Assembly (NCBI RefSeq): GCF_002007215.1
Contig: NZ_MUHX01000005.1
Coordinates: forward strand, 62,001 to 126,000
From: Pyramidobacter sp. C12-8
Lineage (GTDB): Bacteria; Synergistota; Synergistia; Synergistales; Dethiosulfovibrionaceae
Length of the DNA: 64,000 nucleotides
Reading direction: 5' to 3'
Shown here: one piece after another, positions 1-64,000 of the stretch
How the letters are laid out: the number at the start of each line of letters is the position of its first letter
How positions within the stretch are numbered: the first letter of the stretch is position 1
Program-made: the position numbers and the translations under genes
The notes under the pieces: generated by a model
The model's input: only the letters and a program-made list of their open reading frames with translations
Told to the model about the DNA's origin: nothing
Database searches by the model: none

Positions 1-656
1 ATCTGCTGCACCGCGCCTTTGTTGAATACAATGACGCGGTCGCTCATGGCCATGGCCTCGGTCTGGTCGTGGGTGACGTAGACCACGGTGATGCCGAAGC
101 GGCGCTGCATGTCTTTGATCTCGAAGCGCATCGATTCGCGCAGCTTGGCGTCGAGGTTGGAAAGCGGCTCGTCGAGCAGCAGCACGCGTGGATTGCACAC
201 CAGCGCGCGCCCCAGCGCGACGCGTTGCTGCTGACCGCCGGAAAGCTCGTTGGGCAGGCGCTTGACGTACTGCGTCAGGTGAACGGCCTCCAAAATGTCG
301 AAGACGCGCTTCTTGATTTCGTCGCGGGGCAGGCCCTGGATCTTGAGCGGATAGGCGACGTTGTCGAACACGTTCATGTGCGGCCACACGGCGTAGGTCT
401 GAAAGACCATGCCGATGTTGCGGCGGTTGGGCGGCACGAATTGCCCGCGGCCGCTGACCACCGCGTCGTCGATGAGGATCTCGCCCGAAGTGGGCTTCTC
501 GAAGCCGGCGATCATGCGCAGCATCGTGGTCTTGCCGCAGCCGGAAGGTCCCAGCAGCGTCACGAACTCGCGATCGCGGAAGACGCTGCTGAACTTTTGG
601 ATCACCTGCGCGCTGCCGTAGGATTTGGTCACTTCGTTCAACGTAATCGAGGACAT
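1..656 (-). CDS. ABC transporter ATP-binding protein, ferric iron/polyamine type (3' end beyond window)
   Basis: Cytoplasmic ATPase that powers the permease encoded just upstream. The frame starts at the ATG on 654-656 and runs off the left edge, so about 218 residues are visible and the C-terminal regulatory part is missing. Walker A GPSGCGKT is at residues 36-43, then a VFQ Q-loop near 87, the signature LSGGQQQR, Walker B VLLLDEP and an H-loop VTHDQTEAMA. It lies 18 bp after the permease stop and is the last gene of a binding protein-permease-ATPase operon. The FbpC/AfuC/PotA family is clear; iron as substrate is inferred from the partners. Confidence 0.9.
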   Translation of the reverse strand, partial: MSSITLNEVTKSYGSAQVIQKFSSVFRDREFVTLLGPSGCGKTTMLRMIAGFEKPTSGEILIDDAVVSGRGQFVPPNRRNIGMVFQTYAVWPHMNVFDNVAYPLKIQGLPRDEIKKRVFDILEAVHLTQYVKRLPNELSGGQQQRVALGRALVCNPRVLLLDEPLSNLDAKLRESMRFEIKDMQRRFGITVVYVTHDQTEAMAMSDRVIVFNKGAVQQ

Positions 657-674
657 GCGAAAAGCGCTCCTTGT

Positions 675-2384
675 CTAAATCGAGAACTCGCCCTTGGTGA
701 GCTTGTTGAGGATCCAGTTGACGACGGCCACCAGCCCGAGGATCCCCGTGGCGATGGCCGCGGCGGTCTGCTGGCTGTGGTAGGTCTGATAGGTGAACAG
801 CTCGTAGCCGATCGTCTTGGTGTCGGTGGAGTAGAGCAGCGTCGACATGGTCAGCTCGTAGAAGCTGGGCATGAAGATCAGAAACCACCCCGCCACGATC
901 GACGGCGCGATCAGCGGCAGCGTCACGTCCCTGAAACTGCGCAGCCAGCCCGCGCCGGAAATCAGCGACGCCTCTTCCAGCGACGGGTGGATCTGGCTCA
1001 TGGCCGACACCACCGTGCGCATTCCCATCAGCAGATATTTGATCATGTAGGCGACGATCATGATCGTCAGCGTGTTGTAAATGTTGATGCCGAAGCGCCC
1101 CGACATCGTCATGATCAGCGCCAGGGCGATGACCACGCTGGGCGTTCCGCTGCCGACCGTGATCAGAAAGTCGGGGATGCGCCGTCCCTTGGCCTGCGTG
1201 CGCGTCAGCAGCCAGGCCATCGCGCAGGAGATCGCCATGCCCGCCGTGGCCGCCGCCGAGGCGGCGACGAGGCTGTTCTTGGCCGTGTCGAGGATGCCCT
1301 TGCGCGTGAAGAGGATGTGCCAGTAGCGCGTCGTGAAGTTGGAGGCCGTCAACGCCTTGCCGAGATTCTTCGTGAACGACGTCATCGCCACCGTGGCGAA
1401 CGGCAGCACCACCACGACCAGCGCGAACAGCGCCACCAGGACCGTGACCGGCAGACGCCAGCGCCCCAGCTCGACGATGTTGGGGCGCGTCGACTTGCCC
1501 GACACGGTGATATACTGCTTTCTGCCGCACAGGAACGTCGACGCGTAAAGCACCAGATTGGCGATCAGCATCAGCGACACCGCCAGCGTGGTGGCGTCCG
1601 TCAGGCCTTCCGCCGAGCCCACGTAAACGTAGTCGATGATGCGCGTCGTCACCGTGTCGATCTGCCCCGGCGCGCCGATGATGGAGGGGATGCCATAACA
1701 CGACGCCGCCGAGACGAAGACCAGCAGCCCCGCGGCGACGATCGACGGCAGCATGATCGGGAACGTCACCGTCAGCACCGTTTTCAGCGGCGAGGCGCCC
1801 GAGATCTTCGAAGCCTCTTCCAGCGAGGGATCCATCTTCTCCATGGCGCGCGAGATGGTGATGAAGGCGTAGGGATAGTAGAACGTCGTCAGCACCCAGA
1901 CCAGCCCGCCGATGCTGTAGATGTTGAACGGGTTTTCCGCCAGTCCGAAAAGACGCGCCAGCCACACGTTCAGCGTGCCCACGCGTGGGTTGAGCAGTCG
2001 CAGCCAGGCCATCGCCCCCACGTAGGGCGGCACCATGTACGTCGTCACGAACAGCGTGCGGAAGAACCGCCGTCCGTACATGTCGGTGCGCCCCACCAGC
2101 CACGCCAGCGGAAAGGCGATCAGCACGCCGAAGACCATCGACAGCCCCGCCGTCGCCAGCGTGTTGCGCAGCGCCTCCCAGTTCAGCTGGTACGTGTAGA
2201 TGCGCTCGAACGCGGCCAGCGAGAAGGCGCCGTCGGCGAAGAACGAACGGACGACCAGATAGCACATCGGAAACACGTTGAACAGAACCAGAAAGCCGAC
2301 GATCGCGAGGATCAGCAGCGCCTTCGCGTCGAACCGGAAACGACGTGGATTTTGTATTGTTGGTGGATTCCCGCTCGCAAGCAC
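675..2384 (-). CDS. ABC transporter permease, fused two-domain FbpB-like protein
   Basis: Inner-membrane channel of the importer, 569 residues, about twice a single permease domain. Both halves carry the ATPase-contact (EAA) loop: EEASKISGASPLKTVL in the first and EEASLISGAGWLRSFR in the second, each within about six hydrophobic segments. Such head-to-tail fusions are typical of ferric-iron (FbpB/AfuB) permeases. The start is a GTG at 2382-2384 behind an AGGCGGGG ribosome site. A hairpin and about 280 bp separate it from the binding-protein gene upstream; the ATPase follows after 18 bp. The substrate could also be another metal chelate, phosphonate or thiamine. Confidence 0.88.
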   Translation of the reverse strand: MLASGNPPTIQNPRRFRFDAKALLILAIVGFLVLFNVFPMCYLVVRSFFADGAFSLAAFERIYTYQLNWEALRNTLATAGLSMVFGVLIAFPLAWLVGRTDMYGRRFFRTLFVTTYMVPPYVGAMAWLRLLNPRVGTLNVWLARLFGLAENPFNIYSIGGLVWVLTTFYYPYAFITISRAMEKMDPSLEEASKISGASPLKTVLTVTFPIMLPSIVAAGLLVFVSAASCYGIPSIIGAPGQIDTVTTRIIDYVYVGSAEGLTDATTLAVSLMLIANLVLYASTFLCGRKQYITVSGKSTRPNIVELGRWRLPVTVLVALFALVVVVLPFATVAMTSFTKNLGKALTASNFTTRYWHILFTRKGILDTAKNSLVAASAAATAGMAISCAMAWLLTRTQAKGRRIPDFLITVGSGTPSVVIALALIMTMSGRFGINIYNTLTIMIVAYMIKYLLMGMRTVVSAMSQIHPSLEEASLISGAGWLRSFRDVTLPLIAPSIVAGWFLIFMPSFYELTMSTLLYSTDTKTIGYELFTYQTYHSQQTAAAIATGILGLVAVVNWILNKLTKGEFSI

Positions 2385-2556
2385 CCAAACAGCCCCGCCT
2401 TCGGAAGATTTTGTCCGCGCGCCCCGCGGACGCCGGGCGCCGGAACGTCATTATTATACAGGAAATCGGAGCGCGAAAGCCTCCCGCGCTCCCCGACCGA
2501 TCCATCATACGTTCATCGCCGGGTTCCGTCAAACGGAATCATTGCCACCAACGCAG

Positions 2557-2591
2557 AAAAGCCTGACGACCGAAACGGCCGTCAGGCTTTT
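2557..2591 (-). terminator. Hairpin between the binding protein and permease genes
   Basis: A 12-bp perfect stem (2557-2568 with 2580-2591, arm AAAAGCCTGACG) with an 11-nt loop lies 75 bp after the binding-protein stop. On the transcribed minus strand it ends in four T, so it may be a weak terminator or an mRNA-stabilising hairpin that lowers permease/ATPase expression relative to the binding protein. Confidence 0.6.
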
Positions 2592-2665
2592 CGCATAACT
2601 CTCTTGCGGAGGCGGGACTTCTGTTTTTTTTCGATTCTCCGCCCTGCCGTGGTATTTGTTTGACC

Positions 2666-3673
2666 TTACTTGGCGGCGTTCTTGACGCGCTCTTCGAAGT
2701 TGGTCCTCAGTTCGGCGCGCTCGTCGAGGCAGCGCTGCCAGTTCACGGGCATGGAGTCGGCGACGATGTCCGCCGTGGCGATCGCGTCGTAGGGCGCTTC
2801 GGGATAATCCTTGCGCACGGAGTGCATCCATGCCTTGACGATGTACTTCTGCCCCTCCGCGGAGAGGAACCAGTCGGTCAGCTCTTCGCAGACTTTTTCG
2901 TGCCCGTGGGCGCTCCACTCGTTCTTCACGGTCATGATCGGCGAGGGCACGCAGATCGTGCCGTCTTCGGGATAGATCACTTCGATGGCGCTGTCTTCCT
3001 CTTCGCGCTTTTTCAGCACCGACTCTTCGAGGATCATGATCTCCTTGCATTCGCCCGTCTCCAGCTTGGTCAGCGCCACCGAACCGGACTCGACCATGAC
3101 GCGGTTGGCGCCCAGTTTGTCGTAGTATCCGTAGCCGTATTTGTCCTTCAGCGCCGAGATGGCGACGAGCGCCGTGCCCGACGTGAGCGGGTTCGACATG
3201 GAACCGACGCCTTTCATGGATTCACCGGCGAAATCGCCGAACGTGCGGGGCACGTCTTCTTTCTTGTACTTCTCGGGATTGTACGCCAGGATCATGTTGC
3301 TGACGCGCACGGGATACCAGCAGCCTTCGGGGTCGTATTCGAAGGCCAGATGCGCCGCTTCCTTGGAGAGGTAGGGATGGAGGACGCCCTTCGCCTTGAG
3401 CTCCAGCGCGTAGGACGGGTCGGCCACCATGAGGATGTCGCAGCCCAGCTTTTGAGTGTCCATCTCCGCCGCGATCTTGGCCTGCAGCGTGCCGGTGCCG
3501 CCGTAGAAGAACTCGACGTCGTAGTCGGGGAACTTCTCCGCGAGCACGTCGGTCATCGCCTCGATGATGTCCTCGTACATCGAGGTGTAGATCGTCACCT
3601 TGGGCCTTTCAGCCGCCCAGGCCGCGCCTGCCGCCATCCACGCCGTCAGAATCAGAACCGCAAACTTTTTCAT
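2666..3673 (-). CDS. Periplasmic extracellular solute-binding protein of the metal-type ABC importer
   Basis: Exported binding protein of 335 residues that delivers substrate to the neighbouring permease. Residues 1-20 form a Sec signal peptide (MKKFAVL..., hydrophobic core, AWA cleavage). The mature part begins PKVTIYTSMYEDIIEAMTD and contains GGTGTLQAKI and DILMVADPS, the pattern of the FbpA/type-1 extracellular binding-protein family. The ATG at 3671-3673 is chosen because GGGAGG sits 6 nt before it; the ATG two codons earlier abuts that ribosome site. First gene of the operon. Iron is likely, but the tyrosine ligands were not mapped. Confidence 0.85.
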   Translation of the reverse strand: MKKFAVLILTAWMAAGAAWAAERPKVTIYTSMYEDIIEAMTDVLAEKFPDYDVEFFYGGTGTLQAKIAAEMDTQKLGCDILMVADPSYALELKAKGVLHPYLSKEAAHLAFEYDPEGCWYPVRVSNMILAYNPEKYKKEDVPRTFGDFAGESMKGVGSMSNPLTSGTALVAISALKDKYGYGYYDKLGANRVMVESGSVALTKLETGECKEIMILEESVLKKREEEDSAIEVIYPEDGTICVPSPIMTVKNEWSAHGHEKVCEELTDWFLSAEGQKYIVKAWMHSVRKDYPEAPYDAIATADIVADSMPVNWQRCLDERAELRTNFEERVKNAAK

Positions 3674-3882
3674 GTGCATCCTCCCGAACCGTTGATTTTT
3701 ATGGTACGGCCCCAGTCTAACACAAAGAAAGGAAAAATGCAGACGCGCCTTTCGGCTTGCTGAAGCGTAAGGCCCGCTCCGGGCGCCTGCCATTGGAGCG
3801 GGCTTCAGTGTTATACTGACGCCGGACGGCGGGATCCCGTCCCCGGTCAAAAAAGTTTTCACACAAAAAGGAGTGGTTCCAC

Positions 3883-4467
3883 ATGAAAAAGTGCATTCTC
3901 GCGCTGAGCGTCCTGGCCCTGGCCGCCGGCTGCGCCCTGGCCGCGCCGCGGGGCAAAGCGCTCGTCGCCGTGTTCTCCAAGACCGGCGAGCAGTACAATG
4001 TCGGCGTCATTCAAGAAGGCAACACCATGATCGTCGCCAAGATGATCGCCGCTGCTGCCGGCGCCGACCTGTTCGAGATCAGGACCGTCAACGCTTACCC
4101 CGAAGGCTATGACGAAACCACCGACGTCGCCAAAAAGGAACTGCGCGCGGGCGTGCGCCCCGAACTGGCGGAGGACAAAGATATCGGCGCCTACGACACC
4201 GTCTTTCTCGGTTATCCGATCTGGTGGGGCGAAATGCCCATGGCCGTGTTCACCTTCCTCGAATCCCACGACTGGAAGGGCAAAACCGTGATCCCGTTCG
4301 CCACCCACGAAGGCAGCGGCATGGGGCGCACGCAGGAGTCGCTGCAAAAAGCCCTGCCCGACGCCACAGTCCTCGGCGGCCTTGCCGTGCGCGGCGCCGT
4401 CGCCCAGAACGAACGCACTCAGGCCCAACAGGCCGTGACCGAGTGGCTCGCGAAACTGGGGTTTTAA
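3883..4467 (+). CDS. Exported flavodoxin-domain protein
   Basis: A 194-residue flavodoxin-like protein with an N-terminal export signal, an unusual location because most flavodoxins are cytoplasmic. Residues 1-21 are hydrophobic and end ...LAAGCALA-AP; the AAGC could be an imperfect lipobox or the protein may be cleaved after ALA. The domain starts KALVAVFSKTGEQYNVG (phosphate-binding loop variant), followed by DTVFLGYPIWWGEMP and FATHEGSGMGR, all typical of the flavodoxin_4 group. The start ATG follows AAGGAG by 8 nt. It stands alone, transcribed away from the ABC operon. A cell-envelope flavin electron carrier or quinone reductase is plausible; partner unknown. Confidence 0.85.
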   Translation: MKKCILALSVLALAAGCALAAPRGKALVAVFSKTGEQYNVGVIQEGNTMIVAKMIAAAAGADLFEIRTVNAYPEGYDETTDVAKKELRAGVRPELAEDKDIGAYDTVFLGYPIWWGEMPMAVFTFLESHDWKGKTVIPFATHEGSGMGRTQESLQKALPDATVLGGLAVRGAVAQNERTQAQQAVTEWLAKLGF

Positions 4468-4900
4468 AAAGGCATTCCTTGTTGACTCAAAGGCTGATGC
4501 TTATCCTTAATCGGAATCGAATGACTTAACAGCGAACTGCTAGCGCCTCGAAGAAGCCCAGTCGCTTGCAGCCTCCAACGAACTATGTTAATGCTTTTTG
4601 TCAAAAATCAGTGTGACATATATCGCGTTTCCGGAGGCGTCAGGAACTTCCTGATGCAGAAGTGTGACGTGCGGTAAACGCCGCGGGATGTCACGGCGAG
4701 GAGGCGGAAGCCGCCTCAAAAGTTTTTTCCCTTTTTGCCATACCATGATGGCTCGAAAGGGCCGAAACCCTTTGGGACAAAAATATAAATTATAATTTGC
4801 ATTATGTATTTATAAAAACCTCATCGACAGCGTCACGCAGAATTATAATTCGTTCGAAAAGCTCTGCGCTTTTTCAACCTGTCCGAAGAGGTTTTTATAA
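4468..4900. other. Gene-less 430-bp stretch with several inverted repeats
   Basis: No supported gene. It contains a GAGGCGG-AAG-CCGCCTC hairpin at 4701-4717 followed by a T-rich stretch (possible flavodoxin terminator), a short TCAGGAA-type inverted repeat near 4640, and an AT-rich 3' part with the 15-bp inverted repeat described separately. Confidence 0.6.
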
Positions 4901-4902
4901 AT
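4808..4902 (+). repeat. 15-bp perfect inverted repeat spanning the start of the FliB-like gene
   Basis: Arms 4808-4822 and 4888-4902 (ATTTATAAAAACCTC and its complement) enclose 65 bp. The right arm includes the ribosome-site region and the first two bases of the ATG at 4901, so folding in the mRNA could hide the start. It could also be a remnant of a small inverted-repeat element. Confidence 0.65.
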
Positions 4903-6028
4903 GGCTGAAATTCAGCAAATTCTCGTGCCGGAGTATTTTCCCAAATTCCAGTGCAAGTGCGGCGCCTGCCGCTCGTGCTGCTGCAGTGGCTGGGGCGTTT
5001 GCGTGTCCCGGGACGACTACTTCCGCCTGGTGGGAATGAACTGCACGGCCTCGCTGCGCAAGCGTCTGGACCGGGCTTTTTCCGTGCTCCCCGACGCGAC
5101 GCCCGAGCGTTACGCGGGGCTGAACCACGACTGGCGGGGGCGCTGCTACCTGCAGAGGGAAGACGGGTACTGCGCGCTGCAGCGGGAGCGCGGCGAAGCG
5201 GCGATCCCCGGCGTGTGCCGGCTCTATCCGCGCGGTCTGCGCGCCGCCTTCGAAGGGGAATGCGCCTGCGCCAACAGCTGCGAGCGCACTCTGGAGCTGC
5301 TTCTGGAGCAGCGGGAGCCGCTGCGCTTTTTGCTCATCGAAAAGCCCGCTTCGCTGCCCGACTTCCGGATCGGAGAGAATCCCGAAGCGGCCCGCCGCGA
5401 CCGGGAACGGCGCGACCGTTGTCTGGCGATCTTACAAGATCGCCGCCGCTCCGTGCCGCAGCGTCTGATGGATTTGGGCGCGTTGGCCGGGCTTGCGGAG
5501 ACGAGCCCGGAGCCCGACCGCGCGGAAGCGTTCCGTCTCTGCGCGCTGCTGTTGAGCGAGCTGGCCGGCGGCAGCCTGAGCCTGAGCGGCTATGCCAGCG
5601 AAGTTTTCGCCTTGTACGGCGTTCCTTTCGCGGCGGGCTCGTTCAAAGCGGTCTCGGCCGCGGAGCTCGCGCCCGCCGTGGAGAGATACGTCCGCTTCTC
5701 GGACGAATTCGCGGCGGATTTTCCCGTCTGGCCGACCTTTGCCGAACATCTGTTGGTGAATCACGTCTTCTTTGCCGGCTTTCCCGGCTCCGCCGCGGCG
5801 GAATCGATGAAAAAAGAGCTCGCCGCTTTCTGCGCCGTCTACGCGCTGACGCGCTTCATGACCGTGGGCTGGACGCGGGAACATCGGAGCGCAGAGGCGT
5901 TGGTCGACGTCTGCGCCGCCGCGTTCCGCTTCATCGAGCACGGCAGCTTCGCCCGGAACGCGCCCATCGTCCTGCGCGAAGTCCGCGCCCTCTCGCCCGA
6001 CGGCGTGGCGAAGCTGGCGCTGGGGTAA
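4901..6028 (+). CDS. FliB-family cysteine-rich protein (flagellin lysine-N-methylase-like)
   Basis: A 375-residue protein with the hallmarks of the FliB family: a dense cysteine cluster at residues 18-34 (CKCGACRSCCCSGWGVC) and CRLYPRG at 106-112, with further cysteines at 82, 91 and around 124-132, probably binding an iron-sulfur cluster. The founding member methylates flagellin lysines in Salmonella; many homologues sit in genomes or loci without flagellar genes, and none is visible here, so the substrate is unknown. The ATG at 4901 begins right after the inverted repeat. Monocistronic, ending in a palindromic terminator shared with the convergent cupin gene. Confidence 0.8.
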   Translation: MAEIQQILVPEYFPKFQCKCGACRSCCCSGWGVCVSRDDYFRLVGMNCTASLRKRLDRAFSVLPDATPERYAGLNHDWRGRCYLQREDGYCALQRERGEAAIPGVCRLYPRGLRAAFEGECACANSCERTLELLLEQREPLRFLLIEKPASLPDFRIGENPEAARRDRERRDRCLAILQDRRRSVPQRLMDLGALAGLAETSPEPDRAEAFRLCALLLSELAGGSLSLSGYASEVFALYGVPFAAGSFKAVSAAELAPAVERYVRFSDEFAADFPVWPTFAEHLLVNHVFFAGFPGSAAAESMKKELAAFCAVYALTRFMTVGWTREHRSAEALVDVCAAAFRFIEHGSFARNAPIVLREVRALSPDGVAKLALG

Positions 6029-6036
6029 AAAAATGA

Positions 6037-6088
6037 AAACGCAAAGGCAGGAAAGGGAGAACGTTCTCCCTTTCCTGCCTTTGCGTTT
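6037..6088. terminator. Bidirectional terminator, perfect 26-bp palindrome
   Basis: 6037-6062 and 6063-6088 are exact reverse complements with no spacer (centre GAAC|GTTC). It sits between convergent genes, 8 bp after the FliB-like stop and 14 bp after the cupin stop, and can serve both. Confidence 0.85.
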
Positions 6089-6102
6089 CGTGAATCGTCC
6101 GG

Positions 6103-6978
6103 TTATTTGGCGATCTTCAGCGCGTGGTTCTTGGCGATCAGGTCGATGAAGACCAGATCCTGATCGTTGTCGTTGCGCAGCGCGTGGCTTTCGCCGGGGC
6201 CGGCGATGGTGACGGATTTTGGCCCGACTTCGATCTCCTTGCCGTCGCTGCCGGTGAAAACGCCCGTGCCGGCGATGATGATGTAGGTGTCGTCGTTATC
6301 GACGTGCGGATGCATGCCGATGGAAGCCCCCTTCTTCAGGGTCATCCGGCCGATCTCCTTGATGGCCTGATCGTCGGTGGCCTGCTCGCGGCGGAAGGCG
6401 AACTTGCCGTAGAGCACGCCCGTGCCCTTGCCTGCGCCGGCCTTCTCGACGTTCTTGTCGAAAAGGTCTTTCAGCTGGAAACATTGACCGGTGGGGTTCT
6501 GCGCGATCGCCTCGAGATTGGCGGCGTTGTTCTTGGCGATGATGTCGAGGAAGACGAGGTCTTCCTTGTAAAGGTTGGCGAGGCCGTGAGCCTGTCCCGG
6601 GCGGGCCAGCGTCATGTCGCCGGGGCCGACGACCCAGGCGTTGCCGTTGCCGTCGGTGAAAACGCCCTTGCCGGAGATGATCAGGTAGGCGTCCTCGTTG
6701 TCCTTGTGGGCGTGCAGGCCGATGTAGGCGCCGGGTTTCAGCGTCATCCAGCCGATCTCCTTGATCGCGTCGTCTTCGAGCGCCTGTTCGCGGCGGAAGG
6801 CGAACTCGCCGTGCAGCGTGCCCATGCCGCCGCCGGCTCCTTCCTTGTCGAGGACGAAGAGCTGTTCGGCCGTGTAGCACTGGCCGTGCTTCTGCGGCTT
6901 CAGCTCCACGGCGGCGAAGGCCGCGCCGGCGCCCAGCAGCGCGGCAGCGAGACAGATCCCAGTGAGATACTTCTTCAT
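6103..6978 (-). CDS. Exported tandem double-cupin protein
   Basis: A 291-residue secreted protein made of two cupin domains that are clear repeats of each other. The signal peptide is residues 1-24 (MKKYLTGICLAAALLGAG..AFA). Repeat 1 has GAYIGLHAHKDNEDAYLIISG and repeat 2 has GASIGMHPHVDNDDTYIIIAG; each gives the cupin His-x-His...Glu/Asp metal ligands, followed by PGDMTLARPGQAHGL or GPKSVTIAGPGESHAL with the distal His. Each repeat is preceded by a similar FAFRREQA segment. The ATG at 6976-6978 follows AAAGGAGGAG. A metal-dependent envelope enzyme or sugar/ligand binder is possible; no activity can be assigned. Confidence 0.85.
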   Translation of the reverse strand: MKKYLTGICLAAALLGAGAAFAAVELKPQKHGQCYTAEQLFVLDKEGAGGGMGTLHGEFAFRREQALEDDAIKEIGWMTLKPGAYIGLHAHKDNEDAYLIISGKGVFTDGNGNAWVVGPGDMTLARPGQAHGLANLYKEDLVFLDIIAKNNAANLEAIAQNPTGQCFQLKDLFDKNVEKAGAGKGTGVLYGKFAFRREQATDDQAIKEIGRMTLKKGASIGMHPHVDNDDTYIIIAGTGVFTGSDGKEIEVGPKSVTIAGPGESHALRNDNDQDLVFIDLIAKNHALKIAK

Positions 6979-7115
6979 CAAAAACTCCTCCTTTGGAAAT
7001 AAAGATAGCGTTAAGCATAAAAAGTATATATTTATTTCCCGAAAAACGCAAGATTTATGACGGCGCGGCGTGGAAAACGGCGTTGCCGATCGGATATTTT
7101 GATCGACGAAAAGCG

Positions 7116-7736
7116 TCAATCTCCCCTCCGTTCGATCCTCTGCAGGATCTCTTCCCATGTCTTTGCGGACTGAGCGCCTGAGAGCGTGTATTTTCCGTCG
7201 ATGACAAATCCGGGCACGTTGCCGTCCATTCCGCAGCGATCGTTCAGCACGGCATTTTCCCGAAGGCGCTCGCCCCACTCCGGAGCTCCCCACGCGACCT
7301 CGAGCGCCTGGGGGCCGAGCCCCGCCGTCATGGCCGCTTCTTCGATCACGGCCTCTTCGGAAATGTTTTTTCCCTCTTCCATATAGGCTCTCCAGATCGC
7401 GCGCAGAAAATTTTCTCCCTTGCCGATGGATTTCGCGTACTCGGCGGCGAGCAGGGCCTTGTGCGTGTTGGAAAAAACGTCCCTGTCGCGGAAACGGACG
7501 CCGTAAGGCGCTCCCATCGCGTTCAGCATGCCGAAGAACTTTTCCGGTTCGGGGACGTGCCAGCTCATGGGCATCCCGCCTTCCGGCGCGTCGGGATGTA
7601 TTTCCATAAAGAGCAGGGTCACGTCAAGATCGTAACGGCCGCGCAGACTGTCCAAAATCCCTTTGGCCAGGTAACACCATTCGCAAATAACGTCAAGGAA
7701 CATCGTAACGCGGTGCTTTTTTCCGCTTTCGTTCAT
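7116..7736 (-). CDS. DsbA-family (FrnE-like) thioredoxin-fold oxidoreductase
   Basis: A 206-residue DsbA-fold protein without a signal peptide, hence probably cytoplasmic like FrnE. The redox motif CEWC sits near residues 18-21 after the first strand (VTMFLDVICEWC), and the cis-Pro segment is NVPGFVIDGKYTLSGAQS near the C-terminus, standard for the family. The start ATG follows GGAGGGAAAC. It lies 145 bp downstream of the first alpha/beta hydrolase on the same strand and may be co-transcribed. Family members act as disulfide or glutathione-linked isomerases; the partner is unknown. Confidence 0.85.
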   Translation of the reverse strand: MNESGKKHRVTMFLDVICEWCYLAKGILDSLRGRYDLDVTLLFMEIHPDAPEGGMPMSWHVPEPEKFFGMLNAMGAPYGVRFRDRDVFSNTHKALLAAEYAKSIGKGENFLRAIWRAYMEEGKNISEEAVIEEAAMTAGLGPQALEVAWGAPEWGERLRENAVLNDRCGMDGNVPGFVIDGKYTLSGAQSAKTWEEILQRIERRGD

Positions 7737-7880
7737 GTTTCCCTCCTCGTTGTCGTTTTTTTCGATGCGCAGGAAAGGACTCGCCCTTGTCGAGCCGAAA
7801 CTGTAAAAATATGGGCGCCGCGCGGCAAATGCCGACCGGCGCCCTTGTTCCTTCCGTCCTCCGTATCCCCTGCCCCTGCA

Positions 7881-8762
7881 TCACTCCTCTTCAAAGAACG
7901 CCAGAGTCCGCTCGCGGAAGGGTCTGTAATAATCCCTTTCCACCCAGAGCGCGTGCCCCGCGCCTTTCATGAAATTGCAGGCGGAACCGTTCGGTAGCTT
8001 GTCAAGGGCTATTTTGACCCGTCCTTCGTCGACGTACGCGTCTTTGTCCCCGAAATGAAGAAGGACGGGGCACGTGACCGTCTCCGGTTCGATCAGCCAT
8101 TTGTCCCCTGCAGCCGAGATGTCGCGGTTGCCTCCATTGGGACGTCCGTGACCCGCGTCGTTTTTGAACACCTGTTCGACCCACAGACTCACCAAACCGT
8201 GCTCCACCGTCGCATAGTCGACTTCCGTATCCGAGCCGTTCACCCTTTGAAACACGCGCACGCAATACGGATAGGAAAGCGTGGTAAAAGGTTCTTTGAC
8301 CACGGTCGACGGAAGCGTGCCGCCAAAACAGGGGCCGACCCACGCCATTCTTCGGAACAGTTCGGGACGCATCGCGGAAGCCCGGGCGGAGGTCATGCTT
8401 CCCCAAGACCAGCCAAGGACGTTCAGCTTGTCGGCATGCTGGCGCGCGCAGATTTCCCCGGCGACGGCGACAACGTCCTTCGCCGCGTTCTCCGTGTCCA
8501 CATCGAAACCGTTCTCGTATTTGTCCGACAGCCCATAGCCGCCGTAATCCATGCACCAGACGTTATAACCGTTTCGCGCGAAATAGCGCGCCACGCTGTA
8601 ATCCTTGTAATCGAGGTCAAATACGTGGTCCGACGACGTCAGCCCATGTACGCAAAGCAGGTTCTTCGCGTCGTAGCTGGCCGGACAGAAGCACCTGTTT
8701 ACGAAGATCTTCTTGCCGTTGTCTTTTCTCCGTACAAAAACGCTTTCAAACGAGAACTCCAT
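7881..8762 (-). CDS. Alpha/beta hydrolase A
   Basis: A 293-residue cytoplasmic alpha/beta-hydrolase. The oxyanion-side motif CVHGLTSSDH is near 37-46, the nucleophile elbow GWSWG puts Ser119 at the active site, an acid lies in HFGDKDAYVDEG near 225-236 and the His in KGAGHALWVERDYY near 270. It is a paralogue of the hydrolase at 11001-11882: same length, same Ser position and shared blocks such as DYKDYS, YENGFDV, TENAAKD and GRPNGGNR. The ATG at 8760-8762 is chosen because AAGGAGG precedes it by 5 nt; an upstream GTG would absorb that site. Lipase, esterase, thioesterase or C-C hydrolase activity cannot be told apart. Confidence 0.85.
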   Translation of the reverse strand: MEFSFESVFVRRKDNGKKIFVNRCFCPASYDAKNLLCVHGLTSSDHVFDLDYKDYSVARYFARNGYNVWCMDYGGYGLSDKYENGFDVDTENAAKDVVAVAGEICARQHADKLNVLGWSWGSMTSARASAMRPELFRRMAWVGPCFGGTLPSTVVKEPFTTLSYPYCVRVFQRVNGSDTEVDYATVEHGLVSLWVEQVFKNDAGHGRPNGGNRDISAAGDKWLIEPETVTCPVLLHFGDKDAYVDEGRVKIALDKLPNGSACNFMKGAGHALWVERDYYRPFRERTLAFFEEE

Positions 8763-8902
8763 GAATGCCTCCTTTTTCACAATCCGAATTCGTTCGCCGC
8801 GACTCCCCGAAGTGCCCGCGCATCGTGAGCCGCGCGCCGTATCCGATGTCTGCGCGGCCCCTCCGGCAATCTGTGCGGACGTCCGCTTTTTCCCATAGAA
8901 TC

Positions 8903-9217
8903 TTAGCCACCGCGTTCCACAAACGTACAGACCATTTTCGCGCCCTTTTCGCCCGCCTGCGTGACGGTCCTCATTTCTGCGAGGCGGTACGTTGCGCCTT
9001 CGTAGACGTACTCTTTCCCCACGGAATAGACCGCGCGGAAAACGTCGACCACCGGCGGCGGCAAACGGCCAAAATCGTCGAATTCAAGAACCAGGCCGCT
9101 GTCGTTTTTCCGCACGGTCCTCGCGGCCAACGAGGGCGCTCGCAGTTTGACGCGCGCGCCGCCCAACATCAGCGCAACGACGGCGACGATGAAAACGATG
9201 CAGTTCAGCGCTGTCAT
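8903..9217 (-). CDS. Small membrane-anchored protein of unknown function
   Basis: A 104-residue protein with one N-terminal membrane segment (residues about 4-22, CIVFIVAVVALMLGGA) and a roughly 80-residue soluble tail. It is not recognised as a known family. A clear ribosome site (GGGGAGG, 8 nt before the ATG) supports it as a real gene. It lies between the GntR regulator A and hydrolase A on the same strand, and a palindrome resembling a GntR/FadR operator lies 33 bp upstream of its start, suggesting control by that regulator. The role may be tied to hydrolase A, 140 bp downstream. Confidence 0.65.
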   Translation of the reverse strand: MTALNCIVFIVAVVALMLGGARVKLRAPSLAARTVRKNDSGLVLEFDDFGRLPPPVVDVFRAVYSVGKEYVYEGATYRLAEMRTVTQAGEKGAKMVCTFVERGG

Positions 9218-9249
9218 AACAGATTCCTCCCCGTTTGTGCCGGCTTAAT

Positions 9250-9260
9250 TGGTTCTACCA
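9250..9260. promoter_or_regulatory. Candidate GntR/FadR-type operator TGGTTCTACCA
   Basis: TGGTNNNACCA matches the consensus of FadR-subfamily GntR regulators. It is in the 60-bp gap after the regulator A stop and 33 bp before the small membrane protein, and shares ACCACTTT flanking bases with the copy at 10005-10015. Confidence 0.6.
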
Positions 9261-9277
9261 CTTTATTTGAGAAATAA

Positions 9278-9982
9278 TCACACGCCGTTTCCTGCGTCTT
9301 TTTTGCCGATCCGGCCGGCCATCAGGCTGATCGTAAAATAATGCTCGTCGATCGCTGCGATGCCTGCCGCTTTGTCGTTATGGATGAAGCTTTCGAAGAG
9401 TTTCGTATGAGCTTCGTGCAGCTGCCGCATGCCCTTTTCGGGCATCGACTCCAGCACCTGCCGCACCCACCGCGAGTACACCTCGGAAATGCTGCTCATG
9501 ACGATCGAAAGGATCTGGTTATCCGCCATTTTTACCAGAGCGTAATGGAACTCGTTGTCCCTCCGGATCCGCTCTTCCAGCGGCTGTTTCATAAAGTCGT
9601 CCAGTATTTCGGAGATCTTGCGCAGCTGGTTGTTTTTGTCGGGGTTGCCGAAAGCCAGATCGAAAACGGCCAATTCCGTGCTCTTGCGGTAGTCCGAAAT
9701 CTCTTTCATGTCGATCTTCCGCAGCAGGAGCATCACGTCGAGAGCACGCTTGACGCTGCCGGAAATGCTGCCAGAAATGTAATTTCCCGAACCATGGCGG
9801 CTTTCGACGACGCCCATGTTCTCGAGAGCGCGTACGCCTTCGCGCACGGAGTTCCGACTGATGCAGAGCTCCGCCGAGATCTGCCGCTCCGAGGGGATCT
9901 CGCTCCCGACGACTGCCCTGCCTTCGCGGATCTCGCCGATGATGTAGTCTATGACTTTTTCGAACTCTCGAAGACAGGTCAT
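9278..9982 (-). CDS. GntR-family transcriptional regulator A (FadR/FCD subfamily)
   Basis: A 234-residue regulator. The N-terminal winged helix (about 1-70) has GSEIPSERQISAELCISRNSVREGVRALENMGVVESRHGSG, the classic GntR signature. The C-terminal all-helical FCD ligand domain includes the likely metal-site residues in DNEFHYALV, HEAHTKLFESF and AIDEHY. FCD regulators sense small carboxylates. A TGGTCCTACCA palindrome 23 bp before the start suggests autoregulation, and a second copy precedes the downstream small gene. It is a paralogue of regulator B at 10174-10914 (shared LAVYDLAF, AHTKIYESLLHNDKAAG-type blocks). The effector is probably a substrate of the neighbouring pathway. Confidence 0.88.
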   Translation of the reverse strand: MTCLREFEKVIDYIIGEIREGRAVVGSEIPSERQISAELCISRNSVREGVRALENMGVVESRHGSGNYISGSISGSVKRALDVMLLLRKIDMKEISDYRKSTELAVFDLAFGNPDKNNQLRKISEILDDFMKQPLEERIRRDNEFHYALVKMADNQILSIVMSSISEVYSRWVRQVLESMPEKGMRQLHEAHTKLFESFIHNDKAAGIAAIDEHYFTISLMAGRIGKKDAGNGV

Positions 9983-10004
9983 CTGTTCCTCCCCTGACCA
10001 ATTT

Positions 10005-10015
10005 TGGTCCTACCA
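10005..10015. promoter_or_regulatory. Candidate GntR/FadR-type operator TGGTCCTACCA
   Basis: Same TGGTNNNACCA palindrome, 23 bp upstream of the start of regulator A, in flanking sequence TTT-palindrome-CTTTT that resembles the 9250 copy. It fits an autoregulatory site. Confidence 0.6.
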
Positions 10016-10101
10016 CTTTTCACCCGCACAATACTCCTAAAATACATCACTGTCAAGACGGCTATAAGACGCGGCAAAATTTTTCCGGCGTTAAAACGCA
10101 A

Positions 10102-10137
10102 AAATGACCGCCCGCGCGCTCCCGGGGCCGGTCATTT
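10102..10137 (-). terminator. Hairpin after regulator B
   Basis: AAATGACCG (10102-10110) pairs with CGGTCATTT (10129-10137) around a G+C-rich loop; on the minus strand it ends in TTTTT. It lies 36 bp after the regulator B stop. Confidence 0.65.
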
Positions 10138-10173
10138 CCATCACATCACGTTAAAAACAGCGGCGCGCTCCCG

Positions 10174-10914
10174 TCAGACCAACGGCTGCCGCGGACTGCG
10201 GACGTTCAGCATTTCTTCTCCCGCCAATTCTATGAGGTAATAATGTTCGTCGATCGCTTCAAGCCCCGCCGCCTTGTCGTTGTGGAGAAGGCTTTCGTAT
10301 ATTTTCGTATGGGCGTTGTGCAGGCGGCGCATGCCCCGCTCTGGCATCGCGCCGAGCCCCCGCGTCACCCAGCGTCCGTAGATTTCGAAGATCGCGGACA
10401 TCAGCATCGTCATAACTCCGTTGTCCGTCATTTCGGTCAGCAGATAATGGAACCTCTGATCCAGCCTGATCTGCGTCTCGATATTCTCTTGCGGGAAAGC
10501 GCCGAGGACTTCTTTCATCTCCGCCAGCTCGAGCCTTTTGTTCCGATTGCGGAACGCGAGGTCGTAAACTGCCAGCTCCATGCTCTTTCGAAAAGCGCCG
10601 ACGTCGCGCGGCCCGACGATCCCCAGCATCCGCATGACGTCGAACGTGTGGGTGAAGCCGTTCGATACACTTCCGAATATATAGGGTCCCGACCCGGAAC
10701 GTTTTTCGACGAGGCAGAGAGTCTCCATCTCGCGAAGGGCCGCGGCGGACTCGTTTTCGGAAACGCCGAGCGCCGCGGCGATCCTGCCGGCGGACGGAAG
10801 TTCCTCTCCGACCTTTATCCGCCCGGCGCGCGCCTGCTCGAAAACGTAATCCAGGATCCGCGCAAAGCGCTCTGGAACGTTTCTTTTCATCTCGGCCGCC
10901 GTCAGTATCTTCAT
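10174..10914 (-). CDS. GntR-family transcriptional regulator B (FadR/FCD subfamily)
   Basis: A 246-residue paralogue of regulator A. The winged helix contains GEELPSAGRIAAALGVSENESAAALREMETLCLVEKRSGSG; the usual PSER-Arg of the first motif is PSAG here, and the recognition helix is divergent. The FCD domain has DQRFHYLLTE, HNAHTKIYESLLHNDKAAG and AIDEHYYL, with candidate metal/ligand His residues. The ATG at 10912-10914 follows GAAAGGAGGA; an open frame extends further upstream but lacks a better start. Hydrolase B lies just upstream on the same strand, separated by a terminator. No TGGTNNNACCA site was found before this gene. Confidence 0.85.
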   Translation of the reverse strand: MKILTAAEMKRNVPERFARILDYVFEQARAGRIKVGEELPSAGRIAAALGVSENESAAALREMETLCLVEKRSGSGPYIFGSVSNGFTHTFDVMRMLGIVGPRDVGAFRKSMELAVYDLAFRNRNKRLELAEMKEVLGAFPQENIETQIRLDQRFHYLLTEMTDNGVMTMLMSAIFEIYGRWVTRGLGAMPERGMRRLHNAHTKIYESLLHNDKAAGLEAIDEHYYLIELAGEEMLNVRSPRQPLV

Positions 10915-10952
10915 GTCCCATCCTCCTTTCCGCCTCTTCCGGCGCGGCGCGC

Positions 10953-10986
10953 AAAAAAGCCGCACGCCGGTCAACGCGCGTGCGGC
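10953..10986 (-). terminator. Terminator after hydrolase B
   Basis: GCCGCACGC (10959-10967) pairs with GCGTGCGGC (10978-10986), followed on the minus strand by TTTTTT. It lies 15 bp after the hydrolase stop and overlaps the promoter region of regulator B. Confidence 0.85.
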
Positions 10987-11000
10987 CCCATAGATTGCGG

Positions 11001-11882
11001 CTACTTGTTCAGGAAGTCGAGGATCGTCTCCCTGGCCTTCTTGTAGTAATCCTTCTCGAGGTACATGCAGTGGCCGGCGCCGTGCAGGTGAAGAAGCTGA
11101 GAACCTTCTGGCAGTTCCTTGGCCGCTTGGTAGACGCGGTCGATATTCACATAGAAATCGCAGTCTCCGGTAACGATCAGAACGGGGCACGGGACTTTCT
11201 TGGTTTCGACCGACCATTTGTCGCCGCAGCCGAGAATTTCCCTGTTTCCGCCGTTCGGGCGGCCGTGCTTGCCGTCGATCTTGTAGACATGGTCGCACCA
11301 AAGTCCTACGATTTCGGGCTCGACAGTGTCCATGTCGACGTCTTCATCGCTGCCGGGAAGATGCTGGAATACCCGGACGACGTACGGGTACTGCAGGAAA
11401 GTAAACGGATCCTTGCACTCGGCGGGAGGGAAAGCGCCGCCCAGGAACGGTCCCATCCAGACGATCTTGCTGATATGGGTACTCTTGTCGAGTTCGGCGG
11501 CCTTCGCCGTCGTCATGGTTCCCCAGGACCAGCCGACGACGGGGACCTTCTCGACCTTCTGGAGTTCGCAGATTTTCTCCACAGCGCAGAGGATATCTTT
11601 CGCAGCGTTCTCGGTCGTGACGTCGAAACCATTTTCGTATTCTTCCGAACGTCCGTATCCGCCGAGATCAACGCGCCACACCGTGTAGCCGTTTTTCGCA
11701 AAATATTCGCAGACGCTGTAATCCTTGTACTTGATGTCAAAAACGTGCTGGGTGTAGGTTAAACCGTGTACGAGCAGTACATTCTTGTCGCCCCAGCTGG
11801 CGGGACAGTCAAATTTCGTAAAGTACAGTTTCTTGCCATTGTCTTTCCTTGCCAGATCGATCACTTCGCAATTGTACTTCAT
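11001..11882 (-). CDS. Alpha/beta hydrolase B
   Basis: A 293-residue cytoplasmic alpha/beta-hydrolase, paralogue of hydrolase A. LLVHGLTYTQH is at about 36-46, the nucleophile elbow GWSWG gives Ser119, the acid is likely in VTGDCDFYVNIDR and the His in LHGAGHCMYLEKDYY. It lies 154 bp downstream of the GrdB-like selenoprotein on the same strand with no obvious terminator between, so it may be the third gene of that operon; its own terminator follows. The start ATG has AAAGGAG 10 nt upstream. A role in hydrolysing an ester or thioester made or used by the Grd-like pair is an inference from position only. Confidence 0.85.
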   Translation of the reverse strand: MKYNCEVIDLARKDNGKKLYFTKFDCPASWGDKNVLLVHGLTYTQHVFDIKYKDYSVCEYFAKNGYTVWRVDLGGYGRSEEYENGFDVTTENAAKDILCAVEKICELQKVEKVPVVGWSWGTMTTAKAAELDKSTHISKIVWMGPFLGGAFPPAECKDPFTFLQYPYVVRVFQHLPGSDEDVDMDTVEPEIVGLWCDHVYKIDGKHGRPNGGNREILGCGDKWSVETKKVPCPVLIVTGDCDFYVNIDRVYQAAKELPEGSQLLHLHGAGHCMYLEKDYYKKARETILDFLNK

Positions 11883-12036
11883 AAAACCGTCTCCTTTCAG
11901 GTCTTTCGATGAACGCCGGATTCCCGGCGCTCTCTCGTTAAAACCATCATACTATGCGCGCTTTCTGTCCGCATTCTTCACATAACGAAACTGTCTCCAT
12001 TTTGCGCAGTTGTGAAAAATGCTCATCTTTGGCCGT

Positions 12037-13356
12037 TTACTCCTCGATAAGCGTGTGCTGTCCGGCTTCCGGTTTTTCTTCCAGCATGTCGAGAGCTTTT
12101 TCCAGGCGTTCCTCGCGATATTTGAATTCCTGCTCCTTCGGCAGTTTCGGGTTCCCAAAGACGTGCAGGACGCTGTTGCCCCTGAGGATCCTGTGACTGC
12201 CGATCCCCTTGGAAATTTCCGTCAGGTTTGTCACGTGGATGACCGGGATGCCGGCGCGTTCGATCTCTTTCGTCATCACTGCACCGCAGCGCGAGGACGT
12301 GCCTCACGTGCTGGTGAGGATGACCGCGTCGACGTTCTGCTTGCGCAGGTCCGCGGCGATCTCGCTGCCGAATTTTTTGCCCATTTCCATCGGCGTCATC
12401 ACGCCGGCCGTCGTGTAGTACGAATCCAGCAATTCGCCGATCACGCCTTTTTTCTTGAGATCGAGCGCCGCGTCCACGGGGACGAGGCGGTTTGGGTCGT
12501 CCAGCACGAAAGCGTTGTTGTAACCCTGGTGGCTGACTTCGTAGTCTTTCGCGTCAAGGCGCGTCACATCACCGATGCTGTATTTGTTGAAGGTCTTGGA
12601 GTTGGTCGGCACCATGCTGTCCGGATTGCCCTTGGGCACGAGGCCCCCGTCCGTGACCAGCGCGAGTTTTATCTCTTTCAGCGGTTTATGCAGCACCGGA
12701 AGCGGGATCTCCTCGTGATTCGGCATGCGAACTTCCGTCGCGAAGGGGCGGCCGTAATACTTGGCAAGCAGCATATCCACTCCCCTGCTGCTTGCGGGAA
12801 CGGAATAATCGATCTCCACGGCGGGACCGGAGCCATGATAGCCTTCCTTCTTCCCGTCGCCGATTGGGCTCCTCTCCGCAAGCCGTTTGGCGAACGCGGC
12901 CAGCTTGGGAAGCGTTTTCCGCATGTCCGCCGCGCTGTTGTCGGTCTGCAGGATGTAGCAGCGGTCCTTGTAAAGGTCCGTGCCGGGATTTTCGGAGTAC
13001 AGCGCCGTCACCGCGGGGAGCTTCATCTTCTCCGTCGCGTAGGCGGCCGAAGCGCCGCAGCCGATCCCGTAACGTCCCGCGTTAAAGCCTGGGCCGGCGA
13101 TGAACAGCTGGGCGCCGTACTTTCGGAGCAGCTTGTCGAATTCGGCGAGGACCTCGTCCGTTTTTTCCGCGATCGTGTTGTCGCCGCAAATAATCGTTGC
13201 AACGATCTTATAATCGTCCCCCAGCTCTTTCTGGAGCCCGAGGCCGGGGCCTGCCGGCCCCTCTTTGACGGAGATGCCGACGCTCGCGGTATCTTCCGCC
13301 CCCATGCCGGCGAAGAACTGATTGATGTAATGTACTACTCTGATCGGTTCAGACAT
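12037..13356 (-). CDS. GrdB-like selenoprotein (glycine/sarcosine/betaine reductase component B gamma family), in-frame UGA = Sec351
   Basis: A 439-residue protein if UGA at 12304-12306 is read as selenocysteine. The frame before the stop (MSEPIRVVHYINQFFAGMGAED..., FIAGPGFNAGRYGIGCG, TDGGLVPKGNPDSM, KDYEVSHQGYNNAF) and after it (GTSSRCGAVMTKEIERAGIP) both match the family, and total length equals GrdB. Sec351 falls where known GrdB has Sec, as ILTST-Sec-G-T. The resolving Cys three residues later in GrdB is Ser354 here; Cys357 is kept. GrdB binds a substrate and passes its carbon group to the selenol of GrdA. The start follows GGAGG, 21 bp after the GrdE-like stop. No GrdA, C or D is nearby, so the substrate is probably not glycine. 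Confidence 0.9.
12277..12306 (-). promoter_or_regulatory. Selenocysteine UGA codon with candidate SECIS hairpin
   Basis: UGA is at 12304-12306. Twelve nucleotides later the mRNA can form a 6-bp stem, CGCUGC (12291-12286) with GCAGUG (12282-12277, one G-U pair), closed by a GGU loop. Position and loop are consistent with a bacterial SECIS inside the coding region. Confidence 0.7.
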
Positions 13357-13376
13357 GTTGATTCCTCCTTTCCCGG

Positions 13377-14645
13377 TCATTTGGAGTAGGGAAGGTCCGC
13401 GTCCGTCGTCACGTAACAGTCGCCGAGCTGCGACCAGATCCCCTGATACGCGAAGTTCGTCGTATGCGTGAACGGGCCTCGCGCGTCCACGCCCAGCAGC
13501 GAAGGCACGTTCGTCCCCTCGCCGATCAGGCGCTCCACGCGCGGGTGATGCAGATCGTAGTTCCGGCCGCTGTTGATGACCGCGTCGATCCTTGGGTCGG
13601 CGATGACCAGCATGTCGCCCGGCCTGTCGTTGGAAACGGCGCTCAGATTCATCACGCACCGCATGCCCATCTTTTCCTCCCAGTTGAAGGCGAGCGCCTG
13701 ATCCAGCTGGCAGTGCCCCATACCGGACTTGTTGACGATGACGCAGTCCGCCTTCAGCGTTTCCTTGCAGAGCGTTGCCGTCATCATGCCCATGGTGTCC
13801 TTGCCGTCGATTTTCATGACGTTGTTGGAGAAGACCACGCCGGCAAAATCAATATCTTTGCCGTGGCGTTCCATCAGTTCCTTGATGTAGATCTCTTCCT
13901 GCAGGAAGTAGTTCGGCTCCCAGTAGCGCCAGATCATCGCTCCGTCCAATATCTCGGTCGGCTGCACGACGATCGGCAGGAAGTTCAGCGCGCTCTGCCC
14001 GTACATCAGGAAGTTCCAGGTATCGTGCGAAGCCATGTGGACGACGTGGTACGCGACCCGGGGAAGCGGCTTGCCGTCGGGGCCCGGGCCTACCGGACCG
14101 AGCTGGTACGTTTTCGTCTCGTCCGGGGTTTTGCCGATGCCGAGTTTTGCCAGACGGACGTTGAGCGTCAGGGACGCGTATTTCAGCGCTTCCGCATAGC
14201 TCAGGTCGCTGACCCCTTCCGCCGGTTCGGCGTCCAGGATCACGTGGAAGTGGCGCGAAAAGTTCGTGTACCTGGCGCACTCTCCGCCCATGTCAAGATA
14301 GTATTTGACGTTGCACTTGGCGTAGTAAATGTCGGAAACGACCACGCCCTTGAGCGCCACCGTGCGTCCCTCGCCCACGGGGGCGAGTTTCCCCCAAATG
14401 CCGGGATACGACGTCTCGGGCGCGTCCGCTTTGCACCGGGGCTGCATGACGTCGTGGATGCCGAGGATGCGGCAGTTTTCGCCGGGACGGGCAAGTTTGA
14501 TGTCCAGCTTTCCGAACAGCTCGCTGCCCGCCATATCCAGCAGTTCCTGTTTGTCGATGGTCAGAACGCCGTGATCGAGCGCCGTTCGGTCCCCGAACTT
14601 CACGTCTTTAATGTGGATGTAATCAATCTGCAATCTCTTGCTCAT
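13377..14645 (-). CDS. GrdE-like protein (component B alpha/beta family) apparently lacking the pyruvoyl cysteine
   Basis: A 422-residue homologue of the GrdE proprotein of glycine reductase. Family blocks include IKDVKFGDRTALDHGVLTI, DIKLARPGENCRI, VGEGRTVALKGVVV, VQPTEILDGAM, ELMERHGKDIDFAGV and DPRIDAVINSGR. In characterised GrdE the chain is cut before a cysteine near residue 242, directly after the PTEVMDGA block, giving the substrate-binding pyruvoyl group. Here the same place (residues 234-246) reads DGAMIWRYWEPNY: no Cys or Ser, and a shorter loop. Self-cleavage is therefore unlikely by the known route. The ATG at 14643-14645 follows AAGGAGAGG. First gene of an operon with the Sec GrdB-like gene 21 bp downstream. 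The GrdE comparison is from memory. Confidence 0.85.
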   Translation of the reverse strand: MSKRLQIDYIHIKDVKFGDRTALDHGVLTIDKQELLDMAGSELFGKLDIKLARPGENCRILGIHDVMQPRCKADAPETSYPGIWGKLAPVGEGRTVALKGVVVSDIYYAKCNVKYYLDMGGECARYTNFSRHFHVILDAEPAEGVSDLSYAEALKYASLTLNVRLAKLGIGKTPDETKTYQLGPVGPGPDGKPLPRVAYHVVHMASHDTWNFLMYGQSALNFLPIVVQPTEILDGAMIWRYWEPNYFLQEEIYIKELMERHGKDIDFAGVVFSNNVMKIDGKDTMGMMTATLCKETLKADCVIVNKSGMGHCQLDQALAFNWEEKMGMRCVMNLSAVSNDRPGDMLVIADPRIDAVINSGRNYDLHHPRVERLIGEGTNVPSLLGVDARGPFTHTTNFAYQGIWSQLGDCYVTTDADLPYSK

Positions 14646-14723
14646 TGATTTCCCTCTCCTTTCCGTTTGCATCGTCGCACAATGTTTCGCCGGAACGCTT
14701 TCATACGTACATTCTCTATCCGC

Positions 14724-14766
14724 GCAAAAAAACAGACAATAGGCAAATGACGCCCATGTCTGTTTT
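14724..14766 (-). terminator. Terminator between the truncated GrdB paralogue and the GrdE-like gene
   Basis: AAAACAGACA (14729-14738) pairs with TGTCTGTTTT (14757-14766); the minus-strand transcript then has seven consecutive T. It separates the tetR/Cys-GrdB unit from the GrdE/GrdB unit, which therefore needs its own promoter in the following 80 bp. Confidence 0.85.
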
Positions 14767-14813
14767 CTTTACATATTATTAATCTGTTCAAAAAGCCCCC
14801 GACCACGCGCCGT

Positions 14814-15635
14814 TTAGACGGCGTCCTCGCACAGCCTGCGCAGCGCCGAGCAGACGATCCGCCGGCGGCGGCGGTACTCTTCCGGACGCGAAAGCCCCGC
14901 GAAACCGATCGGGCTTCCCACGCTGGCTCCCTTTTCGACGTGCCGAACGCCTGCGTTCCACGCGATCTCCGTAAGGTTCGCGATCTGCGCGGCCGGGATC
15001 CCGCGATCTTCCAGCGCCAGTACGATGCAGGCTCCGCACCGCGTGCTGGTCCCGCAGGTCGAAACGACAAGCACGGCGTCGATTGGACAAGCCGACGCGC
15101 AGTCGGCGATTTCCCTCCCTATCCGGCGCGCCGTTTCGGACGGCATCATAACGCCTGTCGTCGATAGAAAACGCGGGTATACGCCGCCGATCGTTCCCTC
15201 CCGGCTCATCTCCCGCAAAATATCCAGCGGAAGCAGGCGGTTCGGGTCTTCGTCGACGTCGCCGTGGTCGTACCCCTGATGGGACACTTCGTATTTGTCC
15301 GCTTCGAACCGCTCCGCCCAGCCGAAGCCATAGGCATGGAACTCTCGCGCGTTGGACGGCGGCAGGCAGTCGGGATTCCCTTTCGGCACCAGCCCCCCGT
15401 CCGTGACCATCATGATCCGCGCCGCCGCGAGCGGAACGGAAAGAACCGGCGTCACGTGCTCTTCCGGTACGGGCATTTTCACTTCCGAGCAAAACTTTTC
15501 CCCGTAATACTTGGCGAGCAGCATGTCGAGACAGCGTTTGGGCGCCGGCGTATGGTACGCGATGAACGGGATGACGCTATCCCGCGCCTCGCCCGATTCC
15601 TCCGTCACAGAATAAATGATTTCCGCCTTGTTCAT
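14814..15635 (-). CDS. N-terminally truncated GrdB paralogue with Cys replacing Sec
   Basis: A 273-residue paralogue of the neighbouring selenoprotein, aligned to its C-terminal part from LDMLLAKYYGEKFCSEVKMP onward; the N-terminal domain of about 190 residues is absent. It keeps TDGGLVPKGNPDCLPPSNA, DKYEVSHQGYDHGD and STTGVMMPSE. The active-site segment is VVSTCGTSTRCGAC: Cys stands at the Sec position, Ser replaces the next Cys of GrdB, and the third Cys is kept. Its ATG overlaps the TetR stop (ATGA), so the two are translationally coupled. In domain content it resembles the 26-kDa PrdB subunit of proline reductase. It may be an enzyme subunit or a redox partner; function is open. Confidence 0.82.
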   Translation of the reverse strand: MNKAEIIYSVTEESGEARDSVIPFIAYHTPAPKRCLDMLLAKYYGEKFCSEVKMPVPEEHVTPVLSVPLAAARIMMVTDGGLVPKGNPDCLPPSNAREFHAYGFGWAERFEADKYEVSHQGYDHGDVDEDPNRLLPLDILREMSREGTIGGVYPRFLSTTGVMMPSETARRIGREIADCASACPIDAVLVVSTCGTSTRCGACIVLALEDRGIPAAQIANLTEIAWNAGVRHVEKGASVGSPIGFAGLSRPEEYRRRRRIVCSALRRLCEDAV

Positions 15636-16259
15636 GACGCCTGTACTCCCCCAATGTTTTTCGTCGCGCCGCTGCGTTTCGATATCTGTTTATTTTCGGA
15701 CATGATGGCGTACATCTCGCTCTGTACGCGGAATATCTCGCTGACTTGCTCGAAATAACTCCTGTAATTGTCGCGCATCCCTGCATGAACCCAGTCCCGC
15801 ATCAGCCCCACCAGAGCGTGAGCGTTCATTTTCGCGTAAACGGTGATCTCGTACTCGCTCAGCTTGAACCCGGACGCCGCATACACCATGTCGATGTTGA
15901 GTTTCCACAGTTCGAAGAAAAAATCCGTCAGATGCTGGTACAACGAATCCTGACCGTCGTATTGCATGCAGGGGTAGTAAAACTTCTTTCTCCGGTACAT
16001 AAAACCGCACATGGACACAAACGTTTCGGGGATGCGCATGGGATCGTCGTAATTTTCCACGTTCTTCGCCATGTCGTCGTCCAGGATCCAGTTCATCAGC
16101 TCGTACTTGTCCTTGAAGTGATAATAGAATGTATTCCGGCTGATGCCGCAGGCTTCGGTGACGTCCTTTACGGGGATCTTCGAAAACTGCCTCTCCAGGA
16201 GAAGACTCTCCAGCGTCGAAGCGATCGCTTCCTTCGTACGTAATAAGATTTACAGACAT
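15632..16259 (-). pseudogene. TetR-family regulator with an apparent +1 frameshift near its start
   Basis: The downstream frame (from about 16240) encodes RTKEAIASTLESLLLERQF, then DVTEACGISRNTFYYHFKDKYELMN, the TetR helix-turn-helix, and a 150-residue helical C-terminal domain of the TetR-like AcrR/dihydroxyacetone-kinase-regulator type. That frame has no start codon before an in-frame TAA. A good start (ATG 16257-16259, AAGGAG upstream) lies in another frame; removing one base around 16241 would join MSVNLI directly to RTKEAIA. Either the gene is inactivated, or it uses recoding, or there is a one-base sequence error. Its stop overlaps the start of the Cys-GrdB gene, and lctP is divergent. 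Confidence 0.75.
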
Positions 16260-16648
16260 TTTCCGTCTTCTCCTTCCTGGCCGGTTCGGATCGACGCTGC
16301 ATATCGTTTCGGCGCGTTTGGATATCGATATTCCCATGGAAATCACATACTTTTAACAATCTATTACATATATTTTATAGCACACTTTTGGTTTAAAAAA
16401 AAGGGATTCTCCATTCTCCCACGTTATAATTTGCGCATATCGTGATACTGTACGATTTTTGTGCATTTTTTCGCATGTACGTCGTGGCTGTGTTAAAAAT
16501 TCATACATTTCCAGAGTCTGTACGGTTCATATTTTTCCGCAAAAACGTACCATAAGGGGCGACGTCGGAACATCCTTTCATCAAATCTCATCGCGGCCTT
16601 TATTCCCTGCGCTTCCGGGGGGCACAAGGCGAAAGGAGACTTACCCGC
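16260..16648. promoter_or_regulatory. tetR-lctP divergent intergenic region with repeated TGTACG hexamers
   Basis: This 389-bp AT-rich spacer holds the divergent promoters. TGTACG occurs exactly at 16449-16454, 16476-16481 and 16519-16524, and CGTAC at 16546-16550, all within about 100 bp. Related TACGTAC sequences occur at 14704-14710, before the GrdE-like gene, and near 16236. They are candidate operators for the TetR-family regulator; no single clear palindrome is evident. Confidence 0.45.
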
Positions 16649-18370
16649 ATGTATGCATTGATTGCCGCCGTACCGATCTTGCTCACTATCGTCTTCATGG
16701 TCTTTCTGAACTGGTCCGCCAAACGGTCGCTGGTTATTTCATGGCTCGCGGCTTTTGCCGTCGCGTGCTCCGTCTGGGGCATGGGGATCGGAGAAGCCGC
16801 CGCCCGAACGGTCGCTGGCTTCCTGGCTTCTTTCGAAACAAGCGCCATCATTTTCGGGGCAATCCTGCTGATGAACGTGCTCAAGCAGTCGGGCGCCATG
16901 GCTTCCATCAACGGAATGTTCTCCGGCATCACCGAAGACGCGCGTCTTCAGGCTATCATCGTTGGCTACTGCTTCGCCGGATTTATCGAGGGAGCGGCGG
17001 GGTTCGGCACGCCGGCCGCCTTGGGCGCGCCAATTCTGATCAGCCTGGGGTTTCCTCCTCTCGCCGCGGCGGCGATCTGCCTCGTCTGCAACTCGACGCC
17101 TGTCAACCCCGGCCCCGTCGGCGTGCCGCTGCTCACGGCTTCCAAAGTCGTTGCGGACGCGGTAAAACATCTCGGCGGCGATCCCGAAAAATTCACGACG
17201 GTGCTGACGCGCTGGGTCTGCATCCCGAACATGATCGGCGGTCTGTTTATCATCATGGCCATCGTCTTCATGATGTGTAAGGTGTTCGGGAAGAACCGTT
17301 CGTTCAGGGACGCCGTCCCTGCCGTTCCGTTTTGCCTACTCACCGGCGTCGTCGTCGGCTCGATCTACATCGTCATGTCGTTCTTCGCCGCTCCCGAATT
17401 GATTTCCATGACGGCTTTCCTCGGCGGCATGATCGTGATGATGTTCTGCGCGAAAAAAGGCGTCTGCGTTCCCAAAAAGGTCTGGACCTTTGACGGCTAC
17501 AAAGAATGGGGTGAGTTCTCCTGGCAGTCCACCACAGTCGTCACATCCGTTAAGGACAAGGGCATGAAACCGCTTCTGGCCTGGGGGCCCTATATCGTCA
17601 TCGGCGTTATCCTGGTGCTGACGAGACTGAACGCTTTCGGCCTCAAAACCCTTTTTAACAATGATCCGTTCATCCTGCGCGTCGGGAATATCCTCGGCTT
17701 CGAGGAAATCGGCTGGAACTTCAAGTTCCTGTACAACCCCGGCATCATGCCCTTCGTCCTCGTCGCAATCCTGACGGTCCCGCTGCACCGCATGTCGCGG
17801 GAAGAGGCCAAAATCGCCGTCGCAGATTCCGTGAAAAACTGGTCCGGCGCGGCCACAGCCTTGCTGTTCGGCGTCGCCATGGTCAACCTGTACCGCTACA
17901 CGTCGAGCGCGCCAATCGGAGCAGCCATTGCCGGAGTCGCGGCGGACGCGGAGTTTACGTTCAAGAACAGCTCGATGCTCTACGTCATGGCCGACGCACT
18001 GGCGAAGCTCTTCCAGGGGACTTACTTCATTATCGCCCCGCTCATCGGCGTTCTCGGAGCGTTCATGTCGGGTTCCTGCACGGTGTCAAACACGCTGTTC
18101 GCTTCGTTGCAGTTCGAGACCGCGACCCTCGTCGGCTTGTCCCAGGTCCTCATCGTGGCGCTCCAGACCATGGGCGGCGGCATCGGCAACATGATCTGCG
18201 TCAACAACATCGTCGCAGTCTGCGCCACCACTGGCACGAACGGCAACGAAGGCAAGCTGATCCGCACGAACATCTTTCCCTGCCTGATCTATGCCGCCGT
18301 CGTCGCAACGGTCGTCGGGCTGCTACTGGCCGCCGGCGTCGATCCGATGCCGGAACTGCTGGCAAAATAA
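16649..18370 (+). CDS. lctP: L-lactate permease family transporter (LctP/LldP)
   Basis: A 573-residue integral membrane protein with about 13-14 hydrophobic segments, typical in length for LctP/GlcA proton symporters of lactate and glycolate. Signature segments are GFIEGAAGFGTPAALGAPIL near residue 110, CNSTPVNPGPVGVPLLTA and, near the C-terminus, GSCTVSNTLFASLQFETA. The start ATG lies behind GAAAGGAG. It is divergent from the TetR gene and the Grd-like operons, which suggests a 2-hydroxy or other short carboxylate could be the imported substrate of that locus; this is positional inference. It is followed by a 210-bp spacer and a strong terminator. Confidence 0.88.
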   Translation: MYALIAAVPILLTIVFMVFLNWSAKRSLVISWLAAFAVACSVWGMGIGEAAARTVAGFLASFETSAIIFGAILLMNVLKQSGAMASINGMFSGITEDARLQAIIVGYCFAGFIEGAAGFGTPAALGAPILISLGFPPLAAAAICLVCNSTPVNPGPVGVPLLTASKVVADAVKHLGGDPEKFTTVLTRWVCIPNMIGGLFIIMAIVFMMCKVFGKNRSFRDAVPAVPFCLLTGVVVGSIYIVMSFFAAPELISMTAFLGGMIVMMFCAKKGVCVPKKVWTFDGYKEWGEFSWQSTTVVTSVKDKGMKPLLAWGPYIVIGVILVLTRLNAFGLKTLFNNDPFILRVGNILGFEEIGWNFKFLYNPGIMPFVLVAILTVPLHRMSREEAKIAVADSVKNWSGAATALLFGVAMVNLYRYTSSAPIGAAIAGVAADAEFTFKNSSMLYVMADALAKLFQGTYFIIAPLIGVLGAFMSGSCTVSNTLFASLQFETATLVGLSQVLIVALQTMGGGIGNMICVNNIVAVCATTGTNGNEGKLIRTNIFPCLIYAAVVATVVGLLLAAGVDPMPELLAK

Positions 18371-18732
18371 CAAGCGCACGGAGCAGGGTTCAAACGGCGC
18401 TTTATACTATTTCTCAATTAAAACGCCGAACACAGAATCACTGCGGGGGAGATTCCCAAAGCGAGTTGCGCAGACCGCACAGCGGTCGAGATAGTCCTGA
18501 GCGACTGAACTTCCCTGCAGCACCTTGTAAACTATGTAGGCGTTTTTTATCGAGGGACAATATTAACGAAAAAACATGGAAAACGCGCCAAGCCGCGGGC
18601 AAAACGTTTTGCCCGCGGCTTGGCGCGTTTTTATCGAAAAAAGCGGACCGGGGGCGCTCCGAGGGGGTGAACGTCTCCCGGTCCTGATGAGGAGGTGGAA
18701 CCTGTTCCTCTGGACGGCTGATTTTATATGCG
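18371..18732. other. Gene-less spacer between convergent lctP and nrdG
   Basis: No gene seen. It contains a loose inverted repeat near 18395-18426 and the perfect palindromic terminator at 18580-18631. Confidence 0.6.
18580..18631. terminator. Bidirectional terminator, perfect 26-bp palindrome
   Basis: 18580-18605 and 18606-18631 are exact reverse complements (arm AAAACGCGCCAAGCCGCGGG and six further bases, centre AACG-TTTT), flanked by A and T runs, between lctP and the convergent nrdDG operon. Confidence 0.88.
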
Positions 18733-19260
18733 TCACATGGCTTGCCGCATGTACTCTTCGATGACGCAGGGGGCCTGCAGGGTCAGGCTTTTTTTCACGT
18801 CGAGGATGCGCTGATTGGACGAGCCGCGAAAACGCAGCGAGAGGTCGCGCTTGTCGCGCTCGAAGCGTCCGTCGACGAGCACGTCGATCTGCTCGAGCAG
18901 GGCCATGCGGTCCGCCCAGGCCGGATTCTTGCGGTCGGTCAGCTGCTCGAAGGTGAAGCCGGTGAAGGCCCACACGTTCAGTCCGCGCCGGCGCGCCGCG
19001 CGGGCCACTTCGGCCAGGGCGCGCGCCTGCAGGAACGGTTCGCCGCCGGAGAGCGTCAGCCCCTGCTGCAAATGCAGCGAATCGAGCTGGGCGATCAGAT
19101 CGGCCGAATCCATCTCGAAGCCGCCGAAGGGGTTGTGCGTGCAGGGATTGTGGCAGCCCGGGCAGTTGTGAAAGCATCCCTGCGCCCAGATCACCGCCCG
19201 CAGCCCCGGCCCGTCGACGATGCTGTCGCGGGTCATCGGACTGGCGAGGCGGATCTTCAT
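18733..19260 (-). CDS. nrdG: Anaerobic ribonucleotide reductase activating enzyme
   Basis: A 175-residue radical-SAM protein that uses S-adenosylmethionine and a 4Fe-4S cluster to make the glycyl radical on NrdD. The cluster motif is CFHNCPGC (C-x3-C-x2-C) near residues 29-36, preceded by DGPGLRAVIWAQG and followed by LTLSGGEPFLQ, which includes the SAM-contacting GGE. Its start ATG (19258-19260) overlaps the nrdD stop as ATGA, so the two genes are translationally coupled, the usual arrangement. Length is normal for NrdG. It acts in the cytoplasm under anoxic conditions. Confidence 0.95.
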   Translation of the reverse strand: MKIRLASPMTRDSIVDGPGLRAVIWAQGCFHNCPGCHNPCTHNPFGGFEMDSADLIAQLDSLHLQQGLTLSGGEPFLQARALAEVARAARRRGLNVWAFTGFTFEQLTDRKNPAWADRMALLEQIDVLVDGRFERDKRDLSLRFRGSSNQRILDVKKSLTLQAPCVIEEYMRQAM

Positions 19261-21641
19261 TTTCCGCCCGCCTCTTCCTCCGTTTGACACTGATTGTGCT
19301 TGACGCGGTCGCGGACCTCGGCGCGTTTGGCGTTGTTGAAGCGGTCCAGCGTTCCCACGAGGTAGCCCGTGATGCGGCGGATGCGCTCGAAGCCGACGGG
19401 GCCGTCGCTCTCATGCCGTCCGCAGTGAGGGCACACGTCGCCGGGGATGATGCCCGTGTAGCCGCAGACGGGATCGCGGTCGACGGGGTGATTGACGCTG
19501 CCGTAGCCGACTCCTGCCTCTTTCATGGCGCGCACGATGGCTTCGAAGGCTTCGGGATTGTTGGCTCCCAGACCGTCCAGTTCCACGTAGCTGATGTGGC
19601 CGCCGTTGGTCAGCGCGTGGTAGGGCGCTTCGCGGGCGATCTTGTCGAAGACGCCGATCTTGTAATAGACGGGCACGTGGAAGGAATTGGTGTAGTACTC
19701 GCGGTCGGTGATGCCGGGGATCGCGCCGAACTTTTTGGCGTCGAGGCGGGTGAAACGTCCCGACAATCCCTCCGCCGGCGTGGCGATGAGCGAGAAGTTC
19801 AGGTCGTACTGTTCCGAAGCCTGATCCATGCGCTCTCTCATGTGGCGGACGATCTTCAGCCCCAGCTCCTGAGACTCGGCGCTCTCGCCGTGATGCTTGC
19901 CCGTCAGGGCCACCAGGCACTCGGCCAGGCCGATAAAACCGACCGTCAGCGTGCCCTGGTGGATCACGTCGCGCAGTTCGTCCTCGTCGTTCATGCCGTC
20001 GGAACCTTTCCACACGCCCTGTCCCATCAGGAAGGGAAAGTTCTTGACGCGGCGGCGTCCCTGGATTTCCATGCGTTCCAGCAGCTGGTCGACGACCAGG
20101 TCGATCTTGCCGTCGAGATCTTTGAAGAAGGCGTCGAGATCGGTCGCGCCGCCCAGCGCCTGCCCGTGGACGATGCCCAGGCGGGGCAGATTGATGGTGG
20201 TGAACGACAGATTGCCGCGGCCGCTCACCGTCGATTCGCCGCAGCGGTTGCCGACCACCCGCGTGCGGCAGCCCATGTAGGTGGCTTCCGTGTCGGGGTC
20301 GCCGGGCTTGTAGTATTGGGCGTTGAAGGGCGCGTCGAGGAAGCTGAAATTTGGGAAAAGCCGCTTGGAAGTGACGCGGCACGAAAGCTGAAGCAGGTCG
20401 TAGTTGGGGTCGCCGGGATTGTAGTTGACGCCCTCCTTGACCTTGAAGATGAGGATCGGGAAGATCGGCGTCTCGCCGTTGCCCAGTCCCTTTTCGGTCG
20501 CCAGCAGCAGGTTGCGCGTGACCATGCGCCCTTCCTCGCTGACGTCGGTGCCGAAGTTGATGCTCGAGAAGGGGACCTGCGCGCCGGCGCGCGAATGCAT
20601 CGTGTTGAGGTTGTGGATGAAGGCTTCCATGGCCTGATAGGTGCGGTGGTCCGTTTCGGCGAGGGCTTCCTTGCGGGCGAAAGCCTGAAGTTTGCCCAGC
20701 TCCGCCTCGCCGGTTTTCAGCGACGCGGCCAAGATGTTCCGCTCGGCCTCGTCCCGTTCGGCGTCGTCCGTCAGGCTGATGGCACGCCCCGTTTCGGTTT
20801 CGGCGCGGGCTTCCGCCTCTTTGACGGCGGCCTTCGCGTCGAGGTCGCAAAGCAGTTCCAACGCCTTGGCGAGATTGCTCACGTACAGCTTGCGGAACGT
20901 CTTGCGCACGCCGTCGGCGATGCCGTAGTCGAAATACGGGATGCTCTGGCCGCCGTGCTGATCGTTCTGATTGCTCTGGATGGCGATGGCCGCCAGCGCC
21001 GCGTAGCTCATCACGTCCTGCGGCTCGCGCAGGAAACCGTGCCCCGTCGAGAAGCCGCCCTTGAACAGCTTGCGGATGTCGATCTGGCAGCAGGTCAGCG
21101 TGCCCATGTTGAGGAAGTCCATGTCGTGGATGTGGATGTCGCCCTCGTCGTGCGCCCTGGCGTGGGCGGGATGGATCACGTGCGTCTTGCAGAACTCGCG
21201 CGAGACGGCGCTGCCGTATTCCAGCATCGTGCCCATGGCCGTGTTGCCGTTGATGTTGGCGTTTTCGCGCTTCACGTCGGCGGTCTTGGCGTCGGCGAAG
21301 GTGATCTCCTCGATGGCCTTCATCAGGCGGGTGTGGGAGTCGCGCACGCGCGTGCGTTCGTTGCGGTAGGTGATGTAGGCCTCGCTGGTGCGGGCGTGCC
21401 CGTTTTCGATCAGCACCTTGACCACCATGTCCTGCACGTCCTCGACGCTGGGCGAGCCGGAGGCGTACTTTTCGTTGAGGCGGCGCACGACCTGCGACGT
21501 CAGCCCCTCGGCGATGCGGAAATCGGCGGCGGTTCCCTCTTTCTCCGCCACGGCGGAGGCGGCGAGAAAAATAGCGCGGGTGATGCGGTCTTCGTTGAAG
21601 GGCGCCAGACGGCCGTCCCTCTTCTTGATGGTCTCGATCAC
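19257..21641 (-). CDS. nrdD: Anaerobic (class III) ribonucleoside-triphosphate reductase
   Basis: A 794-residue glycyl-radical enzyme reducing ribonucleotides to deoxyribonucleotides without oxygen. An N-terminal ATP-cone (KRDGRLAPFNEDRITRAIFLAA) spans about the first 95 residues. The catalytic part has NINGNTAMGTMLEYGSA and DIHIHDMDFLNMGTLTCCQID. The C-terminus has the zinc site CGYTGIIPGDVCPHCGR and the radical loop RRITGYLVGTLDRFNNAK with the radical Gly. A charged insertion of roughly 50 residues (about 285-340) makes it longer than usual. The GTG at 21639-21641 is preferred as start because GGAAAGAGAGG precedes it; the open frame extends upstream without a better ribosome site. Confidence 0.93.
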   Translation of the reverse strand: MIETIKKRDGRLAPFNEDRITRAIFLAASAVAEKEGTAADFRIAEGLTSQVVRRLNEKYASGSPSVEDVQDMVVKVLIENGHARTSEAYITYRNERTRVRDSHTRLMKAIEEITFADAKTADVKRENANINGNTAMGTMLEYGSAVSREFCKTHVIHPAHARAHDEGDIHIHDMDFLNMGTLTCCQIDIRKLFKGGFSTGHGFLREPQDVMSYAALAAIAIQSNQNDQHGGQSIPYFDYGIADGVRKTFRKLYVSNLAKALELLCDLDAKAAVKEAEARAETETGRAISLTDDAERDEAERNILAASLKTGEAELGKLQAFARKEALAETDHRTYQAMEAFIHNLNTMHSRAGAQVPFSSINFGTDVSEEGRMVTRNLLLATEKGLGNGETPIFPILIFKVKEGVNYNPGDPNYDLLQLSCRVTSKRLFPNFSFLDAPFNAQYYKPGDPDTEATYMGCRTRVVGNRCGESTVSGRGNLSFTTINLPRLGIVHGQALGGATDLDAFFKDLDGKIDLVVDQLLERMEIQGRRRVKNFPFLMGQGVWKGSDGMNDEDELRDVIHQGTLTVGFIGLAECLVALTGKHHGESAESQELGLKIVRHMRERMDQASEQYDLNFSLIATPAEGLSGRFTRLDAKKFGAIPGITDREYYTNSFHVPVYYKIGVFDKIAREAPYHALTNGGHISYVELDGLGANNPEAFEAIVRAMKEAGVGYGSVNHPVDRDPVCGYTGIIPGDVCPHCGRHESDGPVGFERIRRITGYLVGTLDRFNNAKRAEVRDRVKHNQCQTEEEAGGK

Positions 21642-21776
21642 TTGAAAGGCCTCTCTTTCCAAGAGCGAAATGCGGCGCCCGCAGCGGGCGCGCGAAAAAC
21701 GGGACGAAGCGGACAGGCTTGCCCGGGATTTTTCGCTGCCATCATACACCATAAAAACGATCTCGTAAAGACAAAA

Positions 21777-21823
21777 ACGCTATATATATTGTAGATTTTA
21801 ACATTAAGACCCTAGATATGGAC
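21777..21823. promoter_or_regulatory. Candidate NrdR box pair upstream of nrdDG
   Basis: ACGCTATATATATTGTAG (21777-21794) resembles the NrdR consensus (ACACTATATATAGTGT-like). A weaker copy, ACCCTAGATATGGAC (21809-21823), lies with centres about 31 bp apart, the spacing known for tandem NrdR boxes. They are about 140-180 bp upstream of the nrdD start. Confidence 0.55.
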
Positions 21824-21857
21824 ATGAACGGCGGGACGCAACGTGCGAAACAGGCGG

Positions 21858-22160
21858 CTAACGGATCTCCGCCGTCTTTTTCTCAAGCGCTTCGTTGCGA
21901 AAGTAGAGCAACGTGTCGATCGAAACCATCGTCACGTTCACGACGTAAAGCGCGACCACGCTCCAGTGCGTGGCGCCGTCCAGCAGGCATTTGCCGATTC
22001 CGGCCAGATAGCCGACGATGATGACGACGAGAAAAAGCAGACTTTTGCCCCTGCTGCTGCGCGAGGTCCACGACTTGTAGATGGAGATGGGCCAGGCGGC
22101 GCCGAAGCAGATCAGCATGGTGATCTCGAGAAGCGATTTCAAAAACATGATTTCAGTCAT
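21858..22160 (-). CDS. Small three-helix membrane protein of unknown function
   Basis: A 100-residue hydrophobic protein with about three membrane segments (residues 12-28, 42-60, 68-86) and a short charged tail ending EALEKKTAEIR. LICFGAAWPISIYKSW and GYLAGIGKCLL vaguely recall PQ-loop-like helices, but no family can be named with confidence. Its ATG (22158-22160) lies inside the end of the CoA-transferase gene (8-bp overlap), with GAAAGGG as ribosome site, so it is translationally coupled and part of the cobalamin-riboswitch-controlled unit. That link suggests a role related to acid or CoA metabolism, which is only inference. Confidence 0.65.
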   Translation of the reverse strand: MTEIMFLKSLLEITMLICFGAAWPISIYKSWTSRSSRGKSLLFLVVIIVGYLAGIGKCLLDGATHWSVVALYVVNVTMVSIDTLLYFRNEALEKKTAEIR

Positions 22161-23658
22161 TCCCTTTCTCTGATTCGTTTTCTTCGGGGCGATAATCCTG
22201 CGTCCAGCGCTGCGGATCTTCCGGCGCGAAGCCGTGACGGAAGCCGGGGCGCGCGAAGCTGCGCTCGACGAACGCTTGCAGCGCCGGGCGGAATTTGGGA
22301 TGCGCGCAGTTTTCGATCAGCGCGCGGGCGCGCTCGTAGGCCGTGAGCCCGCGCAGATCGGCGCAGCCCTGTTCGGTGATGATCACGTGAGGGTCGTGTT
22401 CCGTGTGGTCCACGTGCGCCACATGCGGGACGATGCAGGAGATCGTTCCGTTCTTCGCCGTCGACGGCGTGGTGAACACCGAGAGCGCGGCGTTGCGCGC
22501 GAAGTCTCCCGAGCCGCCGAGGCCGTTGACGATCTGGCAGCCGCCGATGTGCGTGGAGTTGACGTTGCCCTCGAGGTCGACTTCCAGCGCCGTGTTCACG
22601 GCGATGACGCCGAGGCGGCGGATCACTTCCGGCGAGTTGCTGATCTCCACGGGGCGCAGGATGATCTTGTACTTGTACATTTCCAGACTTTTGTAAAAGG
22701 CGTCGATGCGCTCGGGCGAGATGGTCAGCGCCGTCCCCGAGGCGAACGAGACGCGTTCCGTCTCGATCAGGTCGAGCACGGAGTCCTGCAGTACTTCCGA
22801 ATAGATGGAAAGGTTGCGGAATTTGGACTTCTGTAGCCCGCCCAGCACGGCGTTGGCCATGTTGCCGACGCCGGACTGGATCGGCGGCAGCTTGCGCGGC
22901 AGCCGGCCGCAGGCCACTTCGTTCTCGAGGAAAGCGACCAGGTAATCGGCCATGATCTGCGATCTCGCATCGGTCTGCGCCAGATGGCGCGTCGAGTCGG
23001 GGATGTCGGTGACGACCACGGCGGCGATCTTGTCGGGGCGGCAGCGGATGTAGGGCATGCCGACGCGGTTGTTGGGGCGCACGATCGGGATCGGTTCGGT
23101 CTCCTTCATGCGGCGCGGGCTGTACACGTCGTGCATGCCTTCCAGCTTGACGGGCTGGGCCGTGTTGACCTCGACGATCACCTTCTCGGCGTATTCCGCC
23201 AGCACGTTGGAACAGCCTACCGACGTGCTGGGGATGATGTTGCCCTCGTCGTCGATGCCGATCGCTTCGATGATGGCCACGTCGATTGTGCCGAAGTAGC
23301 CGTTTTTGATCCAGAAGGGCACCTGGCTGAGGTGCATGTCCACGTAGGCGAGGCGGTCGTCGTTGGCCAGCTCGCGCACGCTCTGGTTGGTCTGGTAGGG
23401 ATAGCGCCGTTCGAGCACGCCGGCGCGCGCCAGCCGCCCGTCGAGCTCGTCGCCGACGGAAGCGCCGGTGATCAGCTTGATGCGGATCTTCTCGCCGCGT
23501 TCGGCCCGGCGGGCCAGCGCCATGGGAACGGCCTTGGGATACCCGGCCATGGTGAAGCCGCTCGTGCCGACGGTCATGCCGTCCTTGATCAGCTCGGCGG
23601 CCTGCGCCGCCGACATGGTCTTGCTCTCTGCCTCGCGATTGCTGATGCGGTTGTACAC
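22153..23658 (-). CDS. Acetyl-CoA hydrolase/transferase family CoA-transferase (succinyl-CoA/propionyl-CoA type)
   Basis: A 501-residue cytoplasmic CoA-transferase of the Cat1/AarC/ScpC group. Family blocks: AAELIKDGMTVGTSGFTMAGYPKAVP at the N-terminus, SGVGNMANAVLGGL, NGLGGSGDFARNA and the C-terminal ITEQGCADLRGLTAYERA. Such enzymes move CoA between succinate, acetate and propionate. With the methylmalonyl-CoA mutase genes next door, a propionyl-CoA:succinate or succinyl-CoA:acetate CoA-transferase is most likely. The GTG at 23656-23658 behind AGGAAGG is preferred; the open frame reaches up into the riboswitch, which cannot be coding. It is controlled by the cobalamin riboswitch and terminator upstream. 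Confidence 0.88.
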   Translation of the reverse strand: MYNRISNREAESKTMSAAQAAELIKDGMTVGTSGFTMAGYPKAVPMALARRAERGEKIRIKLITGASVGDELDGRLARAGVLERRYPYQTNQSVRELANDDRLAYVDMHLSQVPFWIKNGYFGTIDVAIIEAIGIDDEGNIIPSTSVGCSNVLAEYAEKVIVEVNTAQPVKLEGMHDVYSPRRMKETEPIPIVRPNNRVGMPYIRCRPDKIAAVVVTDIPDSTRHLAQTDARSQIMADYLVAFLENEVACGRLPRKLPPIQSGVGNMANAVLGGLQKSKFRNLSIYSEVLQDSVLDLIETERVSFASGTALTISPERIDAFYKSLEMYKYKIILRPVEISNSPEVIRRLGVIAVNTALEVDLEGNVNSTHIGGCQIVNGLGGSGDFARNAALSVFTTPSTAKNGTISCIVPHVAHVDHTEHDPHVIITEQGCADLRGLTAYERARALIENCAHPKFRPALQAFVERSFARPGFRHGFAPEDPQRWTQDYRPEENESEKGND

Positions 23659-23696
23659 GTTTTTTCCTTCCTTTCGGCGCGGCGCCGTCCCATGCG

Positions 23697-23731
23697 AAAA
23701 AAAATTCTTCCGGCATCTCATGCCGAAAGAA
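23697..23731 (-). terminator. Riboswitch-linked intrinsic terminator before the CoA-transferase gene
   Basis: On the minus strand a 12-bp stem (TTCTTTCGGCAT with ATGCCGGAAGAA, one T-G pair, loop GAG) is followed by eight T. It lies between the cobalamin aptamer and the start codon, the expected expression platform for cobalamin-induced termination. Confidence 0.8.
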
Positions 23732-23818
23732 CGTCCGCTGCCGGGGCCTCGATCAGAAAGAAAGGTCTGAAGCAGCACACACGTTCCGTCGCTCGCGAAA
23801 ACTTTTTTGTGCTCAGCG

Positions 23819-23980
23819 CGGCAAGTCTTCTGGCTCAAGCCCATGGAGCCTTCTCCGCCTTCCCATGAGCGCGAAGCTCACAGTGGCGCGTGGAGAAGCG
23901 GGGGCTTTTACAGCGGCGGGACCGCTCGGGATTCTCACCCGATTCCTTTTTGATCGAGGCGCAACGCCTCGAACCGTGCT
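23819..23980 (-). ncRNA. Cobalamin riboswitch upstream of the CoA-transferase gene
   Basis: Read on the minus strand the region contains the conserved cobalamin-aptamer parts in order: GAATCGGGTGAGAATCCC, GCGGTCCCGCCGCTGTAA, GCCACTGTGAG, GGGAAGGCGGAG and the B12-box-like GAGCCAGAAGACTTGCC. It binds adenosylcobalamin-type ligands and represses when they are abundant. Notably the regulated protein does not itself use B12 but works with the B12-dependent mutase. Confidence 0.92.
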
Positions 23981-24017
23981 GATTATTCGATTGGGTTTCT
24001 GAGACAGATTATAGCAG

Positions 24018-24066
24018 AAAAAATGGAAGCGGGAAAAAAGAACGTTTTCCCCGCTTCCATTTTTTT
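24018..24066 (-). terminator. Terminator after meaB
   Basis: AAAAAATGGAAGCGGGAAAA pairs with its near-complement at 24046-24066 (one bulged C), T-rich on both ends. It closes the mutA-mutB-meaB operon just upstream of the second riboswitch unit. Confidence 0.85.
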
Positions 24067-24107
24067 GTTCGGGAAAGAACGGTGTCTGATGAACGGCGGA
24101 GCGAGGA

Positions 24108-25238
24108 TTACCGTCCGCCCTGGAACAGCTCGCGCTCCATCACGTCGATGATCTCTTGGGCGGCTTGCGTGGGCGGCAATTTGCCCGCGGTGACCTCCTC
24201 CTCGATGCGCGCCTTGGCGGCGGCGATGGCCTGGTTGGCGCCGATGAGGTTTTCCAGATGTTCTTGCGCCATGTCGTTGACCCATTTGAGCACTTGTTCT
24301 TTGCGCCGTTTTTCGAAGACGCCGTTGCCGCGCACGGTCCTGAAGAACTCCTCGACCACGCCCCACATCTCGGGGATTCCCTCGCCCGTCAGCGACGAAC
24401 AGGTGTAGGCTCGGCTGACCCAGCCTTCCGTGGCGGGACGCAGGTAGTGGAGCATCATGTCGAAGTCGGCGCGCGCCGACAGCGCTTTGACTTTGTTGTC
24501 GCCGTCGGCCTTGTTGACGAGGATCGAGTCGGCGATCTCCATGATGCCCTTCTTGATGCCCTGCAGGTCGTCGCCCGCGCCGGTGAGCGCCACCATGAGG
24601 AAGTAATCCACCATGTTGCGCACGGTCGTTTCGCTCTGGCCGACGCCGACGGTCTCGACGAGGACCACGTCGTAGCCCGCGGCCTCGACGAGCAGCAGCG
24701 TCTCGCGGCTCTTGCGCGTGACGCCGCCGAGCGTGCCGCCCGAAGGGGAGGGACGCACGAAAGCGTTGGAGTGGCGCGACAGCTTTTCCATGCGCGTCTT
24801 GTCGCCGAGGACGCTGCCCTTGGTGACGGTGCTGCTGGGGTCGACGGCGAGCACGGCGACGCGGTGCCCGTGATCGCACAGCCACGAGCCGAGCGCTTCG
24901 ATGAAGGTGCTTTTGCCGGCGCCGGGCACGCCGGTGATGCCGACGCGCATGGATCTGCCCGTGTGGGGCAGCAGCTTTTGGATCAGTTCCTGCGCCGTGG
25001 CGAAGTGTTTCGGAGCGTTGCTTTCGATCAGCGTGATGGCCCGCGACAGGATCGCGCGGTCGCCGTTCAGGATGCCCCGCGCGTATTCGTCGACGGAGAG
25101 ATTGCGCCTCACGGGCTGGACGTTGGCGGCCGTGGGACCGCCGGTGTCGTCCACGCCCTTCGTCACGAAACAGGCGAATTCGCTGCCGGCGTTTTGCGGC
25201 TGCCAGTCGGGCTGGTACGTGTTGTTTTCGATGCTCAT
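24108..25238 (-). CDS. meaB: Methylmalonyl-CoA mutase-associated GTPase MeaB
   Basis: A 376-residue G3E-family GTPase that gates cofactor loading and protects methylmalonyl-CoA mutase from inactivation. The P-loop is GITGVPGAGKST near residue 98-109; VLAVDPSSTVTKGSVLGDKTRM, VETVGVGQSE and LVNKADGDN provide the Mg2+ and guanine-binding motifs, and a C-terminal dimerisation arm follows. The N-terminal 35 residues before the family core are extra. It is last in mutA-mutB-meaB, 32 bp after mutB; the start ATG follows AAAAGGAG. Presence beside the mutase supports the chaperone assignment rather than the related ArgK label. Confidence 0.94.
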   Translation of the reverse strand: MSIENNTYQPDWQPQNAGSEFACFVTKGVDDTGGPTAANVQPVRRNLSVDEYARGILNGDRAILSRAITLIESNAPKHFATAQELIQKLLPHTGRSMRVGITGVPGAGKSTFIEALGSWLCDHGHRVAVLAVDPSSTVTKGSVLGDKTRMEKLSRHSNAFVRPSPSGGTLGGVTRKSRETLLLVEAAGYDVVLVETVGVGQSETTVRNMVDYFLMVALTGAGDDLQGIKKGIMEIADSILVNKADGDNKVKALSARADFDMMLHYLRPATEGWVSRAYTCSSLTGEGIPEMWGVVEEFFRTVRGNGVFEKRRKEQVLKWVNDMAQEHLENLIGANQAIAAAKARIEEEVTAGKLPPTQAAQEIIDVMERELFQGGR

Positions 25239-25270
25239 CGGTTTTTTCTCCTTTTCGGGGGAGGAGGCTT

Positions 25271-27469
25271 CTACTTCGCGGCTCCCTCCTGGGCGGCAAG
25301 ACGCTTGTTCAGCACCTGCAGCATCTCGCGGGCGGCGGCGGGGATGACCGTACCGGGGCCGAAGATGCAGGCGGCGCCGTGGTCGTACAGGAATTGGTAA
25401 TCCTGCGCCGGGATGACGCCGCCGGCGACGACCATGATGTCGCCGCGGCCGCGCTTTTCCAGCTCTTCGACGAGCTGCGGCAGCAGCGTCTTGTGGCCGG
25501 CGGCCAGCGAGCTCATGCCGACGATGTGGACGTCGTTGTCCACGGCGTCCTGAGCGGTCTCGGCTGGCGTCTGGAACAGCGGCCCGACGTCGACGTCGAA
25601 ACCCATGTCCGCGTAGGCGGTGGCGACCACCTTGGCGCCGCGGTCGTGACCGTCCTGCCCCATCTTGGCGACCATGATGCGCGGGCGGCGCCCTTCGCGC
25701 TTCTCGAAGTCGTCGGTCATCTGGCGGACTTCCTTGATCACTTCGTCGTCGGCGAATTCGCTGCTGTACACTCCGGAAATCGAACGGATCACGGCTTTGT
25801 GCCTCCCGCACACTTTTTCGATGGCAAAGGAAATCTCGCCCAGCGACGCGCGCGCGCGGGCCGCTTCAACTGACAGCTCGAGCAGGTTGCCCTCGCCGCT
25901 TTCCATGGCGTGGGTGATGGTGTCGAGGCACTGCCGCACTTTTTCGGGATCGCGGCCGGCGCGCAGCTTTTCGAGGCGCGCGATCTGCGCCTGGCGCACG
26001 GCGGTGTTGTCGACGTCGAGAATGTCGAGCGGGTCTTCCTTCTCGAGCGGGAAGTAATTGATGCCGACGATCTTTTCGTTGCCGGAGTCGATGTGGGCCT
26101 GGCGGCGGGCCGCGGCCTCTTCGATGCGCATCTTGGGGAGGCCGGTGTCAATGGCCTTGGCCATGCCGCCGAGGCTTTCGACTTCCTGAATGTGCGCCCA
26201 GGCGCGGCGGATCAGCTCGTCGGTGAGGGCTTCCACGTAGTAGGAGCCGCCCCACGGGTCGATGACCTTGCAGACCTTTGTCTCGTCCTGGATGTAGAGC
26301 TGCGTGTTGCGCGCGATGCGGGCGGAAAAATCCGTGGGCAGGGCGATGGCTTCGTCGAGGGCGTTGGTGTGCAGCGACTGGGTGTGTCCAAGCGCGGCGG
26401 CCATGGCCTCGACGCAGGTGCGCGTGACGTTGTTGAAGGGATCCTGGGCGGTCAGGCTCCAGCCCGAAGTCTGCGAGTGCGTGCGCAGCGCCATGGACTT
26501 GGTGTTCTTGGGGTCGAACTGTTTGACGATCTTGCCCCAGAGCATGCGCGCGGCGCGCATCTTGGCCACTTCCATGAAGTAGTTCTTGCCGATGGCCCAG
26601 AAGAAGGAAAGACGCGGCGCGAAATCGTCGATGCCCAGTCCGGCCTTCATGCCGGTGCGGATGTACTCGAGGCCGTCGGCCAGCGTGTAGCCCAGTTCGA
26701 TGTCGGCGGTGGCGCCGGCTTCCTGCATGTGATAGCCGGAAATGGAGATGCAGTTGAACTTGGGCATGTTGCGCGAGGTGAAGGCGAAGATGTCGCCGAT
26801 GATGCGCATGGAGGCCGCGGGGGGGTAGATGTAGGTGTTGCGCACCATGAACTCCTTGAGGATGTCGTTCTGGATCGTGCCGCTCAGGACTTTCATGTCG
26901 ACGCCCTGTTCCTGCGCGGCGACGATGTAGAAGGCCATGACGGGCAGCACGGCGCCGTTCATGGTCATGGAGACGGACATCTGCCCCAGCGGGATGCCGG
27001 AGAAGAGAATCTCCATGTCGAGGATCGAGTCGACGGCCACGCCGGCTTTGCCGACATCGCCGACGACGCGCGGGTGGTCGGAATCGTAGCCGCGGTGCGT
27101 GGCCAGGTCGAAGGCGATGGAGAGCCCCTTCTGGCCGGCGGCGAGGTTGCGGCGGTAGAACGCGTTCGACTCCTCGGCCGTGGAGAAACCGGCGTATTGG
27201 CGCACCGTCCAGGGACGGGCGACGTACATGGTGGGATACGGCCCGCGCAGGAACGGCGGGATGCCGGCCATGGAACCGAGATGGTTCATGCCGGCGTAGT
27301 CGTCGGCGGTATAGAGCGGCTTGACGTCGATCTGCTCCATGGTGCGCGTGCACAGTTCGGAGACGGAACGGCCCGTCTCCCTGAGGACGCGCGCTTCCCA
27401 GTCCTGACGCGATTCGGCGCGGCTTTCTTCCTTGAAGGCGATCTTGGTGAAATCAGGATTCTGATACAT
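25271..27469 (-). CDS. mutB: Methylmalonyl-CoA mutase large (catalytic, B12-binding) subunit
   Basis: A 732-residue subunit that interconverts succinyl-CoA and methylmalonyl-CoA with adenosylcobalamin. The TIM-barrel substrate domain includes [20 protein letters not shown] and [19 protein letters not shown]. The C-terminal B12 domain carries the ligand motif [13 protein letters not shown] (Asp-x-His-x-x-Gly, base-off/His-on binding) and [12 protein letters not shown]. Length is standard. Its start lies 4 bp after the mutA stop, and meaB follows. In a fermenter this supports propionate formation from succinate or the reverse; epimerase and decarboxylase genes are not in the window. Confidence 0.96.
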
Positions 27470-27473
27470 GGTT

Positions 27474-29621
27474 CTAGCACATCCCCTTTTTCTTCTGCAT
27501 GGCGGTGAGGACCTGGAGGCAGTTGGCTTTCACGTGGATGAAATCGTCGACGCCGGCATCGAGATAGCTCTGTTTGAACTCGGGCGCGGGCGCGCCGGCG
27601 AGGAACACGGTCATGTCGGGGCGCTTCTCCTTGATCAGCTTGGCCAGCGGCGGCACGAGTTCGGGATAGGTGTCGTCGGTCGAACAGATCACGGCGGCGT
27701 CGGCACCGCTTTTCGCGGCGGCCTCGGCGGCCAGCTCCACGGTCTCGAAACCGTCGTTCTTCAGCACCTCGAAGCGAGCCACCTCGAAGAAGCCCGTGCT
27801 GAAATCGGCGCGCGGCTTGTGCTGCGGGATGGGGCCCATGTTGGCGAGGAAAACTTTGACGTTGCCGCCGGTTGTGGCGGCGTAGTCTTCGGTGCGCTTC
27901 CTCAGCGCTTCGTACTGTTCGGTCCAGCGGTGCGGCTCAAGCGGCGCGACTTTGAGTTCGCAGGGCCCGGCGGCGTCGAGAGTTTTCCACAGATCGGACA
28001 GCAGCGCCTCGGCCGCGAACGCCTCGGCGGCGTGGACGACCTGGCCGCCCTTGCCGCATTTGGCGCTTTCGGCCACGTCTTTCAGCGCCTTGGCGAGGCA
28101 GTCGGGGCAGCGGCGTTCTTTGATCTCCGCCACTTTGGCCTCGCGGGCGGCCTTGAACTCGGCCAGGTTGCTTGCGGGCACGTCGAGCGGCGTTTCCGCC
28201 ATGTTGGCGTACATGTTGTTGCCGACGGCGCGTTCGGCGCGAGTGGCGAGCTTCTTGAAGCGGTCGGCGAGCACGGCGCCGATCTCGTTCTGGATCAGGC
28301 CGGACTGCAGCGCCTTGACGAGGCCGCCTTCGGATTCGATTTTCTGGAACAGTTCCCAGACGCGGTCTTCGACCTGGCGGGTCAGCGTCTCCACGTACCA
28401 GGAACCGCCGGCGGGGTCGACGGCGGCGTCGAAGTTGAACTCGGTCTGCATCATGATCTGCTGGTTGCGGGCGATGCGCCGCGCCTGCTCGGTGGCGGGA
28501 CGGACGGCCCAGTCGAAACAGTTGACGTTCATGGCGTCGACGCCGGCCACGGCGGCCGAAAAGGCCTGCGTGGACGTGCGCAGGATGTTGACGTAGGGAT
28601 CGTAGACCGTCGCGGTGAACGGCGAGGTCTCGGCGAACACGTTGACCTTGGCGCTCTCGCCCTCGCAGCCGAAGGCGCGCGCCACGTGCGCCCAGAGCAC
28701 GCGCAGGGCGCGCAGGCGGGCGATCTCCATGAAGAAGTTGGCGCCGAGCCCGACTTCGAAGCGAAGATGGCGGGCGGTCGCGTCGGGGGCAATGCCGCGC
28801 TCCGACATGGCGCGGATCACGGCGACGGCGTCGGCGAGCGCGCAGGCCGTCTCCTGGACGGCGGACGCTCCGGCGTTGGCGTAAATGCTGCCGCGGATCA
28901 GGATCGTGCGCAGCGCGCACTGATGGTTCTCGGCCCAGAGCAGCGTCTGCGCCATCTCATCGTACAAGCTGTCGAGCGAGCGGCTCAGCGAACCGTCGCG
29001 GGCCAACGAGCCGACGGGGTCGGCGCCGACGCAGCCTTTCAGGCTGGAAAGCGCGACGCCGTGCTTTTCGCACCAGGCAGCGATCATGCCCAGCATCGGC
29101 AGGGCCGACGCGCCGGCGGCGATGTGCAGCTCGTGCTCGCTCGGATCGGCGGCGGCGAAAAACTTTTCCAGATGTTCCAGCGCGCAGATGCTGACGCCGC
29201 GACGCTCGCAGGCGGGAACGTCCATACCGTGCGTGCTGGAGTAATCGAGCACCGGGTGGATGGCCGTGGCGCCCCTTTTCAGTTCCTCGGCGGCCAGTTC
29301 GCCGGCTTGGCGCGGGCAGCGCGCATCGACGCCCTGGGCGATCTCCCAGAGACGATCGTGCTGCGGCGCGCTCTTGACGCCTCTCAAAAAGTCCTGCGCT
29401 CCGGGAAAGGCATGGCAGTCTTTCAGATCCGCGACGTTCTCGGCCGTGTAGATGGGCTGAAGCGTGATGCCTTCGAACGTCTTCGTGAACATTTTTTTGT
29501 CGAAGGGCGCCCCCTTCAGAGCCACTTCGGCGGCCTGCTTCCACTCCTCGTACGTGGGGACTTTGAACTCGTCAAAGGTGACAGGAGTGATCGGCGCAGA
29601 TTTCTGCTGGTCTTTTTCCAT
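27474..29621 (-). CDS. mutA: Methylmalonyl-CoA mutase small (non-catalytic) subunit
   Basis: A 715-residue partner of MutB in the heterodimeric mutase. It has the TIM-barrel and a degenerate B12-like domain in which the Asp-x-His-x-x-Gly ligand motif is lost ([19 protein letters not shown] takes its place), as expected for the small subunit, which does not bind cobalamin. N-terminal [20 protein letters not shown] and [10 protein letters not shown] match the family. It is the first gene of the operon; a GGGAGG ribosome site lies about 12 nt before the ATG, and a compact cobalamin riboswitch lies about 130 bp upstream. Ends with a KKKGMC tail directly before mutB. Confidence 0.94.
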
Positions 29622-29655
29622 GATGAATCAAATCCTCCCTGACGCTGAAAATTTT

Positions 29656-29740
29656 GCCCGTTTCCCCGCTGTCGGAAAAAATTCAGCGAAGAGAACGCGC
29701 TTGCGCGGCGAAATCCCGCCCGCGCAAGATTCGCTCTCTG
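29656..29740 (-). promoter_or_regulatory. Likely expression platform of the mutA riboswitch
   Basis: On the minus strand, CTTGCGCGG pairs with CCGCGCAAG in a strong hairpin, followed after about 20 nt by a run of six T. This could be a terminator under aptamer control, with alternative pairing between AGAGCGAA and TTCGCT. Confidence 0.5.
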
Positions 29741-29753
29741 TTCCCCCCGTTTC

Positions 29754-29842
29754 AGGCCGGTATCCTGACTCGCGCGCAGCGCGCTCACAGTGGCGGGGCC
29801 GCTTTGGTCTTTCACCAAATTCCCCGGGCTGAAACTGCATAT
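29754..29842 (-). ncRNA. Compact cobalamin riboswitch upstream of mutA
   Basis: On the minus strand the conserved elements GGGGAATTTGGTGAAAGACC, GCGGCCCCGCCACTGTGAGC and AGTCAGGATACCGGCCTGAAAC are present within 90 nt. The peripheral stems seen in the riboswitch at 23.8 kb are missing, as in the smaller class-II type. It would tie mutase synthesis to cofactor level. Confidence 0.88.
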
Positions 29843-30110
29843 CATGACTTCTCATTCTACAATAAAAATTCCCTCGAATCCACCTCAAAAGAGCAAAAAG
29901 AAACGTGCGGAGGAAAAAAGACGGTTCAAGTTTCAGTGTTGTATTTCGCGCCGCCGAAAAGACGCGAGAGAGAAAACGAACGGCGGCGGCCATGGCTGTC
30001 CAAAGAATTGTTGTTTTCTCTCATGTGCGGGCATTTTTCGTCTGCTAGAATCAGGGCGTGGTTCCCGGAGGCGTCCGTAAGCCTCCGGCGGCAAAGGAGG
30101 TCTGTCTTGC
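29843..30110. other. Divergent intergenic region between mutA riboswitch and a small exported protein gene
   Basis: No gene is supported. It must hold the mutA promoter (minus) and that of the exported protein (plus); a CCGGAGGC...GCCTCCGG hairpin lies at 30067-30089 just before the latter ribosome site. Confidence 0.5.
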
Positions 30111-30560
30111 ATGAAAAAAATATTGGCGTCGAACGTTGTCCTGCTGACGATGCTGTTCTTCTTGTCAGCCGCGCGTCCTCTGGCGGCGATGAGCGTCAAT
30201 TTTTACGATCTGTCGGTCGAGATCCCCGAGGGCTGGTCCTTCAGACAGGGCGAACAGGTCCTGATCTACAACCAGAACGAGAGCGCCGCCGTCATCGTCG
30301 ACCAGGCCGCCACCACCCGGAGCGGCACCGTCAAGAGCGTGGCCGAAAATCTGGCCGACGCGGTGGGCGTGAAAAAGAACGACATCCGCCGCGACAAAAA
30401 AGGCTCGCTGCGCCTGGATTTCGTCCAGAACGGCGAGCCGGTCAACGTCCGCGTGCTGGAAAGCCGCGGCCGCATCCTCATGGTCTACGTCTTCGGCAAA
30501 GACGCCGAAGCCAACAAAATCGCCGCCTCCATCGGCGAAAAAAGCGCCGCCGGCCATTGA
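30111..30560 (+). CDS. Small exported protein of unknown function
   Basis: A 149-residue protein with a Sec signal peptide (residues 1-26, ending ARPLAA-M). The mature part begins VNFYDLSVEIPEGWSFRQGEQV and continues with alternating strands, resembling small PsbP/DcrB-like lipid-free domains that open with a similar IP-x-GW motif, though I do not assign a family. The start ATG is preceded by AAAGGAGG. It is monocistronic, between the mutA regulatory region and a terminator at 30573-30624. It probably acts in the cell envelope. Confidence 0.7.
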   Translation: MKKILASNVVLLTMLFFLSAARPLAAMSVNFYDLSVEIPEGWSFRQGEQVLIYNQNESAAVIVDQAATTRSGTVKSVAENLADAVGVKKNDIRRDKKGSLRLDFVQNGEPVNVRVLESRGRILMVYVFGKDAEANKIAASIGEKSAAGH

Positions 30561-30572
30561 CCGTACGGCGAC

Positions 30573-30624
30573 AAAAATACGCTGCGAAAGGGTCGCTTTG
30601 TCCCCCTTCCGCAGCGTATTTTTT
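30573..30624 (+). terminator. Terminator of the small exported protein gene
   Basis: AAAAATACGCTGCG-AAAGGG pairs with CCCTT-CCGCAGCGTATTTTT and ends in seven T, 13 bp after the stop codon. Confidence 0.88.
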
Positions 30625-30751
30625 ATCCGGCACGCGAGCCGCCGCCCAAAGGCGGGCTGAACGGGACTCTTGGCCGTCTGTTTTGCCCCGCTTCGTTTAT
30701 AATAAGGCCGTTTTCACGCCTCAAAATTTACGCTCTCAAGGAGAATCATCG

Positions 30752-32141
30752 ATGACAGATCCTTTTCGGACGAAAGAGTCCGCTTTCTGCGACTATGCGG
30801 AACAAATCATAACGGCTCATCGCGCCCGCGGCCTTGCCGTCGCCGTCGTCGATCGGAGCGGTACGGCCTATCAGAGATTTTTCGGCTTCCGCGACGCGGC
30901 GCGCCGCCTGCCCGTCGGCGAGAACACGATCTTCGGCCTGGCCTCGGTGACCAAGTCTTTCACCGCGCTGGCGCTGATGCAGCTGGCGGAGCAAGGGCTC
31001 GTCGATCTGCAGGTGCCGGCGTCCGCCTACTGCCCGGAATTCAAAAACGGCGGGCAAGCGCCCGTGAGCGTGGCGCACTTCCTCAGCCACAGCGGCGGCT
31101 ATTTCCCCATGCCGCGAGCGCTGCTGCCCGACCTCCTGAAAAAAACTGGGCGTCGATCCGCGCTCGCAGGAAACGGCTTACGACGACCGCGTCGCCCAGG
31201 CGGCGGTCGAACAGGTCGCGCGCGGTCTGGACGCGCCGGCGCCGCGGCTGGGACGCCCCGGCGAATACATGAGCTACTGCAACGACGGCTACGGCATCCT
31301 CAGCGACATCGTCCGCCGCTGCGGCGGCGAAGGATCGTACGCCCGCTACGTGGAACGCCGCATCCTCGGGCCGCTCGGCATGGGCCGGAGCACCTGCGAG
31401 TTCCTGCGTCCCTCCGAAGACGCCGACACGTCGCTGCTGTACAGCGACGATCTCGGCGTGAGCGAAGGCGACCGCGACTTTTACCGCAGCGCCTTCGTCC
31501 TCAACGGCGGCGGCGCGATGAAATCCACGCTGGCCGACCTGAAAAAATATCTGCGCATGTACCTCAACGGCGGCCGCGGCGAAGCGGGCGCGATCGTCGC
31601 GGAACGGAGCGTCCGCGACATGGTAAGCCCCCGCGTGGCGGCGAAGCATCATCAGTTCTACGGCTACGGGCTGAGCGTCGGCTTCATGCGCGACCTCACG
31701 GTGTACCGCCACGGCGGCAGCCTGCCCGGCGTTTCCTCGCACATCGCCTGGTCGCCGGAACTCGACCGGGGTGTGATCGTGCTGTGCAACACGCAGAACG
31801 TCCCCGTCTCCCTGATCGCCGACGCGCTGCTCAGGATCGCCGCCGGCTGGGAGCCGCCGCCGGAAGACCTCTGGACCGACTGTCCCTGGGAACCGGAAGT
31901 TATCGAAGCGGCCTGCGGGCATTACCGCTCCGGCGAAGGCGCGAAAGTCACCATCGAAAAGGACGGCCGCGGCATTTCCGTCCTCAACGACGGCAAACCG
32001 ATGAGCGTACGCATGGTGCGCGGCCGCATGGCCCTGCTGCGCAGCGGCTTCGCCGTGTCGGAGCTGCGCCCCTGCTTCAACGAAAACGGCGCCGTCTGGG
32101 CCCTGCGCCTGAACGACCGCATCGTGCCGAAAGTCGGCTGA
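30752..32141 (+). pseudogene. Serine hydrolase (beta-lactamase class C/DD-peptidase family), frameshifted at an A7 tract
   Basis: Two frames together make one class-C serine hydrolase of about 462 residues. The first (from ATG 30752, ribosome site CAAGGAG) has LASVTKSFTALALMQLAEQG with the SxxK catalytic pair and reaches PDLLKK. The second resumes as LGVDPRSQETAYDDRVAQAA, contains GEYMSYCNDGYGIL with the Tyr-x-Asn motif and VYRHGGSLPGVSS with the His-x-Gly motif. The break is at seven A (31139-31145); six A would keep the frame. Inactive gene, length-variable tract or sequence error are all possible. The protein would cut or transfer peptides/esters. No signal peptide is visible. Confidence 0.82.
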
Positions 32142-32149
32142 GCGCCTTG

Positions 32150-33484
32150 CTAGCCCAAGTATTTCTTCATCCGATAGTTTTCCACGGCGATAAAAGAGCC
32201 CGTGCAGAGCAAAGAAAGGAACTCCGCGACGGGGATGGCGTACCAAACGCCGTCTGTTCCACAGAACTTCGGCAGGATGTAAAGCATCGGGATCAAGAAG
32301 ACGGTTTGGCGAAGCACGCTGAGCAGCAGAGTCCTCTTCGGCTTTCCGATCGACTGAAAATACACCTGCCCGACCGCCTGGACAGTGGCGAGAGGAAACA
32401 GCAGCGTCAGTTTTTCCAGACCGTCCGCGGCGTAAGGCATGATCCGTCCGTCCCCGTTGGTGATGACCGACATTATTGCCGCGGCCCGAAGATGAAAGAG
32501 CAGCCAGCCGCCGATGCCGATGACGAAGGCGAGGAACATCGACTTATAAAGAGTTTCTCTGGCCCTCGCGTAGGCTCTTGCTCCGTAATTGTAGCCGATG
32601 ATCGGCTGACTGCCCTGTCCGATCCCGAAGACGGGCATCAAAACGATGGAATACGTGATGTTTATGGCGCCGTAAGCGCCGACGGCAAAATAGTTTTCGT
32701 AGCGCAGCAGTTGATTGTTCGCAGCCGCGGCGATCAGCGAGGAGACGACCTGAGTGAAAAACGTGGAGAGTCCCGCGATGTATATGTCCAGCACGTCGCG
32801 ACACTTCAGTCTCAGACCTTTCGGATCGACGCGGCACGACTTCGCCTTTTTCGACAGGAGCCGGAGCATGCACAGCAGCAGCACGAACTGCGAGATCACC
32901 GTGGCCAGCGCCGCGCCGCCGATCCCCATGCCGAAAGGAAAGAGAAAAATGAAGTCAAGGAAAACGTTGAGCAGCGCGCTGGCGGCCGTGCACAGCATCG
33001 CTTTCCCCGGAAAGCCGATCACCCTGTTTATGTGATACAGTCCCGTGCCTGTGATCATCAGCGGCAGGCCCCGCGCGATCACCGTCAGATACTCTCTGCC
33101 GTAGGGGATGGTGCTGCCGCTGGCGCCGAAAAAATACAGCACTTCGTCAAGAAATGCGGATACGCCCAAGAAGACGATGGCCGAGGTCGCCGCCAGGGCG
33201 ACCAGCGCGCCGCCGATCAGTTCCTCGACCCGCTGCTGCTGTCTTTCTCCCATTTTGATCGCGATGAGAGAGGCCGCGCCGATGCCAATCCATACGCCGA
33301 AAGCCTGAAGCACCAAAAAGACCGCGCTAGCGACGCTCATGCTCGAAAAAGCCTCCGCGCCGACGGCGTAGCTTACGAATATTCTGTCCGCTAGGTTATA
33401 GACGGCATTGACAAGCATGCCTACTGTCGCCGGCACAGAGTAATAAAATATCAACCTGACGATATTGTCTCTCTCCAGATTCAT
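32150..33484 (-). CDS. MATE-family multidrug/sodium antiporter
   Basis: A 444-residue membrane protein with about 12 hydrophobic helices in two homologous halves, normal for MATE exporters of the DinF/NorM/MepA type. YYSVPATVGMLVNAVYNLADRIFVSYAVGAEA and PIIGYNYGARAYARARET are typical MATE segments. The ATG at 33482-33484, after GGGGAGGGAG, is chosen over an upstream in-frame ATG. It is convergent with the broken serine hydrolase, with only 8 bp between stops and no terminator there. Substrates probably are cationic drugs or metabolites; coupling ion is unknown. Confidence 0.9.
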   Translation of the reverse strand: MNLERDNIVRLIFYYSVPATVGMLVNAVYNLADRIFVSYAVGAEAFSSMSVASAVFLVLQAFGVWIGIGAASLIAIKMGERQQQRVEELIGGALVALAATSAIVFLGVSAFLDEVLYFFGASGSTIPYGREYLTVIARGLPLMITGTGLYHINRVIGFPGKAMLCTAASALLNVFLDFIFLFPFGMGIGGAALATVISQFVLLLCMLRLLSKKAKSCRVDPKGLRLKCRDVLDIYIAGLSTFFTQVVSSLIAAAANNQLLRYENYFAVGAYGAINITYSIVLMPVFGIGQGSQPIIGYNYGARAYARARETLYKSMFLAFVIGIGGWLLFHLRAAAIMSVITNGDGRIMPYAADGLEKLTLLFPLATVQAVGQVYFQSIGKPKRTLLLSVLRQTVFLIPMLYILPKFCGTDGVWYAIPVAEFLSLLCTGSFIAVENYRMKKYLG

Positions 33485-33680
33485 TTTTTCTCCCTCCCCT
33501 ACAGCTTTTTGACGGCGCGGGCGCCGTTTTATATCCGCCGGCACATTGAAGCTTCGCGGTCTTTTGCGGGAACAGCGCGGACCTTCCCCTCTTGCGCCAT
33601 CCCGCCGTGTTTTTCAGCGCGTTTTCCGGCCTTCCCTCCTGAGCAATCGGTCACAGCTCTCTGCCAAACATTTTACATGA

Positions 33681-33713
33681 AAAAAACGCTGATCGAAGTG
33701 ATCAGCGTTTTTT
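33681..33713. terminator. Terminator after the first peptide-binding-protein gene
   Basis: AAAAAACGCTGATC (33681-33694) pairs with GATCAGCGTTTTTT (33700-33713) with a 5-nt loop; A/T runs on both sides make it bidirectional. It lies 64 bp after the stop of the binding-protein gene at 33777. Confidence 0.88.
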
Positions 33714-33776
33714 TCGTGGGACAGGCCCGTCGGCGAAACGATCGTGTTCGTTTTTGCGCGCGCCGCGAGGTCGCGG

Positions 33777-35294
33777 TTACTCGTAAAAGACGGTGTTCAG
33801 CGGGTTCAGCGTGCCGTGGTAAAAGCCGTTGGCGCCTCTAAGGTTTTTATTGGCGCCGTAGAGCGTGTCGGCGATGGCCAGACAACACCAGGGGTTCAGC
33901 TCGTCGATACGCTCGCAGAGGCGCGCGTAGATTTCGGCGCGTTCGGGGCCGTCCTCGGTCACGGCTCCCTTTTCGAGAAGCTCGTCCACTTCCTTGTCCT
34001 TCAGACAAACTCTGTTGGTCGAGCCAGCGAAGCGCGAGTGCATGGCGGTCTTGATGTAGGCGTCGGGATCGGGATTGACGCTGGATCCCCAGCCGATCAT
34101 GAAGACGGGGAGATTGCCGTTTTTCAGCTGTTCGAGAAAACTGCCCCACTCGAGCACGTTGATCTGCACGGTCACGCCGACGTCGGCGAGCATGGACTGG
34201 ATGATTTCGGCGTAGTTGCGGCGCTGCTTGCTTTCGTTCGTGTAAAGCGTAAACGACAAATCGGCCGCGCCCGCTTCTTCGAGGAGTTTCCGCGCCTTGT
34301 CGGGGTCGTATTCCGGCGGGACCGGCGCGGGGAAATAGTTGTGGATCGGCAGCAGCACGCTAGACGGCACGACGCCGAGCCCGTGGTAAACGACGTTCAG
34401 AGCGGCTTCGCGGTCGATGGCGAGAGCGATGGCGCGGCGGACCCGCGGGTCGTCGAAGGGCGGCGTCTGCGTGTTGAATCCCATGTAGGTCAGCGCCAGC
34501 CCGGGCTTGTGGTACACCTTGACTTTTCCTTCGTTTTCAAGGCGTCTGAAATCGCTGTTGGGGATGTCGTAGATGAGGTCGACGTTGCCCGTTTCGAGTT
34601 CAATCACACGGCTGGCTGGTTCGGGGATCGTGCGCATGATCAGGCTCTTGAAGCGTGGCTTCGCGTCCCAGTAGTCGTCGAAGCGCTCGAAGGCGACATG
34701 GTCGCCTTCCAGCGTTTCCGAAAATTTGAAAGGCCCGGTCCCGATCGGACGGCGGCCGTAATCGTCGCCTTCGGCTTCGACCGCCGCCTTGTTCAGGACG
34801 TAACTGGAGGAGTGGTTCAGGTAGGAAAGAAAAGCCGCCATGGGCGATTTTGTTTTAACCCGGAACGTGTACCTGTCGACGATCTTGAAACCGTCGGGAT
34901 CGATGTTGGCGCCGTAGGCCCTGACCGCCGCGGCTTTGGGCGTCGTCATGCGGTGCAGCGTGAAAACGGCGTCTTCCGCGGTCAGTTCCGCGCCGTTGTG
35001 GAACTTGACGCCTTTGCGCAGCGTGATCTCGTAGGTGAGGGGATCCAGCTTTTTCCAGCTCTTGGCGAGGCGGCCGATCAGTTTTTTGTCGCGGGAAAAA
35101 TCGAACAGCGGCTCATACATCTGGATCATATAAGTGCTGGAGACCGTGTCGCTGGTCATCTGAGGATCGAAAGACTTCGCGTCGGCCGGCATACCGACGG
35201 ACAGCAGCTCCTTTTCCGCCGCGGCGATATTGCCGGTCTGCAGAAACACGAAAAGAAGTACGAAGAATGCCGTTTTGGGAGGTTTCACGTTCAT
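33777..35294 (-). CDS. Peptide ABC transporter substrate-binding protein 1
   Basis: A 505-residue periplasmic family-5 binding protein (DppA/OppA type). Residues 1-27 are a signal peptide (FFVLLFVFLQTGNIAAA-E). Typical blocks: PADAKSFDPQMTSDTVSSTYMIQMYEPL, LRKGVKFHNGAELTAEDAVFTL, RRPIGTGPFKF and NTQTPPFDDPRVRRAIALAIDRE. It is the last gene of the dpp operon and a close paralogue of the next binding protein upstream. The start at 35294 is chosen for its ribosome site (GAAGGAGG) and signal peptide; the frame itself is open much further. Two binding proteins likely widen the peptide range of one permease. Confidence 0.9.
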   Translation of the reverse strand: MNVKPPKTAFFVLLFVFLQTGNIAAAEKELLSVGMPADAKSFDPQMTSDTVSSTYMIQMYEPLFDFSRDKKLIGRLAKSWKKLDPLTYEITLRKGVKFHNGAELTAEDAVFTLHRMTTPKAAAVRAYGANIDPDGFKIVDRYTFRVKTKSPMAAFLSYLNHSSSYVLNKAAVEAEGDDYGRRPIGTGPFKFSETLEGDHVAFERFDDYWDAKPRFKSLIMRTIPEPASRVIELETGNVDLIYDIPNSDFRRLENEGKVKVYHKPGLALTYMGFNTQTPPFDDPRVRRAIALAIDREAALNVVYHGLGVVPSSVLLPIHNYFPAPVPPEYDPDKARKLLEEAGAADLSFTLYTNESKQRRNYAEIIQSMLADVGVTVQINVLEWGSFLEQLKNGNLPVFMIGWGSSVNPDPDAYIKTAMHSRFAGSTNRVCLKDKEVDELLEKGAVTEDGPERAEIYARLCERIDELNPWCCLAIADTLYGANKNLRGANGFYHGTLNPLNTVFYE

Positions 35295-35336
35295 GTTTTT
35301 TCCTCCTTCGCTCGTCCAATGCGACATGAATTCTGT

Positions 35337-35378
35337 AAAATCAGGCGCCGAAACTGAAGAGTCTCGGCGCCTGATTTT
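35337..35378 (-). terminator. Hairpin between the two binding-protein genes
   Basis: AAAATCAGGCGCCGA pairs with TCGGCGCCTGATTTT (15 bp, 12-nt loop), with T-rich 3' end on the minus strand. Likely a terminator or processing stem giving high mRNA for binding protein 2. Confidence 0.85.
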
Positions 35379-35392
35379 ATTGCCAGTGAATC

Positions 35393-36913
35393 TTATTCGT
35401 AATAGATGCGGTCCAGACGGTTGATCGAACCGCGATAGAAATTTTCCACGCCCTTCAGGTTCTTGTTCGCGCCATACAGGGTGTCGGCGATGGCCAGATA
35501 GCACCAGGGATTCAGCTCGTTGACGCGGTCGCAGAATTTCTTGTAGATTTCCGCGCGCTCCGGGCCGTCGGGCGTGACGGTGCCCTTGTCGAGCAGCTCG
35601 TCGACCAGCGCGTCCTTCAGCCAGACGCGGTTGGAGGGACCGGCGAACTTGGAGTGCATGGCGGCCTTGATGTAGGCATCGGGATCGGGATTGACGTTGT
35701 CGGCGGCCCAGCCGATCATGAAGACGGGCAGCTTGCCGCCTTTGAGCTGTTCGAGGAAGGTGCCCCACTCGAGGACCTGGATCTTGACGGTGATGCCCAG
35801 ATCGCCCAGCATGGCCTGGATGACTTCGGCGTAATCCTTGCGCTGTTTGTTCTCGTTGGTGTAGATGGTGAACTCGAGATCCTTGACGCCGGCTTCTTCA
35901 AGCATCTTTTCGGCCTTGTCGGGATCGTATTCCACCGGCACGGGATCGGGGAAATAATTGTTCACGGGGATCAACGGGCTGGTGGGCACGCGTCCCAGTC
36001 CCTTGTAAACGACGTCGAGCGCGCCCTCGCGGTCGATGGCGATGGTGATGGCCTTGCGGACTTTGGGGTTGTCGAACGGGGGCGTCTGCGTGTTGAAGCC
36101 CATGTAGGTGATGGAAAGGCCGGGCTTGTTGTACACGGCGACCTTGCCTTCGTCCTGAAGGCGTTTGAAATCGTTGTTGGGAATGGCGTAGGCGATGTCG
36201 ACGTTGCCGGTCTCAAGCTCGATGACGCGGCTGGTGGCCTCGGGGATCGTGCGGATCAGCAGTTTCTTGTAGCGGGGCTTGGTTCCCCAGTAGTCCTCGA
36301 AACGCTCATAGGACACGTGATCGCCCTTGAGCATTTCCACGAACTTGAAGGGGCCGGTGCCGATCGGGTGCTTGGCGTAATCGTCCCCGGCGGCTTCGAC
36401 CGCGGCCTTGCAGAGGATATAGGCCGACGAATGGGTCAGATAGGACAGGAAGCCAGCCATCGGAGAACTTGCCTTCACCTGGAAGGTGTAGCGGTCGACG
36501 ACTTTCAGGCCTGAAGCGTCGATGTTCGCGCCGTAGGACTTGACCGCCGCCGCCGCGGGCGTGGTCATGCGGTTCAGGGTGAACACGGCGTCGTCGGCGG
36601 TCACTTCGGCGCCGTTGTGAAACTTGACGCCTTTGCGCAGCGTGATTTCGTAGGTCAGATCGTCGAGCTGTTTCCAACTCTCGGCCAAACAGGGAAGCAG
36701 CTTCTTGTCGCTGCCGATCTCGATCAGCGGTTCGTACATCTGGATCATGTAGGTGCTCGACGTGGTGTCGTTGGTCATCTGCGGATCCAGCGACTTGGCG
36801 TCGGCCGCCATGCCCACCGTGATCGTGTCCTCGGGAACGGCCGCGGCCGCGCCGCAGAACATCAGACCCAACGCAAGTACGGCGCACAAAACGGAATACC
36901 TCTTCAACTTCAT
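35393..36913 (-). CDS. Peptide ABC transporter substrate-binding protein 2
   Basis: A 506-residue paralogue of the downstream binding protein, largely collinear throughout (for example DAKSLDPQMTNDTTSSTYMIQMYEPL and NTQTPPFDNPKVRKAITIAIDRE). The signal peptide is residues 1-25 (LCAVLALGLMFCGAAAA-V). Start ATG 36911-36913 follows GAAAGGAAG. It lies downstream of dppBCDF and the small membrane protein on the same strand, separated from the latter by about 95 bp with a G+C-rich hairpin (36955-36975). It captures oligopeptides in the periplasm and hands them to the DppBC channel. Confidence 0.92.
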   Translation of the reverse strand: MKLKRYSVLCAVLALGLMFCGAAAAVPEDTITVGMAADAKSLDPQMTNDTTSSTYMIQMYEPLIEIGSDKKLLPCLAESWKQLDDLTYEITLRKGVKFHNGAEVTADDAVFTLNRMTTPAAAAVKSYGANIDASGLKVVDRYTFQVKASSPMAGFLSYLTHSSAYILCKAAVEAAGDDYAKHPIGTGPFKFVEMLKGDHVSYERFEDYWGTKPRYKKLLIRTIPEATSRVIELETGNVDIAYAIPNNDFKRLQDEGKVAVYNKPGLSITYMGFNTQTPPFDNPKVRKAITIAIDREGALDVVYKGLGRVPTSPLIPVNNYFPDPVPVEYDPDKAEKMLEEAGVKDLEFTIYTNENKQRKDYAEVIQAMLGDLGITVKIQVLEWGTFLEQLKGGKLPVFMIGWAADNVNPDPDAYIKAAMHSKFAGPSNRVWLKDALVDELLDKGTVTPDGPERAEIYKKFCDRVNELNPWCYLAIADTLYGANKNLKGVENFYRGSINRLDRIYYE

Positions 36914-37006
36914 AAACACACTTCCTTTCAAAGTGATCAAGCTGATGAAACGCCCTGCCGGCCCATGCCGGCAAGGTAAAACCCTTTTGAAAAAACTCCC
37001 GCGCGC

Positions 37007-37597
37007 CTATGCGGCAGCGATGCCCGTCCGCTCTGCGACAAACGCCAGAGCCTCGGCGTAAATTTTCCCGTCGGGACAGTATACCCGCATCAATGTGCCG
37101 CGTTTTCCTTTGAGGACGATCACGCGCAGGTCGTCGATCTTCCGCACCTTCGTCACGTCTTTCCATAAAGCCCGGCGTTCCACGCTGCGGATGGGAGCGC
37201 GTACCGGCTCGATCGGATAGGGCGCGAAACGGAGCAGCCGGCGTTCCAAAGCCCGGGGGGCGCAGCGCATGTTTTCACACAGAATGGCGGCGCGGTCGCA
37301 GCGGTACAGCGCCGCGTAGCGGTTGCGCGTGATGATGAAGCAGATCACGCCGTAAAAGCCGATGAAGATCAGCGAAAGATAGGACGCGACGACGGCGGCG
37401 CCTTTGTAATGCGAAACGTCCACGTAGCCGCCGAGGACGAACTGCGTCGCCACCAGCGCTCCCCAGGAAACGACCCAGGCGATCGCCAGCAGCGTGATGA
37501 AATCGAGCAGGATCAACGGATTCGTCCCCAGCGGCACGCCGACGAACCACCGCAGCGCGGCATCGCCGGCATCCCGACCGTGCGGCAGCGTGCTCAT
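37007..37597 (-). CDS. Membrane protein with soluble C-terminal domain, in the dpp operon
   Basis: A 196-residue protein with about two membrane segments (residues 27-55 and 65-90) and a basic cytoplasmic-type C-terminal part ending in KDVTKVRKIDDLRVIVLKGKRGTLMRVYCPDGKIY, which resembles a small PH-like or YcxB-like beta domain. No family is assigned. Its ATG lies 4 bp after the dppF stop, so it is co-transcribed and probably translationally coupled with the transporter ATPase. It may be an accessory component of the importer or an unrelated passenger. No ribosome site of good quality is visible. Confidence 0.7.
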   Translation of the reverse strand: MSTLPHGRDAGDAALRWFVGVPLGTNPLILLDFITLLAIAWVVSWGALVATQFVLGGYVDVSHYKGAAVVASYLSLIFIGFYGVICFIITRNRYAALYRCDRAAILCENMRCAPRALERRLLRFAPYPIEPVRAPIRSVERRALWKDVTKVRKIDDLRVIVLKGKRGTLMRVYCPDGKIYAEALAFVAERTGIAAA

Positions 37598-37601
37598 GCC
37601 G

Positions 37602-38588
37602 TCAGGCGTGAGGCCGCAGATCCCGCGCGAAGTGGCAGGCGACGAAGTGAGACGGCTCGATCTCCCGCAGCTCCGGCGTCTGTTCCGTGCAGACGTCCTG
37701 CCGGTAGGCGCAGCGTCCGGCGAAGCGGCAGCCCTGCGGCGGGTTGACGGGGCTGGGCACGTCGCCTTCGAGAAGGATGCGGTTCTTCTTGCGGTTCAGG
37801 CGCGCCACGGGAATGGCCGAAAGCAGCGCCTGCGTGTAGGGATGCACGGGATCCTTAAAGAGATTGAGATTGTCGGCCTTCTCCACGACCTGGCCGAGGT
37901 ACATCACGGCGATCTCGTCGGAAACGTAGCGCACGACGCTGAGATTGTGGGAGATGAACAGATAGGTGTAGCCGCGCTCCTTTTTCAGCTCGCCCAGCAG
38001 GTTGAGGATCTGGGCCTGAATACACACGTCCAGCGCCGACACGGGCTCGTCCAGCACGATGAACTCGGGATCCAGCGCCAGGGCGCGGGCGATGCCGATG
38101 CGCTGGCGGCGTCCGCCGTCCAGCTCGTGCGGGAACGAGTTGATCAGGCGTTCCGCCAGACCGACCGTATCCATCAGCTTCTTGACCTTGTGATCCAGCT
38201 CGGAGCGGTGCGAATACGCCCTGTTGATCACCATCGGCTCGGCGATCAGCTGCGAGACGGTCATGCGCGGGTTCAGCGAGGAAAAAGGATCCTGAAAGAC
38301 GATCTGCGCGTGTTTGCGGAACTGGGTGCGCTCGGCAGGATTGTACTTGAGTGAGTCCTTGCCGTTGAAGAAGATTTCGCCGCCGGTGGCGCTGATCAGG
38401 CCGATCACCACGCGCCCGAGCGTCGATTTGCCGCAGCCCGATTCGCCGACCAGCCCCAGGGTCTTGCCGCGGGGAATGGAGAGGGTGACGTCGTCCACGG
38501 CGTGAAGCAGACCGCCCGACACCTGGAAATATTTTTTCAGGCGTTTGACCTCGACGATGGGGTCTGTCTTTTCGATTGTGCCGATCAT
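37602..38588 (-). CDS. dppF: Peptide ABC transporter ATP-binding protein DppF
   Basis: A 328-residue ATPase of the oligopeptide/dipeptide family. Walker [10 protein letters not shown] near 48-56, Q-loop [15 protein letters not shown], signature region [15 protein letters not shown] (LDGGRRQR instead of LSGGQRQR, a noted departure) and Walker [14 protein letters not shown]. The C-terminal oligopeptide-transporter zinc/iron-sulfur-like region [14 protein letters not shown] is present. Its start overlaps the dppD stop (ATGA). It pairs with DppD to drive DppBC. Confidence 0.93.
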
Positions 38589-39583
38589 GCGCGCGAACCT
38601 CCCTCGTATCGATGCGGGAAATAACAGTCGATGAAATGGCCCGGCTCGATTTCCCTCATGCCGCAGGGTTTTTCGAGACATTCTTCCTGAGCGTAGGGAC
38701 AACGAGGCGAGAAGCTGCAGCCGGACGGCAGATTTGTGGGATCGGGCGGAAGCCCCTGAATGACGGCGAGCTTTTCGCCGATCGGGCTTTCCAGATCGGG
38801 GACTGCGTTGAACAGTCCCTGCGTGTAAGGGTGCAGCGGATTGCCGTACAGATGCTGAATGTCCGCGTATTCCACAAGATGCCCTGCGTACATGATGGCG
38901 ACGCTGTCGCACGTTTCCGCGACGATGCCGAGGTCGTGAGTGATCAGCAGCATGGAAGTCTTGACCTGTTTCTGCAGGTCTTTGATCAGCTCCAGCACCT
39001 GCGCCTGGATCGTCACGTCGAGCGCCGTCGTCGGCTCGTCGGCGATCAGCAGACTGGGCTTGCAGGCCAGAGCGATGGCGATGCCGACGCGCTGGCGCAT
39101 GCCGCCGGAGAACTGGTGCGGATAGTCTTTGGCGCGTTCGGGACGGATACCGACGAGACGCATCATTTCCAGCGCCCGTTCGCGGACTTCGCTGCCCTTG
39201 AGGTCGGAGTGGAGCGAGATCATCTCCATGATCTGCTCTTCCACCGTCATGATCGGGTTCAACGATGTCATCGGATCCTGGAAGATCATGGCGATCTCGC
39301 GGCCGCGCATGTTGCGCAGCTCCGCTTCCGTCATCTCGCGCACGTTCTGCCCCTTGAACCAAATCTCGCCGCTGGTGATCTCGCCGGGAGGTGACTGGAT
39401 CAGCTGCAGGACCGCCAGCGCGGTCGTCGTCTTTCCGGCCCCGGTCTCGCCGACGAAACCCAGCGCCTTGCCCTCTTCCAGCTGCATGTTGAGATGGTTG
39501 ACGGCGTGGACGACGCCGGAGTCGGTGTCGAACTGAACGGTCAGATCGCGGATATCGAGAAGTTTTTTCTGAAAGTCTGCCAT
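38585..39583 (-). CDS. dppD: Peptide ABC transporter ATP-binding protein DppD
   Basis: A 332-residue ATPase. Walker [10 protein letters not shown] near residues 40-48, Q-loop [15 protein letters not shown], signature [15 protein letters not shown], Walker [14 protein letters not shown] and the C-terminal oligo_HPY region [21 protein letters not shown] with its cysteines. It overlaps dppF by 4 bp and follows dppC by 14 bp. Its canonical signature contrasts with the altered one in DppF, suggesting the two ATP sites of the heterodimer are not equal. Confidence 0.94.
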
Positions 39584-39597
39584 GTTTTACGCTCCGT

Positions 39598-40452
39598 TTA
39601 TCGTTTCTGCTTGGGGTCCAGCGCGTCGCGAAGCCCGTCGCCGATGAAGTTCAGGGCGATGATCGTGACGACGATGGCGATGCCGGGGAACATGCTGAGA
39701 TACGGGCTGCTGCGCAGATAGTCGCGGGCGCTCGACAGCATGCCGCCCCATTCGGGATAGGGAGGCTGGATGCCGAGGCCGATGAAGCTCAGCGACGCCG
39801 AGGACAGGATCGCGTTGGCGACGCTGAGCGTCGCCTGGACGATCAGCGGCGCGCAGCAGTTCGGCAGGATATGCAGCACGATGATGCGGAAATCGCTGGC
39901 GCCCATGGCCCGCGCCGCCTCGACGAACTCCATCTCCTTGACCGAAAGCACCGAGGCGCGCAGTAATCGAGCGAACCGCGGCACCGAGGAAATGCCGACG
40001 GCGATCATCAGATTGAACAGCCCCGGCCCCAGCGCCGCCGCGATGGCGATGGCCAGCAGCGTGGAAGGCACGGCCAGCTGCACGTCCATCAGGCGCATGA
40101 TCAGATTGTCGAGCTTGCCGCCGTAAAAGCCGGCGACGGCTCCCAGCGAGCCGCCCACGAGCAGCGAAATGGAAACGGCGACCAGCCCGACCTGCAACGA
40201 GACGCGGGCGCCGTAGATCAGACGGCTCAAAACGTCGCGCCCGAACTCGTCGGTACCCAGCAGATACTTGGCGTTCGGCGCCTGCAACGTTTCGCGCAGA
40301 TGCTGGCGAGAATATTTGAACGGCGCGATGGAATCGGCGAAAACGGCCACGAAGATCAGCGTCAGCACGATCGCCAGGCCGATCATGGCCAGATGGTTTC
40401 TTCTGAGACGCACCAGCGTCAGACGCAGCATGCTGTTTTTCTTGAGAAGCAT
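39598..40452 (-). CDS. dppC: Peptide ABC transporter permease DppC
   Basis: A 284-residue inner-membrane permease with an N-terminal helix (AMIGLAIVLTLIFVAVFADSIAP), the family domain ending YLLGTDEFGRDVLSRLIYGARVSLQVG, and the ATPase-contact loop EAARAMGASDFRIIVLHILPN. Length and motifs are standard for the DppC/OppC subunit. It follows dppB by 13 bp; the ribosome site is weak, so translation may depend on coupling with dppB. Confidence 0.94.
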   Translation of the reverse strand: MLLKKNSMLRLTLVRLRRNHLAMIGLAIVLTLIFVAVFADSIAPFKYSRQHLRETLQAPNAKYLLGTDEFGRDVLSRLIYGARVSLQVGLVAVSISLLVGGSLGAVAGFYGGKLDNLIMRLMDVQLAVPSTLLAIAIAAALGPGLFNLMIAVGISSVPRFARLLRASVLSVKEMEFVEAARAMGASDFRIIVLHILPNCCAPLIVQATLSVANAILSSASLSFIGLGIQPPYPEWGGMLSSARDYLRSSPYLSMFPGIAIVVTIIALNFIGDGLRDALDPKQKR

Positions 40453-40465
40453 CGAAAAGGCCCCC

Positions 40466-41395
40466 TTAGCGGTACTTTGCCTTGATGCGCGGATCGACCC
40501 AAGCGTACAGAAGATCCACGGCCAGATTGATGAAACAGAAAACCAGCGCGATGTACAGCACGCCGCCCTGAACCACGGGGAAGTCGCGCATCTTGATCGA
40601 CTCCACCATCAGACGGCCGACGCCGGGAATGGAAAACACCGTTTCCGTCAGGATCGCGCCGCTCAGAAGGCCGCCGAACTGCATGCCGACGATCGTCAAA
40701 ATCGGGATCAGCGCGTTCGGCAGCGCGTGGCGCCAGATGATCACCGACTCACGCTGCCCCTTGGCGCGCGCCGTGCGCACGTAATCCGACTTGATGACCT
40801 CGAGCATGCTGGAACGCGTCATGCGCGTGATCACGGCCAGCGTGCCGCCCGAGAGCGTGAAGACGGGCATCGCCATTTCGGCGAACGTCGTGAAGCCGGA
40901 AGGCGGCAGCCAGTTCAGCTTGACCGAGAAGAGCAGGATCAGCAGGACCCCCAGCCAGAAGTTGGGCATGGCCACCCCGATCAGCGCCAGAACCATCGAG
41001 ACCGAGTCGAAGATCGAATACTGTCGGATCGCGCAGATGATGCCGAACGGCAGCCCCAGCGCCACGCCGAGCACAACCGCCCAAAACGCCAGCTTCAACG
41101 TGGTGGGGAAGCGGGTCATGATCTCCTCGCTCACCGAAGACTTCGTGACGTAGGAATTGCCGATGTCGCCGTGGAGCAGCGCCTTGTAGCAGTAGCGCCC
41201 GAACTGCACGAAAAACGGATCGTCAAGCCCGTAATTTTTGCGGAACTGCTCGACCGCCTCCTGCGGCGCGTCCTCTCCCAGAGCCATGCGCGCCGGATCG
41301 CCGGGCGTGATGTAGAGCAGCGTAAAGACCAGCAGCGCTACCCCCGCCAGCACGGGAACAAGCAGAATAAGCCTTCGCAACGTGTACTTGAGCAT
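40466..41395 (-). CDS. dppB: Peptide ABC transporter permease DppB
   Basis: A 309-residue inner-membrane permease and first gene of the seven-gene peptide operon. The N-terminus LKYTLRRLILLVPVLAGVALLVFTLLYITPGDPA is the family signature; SDYVRTARAKGQRESVIIWRHALPNALIP is the ATPase-contact loop. The ATG at 41393-41395 follows GGAAGGGAG. Promoter elements should lie in the AT-rich spacer upstream, where a GTAAAATTTTAC palindrome may be an operator. Confidence 0.94.
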   Translation of the reverse strand: MLKYTLRRLILLVPVLAGVALLVFTLLYITPGDPARMALGEDAPQEAVEQFRKNYGLDDPFFVQFGRYCYKALLHGDIGNSYVTKSSVSEEIMTRFPTTLKLAFWAVVLGVALGLPFGIICAIRQYSIFDSVSMVLALIGVAMPNFWLGVLLILLFSVKLNWLPPSGFTTFAEMAMPVFTLSGGTLAVITRMTRSSMLEVIKSDYVRTARAKGQRESVIIWRHALPNALIPILTIVGMQFGGLLSGAILTETVFSIPGVGRLMVESIKMRDFPVVQGGVLYIALVFCFINLAVDLLYAWVDPRIKAKYR

Positions 41396-41564
41396 GTGGT
41401 TCTCCCTTCCCTTTACTCAGAAAATTATTTCCACACAAACGGCGGCGTTTGCGTTTTTCCCGTCAAACGAAACGGCCGCTCCTGTTTTCGAAAAACGAGC
41501 GAAAGCGGAGCGCCGTCTGGAGTTCATGAAAGGCAAGCGATGTTATCGAAATTAGATTCTTAAC

Positions 41565-41576
41565 GTAAAATTTTAC
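41565..41576. promoter_or_regulatory. Perfect 12-bp palindrome GTAAAATTTTAC upstream of dppB
   Basis: A perfect palindrome 170 bp before dppB and 230 bp before the D-aminoacylase gene, in a 400-bp divergent AT-rich spacer. A repressor or activator site is plausible; the regulator is not in view. Confidence 0.4.
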
Positions 41577-41641
41577 TTTGTCATGTTTGTGCACAGTATA
41601 TCATAAAGCTATAAAAAATGCATTACGGTCCCATAGGCGTC

Positions 41642-41670
41642 TTGACAGCACATAAAAGCCTTAGTAATCT
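41642..41670 (+). promoter_or_regulatory. Sigma-70-type promoter for the N-acyl-D-amino-acid deacylase gene
   Basis: TTGACA at 41642-41647, a 17-bp spacer and TAATCT at 41665-41670, pointing toward the gene at 41806. A TTGTATACAA palindrome at 41733-41742 lies in the presumed leader and may be an operator. Confidence 0.65.
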
Positions 41671-41732
41671 AATAAAACAGTTTGCTGGCCGATGGCTGAG
41701 ACGTCCTGAAATCAGCAAGCGAGAAGAGTATG

Positions 41733-41742
41733 TTGTATACAA
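41733..41742. promoter_or_regulatory. TTGTATACAA palindrome in the deacylase leader
   Basis: A 10-bp perfect palindrome 63 bp downstream of the -10 hexamer and 63 bp before the start codon, with a partial repeat (ATATACA) adjoining. The position is suited to repression; regulator unknown. Confidence 0.4.
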
Positions 41743-41805
41743 ATATACAGCGTCAGCGCGACGAAAAGTGGAAAATTTTATCTTGTGGATCAGGAGTTGA
41801 AGAAT

Positions 41806-43416
41806 GTGGCGCGAAATTATTTCATCCATAACGCGAAAATCTGCGACGGAACCGGAGCGGCGTGGTATCGGGGCAGCCTGAGGACGGAAGACGGAAAGAT
41901 CGCCGCCGTCGGCCGCGGCGTCAAAGCCGGGCGCAACGACGAAACGATCGAAGCCGAAGGGCTGATGCTCGCTCCCGGCTTCATCGACATCCACAGCCAC
42001 GCGGATTTCGGCATGATCTGCAATCCCGAGGCCGCCAACGTCATGCTGCAGGGCGTCACCTCGGTGATCATGGGACAGTGCGGCATCAGCCCCGCGCCGA
42101 TCTGCCCCGAGCGCAAGGCGGAGTTGGACGAGTACGCCGGCGTGACCAAGAGCGGCCGTCGCGTCGATTGGGATTGGAACAGTTTCGGCGAATGGCTGGT
42201 GCGCCTCGACAAACAGCCGCTCGGCGTCAACGCCGGTTCGTTTGTCGGGCAGGGAACGGTGCGCCTCTGCGTGATGGGCTTCGACAGCCGCGACCCTTCG
42301 CGCGAGGAACTGGAACGGATGCGGGCGCTCGTCGGACAGAGCATGGAAGAAGGCGCGTTTGGCCTGAGCAGCGGTCTGGCGTACCCTCCCGGAATTTACT
42401 CGTCCGACGAAGAGCTCGAGTTCGTCGCCGGCGGCCTGACGAAGCGCCGTGGCCTCTATCTGTCCCACATGAGGAATCAGGCCGACAAATCGCCCGAGTG
42501 CGTGCGCGCGACGATCAACGTGGCGCGCGTCAACCATATCCCGGCCCAGGTCGTGCATCTCAAGGCGCGCGAGAGCGATCGCCCCGGCATGGCCGAACAT
42601 CTTTTTTCCATCATCCGCGCCGCCCGCGCCGAGGGACTGGATATCACCGTGGATCAGTATCCTTACACGGCGGCCAGCTCCAATCTGCGCTCGCTGATGC
42701 CCAAGTGGGTGCATTCGGGCGGCGTCGCCGGCATCATGAAACTTCTCTCCGATCCCGAGGCGCGGCGGGCGCTGCACGAGGAAATGGAAGGCTCGGAGCG
42801 TTGGCAAAAAACGATGAAGCACGGCGGCGGCGCGAAGGGGATCGTGCTCGGCGAGCTTCCGCTCACGCCCGAATACCGCGGCATGAACCTCGAGGACGCT
42901 GCCCGGAAAATGGGGACCGATCCGCTCGAGGCGTTGCTCGAAGTCATCCTTCGCAACCAGGGCGCCGACCGCGGCATCTATTTTACGATGACGGAGCAGG
43001 ACGTCCGCAACGTGATCGTCGATCCGTTGGTGATGATCGGTTCGGACGGCGCGGTCGCCGCGCCGGAAGAATTCGTGCATCCCCGCTACAGCGGCACGTT
43101 CCCGCGCGTTCTCGGACGCTACGCGCGCGAACTGAAGCTGTTTTCCCTCGAAGAGGCCGTGCGCAAGATGACCTCGTTCCCGGCAGCGCGCCTCGGCCTG
43201 AGCGGCAAGGGGATCCTCCGCCCCGGCATGGACGCCGATCTGGTGCTCTTCGACCCGGGAACGGTTCTCGACGGCAGTACCTACGAACGCCCCATGACCC
43301 CGCCCGTCGGCGTCGAAGCCGTCTGGGTCGGCGGTTGCCTCGGCGCCTACCGCGGCAAAACGACCGGCGAGCGCGCGGGACGGGTTCTGTGTTACTGGAC
43401 GCCTGACGACGAATAA
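41806..43416 (+). CDS. N-acyl-D-amino-acid deacylase family amidohydrolase
   Basis: A 536-residue zinc amidohydrolase that removes acyl groups from N-acyl-D-amino acids, freeing D-amino acids. FIDIHSHADFGM gives the HxH metal site near residue 61, GQCGISPAP and GLSSGLAYPPGIYS are characteristic of D-aminoacylases, and SDGAVAAPEEFVHPR supplies the metal Asp. The C-terminal beta-sandwich follows (GMDADLVLFDPGTV). The GTG at 41806 is chosen because AGGAG lies 9 nt before it; an in-frame GTG at 41785 lacks one. Its location beside a peptide importer suggests use of bacterial wall-derived or modified peptides. A D-glutamate or N-acyl-D-Asp specificity cannot be read from the sequence. Confidence 0.88.
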   Translation: MARNYFIHNAKICDGTGAAWYRGSLRTEDGKIAAVGRGVKAGRNDETIEAEGLMLAPGFIDIHSHADFGMICNPEAANVMLQGVTSVIMGQCGISPAPICPERKAELDEYAGVTKSGRRVDWDWNSFGEWLVRLDKQPLGVNAGSFVGQGTVRLCVMGFDSRDPSREELERMRALVGQSMEEGAFGLSSGLAYPPGIYSSDEELEFVAGGLTKRRGLYLSHMRNQADKSPECVRATINVARVNHIPAQVVHLKARESDRPGMAEHLFSIIRAARAEGLDITVDQYPYTAASSNLRSLMPKWVHSGGVAGIMKLLSDPEARRALHEEMEGSERWQKTMKHGGGAKGIVLGELPLTPEYRGMNLEDAARKMGTDPLEALLEVILRNQGADRGIYFTMTEQDVRNVIVDPLVMIGSDGAVAAPEEFVHPRYSGTFPRVLGRYARELKLFSLEEAVRKMTSFPAARLGLSGKGILRPGMDADLVLFDPGTVLDGSTYERPMTPPVGVEAVWVGGCLGAYRGKTTGERAGRVLCYWTPDDE

Positions 43417-43436
43417 AACTTTTTTCGAAAAAAAAC

Positions 43437-43495
43437 GAATCGCCGCGGACGGATTCCCTATAGGGATTCTCGCTCGCGGCGATTCATGAATAAAT
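43437..43495. terminator. Terminator between convergent deacylase and flavin-reductase-like genes
   Basis: GAATCGCCGCG (43437-43447) pairs with CGCGGCGATTC (43485-43495); the loop contains a second palindrome CCCTATAGGG, giving a compound hairpin. Confidence 0.8.
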
Positions 43496-43581
43496 TCTCT
43501 TGACCTCTTATGAAACGGCACGTTCCGACGCGGCGGTCGGCTCGGCGTAAAACGTTCCGCGTCCCGTCACGCCGGAACGAA

Positions 43582-44166
43582 TCAGCCGCCGACCTTGTGA
43601 CCGTCTTTGAAGGCGGTGCCGACGCGTTCGCCGATGACGCGGTACGCGAAAGCGGCGGGATCGTAGCAGAGGAACTCGCCCCTGCCCAGATCGACGTGCC
43701 CCTTTTCGTCGAGGATCGACTCGTCGGCGCTCATGTTGACCACCTCCCCGACCACGCGGGTGCCGCCGAACTCCTCGCTGACGCTGACGAGCCGGCACTC
43801 CAGCGTCAGCGGAAAGTCGGTGATGACGGGCGCGTCCACGTGAGCGCTCTTTTCCACATGCGCTCCCGATTGGGCGATCTTGTCTTCCTTACGGCCGGAG
43901 ACGAGGCCGAAATAATCGGCCATGACGAGGTTTTTGCGGTCGGTGAAACTGACCGTGAAGGCTTTTCTCCGTTTGATGTTGTCGGTGGTCAGATGTGAGT
44001 TGTCCAGCTCGACGTGGACCATGTTGGTGTCGACCTGTCCGCCCCAGGCGGCGTTCATGGCGTCGGGGCGTCCGTCGTCGCCGTAGGTCGCGACGATAAG
44101 CACGGGCAGCGGCGTGACGATCGTTTGTTTGCCGAAATCCTTGCGCATAAAAATCATCCCTTTCAT
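43582..44166 (-). CDS. Flavin-reductase-like FMN-binding split-barrel protein
   Basis: A 194-residue cytoplasmic protein of the flavin reductase-like family. PLPVLIVATYGDDGRPDAMNAAWGGQVD is the N-terminal FMN-binding strand region, AFTVSFTDRKNLVMADYFG follows, and the C-terminus has YRVIGERVGTAF. Anaerobe members often act as electron carriers or as flavoredoxin rather than oxygenase partners. Two ATGs are possible: 44166 (AAAGG, 9 nt upstream) and 44148 (AAAGGG, 9 nt upstream); the longer form is given. It is a single gene convergent with the deacylase. Confidence 0.87.
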   Translation of the reverse strand: MKGMIFMRKDFGKQTIVTPLPVLIVATYGDDGRPDAMNAAWGGQVDTNMVHVELDNSHLTTDNIKRRKAFTVSFTDRKNLVMADYFGLVSGRKEDKIAQSGAHVEKSAHVDAPVITDFPLTLECRLVSVSEEFGGTRVVGEVVNMSADESILDEKGHVDLGRGEFLCYDPAAFAYRVIGERVGTAFKDGHKVGG

Positions 44167-44404
44167 GATGTGACACCTTTCCGAATCTATTATAGGGGAA
44201 GCTGTCAAGCTGAAGCGGGCTTGAAACTTGGCCCCGCGCGCCTTTTGACAGCTCCGCCGGTATGGAGTGTGGCAGGCGGAAGCGGCGACGCCGCGTTCCG
44301 TATGAAAGCCTTTTTGTGAAGGAACTTTGCGGCGAGCCTTTTTTATTTTTGCGCCCATGCATTATAATGTGAACATGAGCATCCATCGATTGGACGGTGA
44401 GAAC

Positions 44405-45553
44405 ATGACCATTCTGGACAGCATCTTGAAATCCATAGGGCTGATGCGGATCAGAAATCTCCCGCCGCCTCCCGCGCCGCTGCCGCCTCAGCCGCTTTCC
44501 GAAGCCGAAGAGGAGATCCCCCTCAGCGATGAAGAGCGCGAGGAAGTGGAGCAGTGGGCGGGCTGGGCCGCGCAGATGGGCGACATCGTCCCGCAGCGGC
44601 TGGAAGTGGTCGAATTCGATTACGAGCCGTCCGTTCCCGCCGCGGACAAAGCGACGGGAGCGGAAGAGCCTGTGGCGGCGGAAGACGTTCCCGCCCAGGC
44701 GGAAGCGGCTGCGGACGAAAAAAGCGCGGCGGACAGCGGGACTCGAAGCGCCGCTCGCGCCGCGCAGAAGCGCGTGGCGGTTTCCATGCTCAAGGGCGGC
44801 GTCGGCAAGACGACGATCACCTGTTTCATCGCCACGGCGATCCAGAAAATTTGGGACGAAGAAGACCGCGGCGAGCGCCTGCTGGTCGTCGACACCGATC
44901 CGCAGGGCTCGGCGACCGATTTCTTCCTGCGCGCCGAGGACGTCCCCGCCGAGCTCAGCCTGCGCGCCCTGCTGGACCCCCAGCCCTATGCCGGCAATCC
45001 CGAACTGCTGATCCGCTCCACCCGCTATGCCCACGTCGACATCCTGCCGGCCCATCCCTCCGCCGCCGACGTCCTGCCGGCGGCGGAGGGCGCGCTGGAA
45101 GACCGTCTGGCGCGTTTTCTCGACCGCGCCGCGCGGGAATATCGGCTGGTGCTGATCGACACGCCGCCCTCGGCGACCCTGGCGCTGAAAAACGCGCTGC
45201 TGGCCGCCGATGACGTGCTGCTGCCGATCGACCCGAGCCGCCAGTGCCTCAAGACTCTGCCGCATTTTTCCGCGACGCTGGCGGAGTACAAGCACCGCAA
45301 CCCCCGCCTGCGCATCTGCGGCGTCATCTTCTCGCGCTGCGACCGGCGCCAGCGCCTCGACCGCGAAATCCTCGCGGCAGTGACCGAGCAGCTGGCCAAA
45401 AGCGGCATCCCGCTGTACGAAGTGCCGCGCCGCGCGGCCATCGCCGACTGTTATAACCGTTTCCTCGGCGTCGAGGGGCTCGAGGCAAGGGAAAAAGAAG
45501 CGCTGACAGTCTTCGGCGATCTGGCCTGGCAGACGCTTTCGCTGCGGGACTGA
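44405..45553 (+). CDS. ParA/MinD-like P-loop ATPase with long acidic N-terminal extension
   Basis: A 382-residue ATPase of the ParA class. The deviant Walker A LKGGVGKTTI is at about residues 129-138, Walker A' VVDTDPQGSATDFFL and the switch VLIDTPPSATLALKNAL follow. The first 120 residues are a low-complexity Pro/Glu/Ala-rich segment (PPPPAPLPPQPLSEAEEE..), not part of the ATPase fold. The gene below encodes a winged-helix protein with a similar Ala/Glu-rich linker, in place of a ParB. There is no origin or parS seen here. Chromosome or plasmid segregation, or positioning of another complex, are options. The ATG at 44405 is chosen by family-free length; upstream in-frame ATGs exist. Confidence 0.82.
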   Translation: MTILDSILKSIGLMRIRNLPPPPAPLPPQPLSEAEEEIPLSDEEREEVEQWAGWAAQMGDIVPQRLEVVEFDYEPSVPAADKATGAEEPVAAEDVPAQAEAAADEKSAADSGTRSAARAAQKRVAVSMLKGGVGKTTITCFIATAIQKIWDEEDRGERLLVVDTDPQGSATDFFLRAEDVPAELSLRALLDPQPYAGNPELLIRSTRYAHVDILPAHPSAADVLPAAEGALEDRLARFLDRAAREYRLVLIDTPPSATLALKNALLAADDVLLPIDPSRQCLKTLPHFSATLAEYKHRNPRLRICGVIFSRCDRRQRLDREILAAVTEQLAKSGIPLYEVPRRAAIADCYNRFLGVEGLEAREKEALTVFGDLAWQTLSLRD

Positions 45554-45576
45554 CAACGGAAAGGCGGTGCCGTGAT

Positions 45577-46050
45577 ATGGAAAAAGATTCCTTCAAACTG
45601 GACAAAAACGTCGCGGAAGCGTTGCAGAGCTTCGCAGCCTTCAATCAGGAACCGGAAACGCCTTCCGCGGCGGCTGAGAGCTCATCGCTCGAAGAAGAGC
45701 CCCTGCCCGTCGCCGCGGAAACGGACGAATCCGTTCCCGCGGCCGCAGCGCCGACGGCCGAAGCGCTTGCGGGACAGGATGCCGTGTGGGACTGGTACCA
45801 GGCCATGAAACCCGGCGTGATGAACAAATTCGACTGGCTCGTCATGCTGAGCTGTCAGGCCGCCCGCAGCGGCGGCGTCATCGTTATCGACGAGCTGGCC
45901 GGAAAAATGAGAGTGCGCGCCGACAAGCTGGCGCGGGCGCTGAACGAACTGGCGCTGGCCGGATGGATCACCGTGCTCCATACCGAGCGCGGCAGCCGCG
46001 GCCGCACCATCAGCAAGACGATTCGTGTGAACAGAACGCCCGCAAAGTAA
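45577..46050 (+). CDS. Winged-helix protein partner of the ParA-like ATPase
   Basis: A 157-residue protein not assigned to a family. Residues 1-70 are an acidic Ala/Glu/Pro-rich tail (VAAETDESVPAAAAPTAEAL); residues 75-155 look like a winged helix-turn-helix, with VIVIDELAGKMRVRADKLARALNELALAGWITVLHTERGSRGRTISKTI giving helix, recognition helix and beta-wing. It lies 23 bp after the ParA stop with AAAGGCGG as ribosome site, so the two form an operon. A DNA-binding partner (centromere binder or adaptor) of the ATPase is the most natural reading, but it is inference. Confidence 0.7.
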   Translation: MEKDSFKLDKNVAEALQSFAAFNQEPETPSAAAESSSLEEEPLPVAAETDESVPAAAAPTAEALAGQDAVWDWYQAMKPGVMNKFDWLVMLSCQAARSGGVIVIDELAGKMRVRADKLARALNELALAGWITVLHTERGSRGRTISKTIRVNRTPAK

Positions 46051-46597
46051 GCGCGGAGGAGGAAGCCGAGGAATTGACATCCTCCTGTCAGGCGCGGTAA
46101 CGACGTGCAGTTTTTGAAGAAGGCTTCTGTACGCCGACATTTGCCGTATGCTTCTCTCGCTTCTTTCTGTTACAAGCTCATACGCAACGTACGGGAAGCG
46201 TCTGGAGCTCCGGAGAGTATCTTGGCAGCAGAAGCACTCTATCTGCTCAGGAGGCTTCGAACAGAGTTTGGTGGATGAAGGCAGGTTCGAAGGGATTGCG
46301 GAAAATGTGGCGCTGGAACGGCATTCGTCTTGTACGCGCCGATTTTTGTCTCGTTGCTTACACTAAGGGCTATCCACGATCATGTCTGGAGCATTGTTTT
46401 TCATTCTGTTTTTTGAACATTGATAGGGTATCTATTGCTGACCGGCAATAGATACTCAAATAATCTGTGCAAAGGGCCGCTGTTTATGCTATTCTTATCA
46501 ATAGTAGTGCACTCATTGCCCCGTGCTGCCGAAATTTTACATAACATGAGCTGTATATTAATATTTAATGAATAGCGTAAAGGCAGGATTTGTTTTG
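46051..46597. other. Gene-less left boundary of the low-G+C block
   Basis: No supported gene in about 550 bp. Base composition changes here from G+C-rich to mixed. GGAATTGACATCCTCCTGTCAGGCG at 46070-46094 (a TTGACATCCTCC core) resembles ends of IS200/IS605-type elements, but no transposase is recognised. An inverted repeat is at 46428-46455. Confidence 0.5.
46428..46455. repeat. 11-bp inverted repeat upstream of the IclR gene
   Basis: GTATCTATTGC (46428-46438) and GCAATAGATAC (46445-46455) with a 6-nt spacer, 143 bp before the IclR start. It has no T-run, so an operator for the IclR regulator is more likely than a terminator. Confidence 0.55.
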
Positions 46598-47401
46598 ATG
46601 CTGGAAAACGAAGACATCATCAAAAGGAAATACACGAATCAGTCGCTCCTTCGCGGATTGACAATTATGGAACAGTTTTTTAAATCATCTGATACGCTGG
46701 GGATCTCTGATCTTAGCCGACTTACAGGGCTTCATAAAAGCACCGTACACCGCCTCGTGACGACGCTGGAAGAATGCCGCTGGTTGCGCCGCACAAAAGG
46801 TGACCGTTTTCAGATTGGCATTAAACCGGTCATTCTCGGGCATAAGGGCGGTGATCAGGTTTCTTCACTGTCAATTACTCATGAATATCTTACGCAGTTA
46901 CGCGATCATCTACAGGAAACAACTGTGCTGACAATGATGATCAACGACGAGACTACATGCGTCGATAAAGCCTCGTCGCACCAACGGCTTTCCTGTACAT
47001 CTGAAATCGGACGCATTTATCCCTGCCATGCCGGTGCGACAGGTTTTGCTGTTCTGCTTGGTATGGATGAAGAGGAAGCGAGGGCTCATCTTGAGCGTCA
47101 TGAACTTGTTCGCTATACGGAACGAACTGTCACGGACATTGAACGGTTGATGGAACGTTATCGTCTGGAAAAAGCTCGCGGCTATTCGCTTGCCAGCGGT
47201 CAGGTCGATCCCGGTATTACGGGAATTGCTATGCCAATCTGGTTCCCAGCGGAAAACACTTACGGCAGTTTGGGTGTTGTCCTTCCCGATTATCGCAGTT
47301 CGCAAAAACGCATCAGTGAAATTGTTGATGAAATGAATAAGACGCGTCTTAAAATTGAAGAAGCGATAACGCCTGGGCTGACATCATTAGGCGAAATTTA
47401 A
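46598..47401 (+). CDS. IclR-family transcriptional regulator of the hydantoin block
   Basis: A 267-residue regulator. The N-terminal winged helix has SLLRGLTIMEQFFKSSDTLGISDLSRLTGLHKSTVHRLVTTLEECRWLRR, the IclR pattern; the C-terminal GAF-like effector domain includes IGRIYPCHAGATGFAVLLG and SGQVDPGITGIAMPIW. It is monocistronic with its own terminator and precedes the catabolic operon on the same strand. IclR proteins often control pathways for aromatic or ureide substrates, so a hydantoin or its carbamoyl product is a likely effector. The ATG at 46598 (AAAGGCAGGA upstream) is preferred to one 30 bp earlier that lacks a ribosome site. Confidence 0.88.
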   Translation: MLENEDIIKRKYTNQSLLRGLTIMEQFFKSSDTLGISDLSRLTGLHKSTVHRLVTTLEECRWLRRTKGDRFQIGIKPVILGHKGGDQVSSLSITHEYLTQLRDHLQETTVLTMMINDETTCVDKASSHQRLSCTSEIGRIYPCHAGATGFAVLLGMDEEEARAHLERHELVRYTERTVTDIERLMERYRLEKARGYSLASGQVDPGITGIAMPIWFPAENTYGSLGVVLPDYRSSQKRISEIVDEMNKTRLKIEEAITPGLTSLGEI

Positions 47402-47436
47402 TTCGTTTTGTCTGGGAAAACAATCATATTGAGATT

Positions 47437-47486
47437 TAAGCCGACTTCAGAGGAAAGGGTTTCCTGCTGAAATCGGCTTATTTTTT
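47437..47486 (+). terminator. Terminator of the IclR gene
   Basis: TAAGCCGACTTCAG (47437-47450) pairs with CTGAAATCGGCTTA (47467-47480; one C-A mismatch), followed by six T. Confidence 0.88.
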
Positions 47487-47592
47487 ACCGTTTTCAGTGT
47501 TTCTTTAAAATACATCATATTTATATATTCCAAAACGCTCTAATGTTTTTTGACTGGTCGTCTATAAAAGTGGTTCTTTAAGTGTTATACTT

Positions 47593-47629
47593 GTCTCATA
47601 CAATAATTTATCGTCTTAATAAATGAGAC
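47593..47629. promoter_or_regulatory. Inverted repeat before the first hydantoinase gene
   Basis: GTCTCAT (47593-47599) and ATGAGAC (47623-47629) enclose a smaller ATTTAT...ATAAAT repeat. It is just upstream of the ribosome site of the first catabolic gene and downstream of a TATACT hexamer (47586-47591), suited to an operator. Confidence 0.45.
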
Positions 47630-47647
47630 GTTAAGGTTGTGGGAAGT

Positions 47648-49027
47648 ATGAAAGTCGATCTATTGCTCAAAAATGCCGAGATTTTCAACGGAGAAGGCTT
47701 ATATCGCGGTTGCCTTGGTATTTCGAAAGGGAAGATTGTTTCCCTTGGTCAAAATAACGTAACAGGTGTTGAAGAACTTGATGTTAAGGGTGCTTGGATT
47801 CTCCCTGGGGGGATTGAGACGCATGCTCATATTCGTGAACCTGAACTGACACAGCGTGGCGATTTCGCTTCCGAATCGATCGCTGCTGCAGCCGGCGGTA
47901 TCACCATTTTTTTTGAAATGCCCATTTCCGCTCCACCCCAGGCAACTGTGGAAATTCTTCATCAGCGTGAACAAATCGCCGCTAAAAAGTCATGCGTTGA
48001 TTTTGCGTTTTACGGTGCCGCTGCGGGCGGCGTACAAAATATTTACGAGCTCGCACAGGCAGGCGTGATCGGCTTTAAAATTTTTCTTTTTGATGTAAAC
48101 GGTCCGCGCGCCAAGGAATTCATTGCTTCGACGGCGACTGATGACGGAGTTCTCATTGAGATTATGCAGGCTGTCGCTGCAACTGGCAAAATTTTGGCTG
48201 TGCATGCTGAAAATGGCCCAATAGCTTCATGGTATACCCGACGTTTGCAAAATGAACCGCAACGGTCTCCTCTACAACTTCACGCTCAATCACGGCCGTC
48301 GGTTTGTGAAGTTCAAGCTGTGGAGAAAATAATACGTTTTGCTCGGGAATATGGCACACGCGTCAGCTTCTGCCATATTTCCTGCAATGATTCTATGCAT
48401 CTGATCGCGCGGGCAAAGGCTGAGGGCTTAGACGTATATGCTGAAACCTGTCCGCAGTACCTTTATCTTGATTATGAGAGAGCCGATCAACTCGGTTATG
48501 GGCCATACGCAAAATATAATCCGCCTATCCGTTCTTGTGCGGAACGAAAACAATTATGGAAATGGTTGTATCGAGGACAGTTCGATTACGTCGGCAGCGA
48601 CCATGGAGCGTTTTTGCCTGAAGAAAAGCTTCCAGGTGAAAAAAATATTTTCAAGGCTCCCGCTGGCAATGTCGGTTTTGAGACTCGTTTGCCGCTGATG
48701 CTTGAATCTGTCCTCAACGGCAATTTGACGCTGAAGGATGTTGTCCAACTGACGTCAGCCAATGCCGCTAGAGTTTTCGGATTGTACCCGCAAAAAGGTG
48801 CGCTGCTTCCCGGTTCTGACGCAGATCTTGTTGTAGTCGACCCGCGCATTGAAGTCTGTCCGTCATGCGAGAATACGCTTTCGCATGGTAAAGCCATTGC
48901 CCGTCTCTACGAACAATGGAGACTGCATGGCAAAATTCTTCATACGTTGGTTCGCGGCAAATTTGTTTTTAAAGACGGCGCGCCGATTCCATGCATGCAG
49001 GGTTGGGGGAGAGAAGTGCTTGTTTAG
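47648..49027 (+). CDS. Hydantoinase/allantoinase-like cyclic amidohydrolase 1
   Basis: A 459-residue zinc amidohydrolase that opens cyclic ureides (hydantoin, dihydropyrimidine or allantoin type). THAHIREPELTQRGDF gives the HxH metal pair; VIGFKIFLF holds the Lys expected to be carbamylated; AVHAEN and FCHISCND supply the other metal His residues, and VGSDHGAF the metal Asp. These are all retained, so it should be active. It is about 45% like the next gene by eye but differs in substrate loops, notably around residues 190-215. First gene of the operon; start at 47648 after GGGAAGT. Which enantiomer or ring it prefers cannot be told. Confidence 0.88.
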   Translation: MKVDLLLKNAEIFNGEGLYRGCLGISKGKIVSLGQNNVTGVEELDVKGAWILPGGIETHAHIREPELTQRGDFASESIAAAAGGITIFFEMPISAPPQATVEILHQREQIAAKKSCVDFAFYGAAAGGVQNIYELAQAGVIGFKIFLFDVNGPRAKEFIASTATDDGVLIEIMQAVAATGKILAVHAENGPIASWYTRRLQNEPQRSPLQLHAQSRPSVCEVQAVEKIIRFAREYGTRVSFCHISCNDSMHLIARAKAEGLDVYAETCPQYLYLDYERADQLGYGPYAKYNPPIRSCAERKQLWKWLYRGQFDYVGSDHGAFLPEEKLPGEKNIFKAPAGNVGFETRLPLMLESVLNGNLTLKDVVQLTSANAARVFGLYPQKGALLPGSDADLVVVDPRIEVCPSCENTLSHGKAIARLYEQWRLHGKILHTLVRGKFVFKDGAPIPCMQGWGREVLV

Positions 49028-49092
49028 TTTTTCTGTTCAATTTCCGTTTTCTGCGGATGTTGATAAAAATAAATTTTTAAGGAGGGGTTTCT

Positions 49093-50478
49093 ATGGTAAA
49101 GGTGGATTTGGTAGTACATAACGCACAGGTCTACTCAAGCGGCACCGTCTTCCACGGTGGCATCGCGATCGCAAACGAGAAAATTGTTGATGTTTGTGCC
49201 GATGATTACCTGCCCGAGGCGTATCGGGAGATCGATGCCCAGAACAGACTTCTGCTTCCTGGCATTGTCGACACTCACGTGCATGTACGCGATCCCGGGC
49301 ATATTGAACGCGGAGATTTTGAATCAGAATCAGCGGCAGCGGCGAACGCCGGCGTAACGGCATTCCTTGAGCATCCTATTTCCACTCCTCCTCCTTATAC
49401 GCCTGAAATTCTTGCCAAACGTATTGAGCGTGCTAAGTCCCGCTGTATCGTAGACTATGCGTTTTTCGGTGCGGCTGGTTCCGAGTTTCCGCAGGAAGCC
49501 GAGCGTGTTGCCAAAGAGGGCATTGTCGCCTTTAAAACGTTCCTTCACGAAGCTCCCGAAGGGCGTGACGAAGAGTTCCGCGGTTTGACTATGCCCAACG
49601 ACGGCGGCATCATGGAAGGCTTCGAAGCCGTTGCAAAAACTGGATTGATTCTCACTGTCCATGCGGAGAACAACGACATGATCAAACGTTTGATTACCAA
49701 ATTCCGCGCTGAAGGCAAAGTTGGCTGGGGGTATCATTGCCCTTCACGCCCTAAAATCAGTGAAATCGAATGCATTGAAAAGCTGATTCGCGTTGCCCGC
49801 GAAACTGGAGTTCGCCTAGCCATCGCACACATTTCCACGCCGGAAGCGATGGAGCTTTTAAAACAGGCTCGTCTGGCCGGACAGGAAGTTTATATTGAAA
49901 CTTGCCCGCATTATCTGATTCTCACGGAAGATGCCTTGCTGAAATACGGCCCCATGGCCAAGTGCAATCCTCCGCTTCGCAGTGCCACTGACCGAGACAA
50001 ACTGTGGAAGTATGTCAAAGACGGCACCGTCGACTACATCGGTAGCGACCATGGTTCCTTCCTGCTTGCTGAAAAGGAGAAAGGTAACAAGGATATCTTC
50101 ACTGCTGCGGCTGGTTCTGCCTGCATCGAAATGACGCTGCCACTGATGCTGACGGCTGTACGCGATGGCAAGCTGACACTACCCAGACTGATGCAGTTGA
50201 TCTGCGAAAATCCTGCTCGTATTTTCGGCTTGAAAACCAAGGGGGGGCTGATCCCTGGTAAAGACGGTGATTTCGTAATCTGCGACACCAGCAAGGAATT
50301 CACCGTTGATCACAACAAGTTCTTGACTCACGGCCGAGGCATTTCCACGTGGTACGACGGTATGAAGTTGATTGGCAAACCCGAAATGACCTGCGTCCGC
50401 GGACGTGTTGTGATGGAGAACGGCATTGTTGATCATGGTGCCAAAGGTTGGGGTAGACTGATTCGTCACGGGGAGTGA
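49093..50478 (+). CDS. Hydantoinase/allantoinase-like cyclic amidohydrolase 2
   Basis: A 461-residue paralogue of the preceding enzyme. DTHVHVRDPGHIERGDFESESAAAANAGVT gives the HxH site and is close to the allantoinase/dihydroorotase pattern; IVAFKTFLHEAPEG carries the bridging Lys, TVHAENND and AIAHIST the His ligands, and IGSDHGSF the Asp. The ribosome site AAGGAGGGG is strong. It is 65 bp after the first hydrolase and 3 bp before the racemase gene. Two hydantoinases next to a racemase may divide the work by ring substituent or by stereochemistry. Confidence 0.89.
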   Translation: MVKVDLVVHNAQVYSSGTVFHGGIAIANEKIVDVCADDYLPEAYREIDAQNRLLLPGIVDTHVHVRDPGHIERGDFESESAAAANAGVTAFLEHPISTPPPYTPEILAKRIERAKSRCIVDYAFFGAAGSEFPQEAERVAKEGIVAFKTFLHEAPEGRDEEFRGLTMPNDGGIMEGFEAVAKTGLILTVHAENNDMIKRLITKFRAEGKVGWGYHCPSRPKISEIECIEKLIRVARETGVRLAIAHISTPEAMELLKQARLAGQEVYIETCPHYLILTEDALLKYGPMAKCNPPLRSATDRDKLWKYVKDGTVDYIGSDHGSFLLAEKEKGNKDIFTAAAGSACIEMTLPLMLTAVRDGKLTLPRLMQLICENPARIFGLKTKGGLIPGKDGDFVICDTSKEFTVDHNKFLTHGRGISTWYDGMKLIGKPEMTCVRGRVVMENGIVDHGAKGWGRLIRHGE

Positions 50479-50481
50479 CAT

Positions 50482-51162
50482 ATGCGCATTCTTATTATCA
50501 ACCCTAACAGCAGCAGGGCAGGAACCGAAGTTATTGACAAAATTGCCAAGCAGTATGCCGATGGCCGCTTTGAGGTTGCAACAGTTTCAACTCCTGGTGC
50601 AGCTCCATTTGTCGTAACATTTGAAGATTATGCTCGTTCTATACCTGGCATGGTGCAGTTGCTCAAAGACAATTACGATAAATTTGATGCCTTTGTGATT
50701 GCCTGCCACAGTGACCCCAATCTGGAGCTGCTCAAGGAAATTTCAGCCAAACCGGTTGTTGGCATTTGTGAGGCATCCGTAAAGATTGCCTCAATGCTTG
50801 GCGATAAATTCTCCGTTATCTCCCCTGGCAAACGCAGTATTCCTAATAAGGCCGCAATGATCCGCGACCGTTTCCGCATGGGTGGTTATCTTGCTTCCGT
50901 GCGTGCCCCTGAAAAAACGGCCATGGAAGGAACGGATATAAAGACTTTGCTAATGCCCGAAGCGAAACGTGCCATTGAAGAAGACGGTGCGGAAGTCATC
51001 GTGCTCGGTTGTGCAGAATTTGCAGGACTTGACAAGGCGATGAGCAAGGAACTTCACGTTCCCGTGCTTGACGGTACAGTGTGCGCTTTGATGGTCGCTG
51101 AAGGGCTCGTCAATGCCGGATACAGTACCAGCAAGCGCTGTCGTTTCAAACCTAATGATTGA
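50482..51162 (+). CDS. Asp/Glu/hydantoin racemase family protein
   Basis: A 226-residue member of the Asp/Glu/hydantoin racemase family. RILIINPNSSRAGTEVIDKIA is the family N-terminus; the two acid/base cysteines are expected in FVIACHSDPNLELL and VIVLGCAEFAGLDK, and both are present. VVGICEASVKIASMLGDKFSVIS is also typical. It would equilibrate D- and L-hydantoins so that stereospecific ring opening and decarbamoylation can go to completion. It starts 3 bp after the second hydantoinase stop, so it is translationally coupled; allantoin racemase is an alternative activity. Confidence 0.9.
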   Translation: MRILIINPNSSRAGTEVIDKIAKQYADGRFEVATVSTPGAAPFVVTFEDYARSIPGMVQLLKDNYDKFDAFVIACHSDPNLELLKEISAKPVVGICEASVKIASMLGDKFSVISPGKRSIPNKAAMIRDRFRMGGYLASVRAPEKTAMEGTDIKTLLMPEAKRAIEEDGAEVIVLGCAEFAGLDKAMSKELHVPVLDGTVCALMVAEGLVNAGYSTSKRCRFKPND

Positions 51163-51195
51163 TTCGTAGAAACTATCTGACAGGAGGCTATAGTT

Positions 51196-52206
51196 ATGAC
51201 AATGTTTCGCCGCGTAACTCTCGCATGTGCAGCGTTCGTTCTGATCGGAGCTTCCGCTGTTTCTGCCCGCGAGCTCGTACTTGGCCATACCGGTCAACCT
51301 TCGGTTACGTTCTCCGGCGTTGGACTCCAGTTTTCCGATAAGGTCAAAGAACTTTCCGGCGGAGAACTGACCGTTTCCGTCATGGGCGCTTCTGCTCTTG
51401 GCAACAACCGCGAAGGCATTGAACAGATTCAACAGGGCATGACCGACTTCTGGTTAATCTCCACGGGCCTTTTGGCTCCTTTCTCAAATACAGTCTCGAT
51501 CTTCGACCTCCCTTATCTGTTCAAGAGCGAGAAAGCCGCGCTGGCTTTTATGGATAGCGATGTTGCGAGAGAGATCGTTGCTCCGCTTGAGGAGAAAGGC
51601 ATCAAAGCTCTTGGTTATTTCCCCATGGGCTGGAGACACATTCACAGCAATATTGCCATCCGTAAGCCTGAACAGTTGAAGGGCGTGAAGATTCGTACGG
51701 AGCCCGCTCCCATTCGTATGGCCATTTTCAATGCGATGGGTGCTAGCGCTATCCCTATGGATTTCGGCGAAGTGTTTACCTCTCTACAACAGGGCGTTAT
51801 CGATGCTGGTGAGCAGCCCCTTGAAAACATTAAGTCGCAGGGGTTTGACACTATTCAGGAATACATTACGCTTGACGGACATATTCTTGACCCGATGCTG
51901 CTCGTTATGTCAAAAATTACTTGGGAAAGCCTGAACGAGAAAGAACAGCGTTGGGTTACGGAAGCTGCGAAATTTGCCTGCGATTGGGGGCGTGAAAATA
52001 TATTCGGCAACAGCAAGAAACTGCTTGAGGCATACAAGGCCGGCACGCAGAACATTATCATCGAGCTGACCAATGAAGAACGCGAAGCATTCCGCAAGGC
52101 AACGCAGCCAGTTTATGATGAATTCCTCGAGAAAGTTGGCAAAGATACATACGATAAGATCATGAAGATTCAGGAGTCCTTCCCTGCGGAATCTCCTCAG
52201 AACTAG
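51196..52206 (+). CDS. dctP: TRAP transporter substrate-binding protein
   Basis: A 336-residue periplasmic DctP-family binding protein. Signal peptide residues 1-24 (TLACAAFVLIGASAVSA-RE). Family motifs: KELSGGELTVSVMGASALGNNREGIEQIQQGMTDFW and YFPMGWRHIHSNIAIRKPEQLKGVKIRTEPAPIR with the ligand-binding Arg, and MDFGEVFTSLQQGVIDAGEQP. TRAP importers usually carry carboxylates by a sodium gradient; here the ligand is probably a hydantoin or carbamoyl-amino acid. The ribosome site AGGAGG is strong, and a hairpin follows the gene, before dctQM. Confidence 0.92.
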   Translation: MTMFRRVTLACAAFVLIGASAVSARELVLGHTGQPSVTFSGVGLQFSDKVKELSGGELTVSVMGASALGNNREGIEQIQQGMTDFWLISTGLLAPFSNTVSIFDLPYLFKSEKAALAFMDSDVAREIVAPLEEKGIKALGYFPMGWRHIHSNIAIRKPEQLKGVKIRTEPAPIRMAIFNAMGASAIPMDFGEVFTSLQQGVIDAGEQPLENIKSQGFDTIQEYITLDGHILDPMLLVMSKITWESLNEKEQRWVTEAAKFACDWGRENIFGNSKKLLEAYKAGTQNIIIELTNEEREAFRKATQPVYDEFLEKVGKDTYDKIMKIQESFPAESPQN

Positions 52207-52220
52207 TTTTCATCGTCAGG

Positions 52221-52249
52221 AGGCGGAAAGGAGTCCCTTTCCGCCTTTT
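52221..52249 (+). terminator. Hairpin between dctP and dctQ
   Basis: AGGCGGAAAGG (52221-52231) and CCTTTCCGCCT (52236-52246) with a 4-nt loop and four T. Probably partial termination or 3'-end protection giving more DctP than DctQM. Confidence 0.75.
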
Positions 52250-52283
52250 CCATAGATTGCCAATATCCTGGAGGTATAAAAAT

Positions 52284-52790
52284 ATGAAACTCTTGAGGCT
52301 GTTTGACGATTACCTTGAAGAGGCTGTCGTTGTCATCTTATTTCTCATGATCCTTGTCGTTGGTACTGAACAGGTTATCACTCGTTATTTGTTGCATTTC
52401 GTCTTTAGCTGGGCAGAAGAACTGATGCGCATTTGCTTTGTGATTCTGGCGCTGTTCAGTTTCTCTCTTTGTGCCAAAAAGCTTGAGCACGTTAAGGTAG
52501 AAGCGCTCCTTACAGTTCTGCCTAAACGCTTGGGGACTTTTATTAAAGTCTTTTCCTCTACGGTCTTTCTTGCCTTTACGATTCTTTTAATCCAGCATTC
52601 ATGGAGCATTATGAGTCTTCAATACCGTAGCCATCAGGTCACAGCAGCTATGGGAATTCCGACATGGACATATTTTGTTTTTGGTCCCATGTGTTTCACT
52701 ATTATGGCGTTCCGCATCATCCAGAAATCCATTATTCCTCAAATAAAAGAGTTTTTCTCTTTCGGAGATAAAAAAGGAGATGATCGCTAA
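52284..52790 (+). CDS. dctQ: TRAP transporter small permease DctQ
   Basis: A 168-residue membrane protein with four hydrophobic helices, as usual for DctQ. FDDYLEEAVVVILFLMILVVGTEQVITRYL and FSWAEELMRICFVILALFSFSLCAKKLEHVKVEALL are characteristic. The ATG at 52284, behind GGAGGT, is used. Its TAA overlaps the dctM ATG by one base, giving tight coupling. Together with DctM it forms the channel that accepts substrate from DctP. Confidence 0.92.
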   Translation: MKLLRLFDDYLEEAVVVILFLMILVVGTEQVITRYLLHFVFSWAEELMRICFVILALFSFSLCAKKLEHVKVEALLTVLPKRLGTFIKVFSSTVFLAFTILLIQHSWSIMSLQYRSHQVTAAMGIPTWTYFVFGPMCFTIMAFRIIQKSIIPQIKEFFSFGDKKGDDR

Positions 52791-54061
52791 TGTTACTCGC
52801 CGTCTTCGGTACCATGTTTCTGGCACTGCTTTTGACGATCCCCATTGCGGCGACCATTGGTCTGAGCTGCATCGCGTTCACTCCGTGGGTCCCCGGCGGT
52901 CTAGCAAAGGTGATGTTTTTTGTTGGTCAGCGTATGGTTGTTACTGCGGATTCATTTACACTTTTAGCGTTACCTTTTTTCATTCTTGCCGGTACGTTGA
53001 TGTCACATGGTGGTATTGCCCGTCAGTTGACTAACCTTGCCGAAGCTGTTTCCGGCGACTTTCCTGGTGGTCTTGGAATCTCTGCTGTCGTTGCTTGCAC
53101 ATTTTTCGCAGCCGTGTCCGGTTCAGGTCCCGCCACAGTTGCGGCGATCGGCGCAATTATGCTGCCGACAATGTTGGAACGAGGTTATGACGTCGGCTTT
53201 TCTGGCGGCTTAATAGCCTGTGCCGGCGGCATTGGTGTGCTGATTCCCCCCAGCGTTCCGATGATTGTTTACGGTGTTAACTGTAATGTGTCCATCACCG
53301 ATCTGTTCGTCGCTGGCATTGTACCCGGAATTATTGTTGCCGTGTTTCTGATCATTCCCACGATTATCATCGCTCGCAAACATCATTTTGTTGGCAAACC
53401 CCGCGGCGGTAACTGGCTGTGGGTGTTGGAAAAAATCTGGCAGGCTAAGACAGCCCTGCTGATGCCGATTATTATCCTTGGCGGTATTTACTGTGGTATT
53501 TTCACGCCTACCGAGGCTGGTATTGTTGCCGTTGTTTACGCCATGGTGCTCGGTTTCTGCACACGTCAGCTTTCCTTCCAGGGACTGATCAAAGCACTTG
53601 TTGAAGCGGCTGTAATCACCGGTTCTTGCATTTTCCTGATGGGAGCAGCGAGTGCTTTCGCTAAACTGTTGCACATGCGCAGCGTTCCGACGCTGATCTC
53701 CAATCTAATCCTTGGTATTACGAGCAGCAAGGTTATTATCCTTCTGCTCTTGAACGTCCTGTTCCTATTAGGCGGCATGTTTATCGATACCTTGTCCAAT
53801 ATTCTGATTTTTTGTCCTATTTTCCTGCCGCTGGTTACCAAGCTCGGCGTCAATCCCATTCATTTTGGTGTCCTTGTTATCTCCAATCTGGCGCTTGGGA
53901 TGGCTACGCCTCCCATGGGAGTTGATCTGTTCGTTGCGGCCAATATTGCCCATGCACCGTTTGAAAGGATTCTTAAGGGGGCAATCCCCTTTATGCTCTG
54001 GAACTTGACCGGCGTTTTGCTGATCACGTACGTTCCATTCCTGTCACTGTGGCCTTTCTAG
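52790..54061 (+). CDS. dctM: TRAP transporter large permease DctM
   Basis: A 423-residue membrane protein of the ion-transporter superfamily with about 12 helices. DSFTLLALPFFILAGTLMSHGGIARQLTNLAEAVSG and GLIACAGGIGVLIPPSVPMIVYG are canonical DctM blocks. Normal length. It is one base overlapped with dctQ and 28 bp ahead of the carbamoylase gene. It is the sodium-coupled transport subunit of the hydantoin-block TRAP system. Confidence 0.94.
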   Translation: MLLAVFGTMFLALLLTIPIAATIGLSCIAFTPWVPGGLAKVMFFVGQRMVVTADSFTLLALPFFILAGTLMSHGGIARQLTNLAEAVSGDFPGGLGISAVVACTFFAAVSGSGPATVAAIGAIMLPTMLERGYDVGFSGGLIACAGGIGVLIPPSVPMIVYGVNCNVSITDLFVAGIVPGIIVAVFLIIPTIIIARKHHFVGKPRGGNWLWVLEKIWQAKTALLMPIIILGGIYCGIFTPTEAGIVAVVYAMVLGFCTRQLSFQGLIKALVEAAVITGSCIFLMGAASAFAKLLHMRSVPTLISNLILGITSSKVIILLLLNVLFLLGGMFIDTLSNILIFCPIFLPLVTKLGVNPIHFGVLVISNLALGMATPPMGVDLFVAANIAHAPFERILKGAIPFMLWNLTGVLLITYVPFLSLWPF

Positions 54062-54089
54062 CAGGAAATGCAAAAAAGGGGGCATTGTT

Positions 54090-55292
54090 ATGATCAAGAT
54101 TAATGACAAACGCTTTCTGAATAACTTCTTCGGCCTGGCGAAAATCGGCTGGTCCGAAGCGGGCTTGAATCGTCCTTCATATAGTCCTGCCTATGCCGAG
54201 GGACGTGATTACGTGAAGAAAAAGATGGAAGATGCCGGCATGAAAGTCCGTGTAGATACAATCGGCAACATTTATGGACGATATGGTGGGACTGATCCGA
54301 CACGCAAAACAATCCTCGTCGGATCGCATCTTGATTCAGTTCCTAACGGCGGCATCTATGACGGTGCATTGGGAGTCTTGGGAGGCATCGAAGCCTTGCA
54401 GTCTCTTCATGAAAAGTTCGGCTCTCTGTCAGCTCCGATTGAAGTTGTCGGCTTCATCGCCGAAGAAGCGAGTTTGTTTGGGGGGACATTTGGCAGCCGT
54501 GCAATTACTGGACTGGCGCCTTTGAATCAGCCGGAAGAAGCGTTTAAGTGGTCAGGGTTAACTTGTGATGATCTTGTCAATGCCCGTATCAAGATTGACG
54601 ATTACGGTGCGTATCTTGAGTTGCATATCGAACAGGGGCCCGTACTGGAACGCAAAAATTTGGAAATCGGTATTCCTACCGGCATCGTCAGTATTATCCG
54701 CTATAAAATCACAATGAACGGACAGCAAAATCATGCAGGCACGACACCAATGTCAGAGCGCAAAAATGCGATGCGTCCGGCATCAGAACTGTTAACACGA
54801 TGGTTTGCTTGGGCCGATGAACGTCTTGTGAAAAAAGATAACTTTGTTTACAACACTGGCGTATTTATCCTCGATCCTAATTCGCCGGCTGTTGTCCCCG
54901 GCAAGGCATCTTTTGTCATGGAATTGCGTTCTTTGTCAGATAAAGTTGGTGATGAGTTAGTTGCAAAGCTTCATGAGATGGTAAACGCTTCCGAGTATGC
55001 CGCATACTCTCCTACAATCGAAAAGATAGTCAATAAAGCTCCTGTTGCTCTGCACGAGAATATCATTGCTACAATTGAACAAGCGGTAAAGAGGTGCGGC
55101 TATGCTTATCAGCGTATGCCCAGCGGTGCGTCGCATGATGCCGTAGCTATGGCACACTTTATGCCTACCGGCATGATTTTCGTAAAGAGTCATGACGGCA
55201 TTAGTCATAACAGAGCTGAATTTACTACCGATGAAGATATGCTCAAGGGTGTTCAGGTCCTGACAGAGACGGTCGCTCTGTTGGCAGAGTAG
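54090..55292 (+). CDS. N-carbamoyl-L-amino-acid hydrolase / allantoate amidohydrolase (M20 family)
   Basis: A 400-residue zinc hydrolase that removes the carbamoyl group from the ring-opened product to give an L-amino acid, CO2 and ammonia. Motifs in order: ILVGSHLDSVPNGGIYDGALGVLGG with the metal His/Asp, VGFIAEEASLFGGTFGSRAITG with the catalytic Glu pair, HIEQGPVLER, GQQNHAGTTPMSERKNA (dimer-domain His contact) and MPSGASHDAVAMAH with the distal His. The usual EEGSRF is EEASLF. Start after AAAAGGGGG. Allantoate amidohydrolase is an alternative; without genes for ureidoglycolate, amino-acid release is favoured. Confidence 0.9.
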   Translation: MIKINDKRFLNNFFGLAKIGWSEAGLNRPSYSPAYAEGRDYVKKKMEDAGMKVRVDTIGNIYGRYGGTDPTRKTILVGSHLDSVPNGGIYDGALGVLGGIEALQSLHEKFGSLSAPIEVVGFIAEEASLFGGTFGSRAITGLAPLNQPEEAFKWSGLTCDDLVNARIKIDDYGAYLELHIEQGPVLERKNLEIGIPTGIVSIIRYKITMNGQQNHAGTTPMSERKNAMRPASELLTRWFAWADERLVKKDNFVYNTGVFILDPNSPAVVPGKASFVMELRSLSDKVGDELVAKLHEMVNASEYAAYSPTIEKIVNKAPVALHENIIATIEQAVKRCGYAYQRMPSGASHDAVAMAHFMPTGMIFVKSHDGISHNRAEFTTDEDMLKGVQVLTETVALLAE

Positions 55293-55344
55293 CTAATTTA
55301 ATCAATAAAGAAATATATAAAATTATAATGAGAGGGGATTTTGC

Positions 55345-55452
55345 ATGAGCGAGATCATTCCGACATCCCTTTATGTTTTCTGGGGATTTTTTGCGGTTCT
55401 GTGTATTTGCCCAATTGTGTGTCTTGCTGTGAAATTACTAAAAAAGGGGTAG
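55345..55452 (+). CDS. 35-residue single-pass membrane protein ahead of the symporter
   Basis: A short gene with a good ribosome site (GAGGGGA, 6-7 nt before the ATG) and a stop at 55450-55452. The product has a polar N-terminus (MSEIIPTS), one hydrophobic segment of about 21 residues (LYVFWGFFAVLCICPIVCLA) and a basic end (VKLLKKG), so it should span the membrane once. It lies 44 bp before the sodium:solute symporter. Small hydrophobic partners are known next to some symporters of that family, so an accessory subunit is likely. Confidence 0.7.
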   Translation: MSEIIPTSLYVFWGFFAVLCICPIVCLAVKLLKKG

Positions 55453-55496
55453 GTTCTCGTCAATTTCTATATGCTCTGAAAAGGAGATGAAAATCT

Positions 55497-56915
55497 ATGG
55501 AATTAACCGTTTGTATTATTGTTTTTCTGATCCTGCTTTTTCTGATCGGACTTTTTGTTTCTAAACGCATTAAAAACGATCAGGATTGGTTCGTTGCAGG
55601 ACGCAACCTTGGTGTTGTTCCACTGGTCGGTACGTACTTTGCCACAATTATCAGCACTGTTTCTGTTATCGGTTATTTTGGCTATTACTATAGCTATGGT
55701 TGGGCTGGCTGGTGGAACTGGGCTGGTACGGCTTTGACATCAATGATTGCGGCTCTATGGTTTGCTGAGAAACTGCGCAAGTTTGGTCAGACAACGCTGC
55801 CCGATCTTCTCGCTGCCCGTTATGGCAAAGCTCACAGCATTATTGCCGGTGTTGTCATTCTTGTTGCCATGTTGTTCTTTACCTCTGCACAACTGACTGG
55901 TTCCGCAGCCGTAGTCACAACGTCTATGGGTATAGATCGCACGACAGCAATTATCGTTATTGGGATAATCTTCATCCTTTTTACCGTGATGGGCGGTATG
56001 GAAGCCGTCGCTTGGACAGACACCTTTTGTAGTGCCATCATTCTTATCGGCGTGTGGTTACTGAGCTATAACGCTGTTAACGAAGCAGGCGGTGTTGTAA
56101 AAATCCATAAAACACTTGCACAGATAAAACCTAGCGCACTTGATCCATTTGCCAACGGTGCCATTCCATTGGGTGTAGCCATGTCATGGTTCTTGACATG
56201 GGGTATCGGTAATATCGGAGCGCCGCAGTTCAGTACGAGAATTTATTCTGCAAAGGATCCTAAAACTGCTGCTCTGAGCCAGGCATGGACGGGTGTTACT
56301 TTTATCTTTTTCTATTTGCCGCTGATGCTCGCTGCGCTGGCCAGCATTGTCCTTTTCCCCGGATTGACAGGGGTTGCTGATACCTATGCTCCGACAATCA
56401 TTCAAAAAGTGATGGGGCCTTGGGGCGGCGGTATCATGATGGCCGGTATTCTTGCGGCCTCAATTTCAACAGCGGATTCCGTGTTGCTGCTCGCAGGAAC
56501 CACTTTTGTACGCGACATTGTGCAGCGTTGCAGTTCTAGACAGTTCATGCCCCAGCAGACGTTGAAGATGGCTCGCATCACTACGTTCATCATCGGCATT
56601 CTAGCAATTTTCTTCACCATACACACTAATCAGGGTGTTATGTGGGTTCAGGCTAATGCTGTCGGCTATATGGGGTCGATGCTCTCTGTCGTTGTACTGG
56701 CAGCTTTTGCGTGGAAACGAGCCAATGCTCAGGGCGCTCTTGCCGCAATGATTGTTGGCATTCTTACGGCAGCCATCTGGGGCTATTTGAATAGACCGTT
56801 CGGCTGGTTTCCCATCTTACCTTCACTGTTCACCTGCACGTTGACCTTGGTAATTGTCAGTAAGTTGACCCCACCTCCTTCTCAAAAAGTTATTGATCAG
56901 TTTTTCAAAGAGTAG
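55497..56915 (+). CDS. Sodium:solute symporter (SSS) family transporter
   Basis: A 472-residue protein with about 13 membrane helices. FVAGRNLGVVPLVGTYFATIISTVSVIGYFGYYY near the N-terminus and GGIMMAGILAASISTADSVLLLAGTTFVRDIV near residue 300 are hallmark SSS segments (the second includes the sodium-site region). It resembles PutP/PanF-type carriers, but the substrate is unknown; by position a hydantoin, carbamoyl-amino acid or the released amino acid is likely. The start follows AAAAGGAGAT. With the TRAP system this block has two sodium-driven carriers. Confidence 0.9.
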   Translation: MELTVCIIVFLILLFLIGLFVSKRIKNDQDWFVAGRNLGVVPLVGTYFATIISTVSVIGYFGYYYSYGWAGWWNWAGTALTSMIAALWFAEKLRKFGQTTLPDLLAARYGKAHSIIAGVVILVAMLFFTSAQLTGSAAVVTTSMGIDRTTAIIVIGIIFILFTVMGGMEAVAWTDTFCSAIILIGVWLLSYNAVNEAGGVVKIHKTLAQIKPSALDPFANGAIPLGVAMSWFLTWGIGNIGAPQFSTRIYSAKDPKTAALSQAWTGVTFIFFYLPLMLAALASIVLFPGLTGVADTYAPTIIQKVMGPWGGGIMMAGILAASISTADSVLLLAGTTFVRDIVQRCSSRQFMPQQTLKMARITTFIIGILAIFFTIHTNQGVMWVQANAVGYMGSMLSVVVLAAFAWKRANAQGALAAMIVGILTAAIWGYLNRPFGWFPILPSLFTCTLTLVIVSKLTPPPSQKVIDQFFKE

Positions 56916-57820
56916 TTGTTTAATATTATAGAATCACATTATTGCCTCTACCGTTTCCAGCCACAGAGCGAAAGCGACCGTACCCATTTCATTCTGTGTC
57001 CTTGCAGTGCCAAAAGCATCTGCGTCAATGAGCGCGTTGGCGACGAGCTTGTACTAAAGCACGGCATACACGATTACGCTGCCACCGCCGCGTTGATATT
57101 GCGCAGGGGTGGTGAAAAGACGGATACTGTGGTCTTGCATTGTAGCGGGAAAGACGTTTTCTTCAGTCACTCAGATGTCATTTTTACCATGGCGATGAAG
57201 TTTTCTAACCGTCTGGTACCGTTTGCAAGGCACGTATAGGCGAGAGCGCTGTGGTCTGTGTAACTTGCTTTGTTGTCTCAATTCGACTGTTCAGTCAAAA
57301 ATCAAAACATAGAGGACTCTCCGTGGACTCTCTATAATTGAGCACAGAGGGGCCTTTATGTTTTTATGTCAAAGATAAAATAATTAGATTGATCTGACAG
57401 AAAAAATACAGGTCGTATCGGCGCCCGTCGGGCGCGTGAAAAATTCCGCGGCGTGTGAGAGAAACGCCGCGGAATTTTTGTATACTGGATTTTCAATGAA
57501 CATTTCCCGATGACGAGAACGGCGGCTTTTGACAGAGGAAGATGGACGAAACGGGACGGACAAACGGCAATGCGCCGTCTTTTTGCCGGCGAAGTTCTCT
57601 TGACAAATGAACGTTTATGTCGTAATATTTTTTCAAGTAAATTGTATACAAACAAGCGTAAGAGCATCGCCTCGTGGTTTTGACGGGCGTTTTTCGGCTT
57701 TTGCTCTTGAAAAACGCGGCGGACGGCGAACGATGTTTGGCGGGCGAAAGGGACTCTTTTGCGCTCGCGCGTCGGACGCTTTTTTTGTATACGGAGTTTT
57801 TATGACAGGGAGGCGTCGTC
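56916..57820. other. Gene-less right boundary of the low-G+C block
   Basis: About 900 bp without a supported gene. An open frame at 56916-57239 (107 codons) lacks a ribosome site and is not recognised; it may be a decayed gene end. Composition returns to G+C-rich after about 57.4 kb. A hairpin terminator lies at 57439-57479. The last 200 bp before the dehydrogenase gene contain no clear element. Confidence 0.5.
57439..57479. terminator. Hairpin terminator at the right edge of the hydantoin block
   Basis: AAAAATTCCGCGGCG (57439-57453) pairs with CGCCGCGGAATTTTT (57465-57479), 15 bp, 11-nt loop, A/T runs at both ends. Confidence 0.85.
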
Positions 57821-58603
57821 ATGTTGGATTTGAACGAACTGTGCGGCATGAGGGGCAAAAACGCCGTCATCACGGGAGCCGCGTCGGGGCTGGGGGCGGG
57901 GATCGCCCGCTTCTTCGCCGACGCCGGCGTGAAAGTGATGCTGCTGGACATCAACGAGAAGGGCGGCGAGGAAGTGGCCGCGAAAATCAGGGCCAGCGGC
58001 GGCGACGCGGCGTTCATGCGCTGCAACGTCACCAGTCAGGCCGACTGCGCCGCGGCGGCCGAAGCGGCGTTCCAGCGCTGGGGCAGCATCGACAGTCTCG
58101 TCAACTGCGCGGGAGCGACCCGCCGCCGCACGGTGGAAGATCTTGAAGAAAAAGACTGGGATCTGGTGCTGAACGTGACGCTGAAAAGCGTTTACCTGAT
58201 GTGCCACAACGTGGTGCCCTACATGAAGAAGCAGGGACACGGCAAGATCGTCAACATCGGTTCGGGCTGGGCGCTCAAGGGCGGCGACCAGGCCGTGGCG
58301 TACTGCGCGTCCAAGGGCGGCGTGTGGAACATGACCCGCGCGCTGGCGATTGACTGCGGCCCCCACAACATCAACGTCAACTGCGTCTGTCCGGGCGACA
58401 GCGACACGCCGATGCTCAAAAGCGAATGCGAGCAGCTGGGCGGCACGTACGACTCGGCGTTCAAGGCGTCGTGCGCGGTGCGGCCGATCGCCCGGCTGGG
58501 CACGCCGGAGGACGTGGCCATGTGCGTGTTCTTCCTGTGCAGCGAAATGTCGCCGTGGGTCACCGGTTCGGCGCTGGTCGTCGACGGCGGCGGCATCGCC
58601 TAA
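57821..58603 (+). CDS. Short-chain dehydrogenase/reductase 1
   Basis: A 260-residue NAD(P)-dependent oxidoreductase. The cofactor motif is TGAASGLGAG near residues 19-28; Asp in LLDINEK favours NAD(H). NCAGATRRRT, the Ser region NIGSGWALKGG and the catalytic YCASK (Tyr-x-x-x-Lys) follow. C-terminus TGSALVVDGGGIA is standard. It starts the last operon of the window, 28 bp before the glycine-dehydrogenase-like gene, behind GGGAGG. It probably oxidises or reduces a hydroxy/keto group in the pathway that includes its neighbours. Confidence 0.9.
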   Translation: MLDLNELCGMRGKNAVITGAASGLGAGIARFFADAGVKVMLLDINEKGGEEVAAKIRASGGDAAFMRCNVTSQADCAAAAEAAFQRWGSIDSLVNCAGATRRRTVEDLEEKDWDLVLNVTLKSVYLMCHNVVPYMKKQGHGKIVNIGSGWALKGGDQAVAYCASKGGVWNMTRALAIDCGPHNINVNCVCPGDSDTPMLKSECEQLGGTYDSAFKASCAVRPIARLGTPEDVAMCVFFLCSEMSPWVTGSALVVDGGGIA

Positions 58604-58631
58604 CGCGGCGGATTTTCAAGGAGGTCTTACG

Positions 58632-60014
58632 ATGTCGAAAAGGAATTATCCCTACATTCCCAACTCCGATCCGGCCGTCCAGGCGGAGATGCTCAAGTTC
58701 ATCGGGGCGGAATCCATCGACGAACTGATCGGGCAGAACATCCCTCGGGAGCTGCTCATGAAGGAGCCGCTCAAACTTCCGCAGCCTTACGAGGCGGAGT
58801 GCGATCTTGTCCGCCATGTCTCGGGAATTCTGAACAAGGACAAGACGGCCAACGAAATGACCTGCTTCCTCGGCGCGGGCTGCTATAACCGCTATGTTCC
58901 GGCTCTGGTGGACGAGGTGATTAATCGTTCCGAGTTCCTTTCGGCCTACGCCGGCGAGCCGTACGAGGATCACGGCCGCTTCCAAGCCTGCTTCGAGTAC
59001 GAGAGCATGATGGCCGAGCTGCTGGATTGCGACGTGGTCAACGTGCCCAACTACGACGGTTCGCAGGCCGCGGGCACGGCGCTGCGCATGGCGACGCGCG
59101 TGACGAAGCGCGACGAAGTGCTGATCCCATCGACGCTGAATCCCGACGTGGCGCGTGCCGTGAAGACGTATCTGCATCCCGACGTGAAGGTGACGACCGT
59201 CGCTTACGATCGCGGGACCGGCCGCCTCGACCTGAACGATCTCAAGACGAAACTGAGCGATAAGACCGCGGCGGTAATGGTGATGAATCCCAACTTCTTC
59301 GGCGTCGTCGAGGAAGAGGCGTCTCGGATCGCCGATCTGGCGCACGCGGCTGGGGCGCTGTCTGTCGTTTACGCCGAACCTTCGACGCTGGGCGTGATGA
59401 AGCCGCCCTTCCAGTACGGAGCTGACCTTGCCTGTGGCGACATCCAGGCGCTGGGCATCCACATGAACTACGGCGGCGGCGTGGGCGGCTACATGGCCGC
59501 CAAGGACCGGCCCGAGATCGTGCGCGAGTATCCTTCGCGCCTGTTCGGCCTGGCTCCGACGACTCACGGCGAATGGGGCTTCGGCGACGTGATGTGGGAG
59601 CGCACCTCGTTCGCTGTCCGCGACCGCGCCAAGGAATTCGTCGGCACGCATGCGGCGCTGTGGAGCATCGGCGCGGCGGTGTATCTCGCCAGCCTCGGGC
59701 CGAAGGGCATGCAGGAACTGGGCAAGACCATTTTGCAGCGCGGCCTGCTGCTGCGCAAGCGGCTGAGCACCGTGAAGGGACTGACGGTCTGCCCGCTGAG
59801 CGGCGCGACGTTCCAGGAGTTCGTCGTGCGCTTCGAGAACAAAACCGTCGCCGAAGTCAACGCGGCGCTTTTGAAGAAGAATATTCTCGGCGGCTTCGAT
59901 TTGAGCAAGGACTTCCCCGAACTGGGGCAATGCGCGCTGCTGTGCGTTACCGAGCGCACGGGCGAAGACGATGTGGACGCGCTGGCCGCCGCTCTTGCGG
60001 AAATCCTCGCCTGA
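58632..60014 (+). CDS. Glycine dehydrogenase subunit 1-like PLP-fold protein (GcvPA family, divergent)
   Basis: A 460-residue homologue of the alpha-half of the glycine cleavage P-protein. Family features: N-terminal YPYIPNSDPAVQAEML, FLGAGCYNRYVPALVDEV, and VVNVPNYDGSQAAGTALRMA. In the P-protein this half does not bind PLP covalently but shapes the active site; the segment GADLACGDIQALGIHMNYGGG is where the equivalent loop lies. It is followed 22 bp later by its partner. No gcvT or gcvH is in the operon, and short-chain dehydrogenases flank it, so glycine may not be the substrate. A complete glycine cleavage role cannot be excluded. Confidence 0.85.
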   Translation: MSKRNYPYIPNSDPAVQAEMLKFIGAESIDELIGQNIPRELLMKEPLKLPQPYEAECDLVRHVSGILNKDKTANEMTCFLGAGCYNRYVPALVDEVINRSEFLSAYAGEPYEDHGRFQACFEYESMMAELLDCDVVNVPNYDGSQAAGTALRMATRVTKRDEVLIPSTLNPDVARAVKTYLHPDVKVTTVAYDRGTGRLDLNDLKTKLSDKTAAVMVMNPNFFGVVEEEASRIADLAHAAGALSVVYAEPSTLGVMKPPFQYGADLACGDIQALGIHMNYGGGVGGYMAAKDRPEIVREYPSRLFGLAPTTHGEWGFGDVMWERTSFAVRDRAKEFVGTHAALWSIGAAVYLASLGPKGMQELGKTILQRGLLLRKRLSTVKGLTVCPLSGATFQEFVVRFENKTVAEVNAALLKKNILGGFDLSKDFPELGQCALLCVTERTGEDDVDALAAALAEILA

Positions 60015-60036
60015 GGGACGGAAAGGAAGGATCGTC

Positions 60037-61626
60037 ATGGATAAAATCGCAGACAAAAGAGACACCCGACTGGATCGTTTCCATCAGGCGAGCTGGAACG
60101 AGCCGATCATTTACGAGTTGAGCGTGAAGGGCGAGCGCGGCGTGCTGGTTCCGGAAGTTTCGCCAGCCGCCGCGGCCGAAGCGGGCGACGGCGTTTCCAG
60201 TCTGCCCGAGTGCATGAGGCGCGAAACCGCGCCCGACCTGCCGGAGATCGGCCAGCCGCAGCTGGCCCGTCACTACAACCATCTGGCGCAGGAGAACCTC
60301 GGCGTGGACAGCAACATCGACATCGGCCAGGGCACCTGCACGATGAAGTACAGCCCCAAGGTGAACGACCGCCTCGCCGGCTGTCCCAAGGTGGCCGACA
60401 TGCATCCGCTGCAGCCGGACGGCACGGCGCAGGGCATTCTCGAAATCGTCTGGCGTCTGGGCGAGCTGTTCAAGGAAATTTCCGGACTCGACTGCTTCAG
60501 CATCCAGCCCGGCGGCGGCGCGCACGGCATCCTCGCCATGGCGTCGGTGGTGCGCGCCTACTGGGAAGCCAAGGGCGAAAACGACCGCGACACCGTCGTC
60601 ACCACATTCTTCTCGCACCCCGCCGACGCGGCCTGCCCGATCGTCAAGGGCTACAAAGCCGTCGTGTTGCCTCCCGACGCCGAGGGGCTGCCCGACATCG
60701 AAGCTTTCAAGGCGACGCTGAAAAACAACAAGGTCGCCGCCATCTTCATGACCAATCCCGAAGACACCGGCATCTTCAACCGCCGCATCCGCGAGTTCAC
60801 GCGGCTGGCTCACGAAGCCGGCGCGATCTGCTGCTACGATCAGGCCAACGCCAACGGCCTGCTGGGCATCACCCGCACCGTCGAGGCCGACTTCGACATG
60901 TCGTTCTTCAACCTGCACAAGACCTTCTCGTCGCCGCACGGCTGCGGCGGCCCCGCCGTCGGCATGGTGACCTGCTGCAAAGAACTGCGCGACTATTTGC
61001 CCGCGCCGCTGGTCGAACACAGCGGGGAGAAAGGCTATTACCTCGATTTCGACCTGCCCCGCAGCTGCGGCAAGGTCAAGTCCTTCTGGGGCGTCGCGCC
61101 CGTGGCGGTGCGCGCCTACGCTTGGATCATGAGCCTCGGCGCGGAAGGTCTGCGCGAGGTGAGCCGCGTGGCGATCCTCAACAACAACTACTGCATGAAA
61201 AAGATTCTCGCCATCAAGGGCGCGTCGATCAGTTTCCCCAATCACAAACCGCGCATCGAGCAGGTCCGTTACAGCTGGGAACAGCTCAAAAAGGACACCG
61301 GCTTCGGTACCGCCGACTTCTCGCGGCGCATCCCCGATTACGGCACGCATTACTGGAGCAGCCACGAACCGTGGGTGATCCCCGAACCGTTTACGATCGA
61401 GCCCAGCGAGTCGTACAGCAAGCGCGACCTCGACACCTACTGCGAGATCCTCGCCGCCATCGCGCGCGAGTGCTACGAACAGCCCGAGGTCATCCGCGAA
61501 GCGCCGCTGAACAGCACCGTGCACCATATCAGCCACGATTATTTCGACGACCCCGACAAGTGGGTGCTGTCGTGGCGGAACTACAAACAGAAGTACACAG
61601 GCTATTTCCAGCCGGAAAAGAAGTAG
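60037..61626 (+). CDS. Glycine dehydrogenase subunit 2-like PLP enzyme (GcvPB family, divergent)
   Basis: A 529-residue homologue of the PLP-bearing beta-half of the P-protein. The PLP lysine is expected at Lys295 in FFNLHKTFSSPHGCGGP. The segment that in GcvP reads like QPNAGAQGE is IQPGGGAHG, and the AHGTNPAS block corresponds to FSHPADAAC, departures in the glycine pocket. Its N-terminus begins SSLPECMRRETAPDLPEIGQ, close to the family. The stop is followed at once by the kinase-like gene (TAG-ATG). A decarboxylase or lyase for a related amino acid is plausible; the lipoyl-protein acceptor is absent here. Confidence 0.85.
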   Translation: MDKIADKRDTRLDRFHQASWNEPIIYELSVKGERGVLVPEVSPAAAAEAGDGVSSLPECMRRETAPDLPEIGQPQLARHYNHLAQENLGVDSNIDIGQGTCTMKYSPKVNDRLAGCPKVADMHPLQPDGTAQGILEIVWRLGELFKEISGLDCFSIQPGGGAHGILAMASVVRAYWEAKGENDRDTVVTTFFSHPADAACPIVKGYKAVVLPPDAEGLPDIEAFKATLKNNKVAAIFMTNPEDTGIFNRRIREFTRLAHEAGAICCYDQANANGLLGITRTVEADFDMSFFNLHKTFSSPHGCGGPAVGMVTCCKELRDYLPAPLVEHSGEKGYYLDFDLPRSCGKVKSFWGVAPVAVRAYAWIMSLGAEGLREVSRVAILNNNYCMKKILAIKGASISFPNHKPRIEQVRYSWEQLKKDTGFGTADFSRRIPDYGTHYWSSHEPWVIPEPFTIEPSESYSKRDLDTYCEILAAIARECYEQPEVIREAPLNSTVHHISHDYFDDPDKWVLSWRNYKQKYTGYFQPEKK

Positions 61627-62736
61627 ATGAAAATCGGCTTTCTCGTCAATCCCGTGGCGGGAATGGGCGGTTCCGTGGCGCTGAAGGGCACCGACGGGGC
61701 GGAAACGCTCCGCCGCGCCCGCTCCCTCGGCGCCGTGCCCCGTGCCGCGGGGCGCATGGCGCAGGCGCTCGACGCCGCGCTGCCGCTGCCTGAGTGCGTT
61801 GAGTTTCTCGCCTGCGGCGGCGAAATGGGAGAAGCGCTTTTGAAAGAACGGCGGCTTTCGTACGAGACCGTGTACCGTCCGGCAGGCGAAACCGGGGCCG
61901 CCGACACGCGCGCGGCCGTTGAGGCCATGGTCGCCGCCGGAGCGGAACTGATCTTCTTCGCCGGCGGCGACGGCACGGCCCGCGACGTCTGCGCGGCGAC
62001 GGAAGGCGCGGACATCCCCGTGATCGGCGTACCGGCGGGCGTGAAGATCCATTCGGCGGTCTACGGCGTCACGCCGGTGCGCGCCGGGCAGCTGTTGCGC
62101 AAATTTGCCTCCGGCGGCGTGAAGGAGCTGGGCGACGCCGAGGTGATGGACATCGACGAAGACGCTTTCCGCCGCGGCACGGTCAACGCTCGCCTTTACG
62201 GCTACCTGAAAGTGCCGCTGGACCGCGGCTGCCTGCAGGACCGCAAATCAGGCGGCGCGAACCCCGACGCCTACGACCGCTCGGCCATCGCCGCCTGGGC
62301 GGCGGAGCACATGGCCCCCGGGCGTCTGTATCTGATCGGTTCGGGCACCACCACCCAGGCTATCATGGACGAGCTGAAGCTCCCCGGCACGCTGCTGGGC
62401 GTCGACGCCGTCAAAGACCGCCGCCTCGTCGCCGCCGACCTGACGGAGCGCCAGCTCCTCGACCTGGTCGAACCGGGCAACACCACGCTGATCGTCACCG
62501 TCATCGGCGGCCAGGGGCACATCTTCGGCCGCGGCAACCAGCAGCTCAGCCCCGCCGTGTTGCGCCGCGTCGGCGTGGAGAACGTGACGGTCGTCGCCAC
62601 GCCGGCCAAACTGATCGGCCTGTTCCCCAAGCCCCTGCTCGTGGACACCGGCGACCCCGAACTCGACCGCCGGTTCGCCGGCTACGCCGCCGTGGTGACC
62701 GGCTACGACCGCCGCCAGATGTGCCGCGTGGAGTGA
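61627..62736 (+). CDS. ATP-NAD kinase/AcoX-family protein
   Basis: A 369-residue member of the NAD-kinase-like superfamily. FFAGGDGTARDVCAA carries the GGDGT nucleotide motif near residue 118; MKIGFLVNPVAGMGGSVALKGTDG and VIGVPAGVKIHSAVYG are also typical, and the C-terminus VVATPAKLIGLFPKPLLVDTGD resembles AcoX of acetoin operons. It is longer than housekeeping NAD kinases. The gene begins directly at the end of the PLP enzyme gene and so is translationally coupled. It could phosphorylate a cofactor or small molecule; activity unproven even for AcoX. Confidence 0.85.
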   Translation: MKIGFLVNPVAGMGGSVALKGTDGAETLRRARSLGAVPRAAGRMAQALDAALPLPECVEFLACGGEMGEALLKERRLSYETVYRPAGETGAADTRAAVEAMVAAGAELIFFAGGDGTARDVCAATEGADIPVIGVPAGVKIHSAVYGVTPVRAGQLLRKFASGGVKELGDAEVMDIDEDAFRRGTVNARLYGYLKVPLDRGCLQDRKSGGANPDAYDRSAIAAWAAEHMAPGRLYLIGSGTTTQAIMDELKLPGTLLGVDAVKDRRLVAADLTERQLLDLVEPGNTTLIVTVIGGQGHIFGRGNQQLSPAVLRRVGVENVTVVATPAKLIGLFPKPLLVDTGDPELDRRFAGYAAVVTGYDRRQMCRVE

Positions 62737-62772
62737 AGAAGCGTTCCCGACGTTTGGCCGTAGAATAAAAAA

Positions 62773-62793
62773 GTTCGGGCGAAGCGCCCGAAC
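62773..62793. repeat. Hairpin GTTCGGGC-GAAGC-GCCCGAAC between kinase-like gene and dehydrogenase 2
   Basis: An 8-9-bp stem with a short loop lies 36 bp after the kinase-like stop. The A-run is on its 5' side on the plus strand, so it would be a weak terminator for plus transcripts; it may only modulate read-through into the next gene. Confidence 0.5.
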
Positions 62794-62820
62794 GGGAACA
62801 TTCTTTGAGGAGGTCTTTTT

Positions 62821-63576
62821 ATGGCACGTTATGAAGAACTCAAAGGCAAGCGCGTGATGATCACCGGCGCGGCCAGCGGCATCGGACTGGCGACGGCCTG
62901 CCGTTTCGCCGCGGAAGGCGCGAAGGTTTTCATCGTCGATTACAACAAAAAAGCCCTCGAGGCGACGCAGAAGGAACGTCCCGAGTTCGCCGGATTTTCC
63001 GCGGCCGACGTCTCCGACGAGGAGAACGTCAAAGCGGCTTTTGCGGAGATGGATCGCCTGCTGGGCGGCATCGACGTGCTGATTTCCAACGCCGGTATTT
63101 CTATTCGCAGCGACGCGCTGGATATCCCTTACGCGCAATGGAAAAAGGTGATGGACATCAACTTGGGCGGCATGTTCCTTTGCGCCAAAGAAGCCGGCAG
63201 GCGCATGAAAGCCCAGGGCGGCGGCGTGATCCTCATGACCGCCTCCAGCAACGGCACCGAAGGCCACCGCTGGTACGCCGATTACAACGCTTCCAAGGCC
63301 GGCGTGATCCTGCTCACCAAGACGCTGGCGCTCGAACTGGCTCCCGTCGTGCGCGTCAACTGCGTGTGTCCCGGCTACGTGCTCACGCCTATGCAGCGCG
63401 CCGAATACACCGACGAGATGCTGACCAAGGTCAACGAAGGCATTCCCATGAAGCGCCACGCCGCGCCCGAGGAGATCGGCGCGCTCTACGCCTTCCTCGC
63501 CAGCGACGATGCCCAATACATCACCGGCGCCGACATCCGCATCGACGGCGGCGAGACGGCAGGGCTGTATTCGTAA
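62821..63576 (+). CDS. Short-chain dehydrogenase/reductase 2
   Basis: A 251-residue NAD(P)-dependent oxidoreductase. TGAASGIGLAT near residue 15-25 binds the cofactor, with Asp in FIVDYNKKA suggesting NAD(H). ISNAGISIRSD, MTASSNGTEGH with the catalytic Ser, and YNASKAGV (Tyr-x-x-x-Lys) follow. It differs from dehydrogenase 1 and has its own ribosome site GAGGAGG about 6 nt before the ATG. It is 84 bp after the kinase-like gene beyond a hairpin and ends at the strong terminator. It probably belongs to the same pathway. Confidence 0.9.
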   Translation: MARYEELKGKRVMITGAASGIGLATACRFAAEGAKVFIVDYNKKALEATQKERPEFAGFSAADVSDEENVKAAFAEMDRLLGGIDVLISNAGISIRSDALDIPYAQWKKVMDINLGGMFLCAKEAGRRMKAQGGGVILMTASSNGTEGHRWYADYNASKAGVILLTKTLALELAPVVRVNCVCPGYVLTPMQRAEYTDEMLTKVNEGIPMKRHAAPEEIGALYAFLASDDAQYITGADIRIDGGETAGLYS

Positions 63577-63593
63577 GATAATATTCGCGTGGT

Positions 63594-63649
63594 TAAGAAC
63601 AATAAACGTCCTTCCCGTTTTTTCACGGGAAGGACGTTTATTGTTCTTA
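63594..63649. terminator. Bidirectional terminator, 25-bp stem
   Basis: TAAGAACAATAAACGTCCTTCCCGT (63594-63618; first 20 bases TAAGAACAATAAACGTCCTT) pairs exactly with 63625-63649, loop TTTTTC. It includes the stop codon of the SecB-like gene on the minus strand and closes the plus-strand operon. Confidence 0.9.
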
Positions 63650-64000
63650 GTCGTTTGCTGAGGGCTGCTCCATGGGCTTCATCTGCGAAGGATCCATGGG
63701 CGGCAGGATGACGGGCGTGGGCAGGTTGGCCAGCGACACGAGCTGGCTGATCATGGCGCGCACATAGGGCAGCAGCATGGTCATGCCGTTGTCCTTGAGG
63801 ATCGCCTCGCGGTCGGCGCCTTCGGCGTCGATGAAGAACACGCCGGTAACGTCGGCGATGATCTCGAATGGATAGTTGTTGTTCTCGGCGTCGTCGAACA
63901 CGGTGACGCGGATGTTGAGGAACGTCGGCTCCTTGGGCGTGGCGCTCATGCGCACGCGCTGATCCAGTTTGATGGAAAGGGGGAGGTTCTCGTCCTTCTT
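63647..64000 (-). CDS. secB: SecB-like protein-export chaperone (5' end beyond window)
   Basis: The last 117 residues of a protein whose start lies beyond the right edge. NNYPFEIIADVTGVFFIDAEG and NGMTMLLPYVRAMISQLVSLANLPTPVILPPMDP match the SecB C-terminal half (beta-strand, then the helix with LPYVR and the PP-containing tail). The tail MKPMEQPSAND is longer and lacks the zinc-contact basic end of E. coli SecB. SecB tetramers hold unfolded export proteins for SecA. Some SecB-like proteins instead serve toxin-antitoxin systems; the upstream neighbour, not visible, would help decide. Confidence 0.8.
   Translation of the reverse strand, partial: KKDENLPLSIKLDQRVRMSATPKEPTFLNIRVTVFDDAENNNYPFEIIADVTGVFFIDAEGADREAILKDNGMTMLLPYVRAMISQLVSLANLPTPVILPPMDPSQMKPMEQPSAND

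What the first reader, a model, noticed from the sequence alone, without database searches (positions are those of the whole stretch)
12037..14645. Grd-like reductase pair with Sec but no pyruvoyl site: candidate new selenoenzyme system
The GrdE-like protein is collinear with GrdE, but the segment after PTEILDGA (residues 234-246) reads MIWRYWEPNY where GrdE has the self-cleaving Cys that makes the pyruvoyl group. Residue 242 is Trp. The GrdB-like partner keeps Sec. Pyruvoyl binds the amino group of glycine, sarcosine or betaine-type substrates; its loss suggests a substrate without a reactive amine, perhaps a short carboxylate taken up by the divergent LctP-type carrier. GrdA, GrdC and GrdD are missing locally. 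The conserved operon, Sec codon and separate regulators argue against decay.
Basis: partly seen in the sequence, partly recalled or inferred. Interest (0 to 1): 0.88.

Follow-up and report, generated by a model that had tools for sequence, protein, structure and literature searches.

The report
Fluoroacetate-reductase (FarEB) selenoenzyme pair
The gene pair is a variant of the glycine-reductase selenoenzyme that was described in 2023 as the enzyme gut bacteria use to strip fluorine from the poison fluoroacetate, so its missing pyruvoyl site is real but already reported, while its locus here carries a conserved regulator/sensor-like pair and a lactate-type carrier that the published account does not include.

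Summary
The GrdE-like protein (13377-14645, minus strand) reads DGAMIWRYWEPNY where canonical GrdE, including two in this genome, has the pyruvoyl-forming Asn-Cys; no Cys or Ser replaces it. Its GrdB-like partner is read through a UGA (Sec351, 12304-12306) with a conserved SECIS-like hairpin. The system is not new: the protein scores 935 bits against NCBIfam NF053623 'fluoroacetate reductase subunit FarE' (cut-off 675), and Leong et al. 2023 describe farACEB in Cloacibacillus and Pyramidobacter, stating that FarE lacks the pyruvoyl cysteines and FarB the CxxC. GrdA is not missing: it lies 449 bases beyond the window, and in a Clostridiaceae genome farEB directly follows trxA-grdA-grdC-grdD. 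Apparently undescribed: a locus form with an LctP carrier instead of FarA, shared with Lachnospiraceae; and a DhaS-like TetR regulator paired with a half-length GrdB paralogue that keeps Cys at the Sec position (21 of 21 loci), possibly a substrate sensor. No Pyramidobacter genome has the CrcB fluoride exporter, and hydrolases recur beside farEB, so the everyday substrate may not be fluoroacetate. Best reading: Sec attacks X-CH2-COO- without a Schiff base and passes carboxymethyl to GrdA.

The parts
13377..14645 (-). farE-like gene (start Met10 of the longer ORF 13377-14672): GrdE-type subunit without the pyruvoyl cleavage site
   Evidence: NF053623 FarE 935 bits, cut-off 675; PF09338 252 bits; profile starts at residue 10
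13917..13937 (-). codons of MIWRYWE (residues 246-252) at the place of the cleaved Asn-Cys of GrdE
   Evidence: alignments; R249, Y250, W251, E252 invariant in 19 FarE and absent from 9 GrdE-type rows
12037..13356 (-). farB-like gene, selenoprotein B homologue, 439 aa with UGA as Sec
   Evidence: PF07355 426 bits; TIGR01918 402 bits; UGA in every complete FarB
12304..12306 (-). in-frame UGA, Sec351, motif STUGTSSRCG (first Cys of the GrdB UxxCxxC is Ser)
   Evidence: canonical STUGTCTRCG in the same genome
12277..12291 (-). SECIS-like hairpin 15 nt after the UGA, apical GGU loop
   Evidence: conserved in 17 FarB sequences, 3 of 6 pairs with double-sided compensatory change
14814..15635 (-). 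half-length GrdB paralogue (C-terminal domain only) with Cys at the Sec position
   Evidence: PF07355 positions 181-347, 145 bits; Cys in 21 of 21 loci
15632..16259 (-). DhaS-like TetR-family regulator; frameshifted here by a 4-base insertion near 16237-16240
   Evidence: PF14278, TIGR02366 38 bits; intact in same species G118 and in G116
16649..18370 (+). LctP-family permease, divergent from the TetR gene; presumed carrier of the substrate
   Evidence: PF02652 321 bits; beside farEB in 13 of 30 loci
11001..11882 (-). serine alpha/beta hydrolase (GWSWG) directly downstream of farB
   Evidence: PF00561; homologue beside farEB in 7 of 30 loci
10174..10926 (-). GntR/FCD-family regulator
   Evidence: PF07729, PF00392
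9278..9982 (-). second GntR/FCD-family regulator
   Evidence: PF00392, PF07729
7881..8780 (-). second alpha/beta hydrolase, paralogue of 11001-11882
   Evidence: PF00561
7116..7736 (-). DsbA-like thiol oxidoreductase (CEWC)
   Evidence: PF01323 91 bits; beside farEB in 8 of 30 loci

Best explanation
FarE and FarB form the substrate-specific protein B of a glycine-reductase-type system whose substrate has the form X-CH2-COO- with a leaving group X that is not a free amine; fluoroacetate is the one substrate with experimental support. FarE stays uncleaved and serves as binding scaffold. The Sec351 selenolate of FarB attacks the methylene carbon directly, X leaves (F- for fluoroacetate), and the carboxymethyl-selenoether is handed to GrdA, then to GrdC/GrdD, giving acetyl phosphate and ATP. 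LctP brings the substrate in. Shown here: family membership, loss of the cleavage site, UGA with SECIS-like hairpin, purifying selection, presence of GrdA, an operon grdA-grdC-grdD-farE-farB in a relative. From the literature: whole-cell fluoride release by Cloacibacillus and Pyramidobacter piscolens and induction of far by fluoroacetate in C. porcorum. Inferred: the attack chemistry, the transport role of LctP, the substrate in this strain.
For: NF053623 FarE equivalog 935 bits. Clean score gap between FarE (668-943 bits) and all other GrdE (221 or less); one clade, support 100/100. Leong 2023 reports missing pyruvoyl Cys in FarE and missing CxxC in FarB, about 5000-fold induction by fluoroacetate but not by glycine, fluoride release by P. 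piscolens. FarE-FarB adjacent in 30 of 30 loci. GrdA in 15 of 16 FarE genomes, the exception being 75% complete. L052: trxA-grdA-grdC-grdD-farE-farB. SelB present. Genus Pyramidobacter from G119:C241 = L051.
Against: To my knowledge no one has purified or deleted FarEB; the assignment rests on transcription, whole-cell assays and comparison. No CrcB in any of six Pyramidobacter genomes and no fluoride riboswitch in this one. The window's FarE (76% identical to the C. porcorum-like FarE) is in another subclade, with LctP instead of FarA and without FarC. Leong et al. themselves suggest another preferred substrate.
Confidence: 0.8

Rival explanations
1. Same chemistry, but the physiological substrate of the LctP-type FarEB is another gut carboxylate (for example one freed by a neighbouring hydrolase), and fluoroacetate turnover is a side activity. 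(A refinement of the best explanation rather than its opposite.)
For: No CrcB in Pyramidobacter, CrcB in both Cloacibacillus-type genomes; only 2 of 9 FarE-bearing Synergistota have CrcB against 34 of 188 in the phylum; serine alpha/beta hydrolases, M20D amidohydrolases, amidohydrolase-family genes and a lactate racemase recur beside farEB; spread over gut Firmicutes that presumably rarely meet fluoroacetate; P. piscolens activity 70% lower.
Against: A CLC-type channel is present and could export fluoride; hydrolases differ between lineages and may be unrelated; only fluoroacetate has been tested.
Confidence: 0.45
2. FarEB is a glycine/sarcosine-type reductase whose carbonyl comes from elsewhere, for example a Ser of STUG turned into formylglycine by the radical SAM protein FarC, so the substrate is an amine.
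For: Proposed by Leong et al.; FarC homologues lie near farEB in 5 of 30 loci.
Against: Most loci, including this one, have no FarC; the STUG Ser is also present in canonical GrdB that already has a pyruvoyl partner.
Confidence: 0.07
3. The pair is a decaying, inactive GrdEB paralogue.
For: Loss of the catalytic Cys; frameshift in the adjacent TetR gene of this assembly.
Against: dN/dS 0.08-0.09; identical change across several phyla; UGA and hairpin kept; transcriptional induction in a relative.
Confidence: 0.03

Closest known systems
Fluoroacetate reductase FarACEB of Cloacibacillus porcorum MFA1 (Leong et al. 2023, PMC10838667; NCBIfam NF053623)
   Same: FarE without pyruvoyl cysteines, FarB selenoprotein without CxxC, adjacent genes; the paper names Pyramidobacter piscolens as a carrier
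   Different: No FarA (MFS) or FarC (radical SAM) here; LctP carrier, alpha/beta hydrolases and DsbA-like protein instead; separate FarE subclade, 76% identity. TetR plus half-length GrdB occur in both forms but are not in the published operon
Glycine reductase protein B (GrdE/GrdB)
   Same: Collinear sequence, Sec in STUG, handover to GrdA
   Different: FarE lacks the Asn-Cys cleavage site; 28% identity to the GrdE proteins of this genome; FarB has SSRC for CTRC
Betaine reductase GrdH/GrdI
   Same: Its substrate cannot form a Schiff base either; the GrdE-type partner of the betaine GrdH-like protein in this genome (L066) likewise lacks Asn-Cys (SGSFMPTSSKIS)
   Different: Different clade; 27% identity to FarE; the L066 partner best matches betaine GrdH (670 bits, cut-off 775)
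D-proline reductase PrdA/PrdB
   Same: Sec subunit homologous to GrdB; half-length PrdB resembles the short GrdB paralogue in domain content
   Different: FarE only 26 bits against PrdA (cut-off 700)

Membership tests
FarE (NF053623) | score above the curated cut-off of 675 bits | tested here: met
   935 bits
FarE (NF053623) | no pyruvoyl-forming cysteines | tested here: met
Fluoroacetate reductase FarEB | adjacent GrdB-type selenoprotein without the CxxC | tested here: met
   STUGTSSRCG, UGA conserved
Fluoroacetate reductase FarACEB | farA antiporter and farC radical SAM genes in the operon | tested here: not met
   absent from the window locus; published as absent in P. piscolens too, so not required for membership
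Fluoroacetate reductase FarEB | releases fluoride from fluoroacetate | not testable with these tools
   only whole-cell data in the literature
Glycine/sarcosine reductase GrdE/GrdG | Asn-Cys self-cleavage site giving a pyruvoyl group | tested here: not met
Glycine/sarcosine reductase GrdE/GrdG | NCBIfam GrdG cut-off 780 bits | tested here: not met
   178 bits
D-proline reductase PrdA | TIGR04480 cut-off 700 bits | tested here: not met
   26 bits
Betaine reductase GrdH/GrdI | selenoprotein partner above the betaine GrdH cut-off of 775 bits | tested here: not met
   FarB 381 bits against NF040795

The most novel reading that the evidence does not exclude
The LctP-type farEB of gut anaerobes reduces an unidentified natural amine-free carboxylate, and its expression is controlled by a sensor evolved from the enzyme itself: the half-length GrdB paralogue, which always keeps Cys in place of Sec, is alkylated by or binds the substrate and acts as co-regulator of the DhaS-like TetR protein encoded with it, as the DhaK paralogue DhaQ does for DhaS in Lactococcus (DhaS/DhaQ from memory, not verified here).
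Probability: 0.35. Interest if true: 0.65.

Novelty: already known. Interest (0 to 1): 0.4.

Why it matters
FarEB is one of few biological routes that break an aliphatic C-F bond by reduction, and it couples this to ATP through the glycine-reductase core. The survey finds the family in Lachnospiraceae, Oscillospiraceae, Clostridiaceae, Atopobiaceae, a Deltaproteobacteria/Myxococcota bin and Synergistota, so it is a widespread trait of anaerobes rather than a rumen curiosity. The conserved neighbours (LctP, TetR with the Cys-bearing short GrdB, hydrolases) offer concrete handles on the natural substrate and on how fluoroacetate induces the operon, and suggest that the reported lack of a transporter in P. 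piscolens needs revisiting.

Tried and rejected
No solved structure is related by sequence, and a Foldseek search of the FarE model (pLDDT 84.6) gave no match at E below 0.001, so no structural analogue of the pocket could be used. A GrdE model (pLDDT 80.7) has low confidence around the cleavage loop (block mean 56) while the FarE segment is confident (85-87); not taken further. The short GrdB was first suspected to be a fragment; its conservation in 21 loci ruled that out. FarE of L050 first looked interrupted; the stop lies upstream of the start. The alpha/beta hydrolases were considered as hydrolytic fluoroacetate dehalogenases; their nucleophile motif GWSWG has Ser, not the Asp of those enzymes (family knowledge). 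No paper on FarE outside Synergistota was found in the held library; the 2025 study of human gut defluorination concerns HAD dehalogenases. The window's strain could not be named; only the genus was fixed. A literature check of the DhaS/DhaQ precedent found no suitable paper.

Full report
Observation. Alignment with the three other PF09338 proteins of the same genome and with 21 more Synergistota proteins shows that the GrdE motif SGNCVSACDKN is replaced by WRYW with a six-residue deletion. No Cys or Ser remains in the segment. The partner gene 12037-13356 (-) reads through UGA at residue 351.

Identity. NCBIfam NF053623, 'fluoroacetate reductase subunit FarE' (equivalog), matches with 935 bits against a cut-off of 675. 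Leong et al. 2023 (PMC10838667) identified farACEB in Cloacibacillus porcorum MFA1, saw about 5000-fold induction by fluoroacetate and not by glycine, found the operon in C. evryensis and Pyramidobacter piscolens, measured fluoride release by all three, and stated that FarE lacks the two cysteines for pyruvoyl formation and FarB lacks the CxxC. The window's genus is Pyramidobacter: contig G119:C241 (7997 bases, 'same genus') matches JAEEUD010000074.1 of a Pyramidobacter MAG (same length and same FarE match). The assembly carries a single FarE locus without farA or farC, which fits the published description of P. piscolens, though the strain could not be named.

Survey. In 188 Synergistota genomes seven pass the FarE cut-off and two more score just below it (669 bits); the next best GrdE scores 221 bits. 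A scan of genome contigs found 21 loci, nearly all in Lachnospiraceae and other Clostridia, with an Olsenella and a Deltaproteobacteria/Myxococcota bin. A tree of 30 FarE rows with three GrdE-type rows gives one FarE clade (100/100); the window groups with Firmicutes loci that carry LctP, while the C. porcorum-like FarE (L060, gene order farA-farC-farE-farB) groups with MFS-type loci, among them a second locus of the window's own species (L058). Transfer between phyla is the simplest reading. All 28 FarE rows that could be read have the changed segment.

Selenocysteine. Every complete FarB keeps the UGA; LctP-type loci mostly read STUGTSSRCG, MFS-clade loci STUGTSSRGG, against STUGTCTRCG in a canonical GrdB of the same genome. 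A hairpin 15 nt downstream with a GGU apical loop shows compensatory changes at three of six pairs among 17 sequences; the region is also coding, so some covariation could be indirect. SelB is present. dN/dS against a sister species is 0.077 for FarE and 0.093 for FarB (NG86, one pair of species).

Coupling to protein A and C. GrdA is at G000:C144:126449, 449 bases beyond the window, and is present in 15 of 16 FarE genomes examined. In Clostridiaceae bacterium BL-3 (L052) the order is trxA-grdA(Sec)-grdC-grdD-farE-farB (the grdC frame is short there, 290 aa against a model of 477). This operon is genomic support for handover of a carboxymethyl group to GrdA.

Neighbours. Among 30 loci: LctP within 7 kb in 13, FarA-type MFS in 6, FarC-type radical SAM in 5, alpha/beta hydrolase in 7, M20D amidohydrolase in 6, DsbA-like in 8. 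A TetR-family regulator with weak similarity to DhaS and a half-length GrdB paralogue occur together in 21; the paralogue has Cys at the Sec position in all 21. The pair belongs to both locus types but is not in the published operon. A role as substrate sensor is inferred, by analogy with DhaS/DhaQ recalled from memory. In this assembly the TetR gene has a 4-base insertion near 16237-16240, absent from the same species (G118) and a sister species.

Substrate. For fluoroacetate the leaving group needs no Schiff base, which accounts for the lost pyruvoyl; the betaine-type protein of the same genome (L066) also lacks Asn-Cys. Against fluoroacetate as the usual substrate: CrcB occurs in the two Cloacibacillus-type genomes but in none of six Pyramidobacter genomes, and no fluoride riboswitch was found here; a CLC protein is present and might serve. 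Recurrent hydrolases hint at a substrate released from a conjugate, but they differ between lineages.

Verdict. Real, conserved and already described in its essentials; the LctP locus form and the Cys-bearing GrdB/TetR pair are the parts that look undescribed.

Noticed in passing
window 16237-16240: Four-base insertion frameshifts the TetR-family gene beside farEB in this assembly; the same species (G118, L057) and a sister species (L056) have it intact. Strain variant or assembly error.
   Followed up: yes
window 14814-15635: Half-length GrdB paralogue with Cys in the Sec position, conserved with a TetR gene in 21 farEB loci of several phyla.
   Followed up: partly
L066:7996-9300: A second GrdE-type protein of this genome, partner of a betaine GrdH-like selenoprotein, also lacks the Asn-Cys site (SGSFMPTSSKIS).
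   Followed up: partly
L019:1501-2733: GrdE-like protein of another Synergistota genome with an unusual segment AHCGGFRCVTTY at the cleavage position.
   Followed up: no
L058 (G118:C1:2647000-2665000): The window's species has in another assembly a second, MFS-type farEB locus with DsbA-like, TetR and short GrdB genes.
   Followed up: partly
L061:6971-8248: Nickel-dependent lactate racemase (LarA, 575 bits) directly upstream of farE, with a TRAP transporter DctM gene nearby.
   Followed up: no
window 18733-21752 (-): Genes that look like anaerobic ribonucleotide reductase and its activating enzyme next to the LctP gene; ordinary, judged from the sequence only.
   Followed up: no
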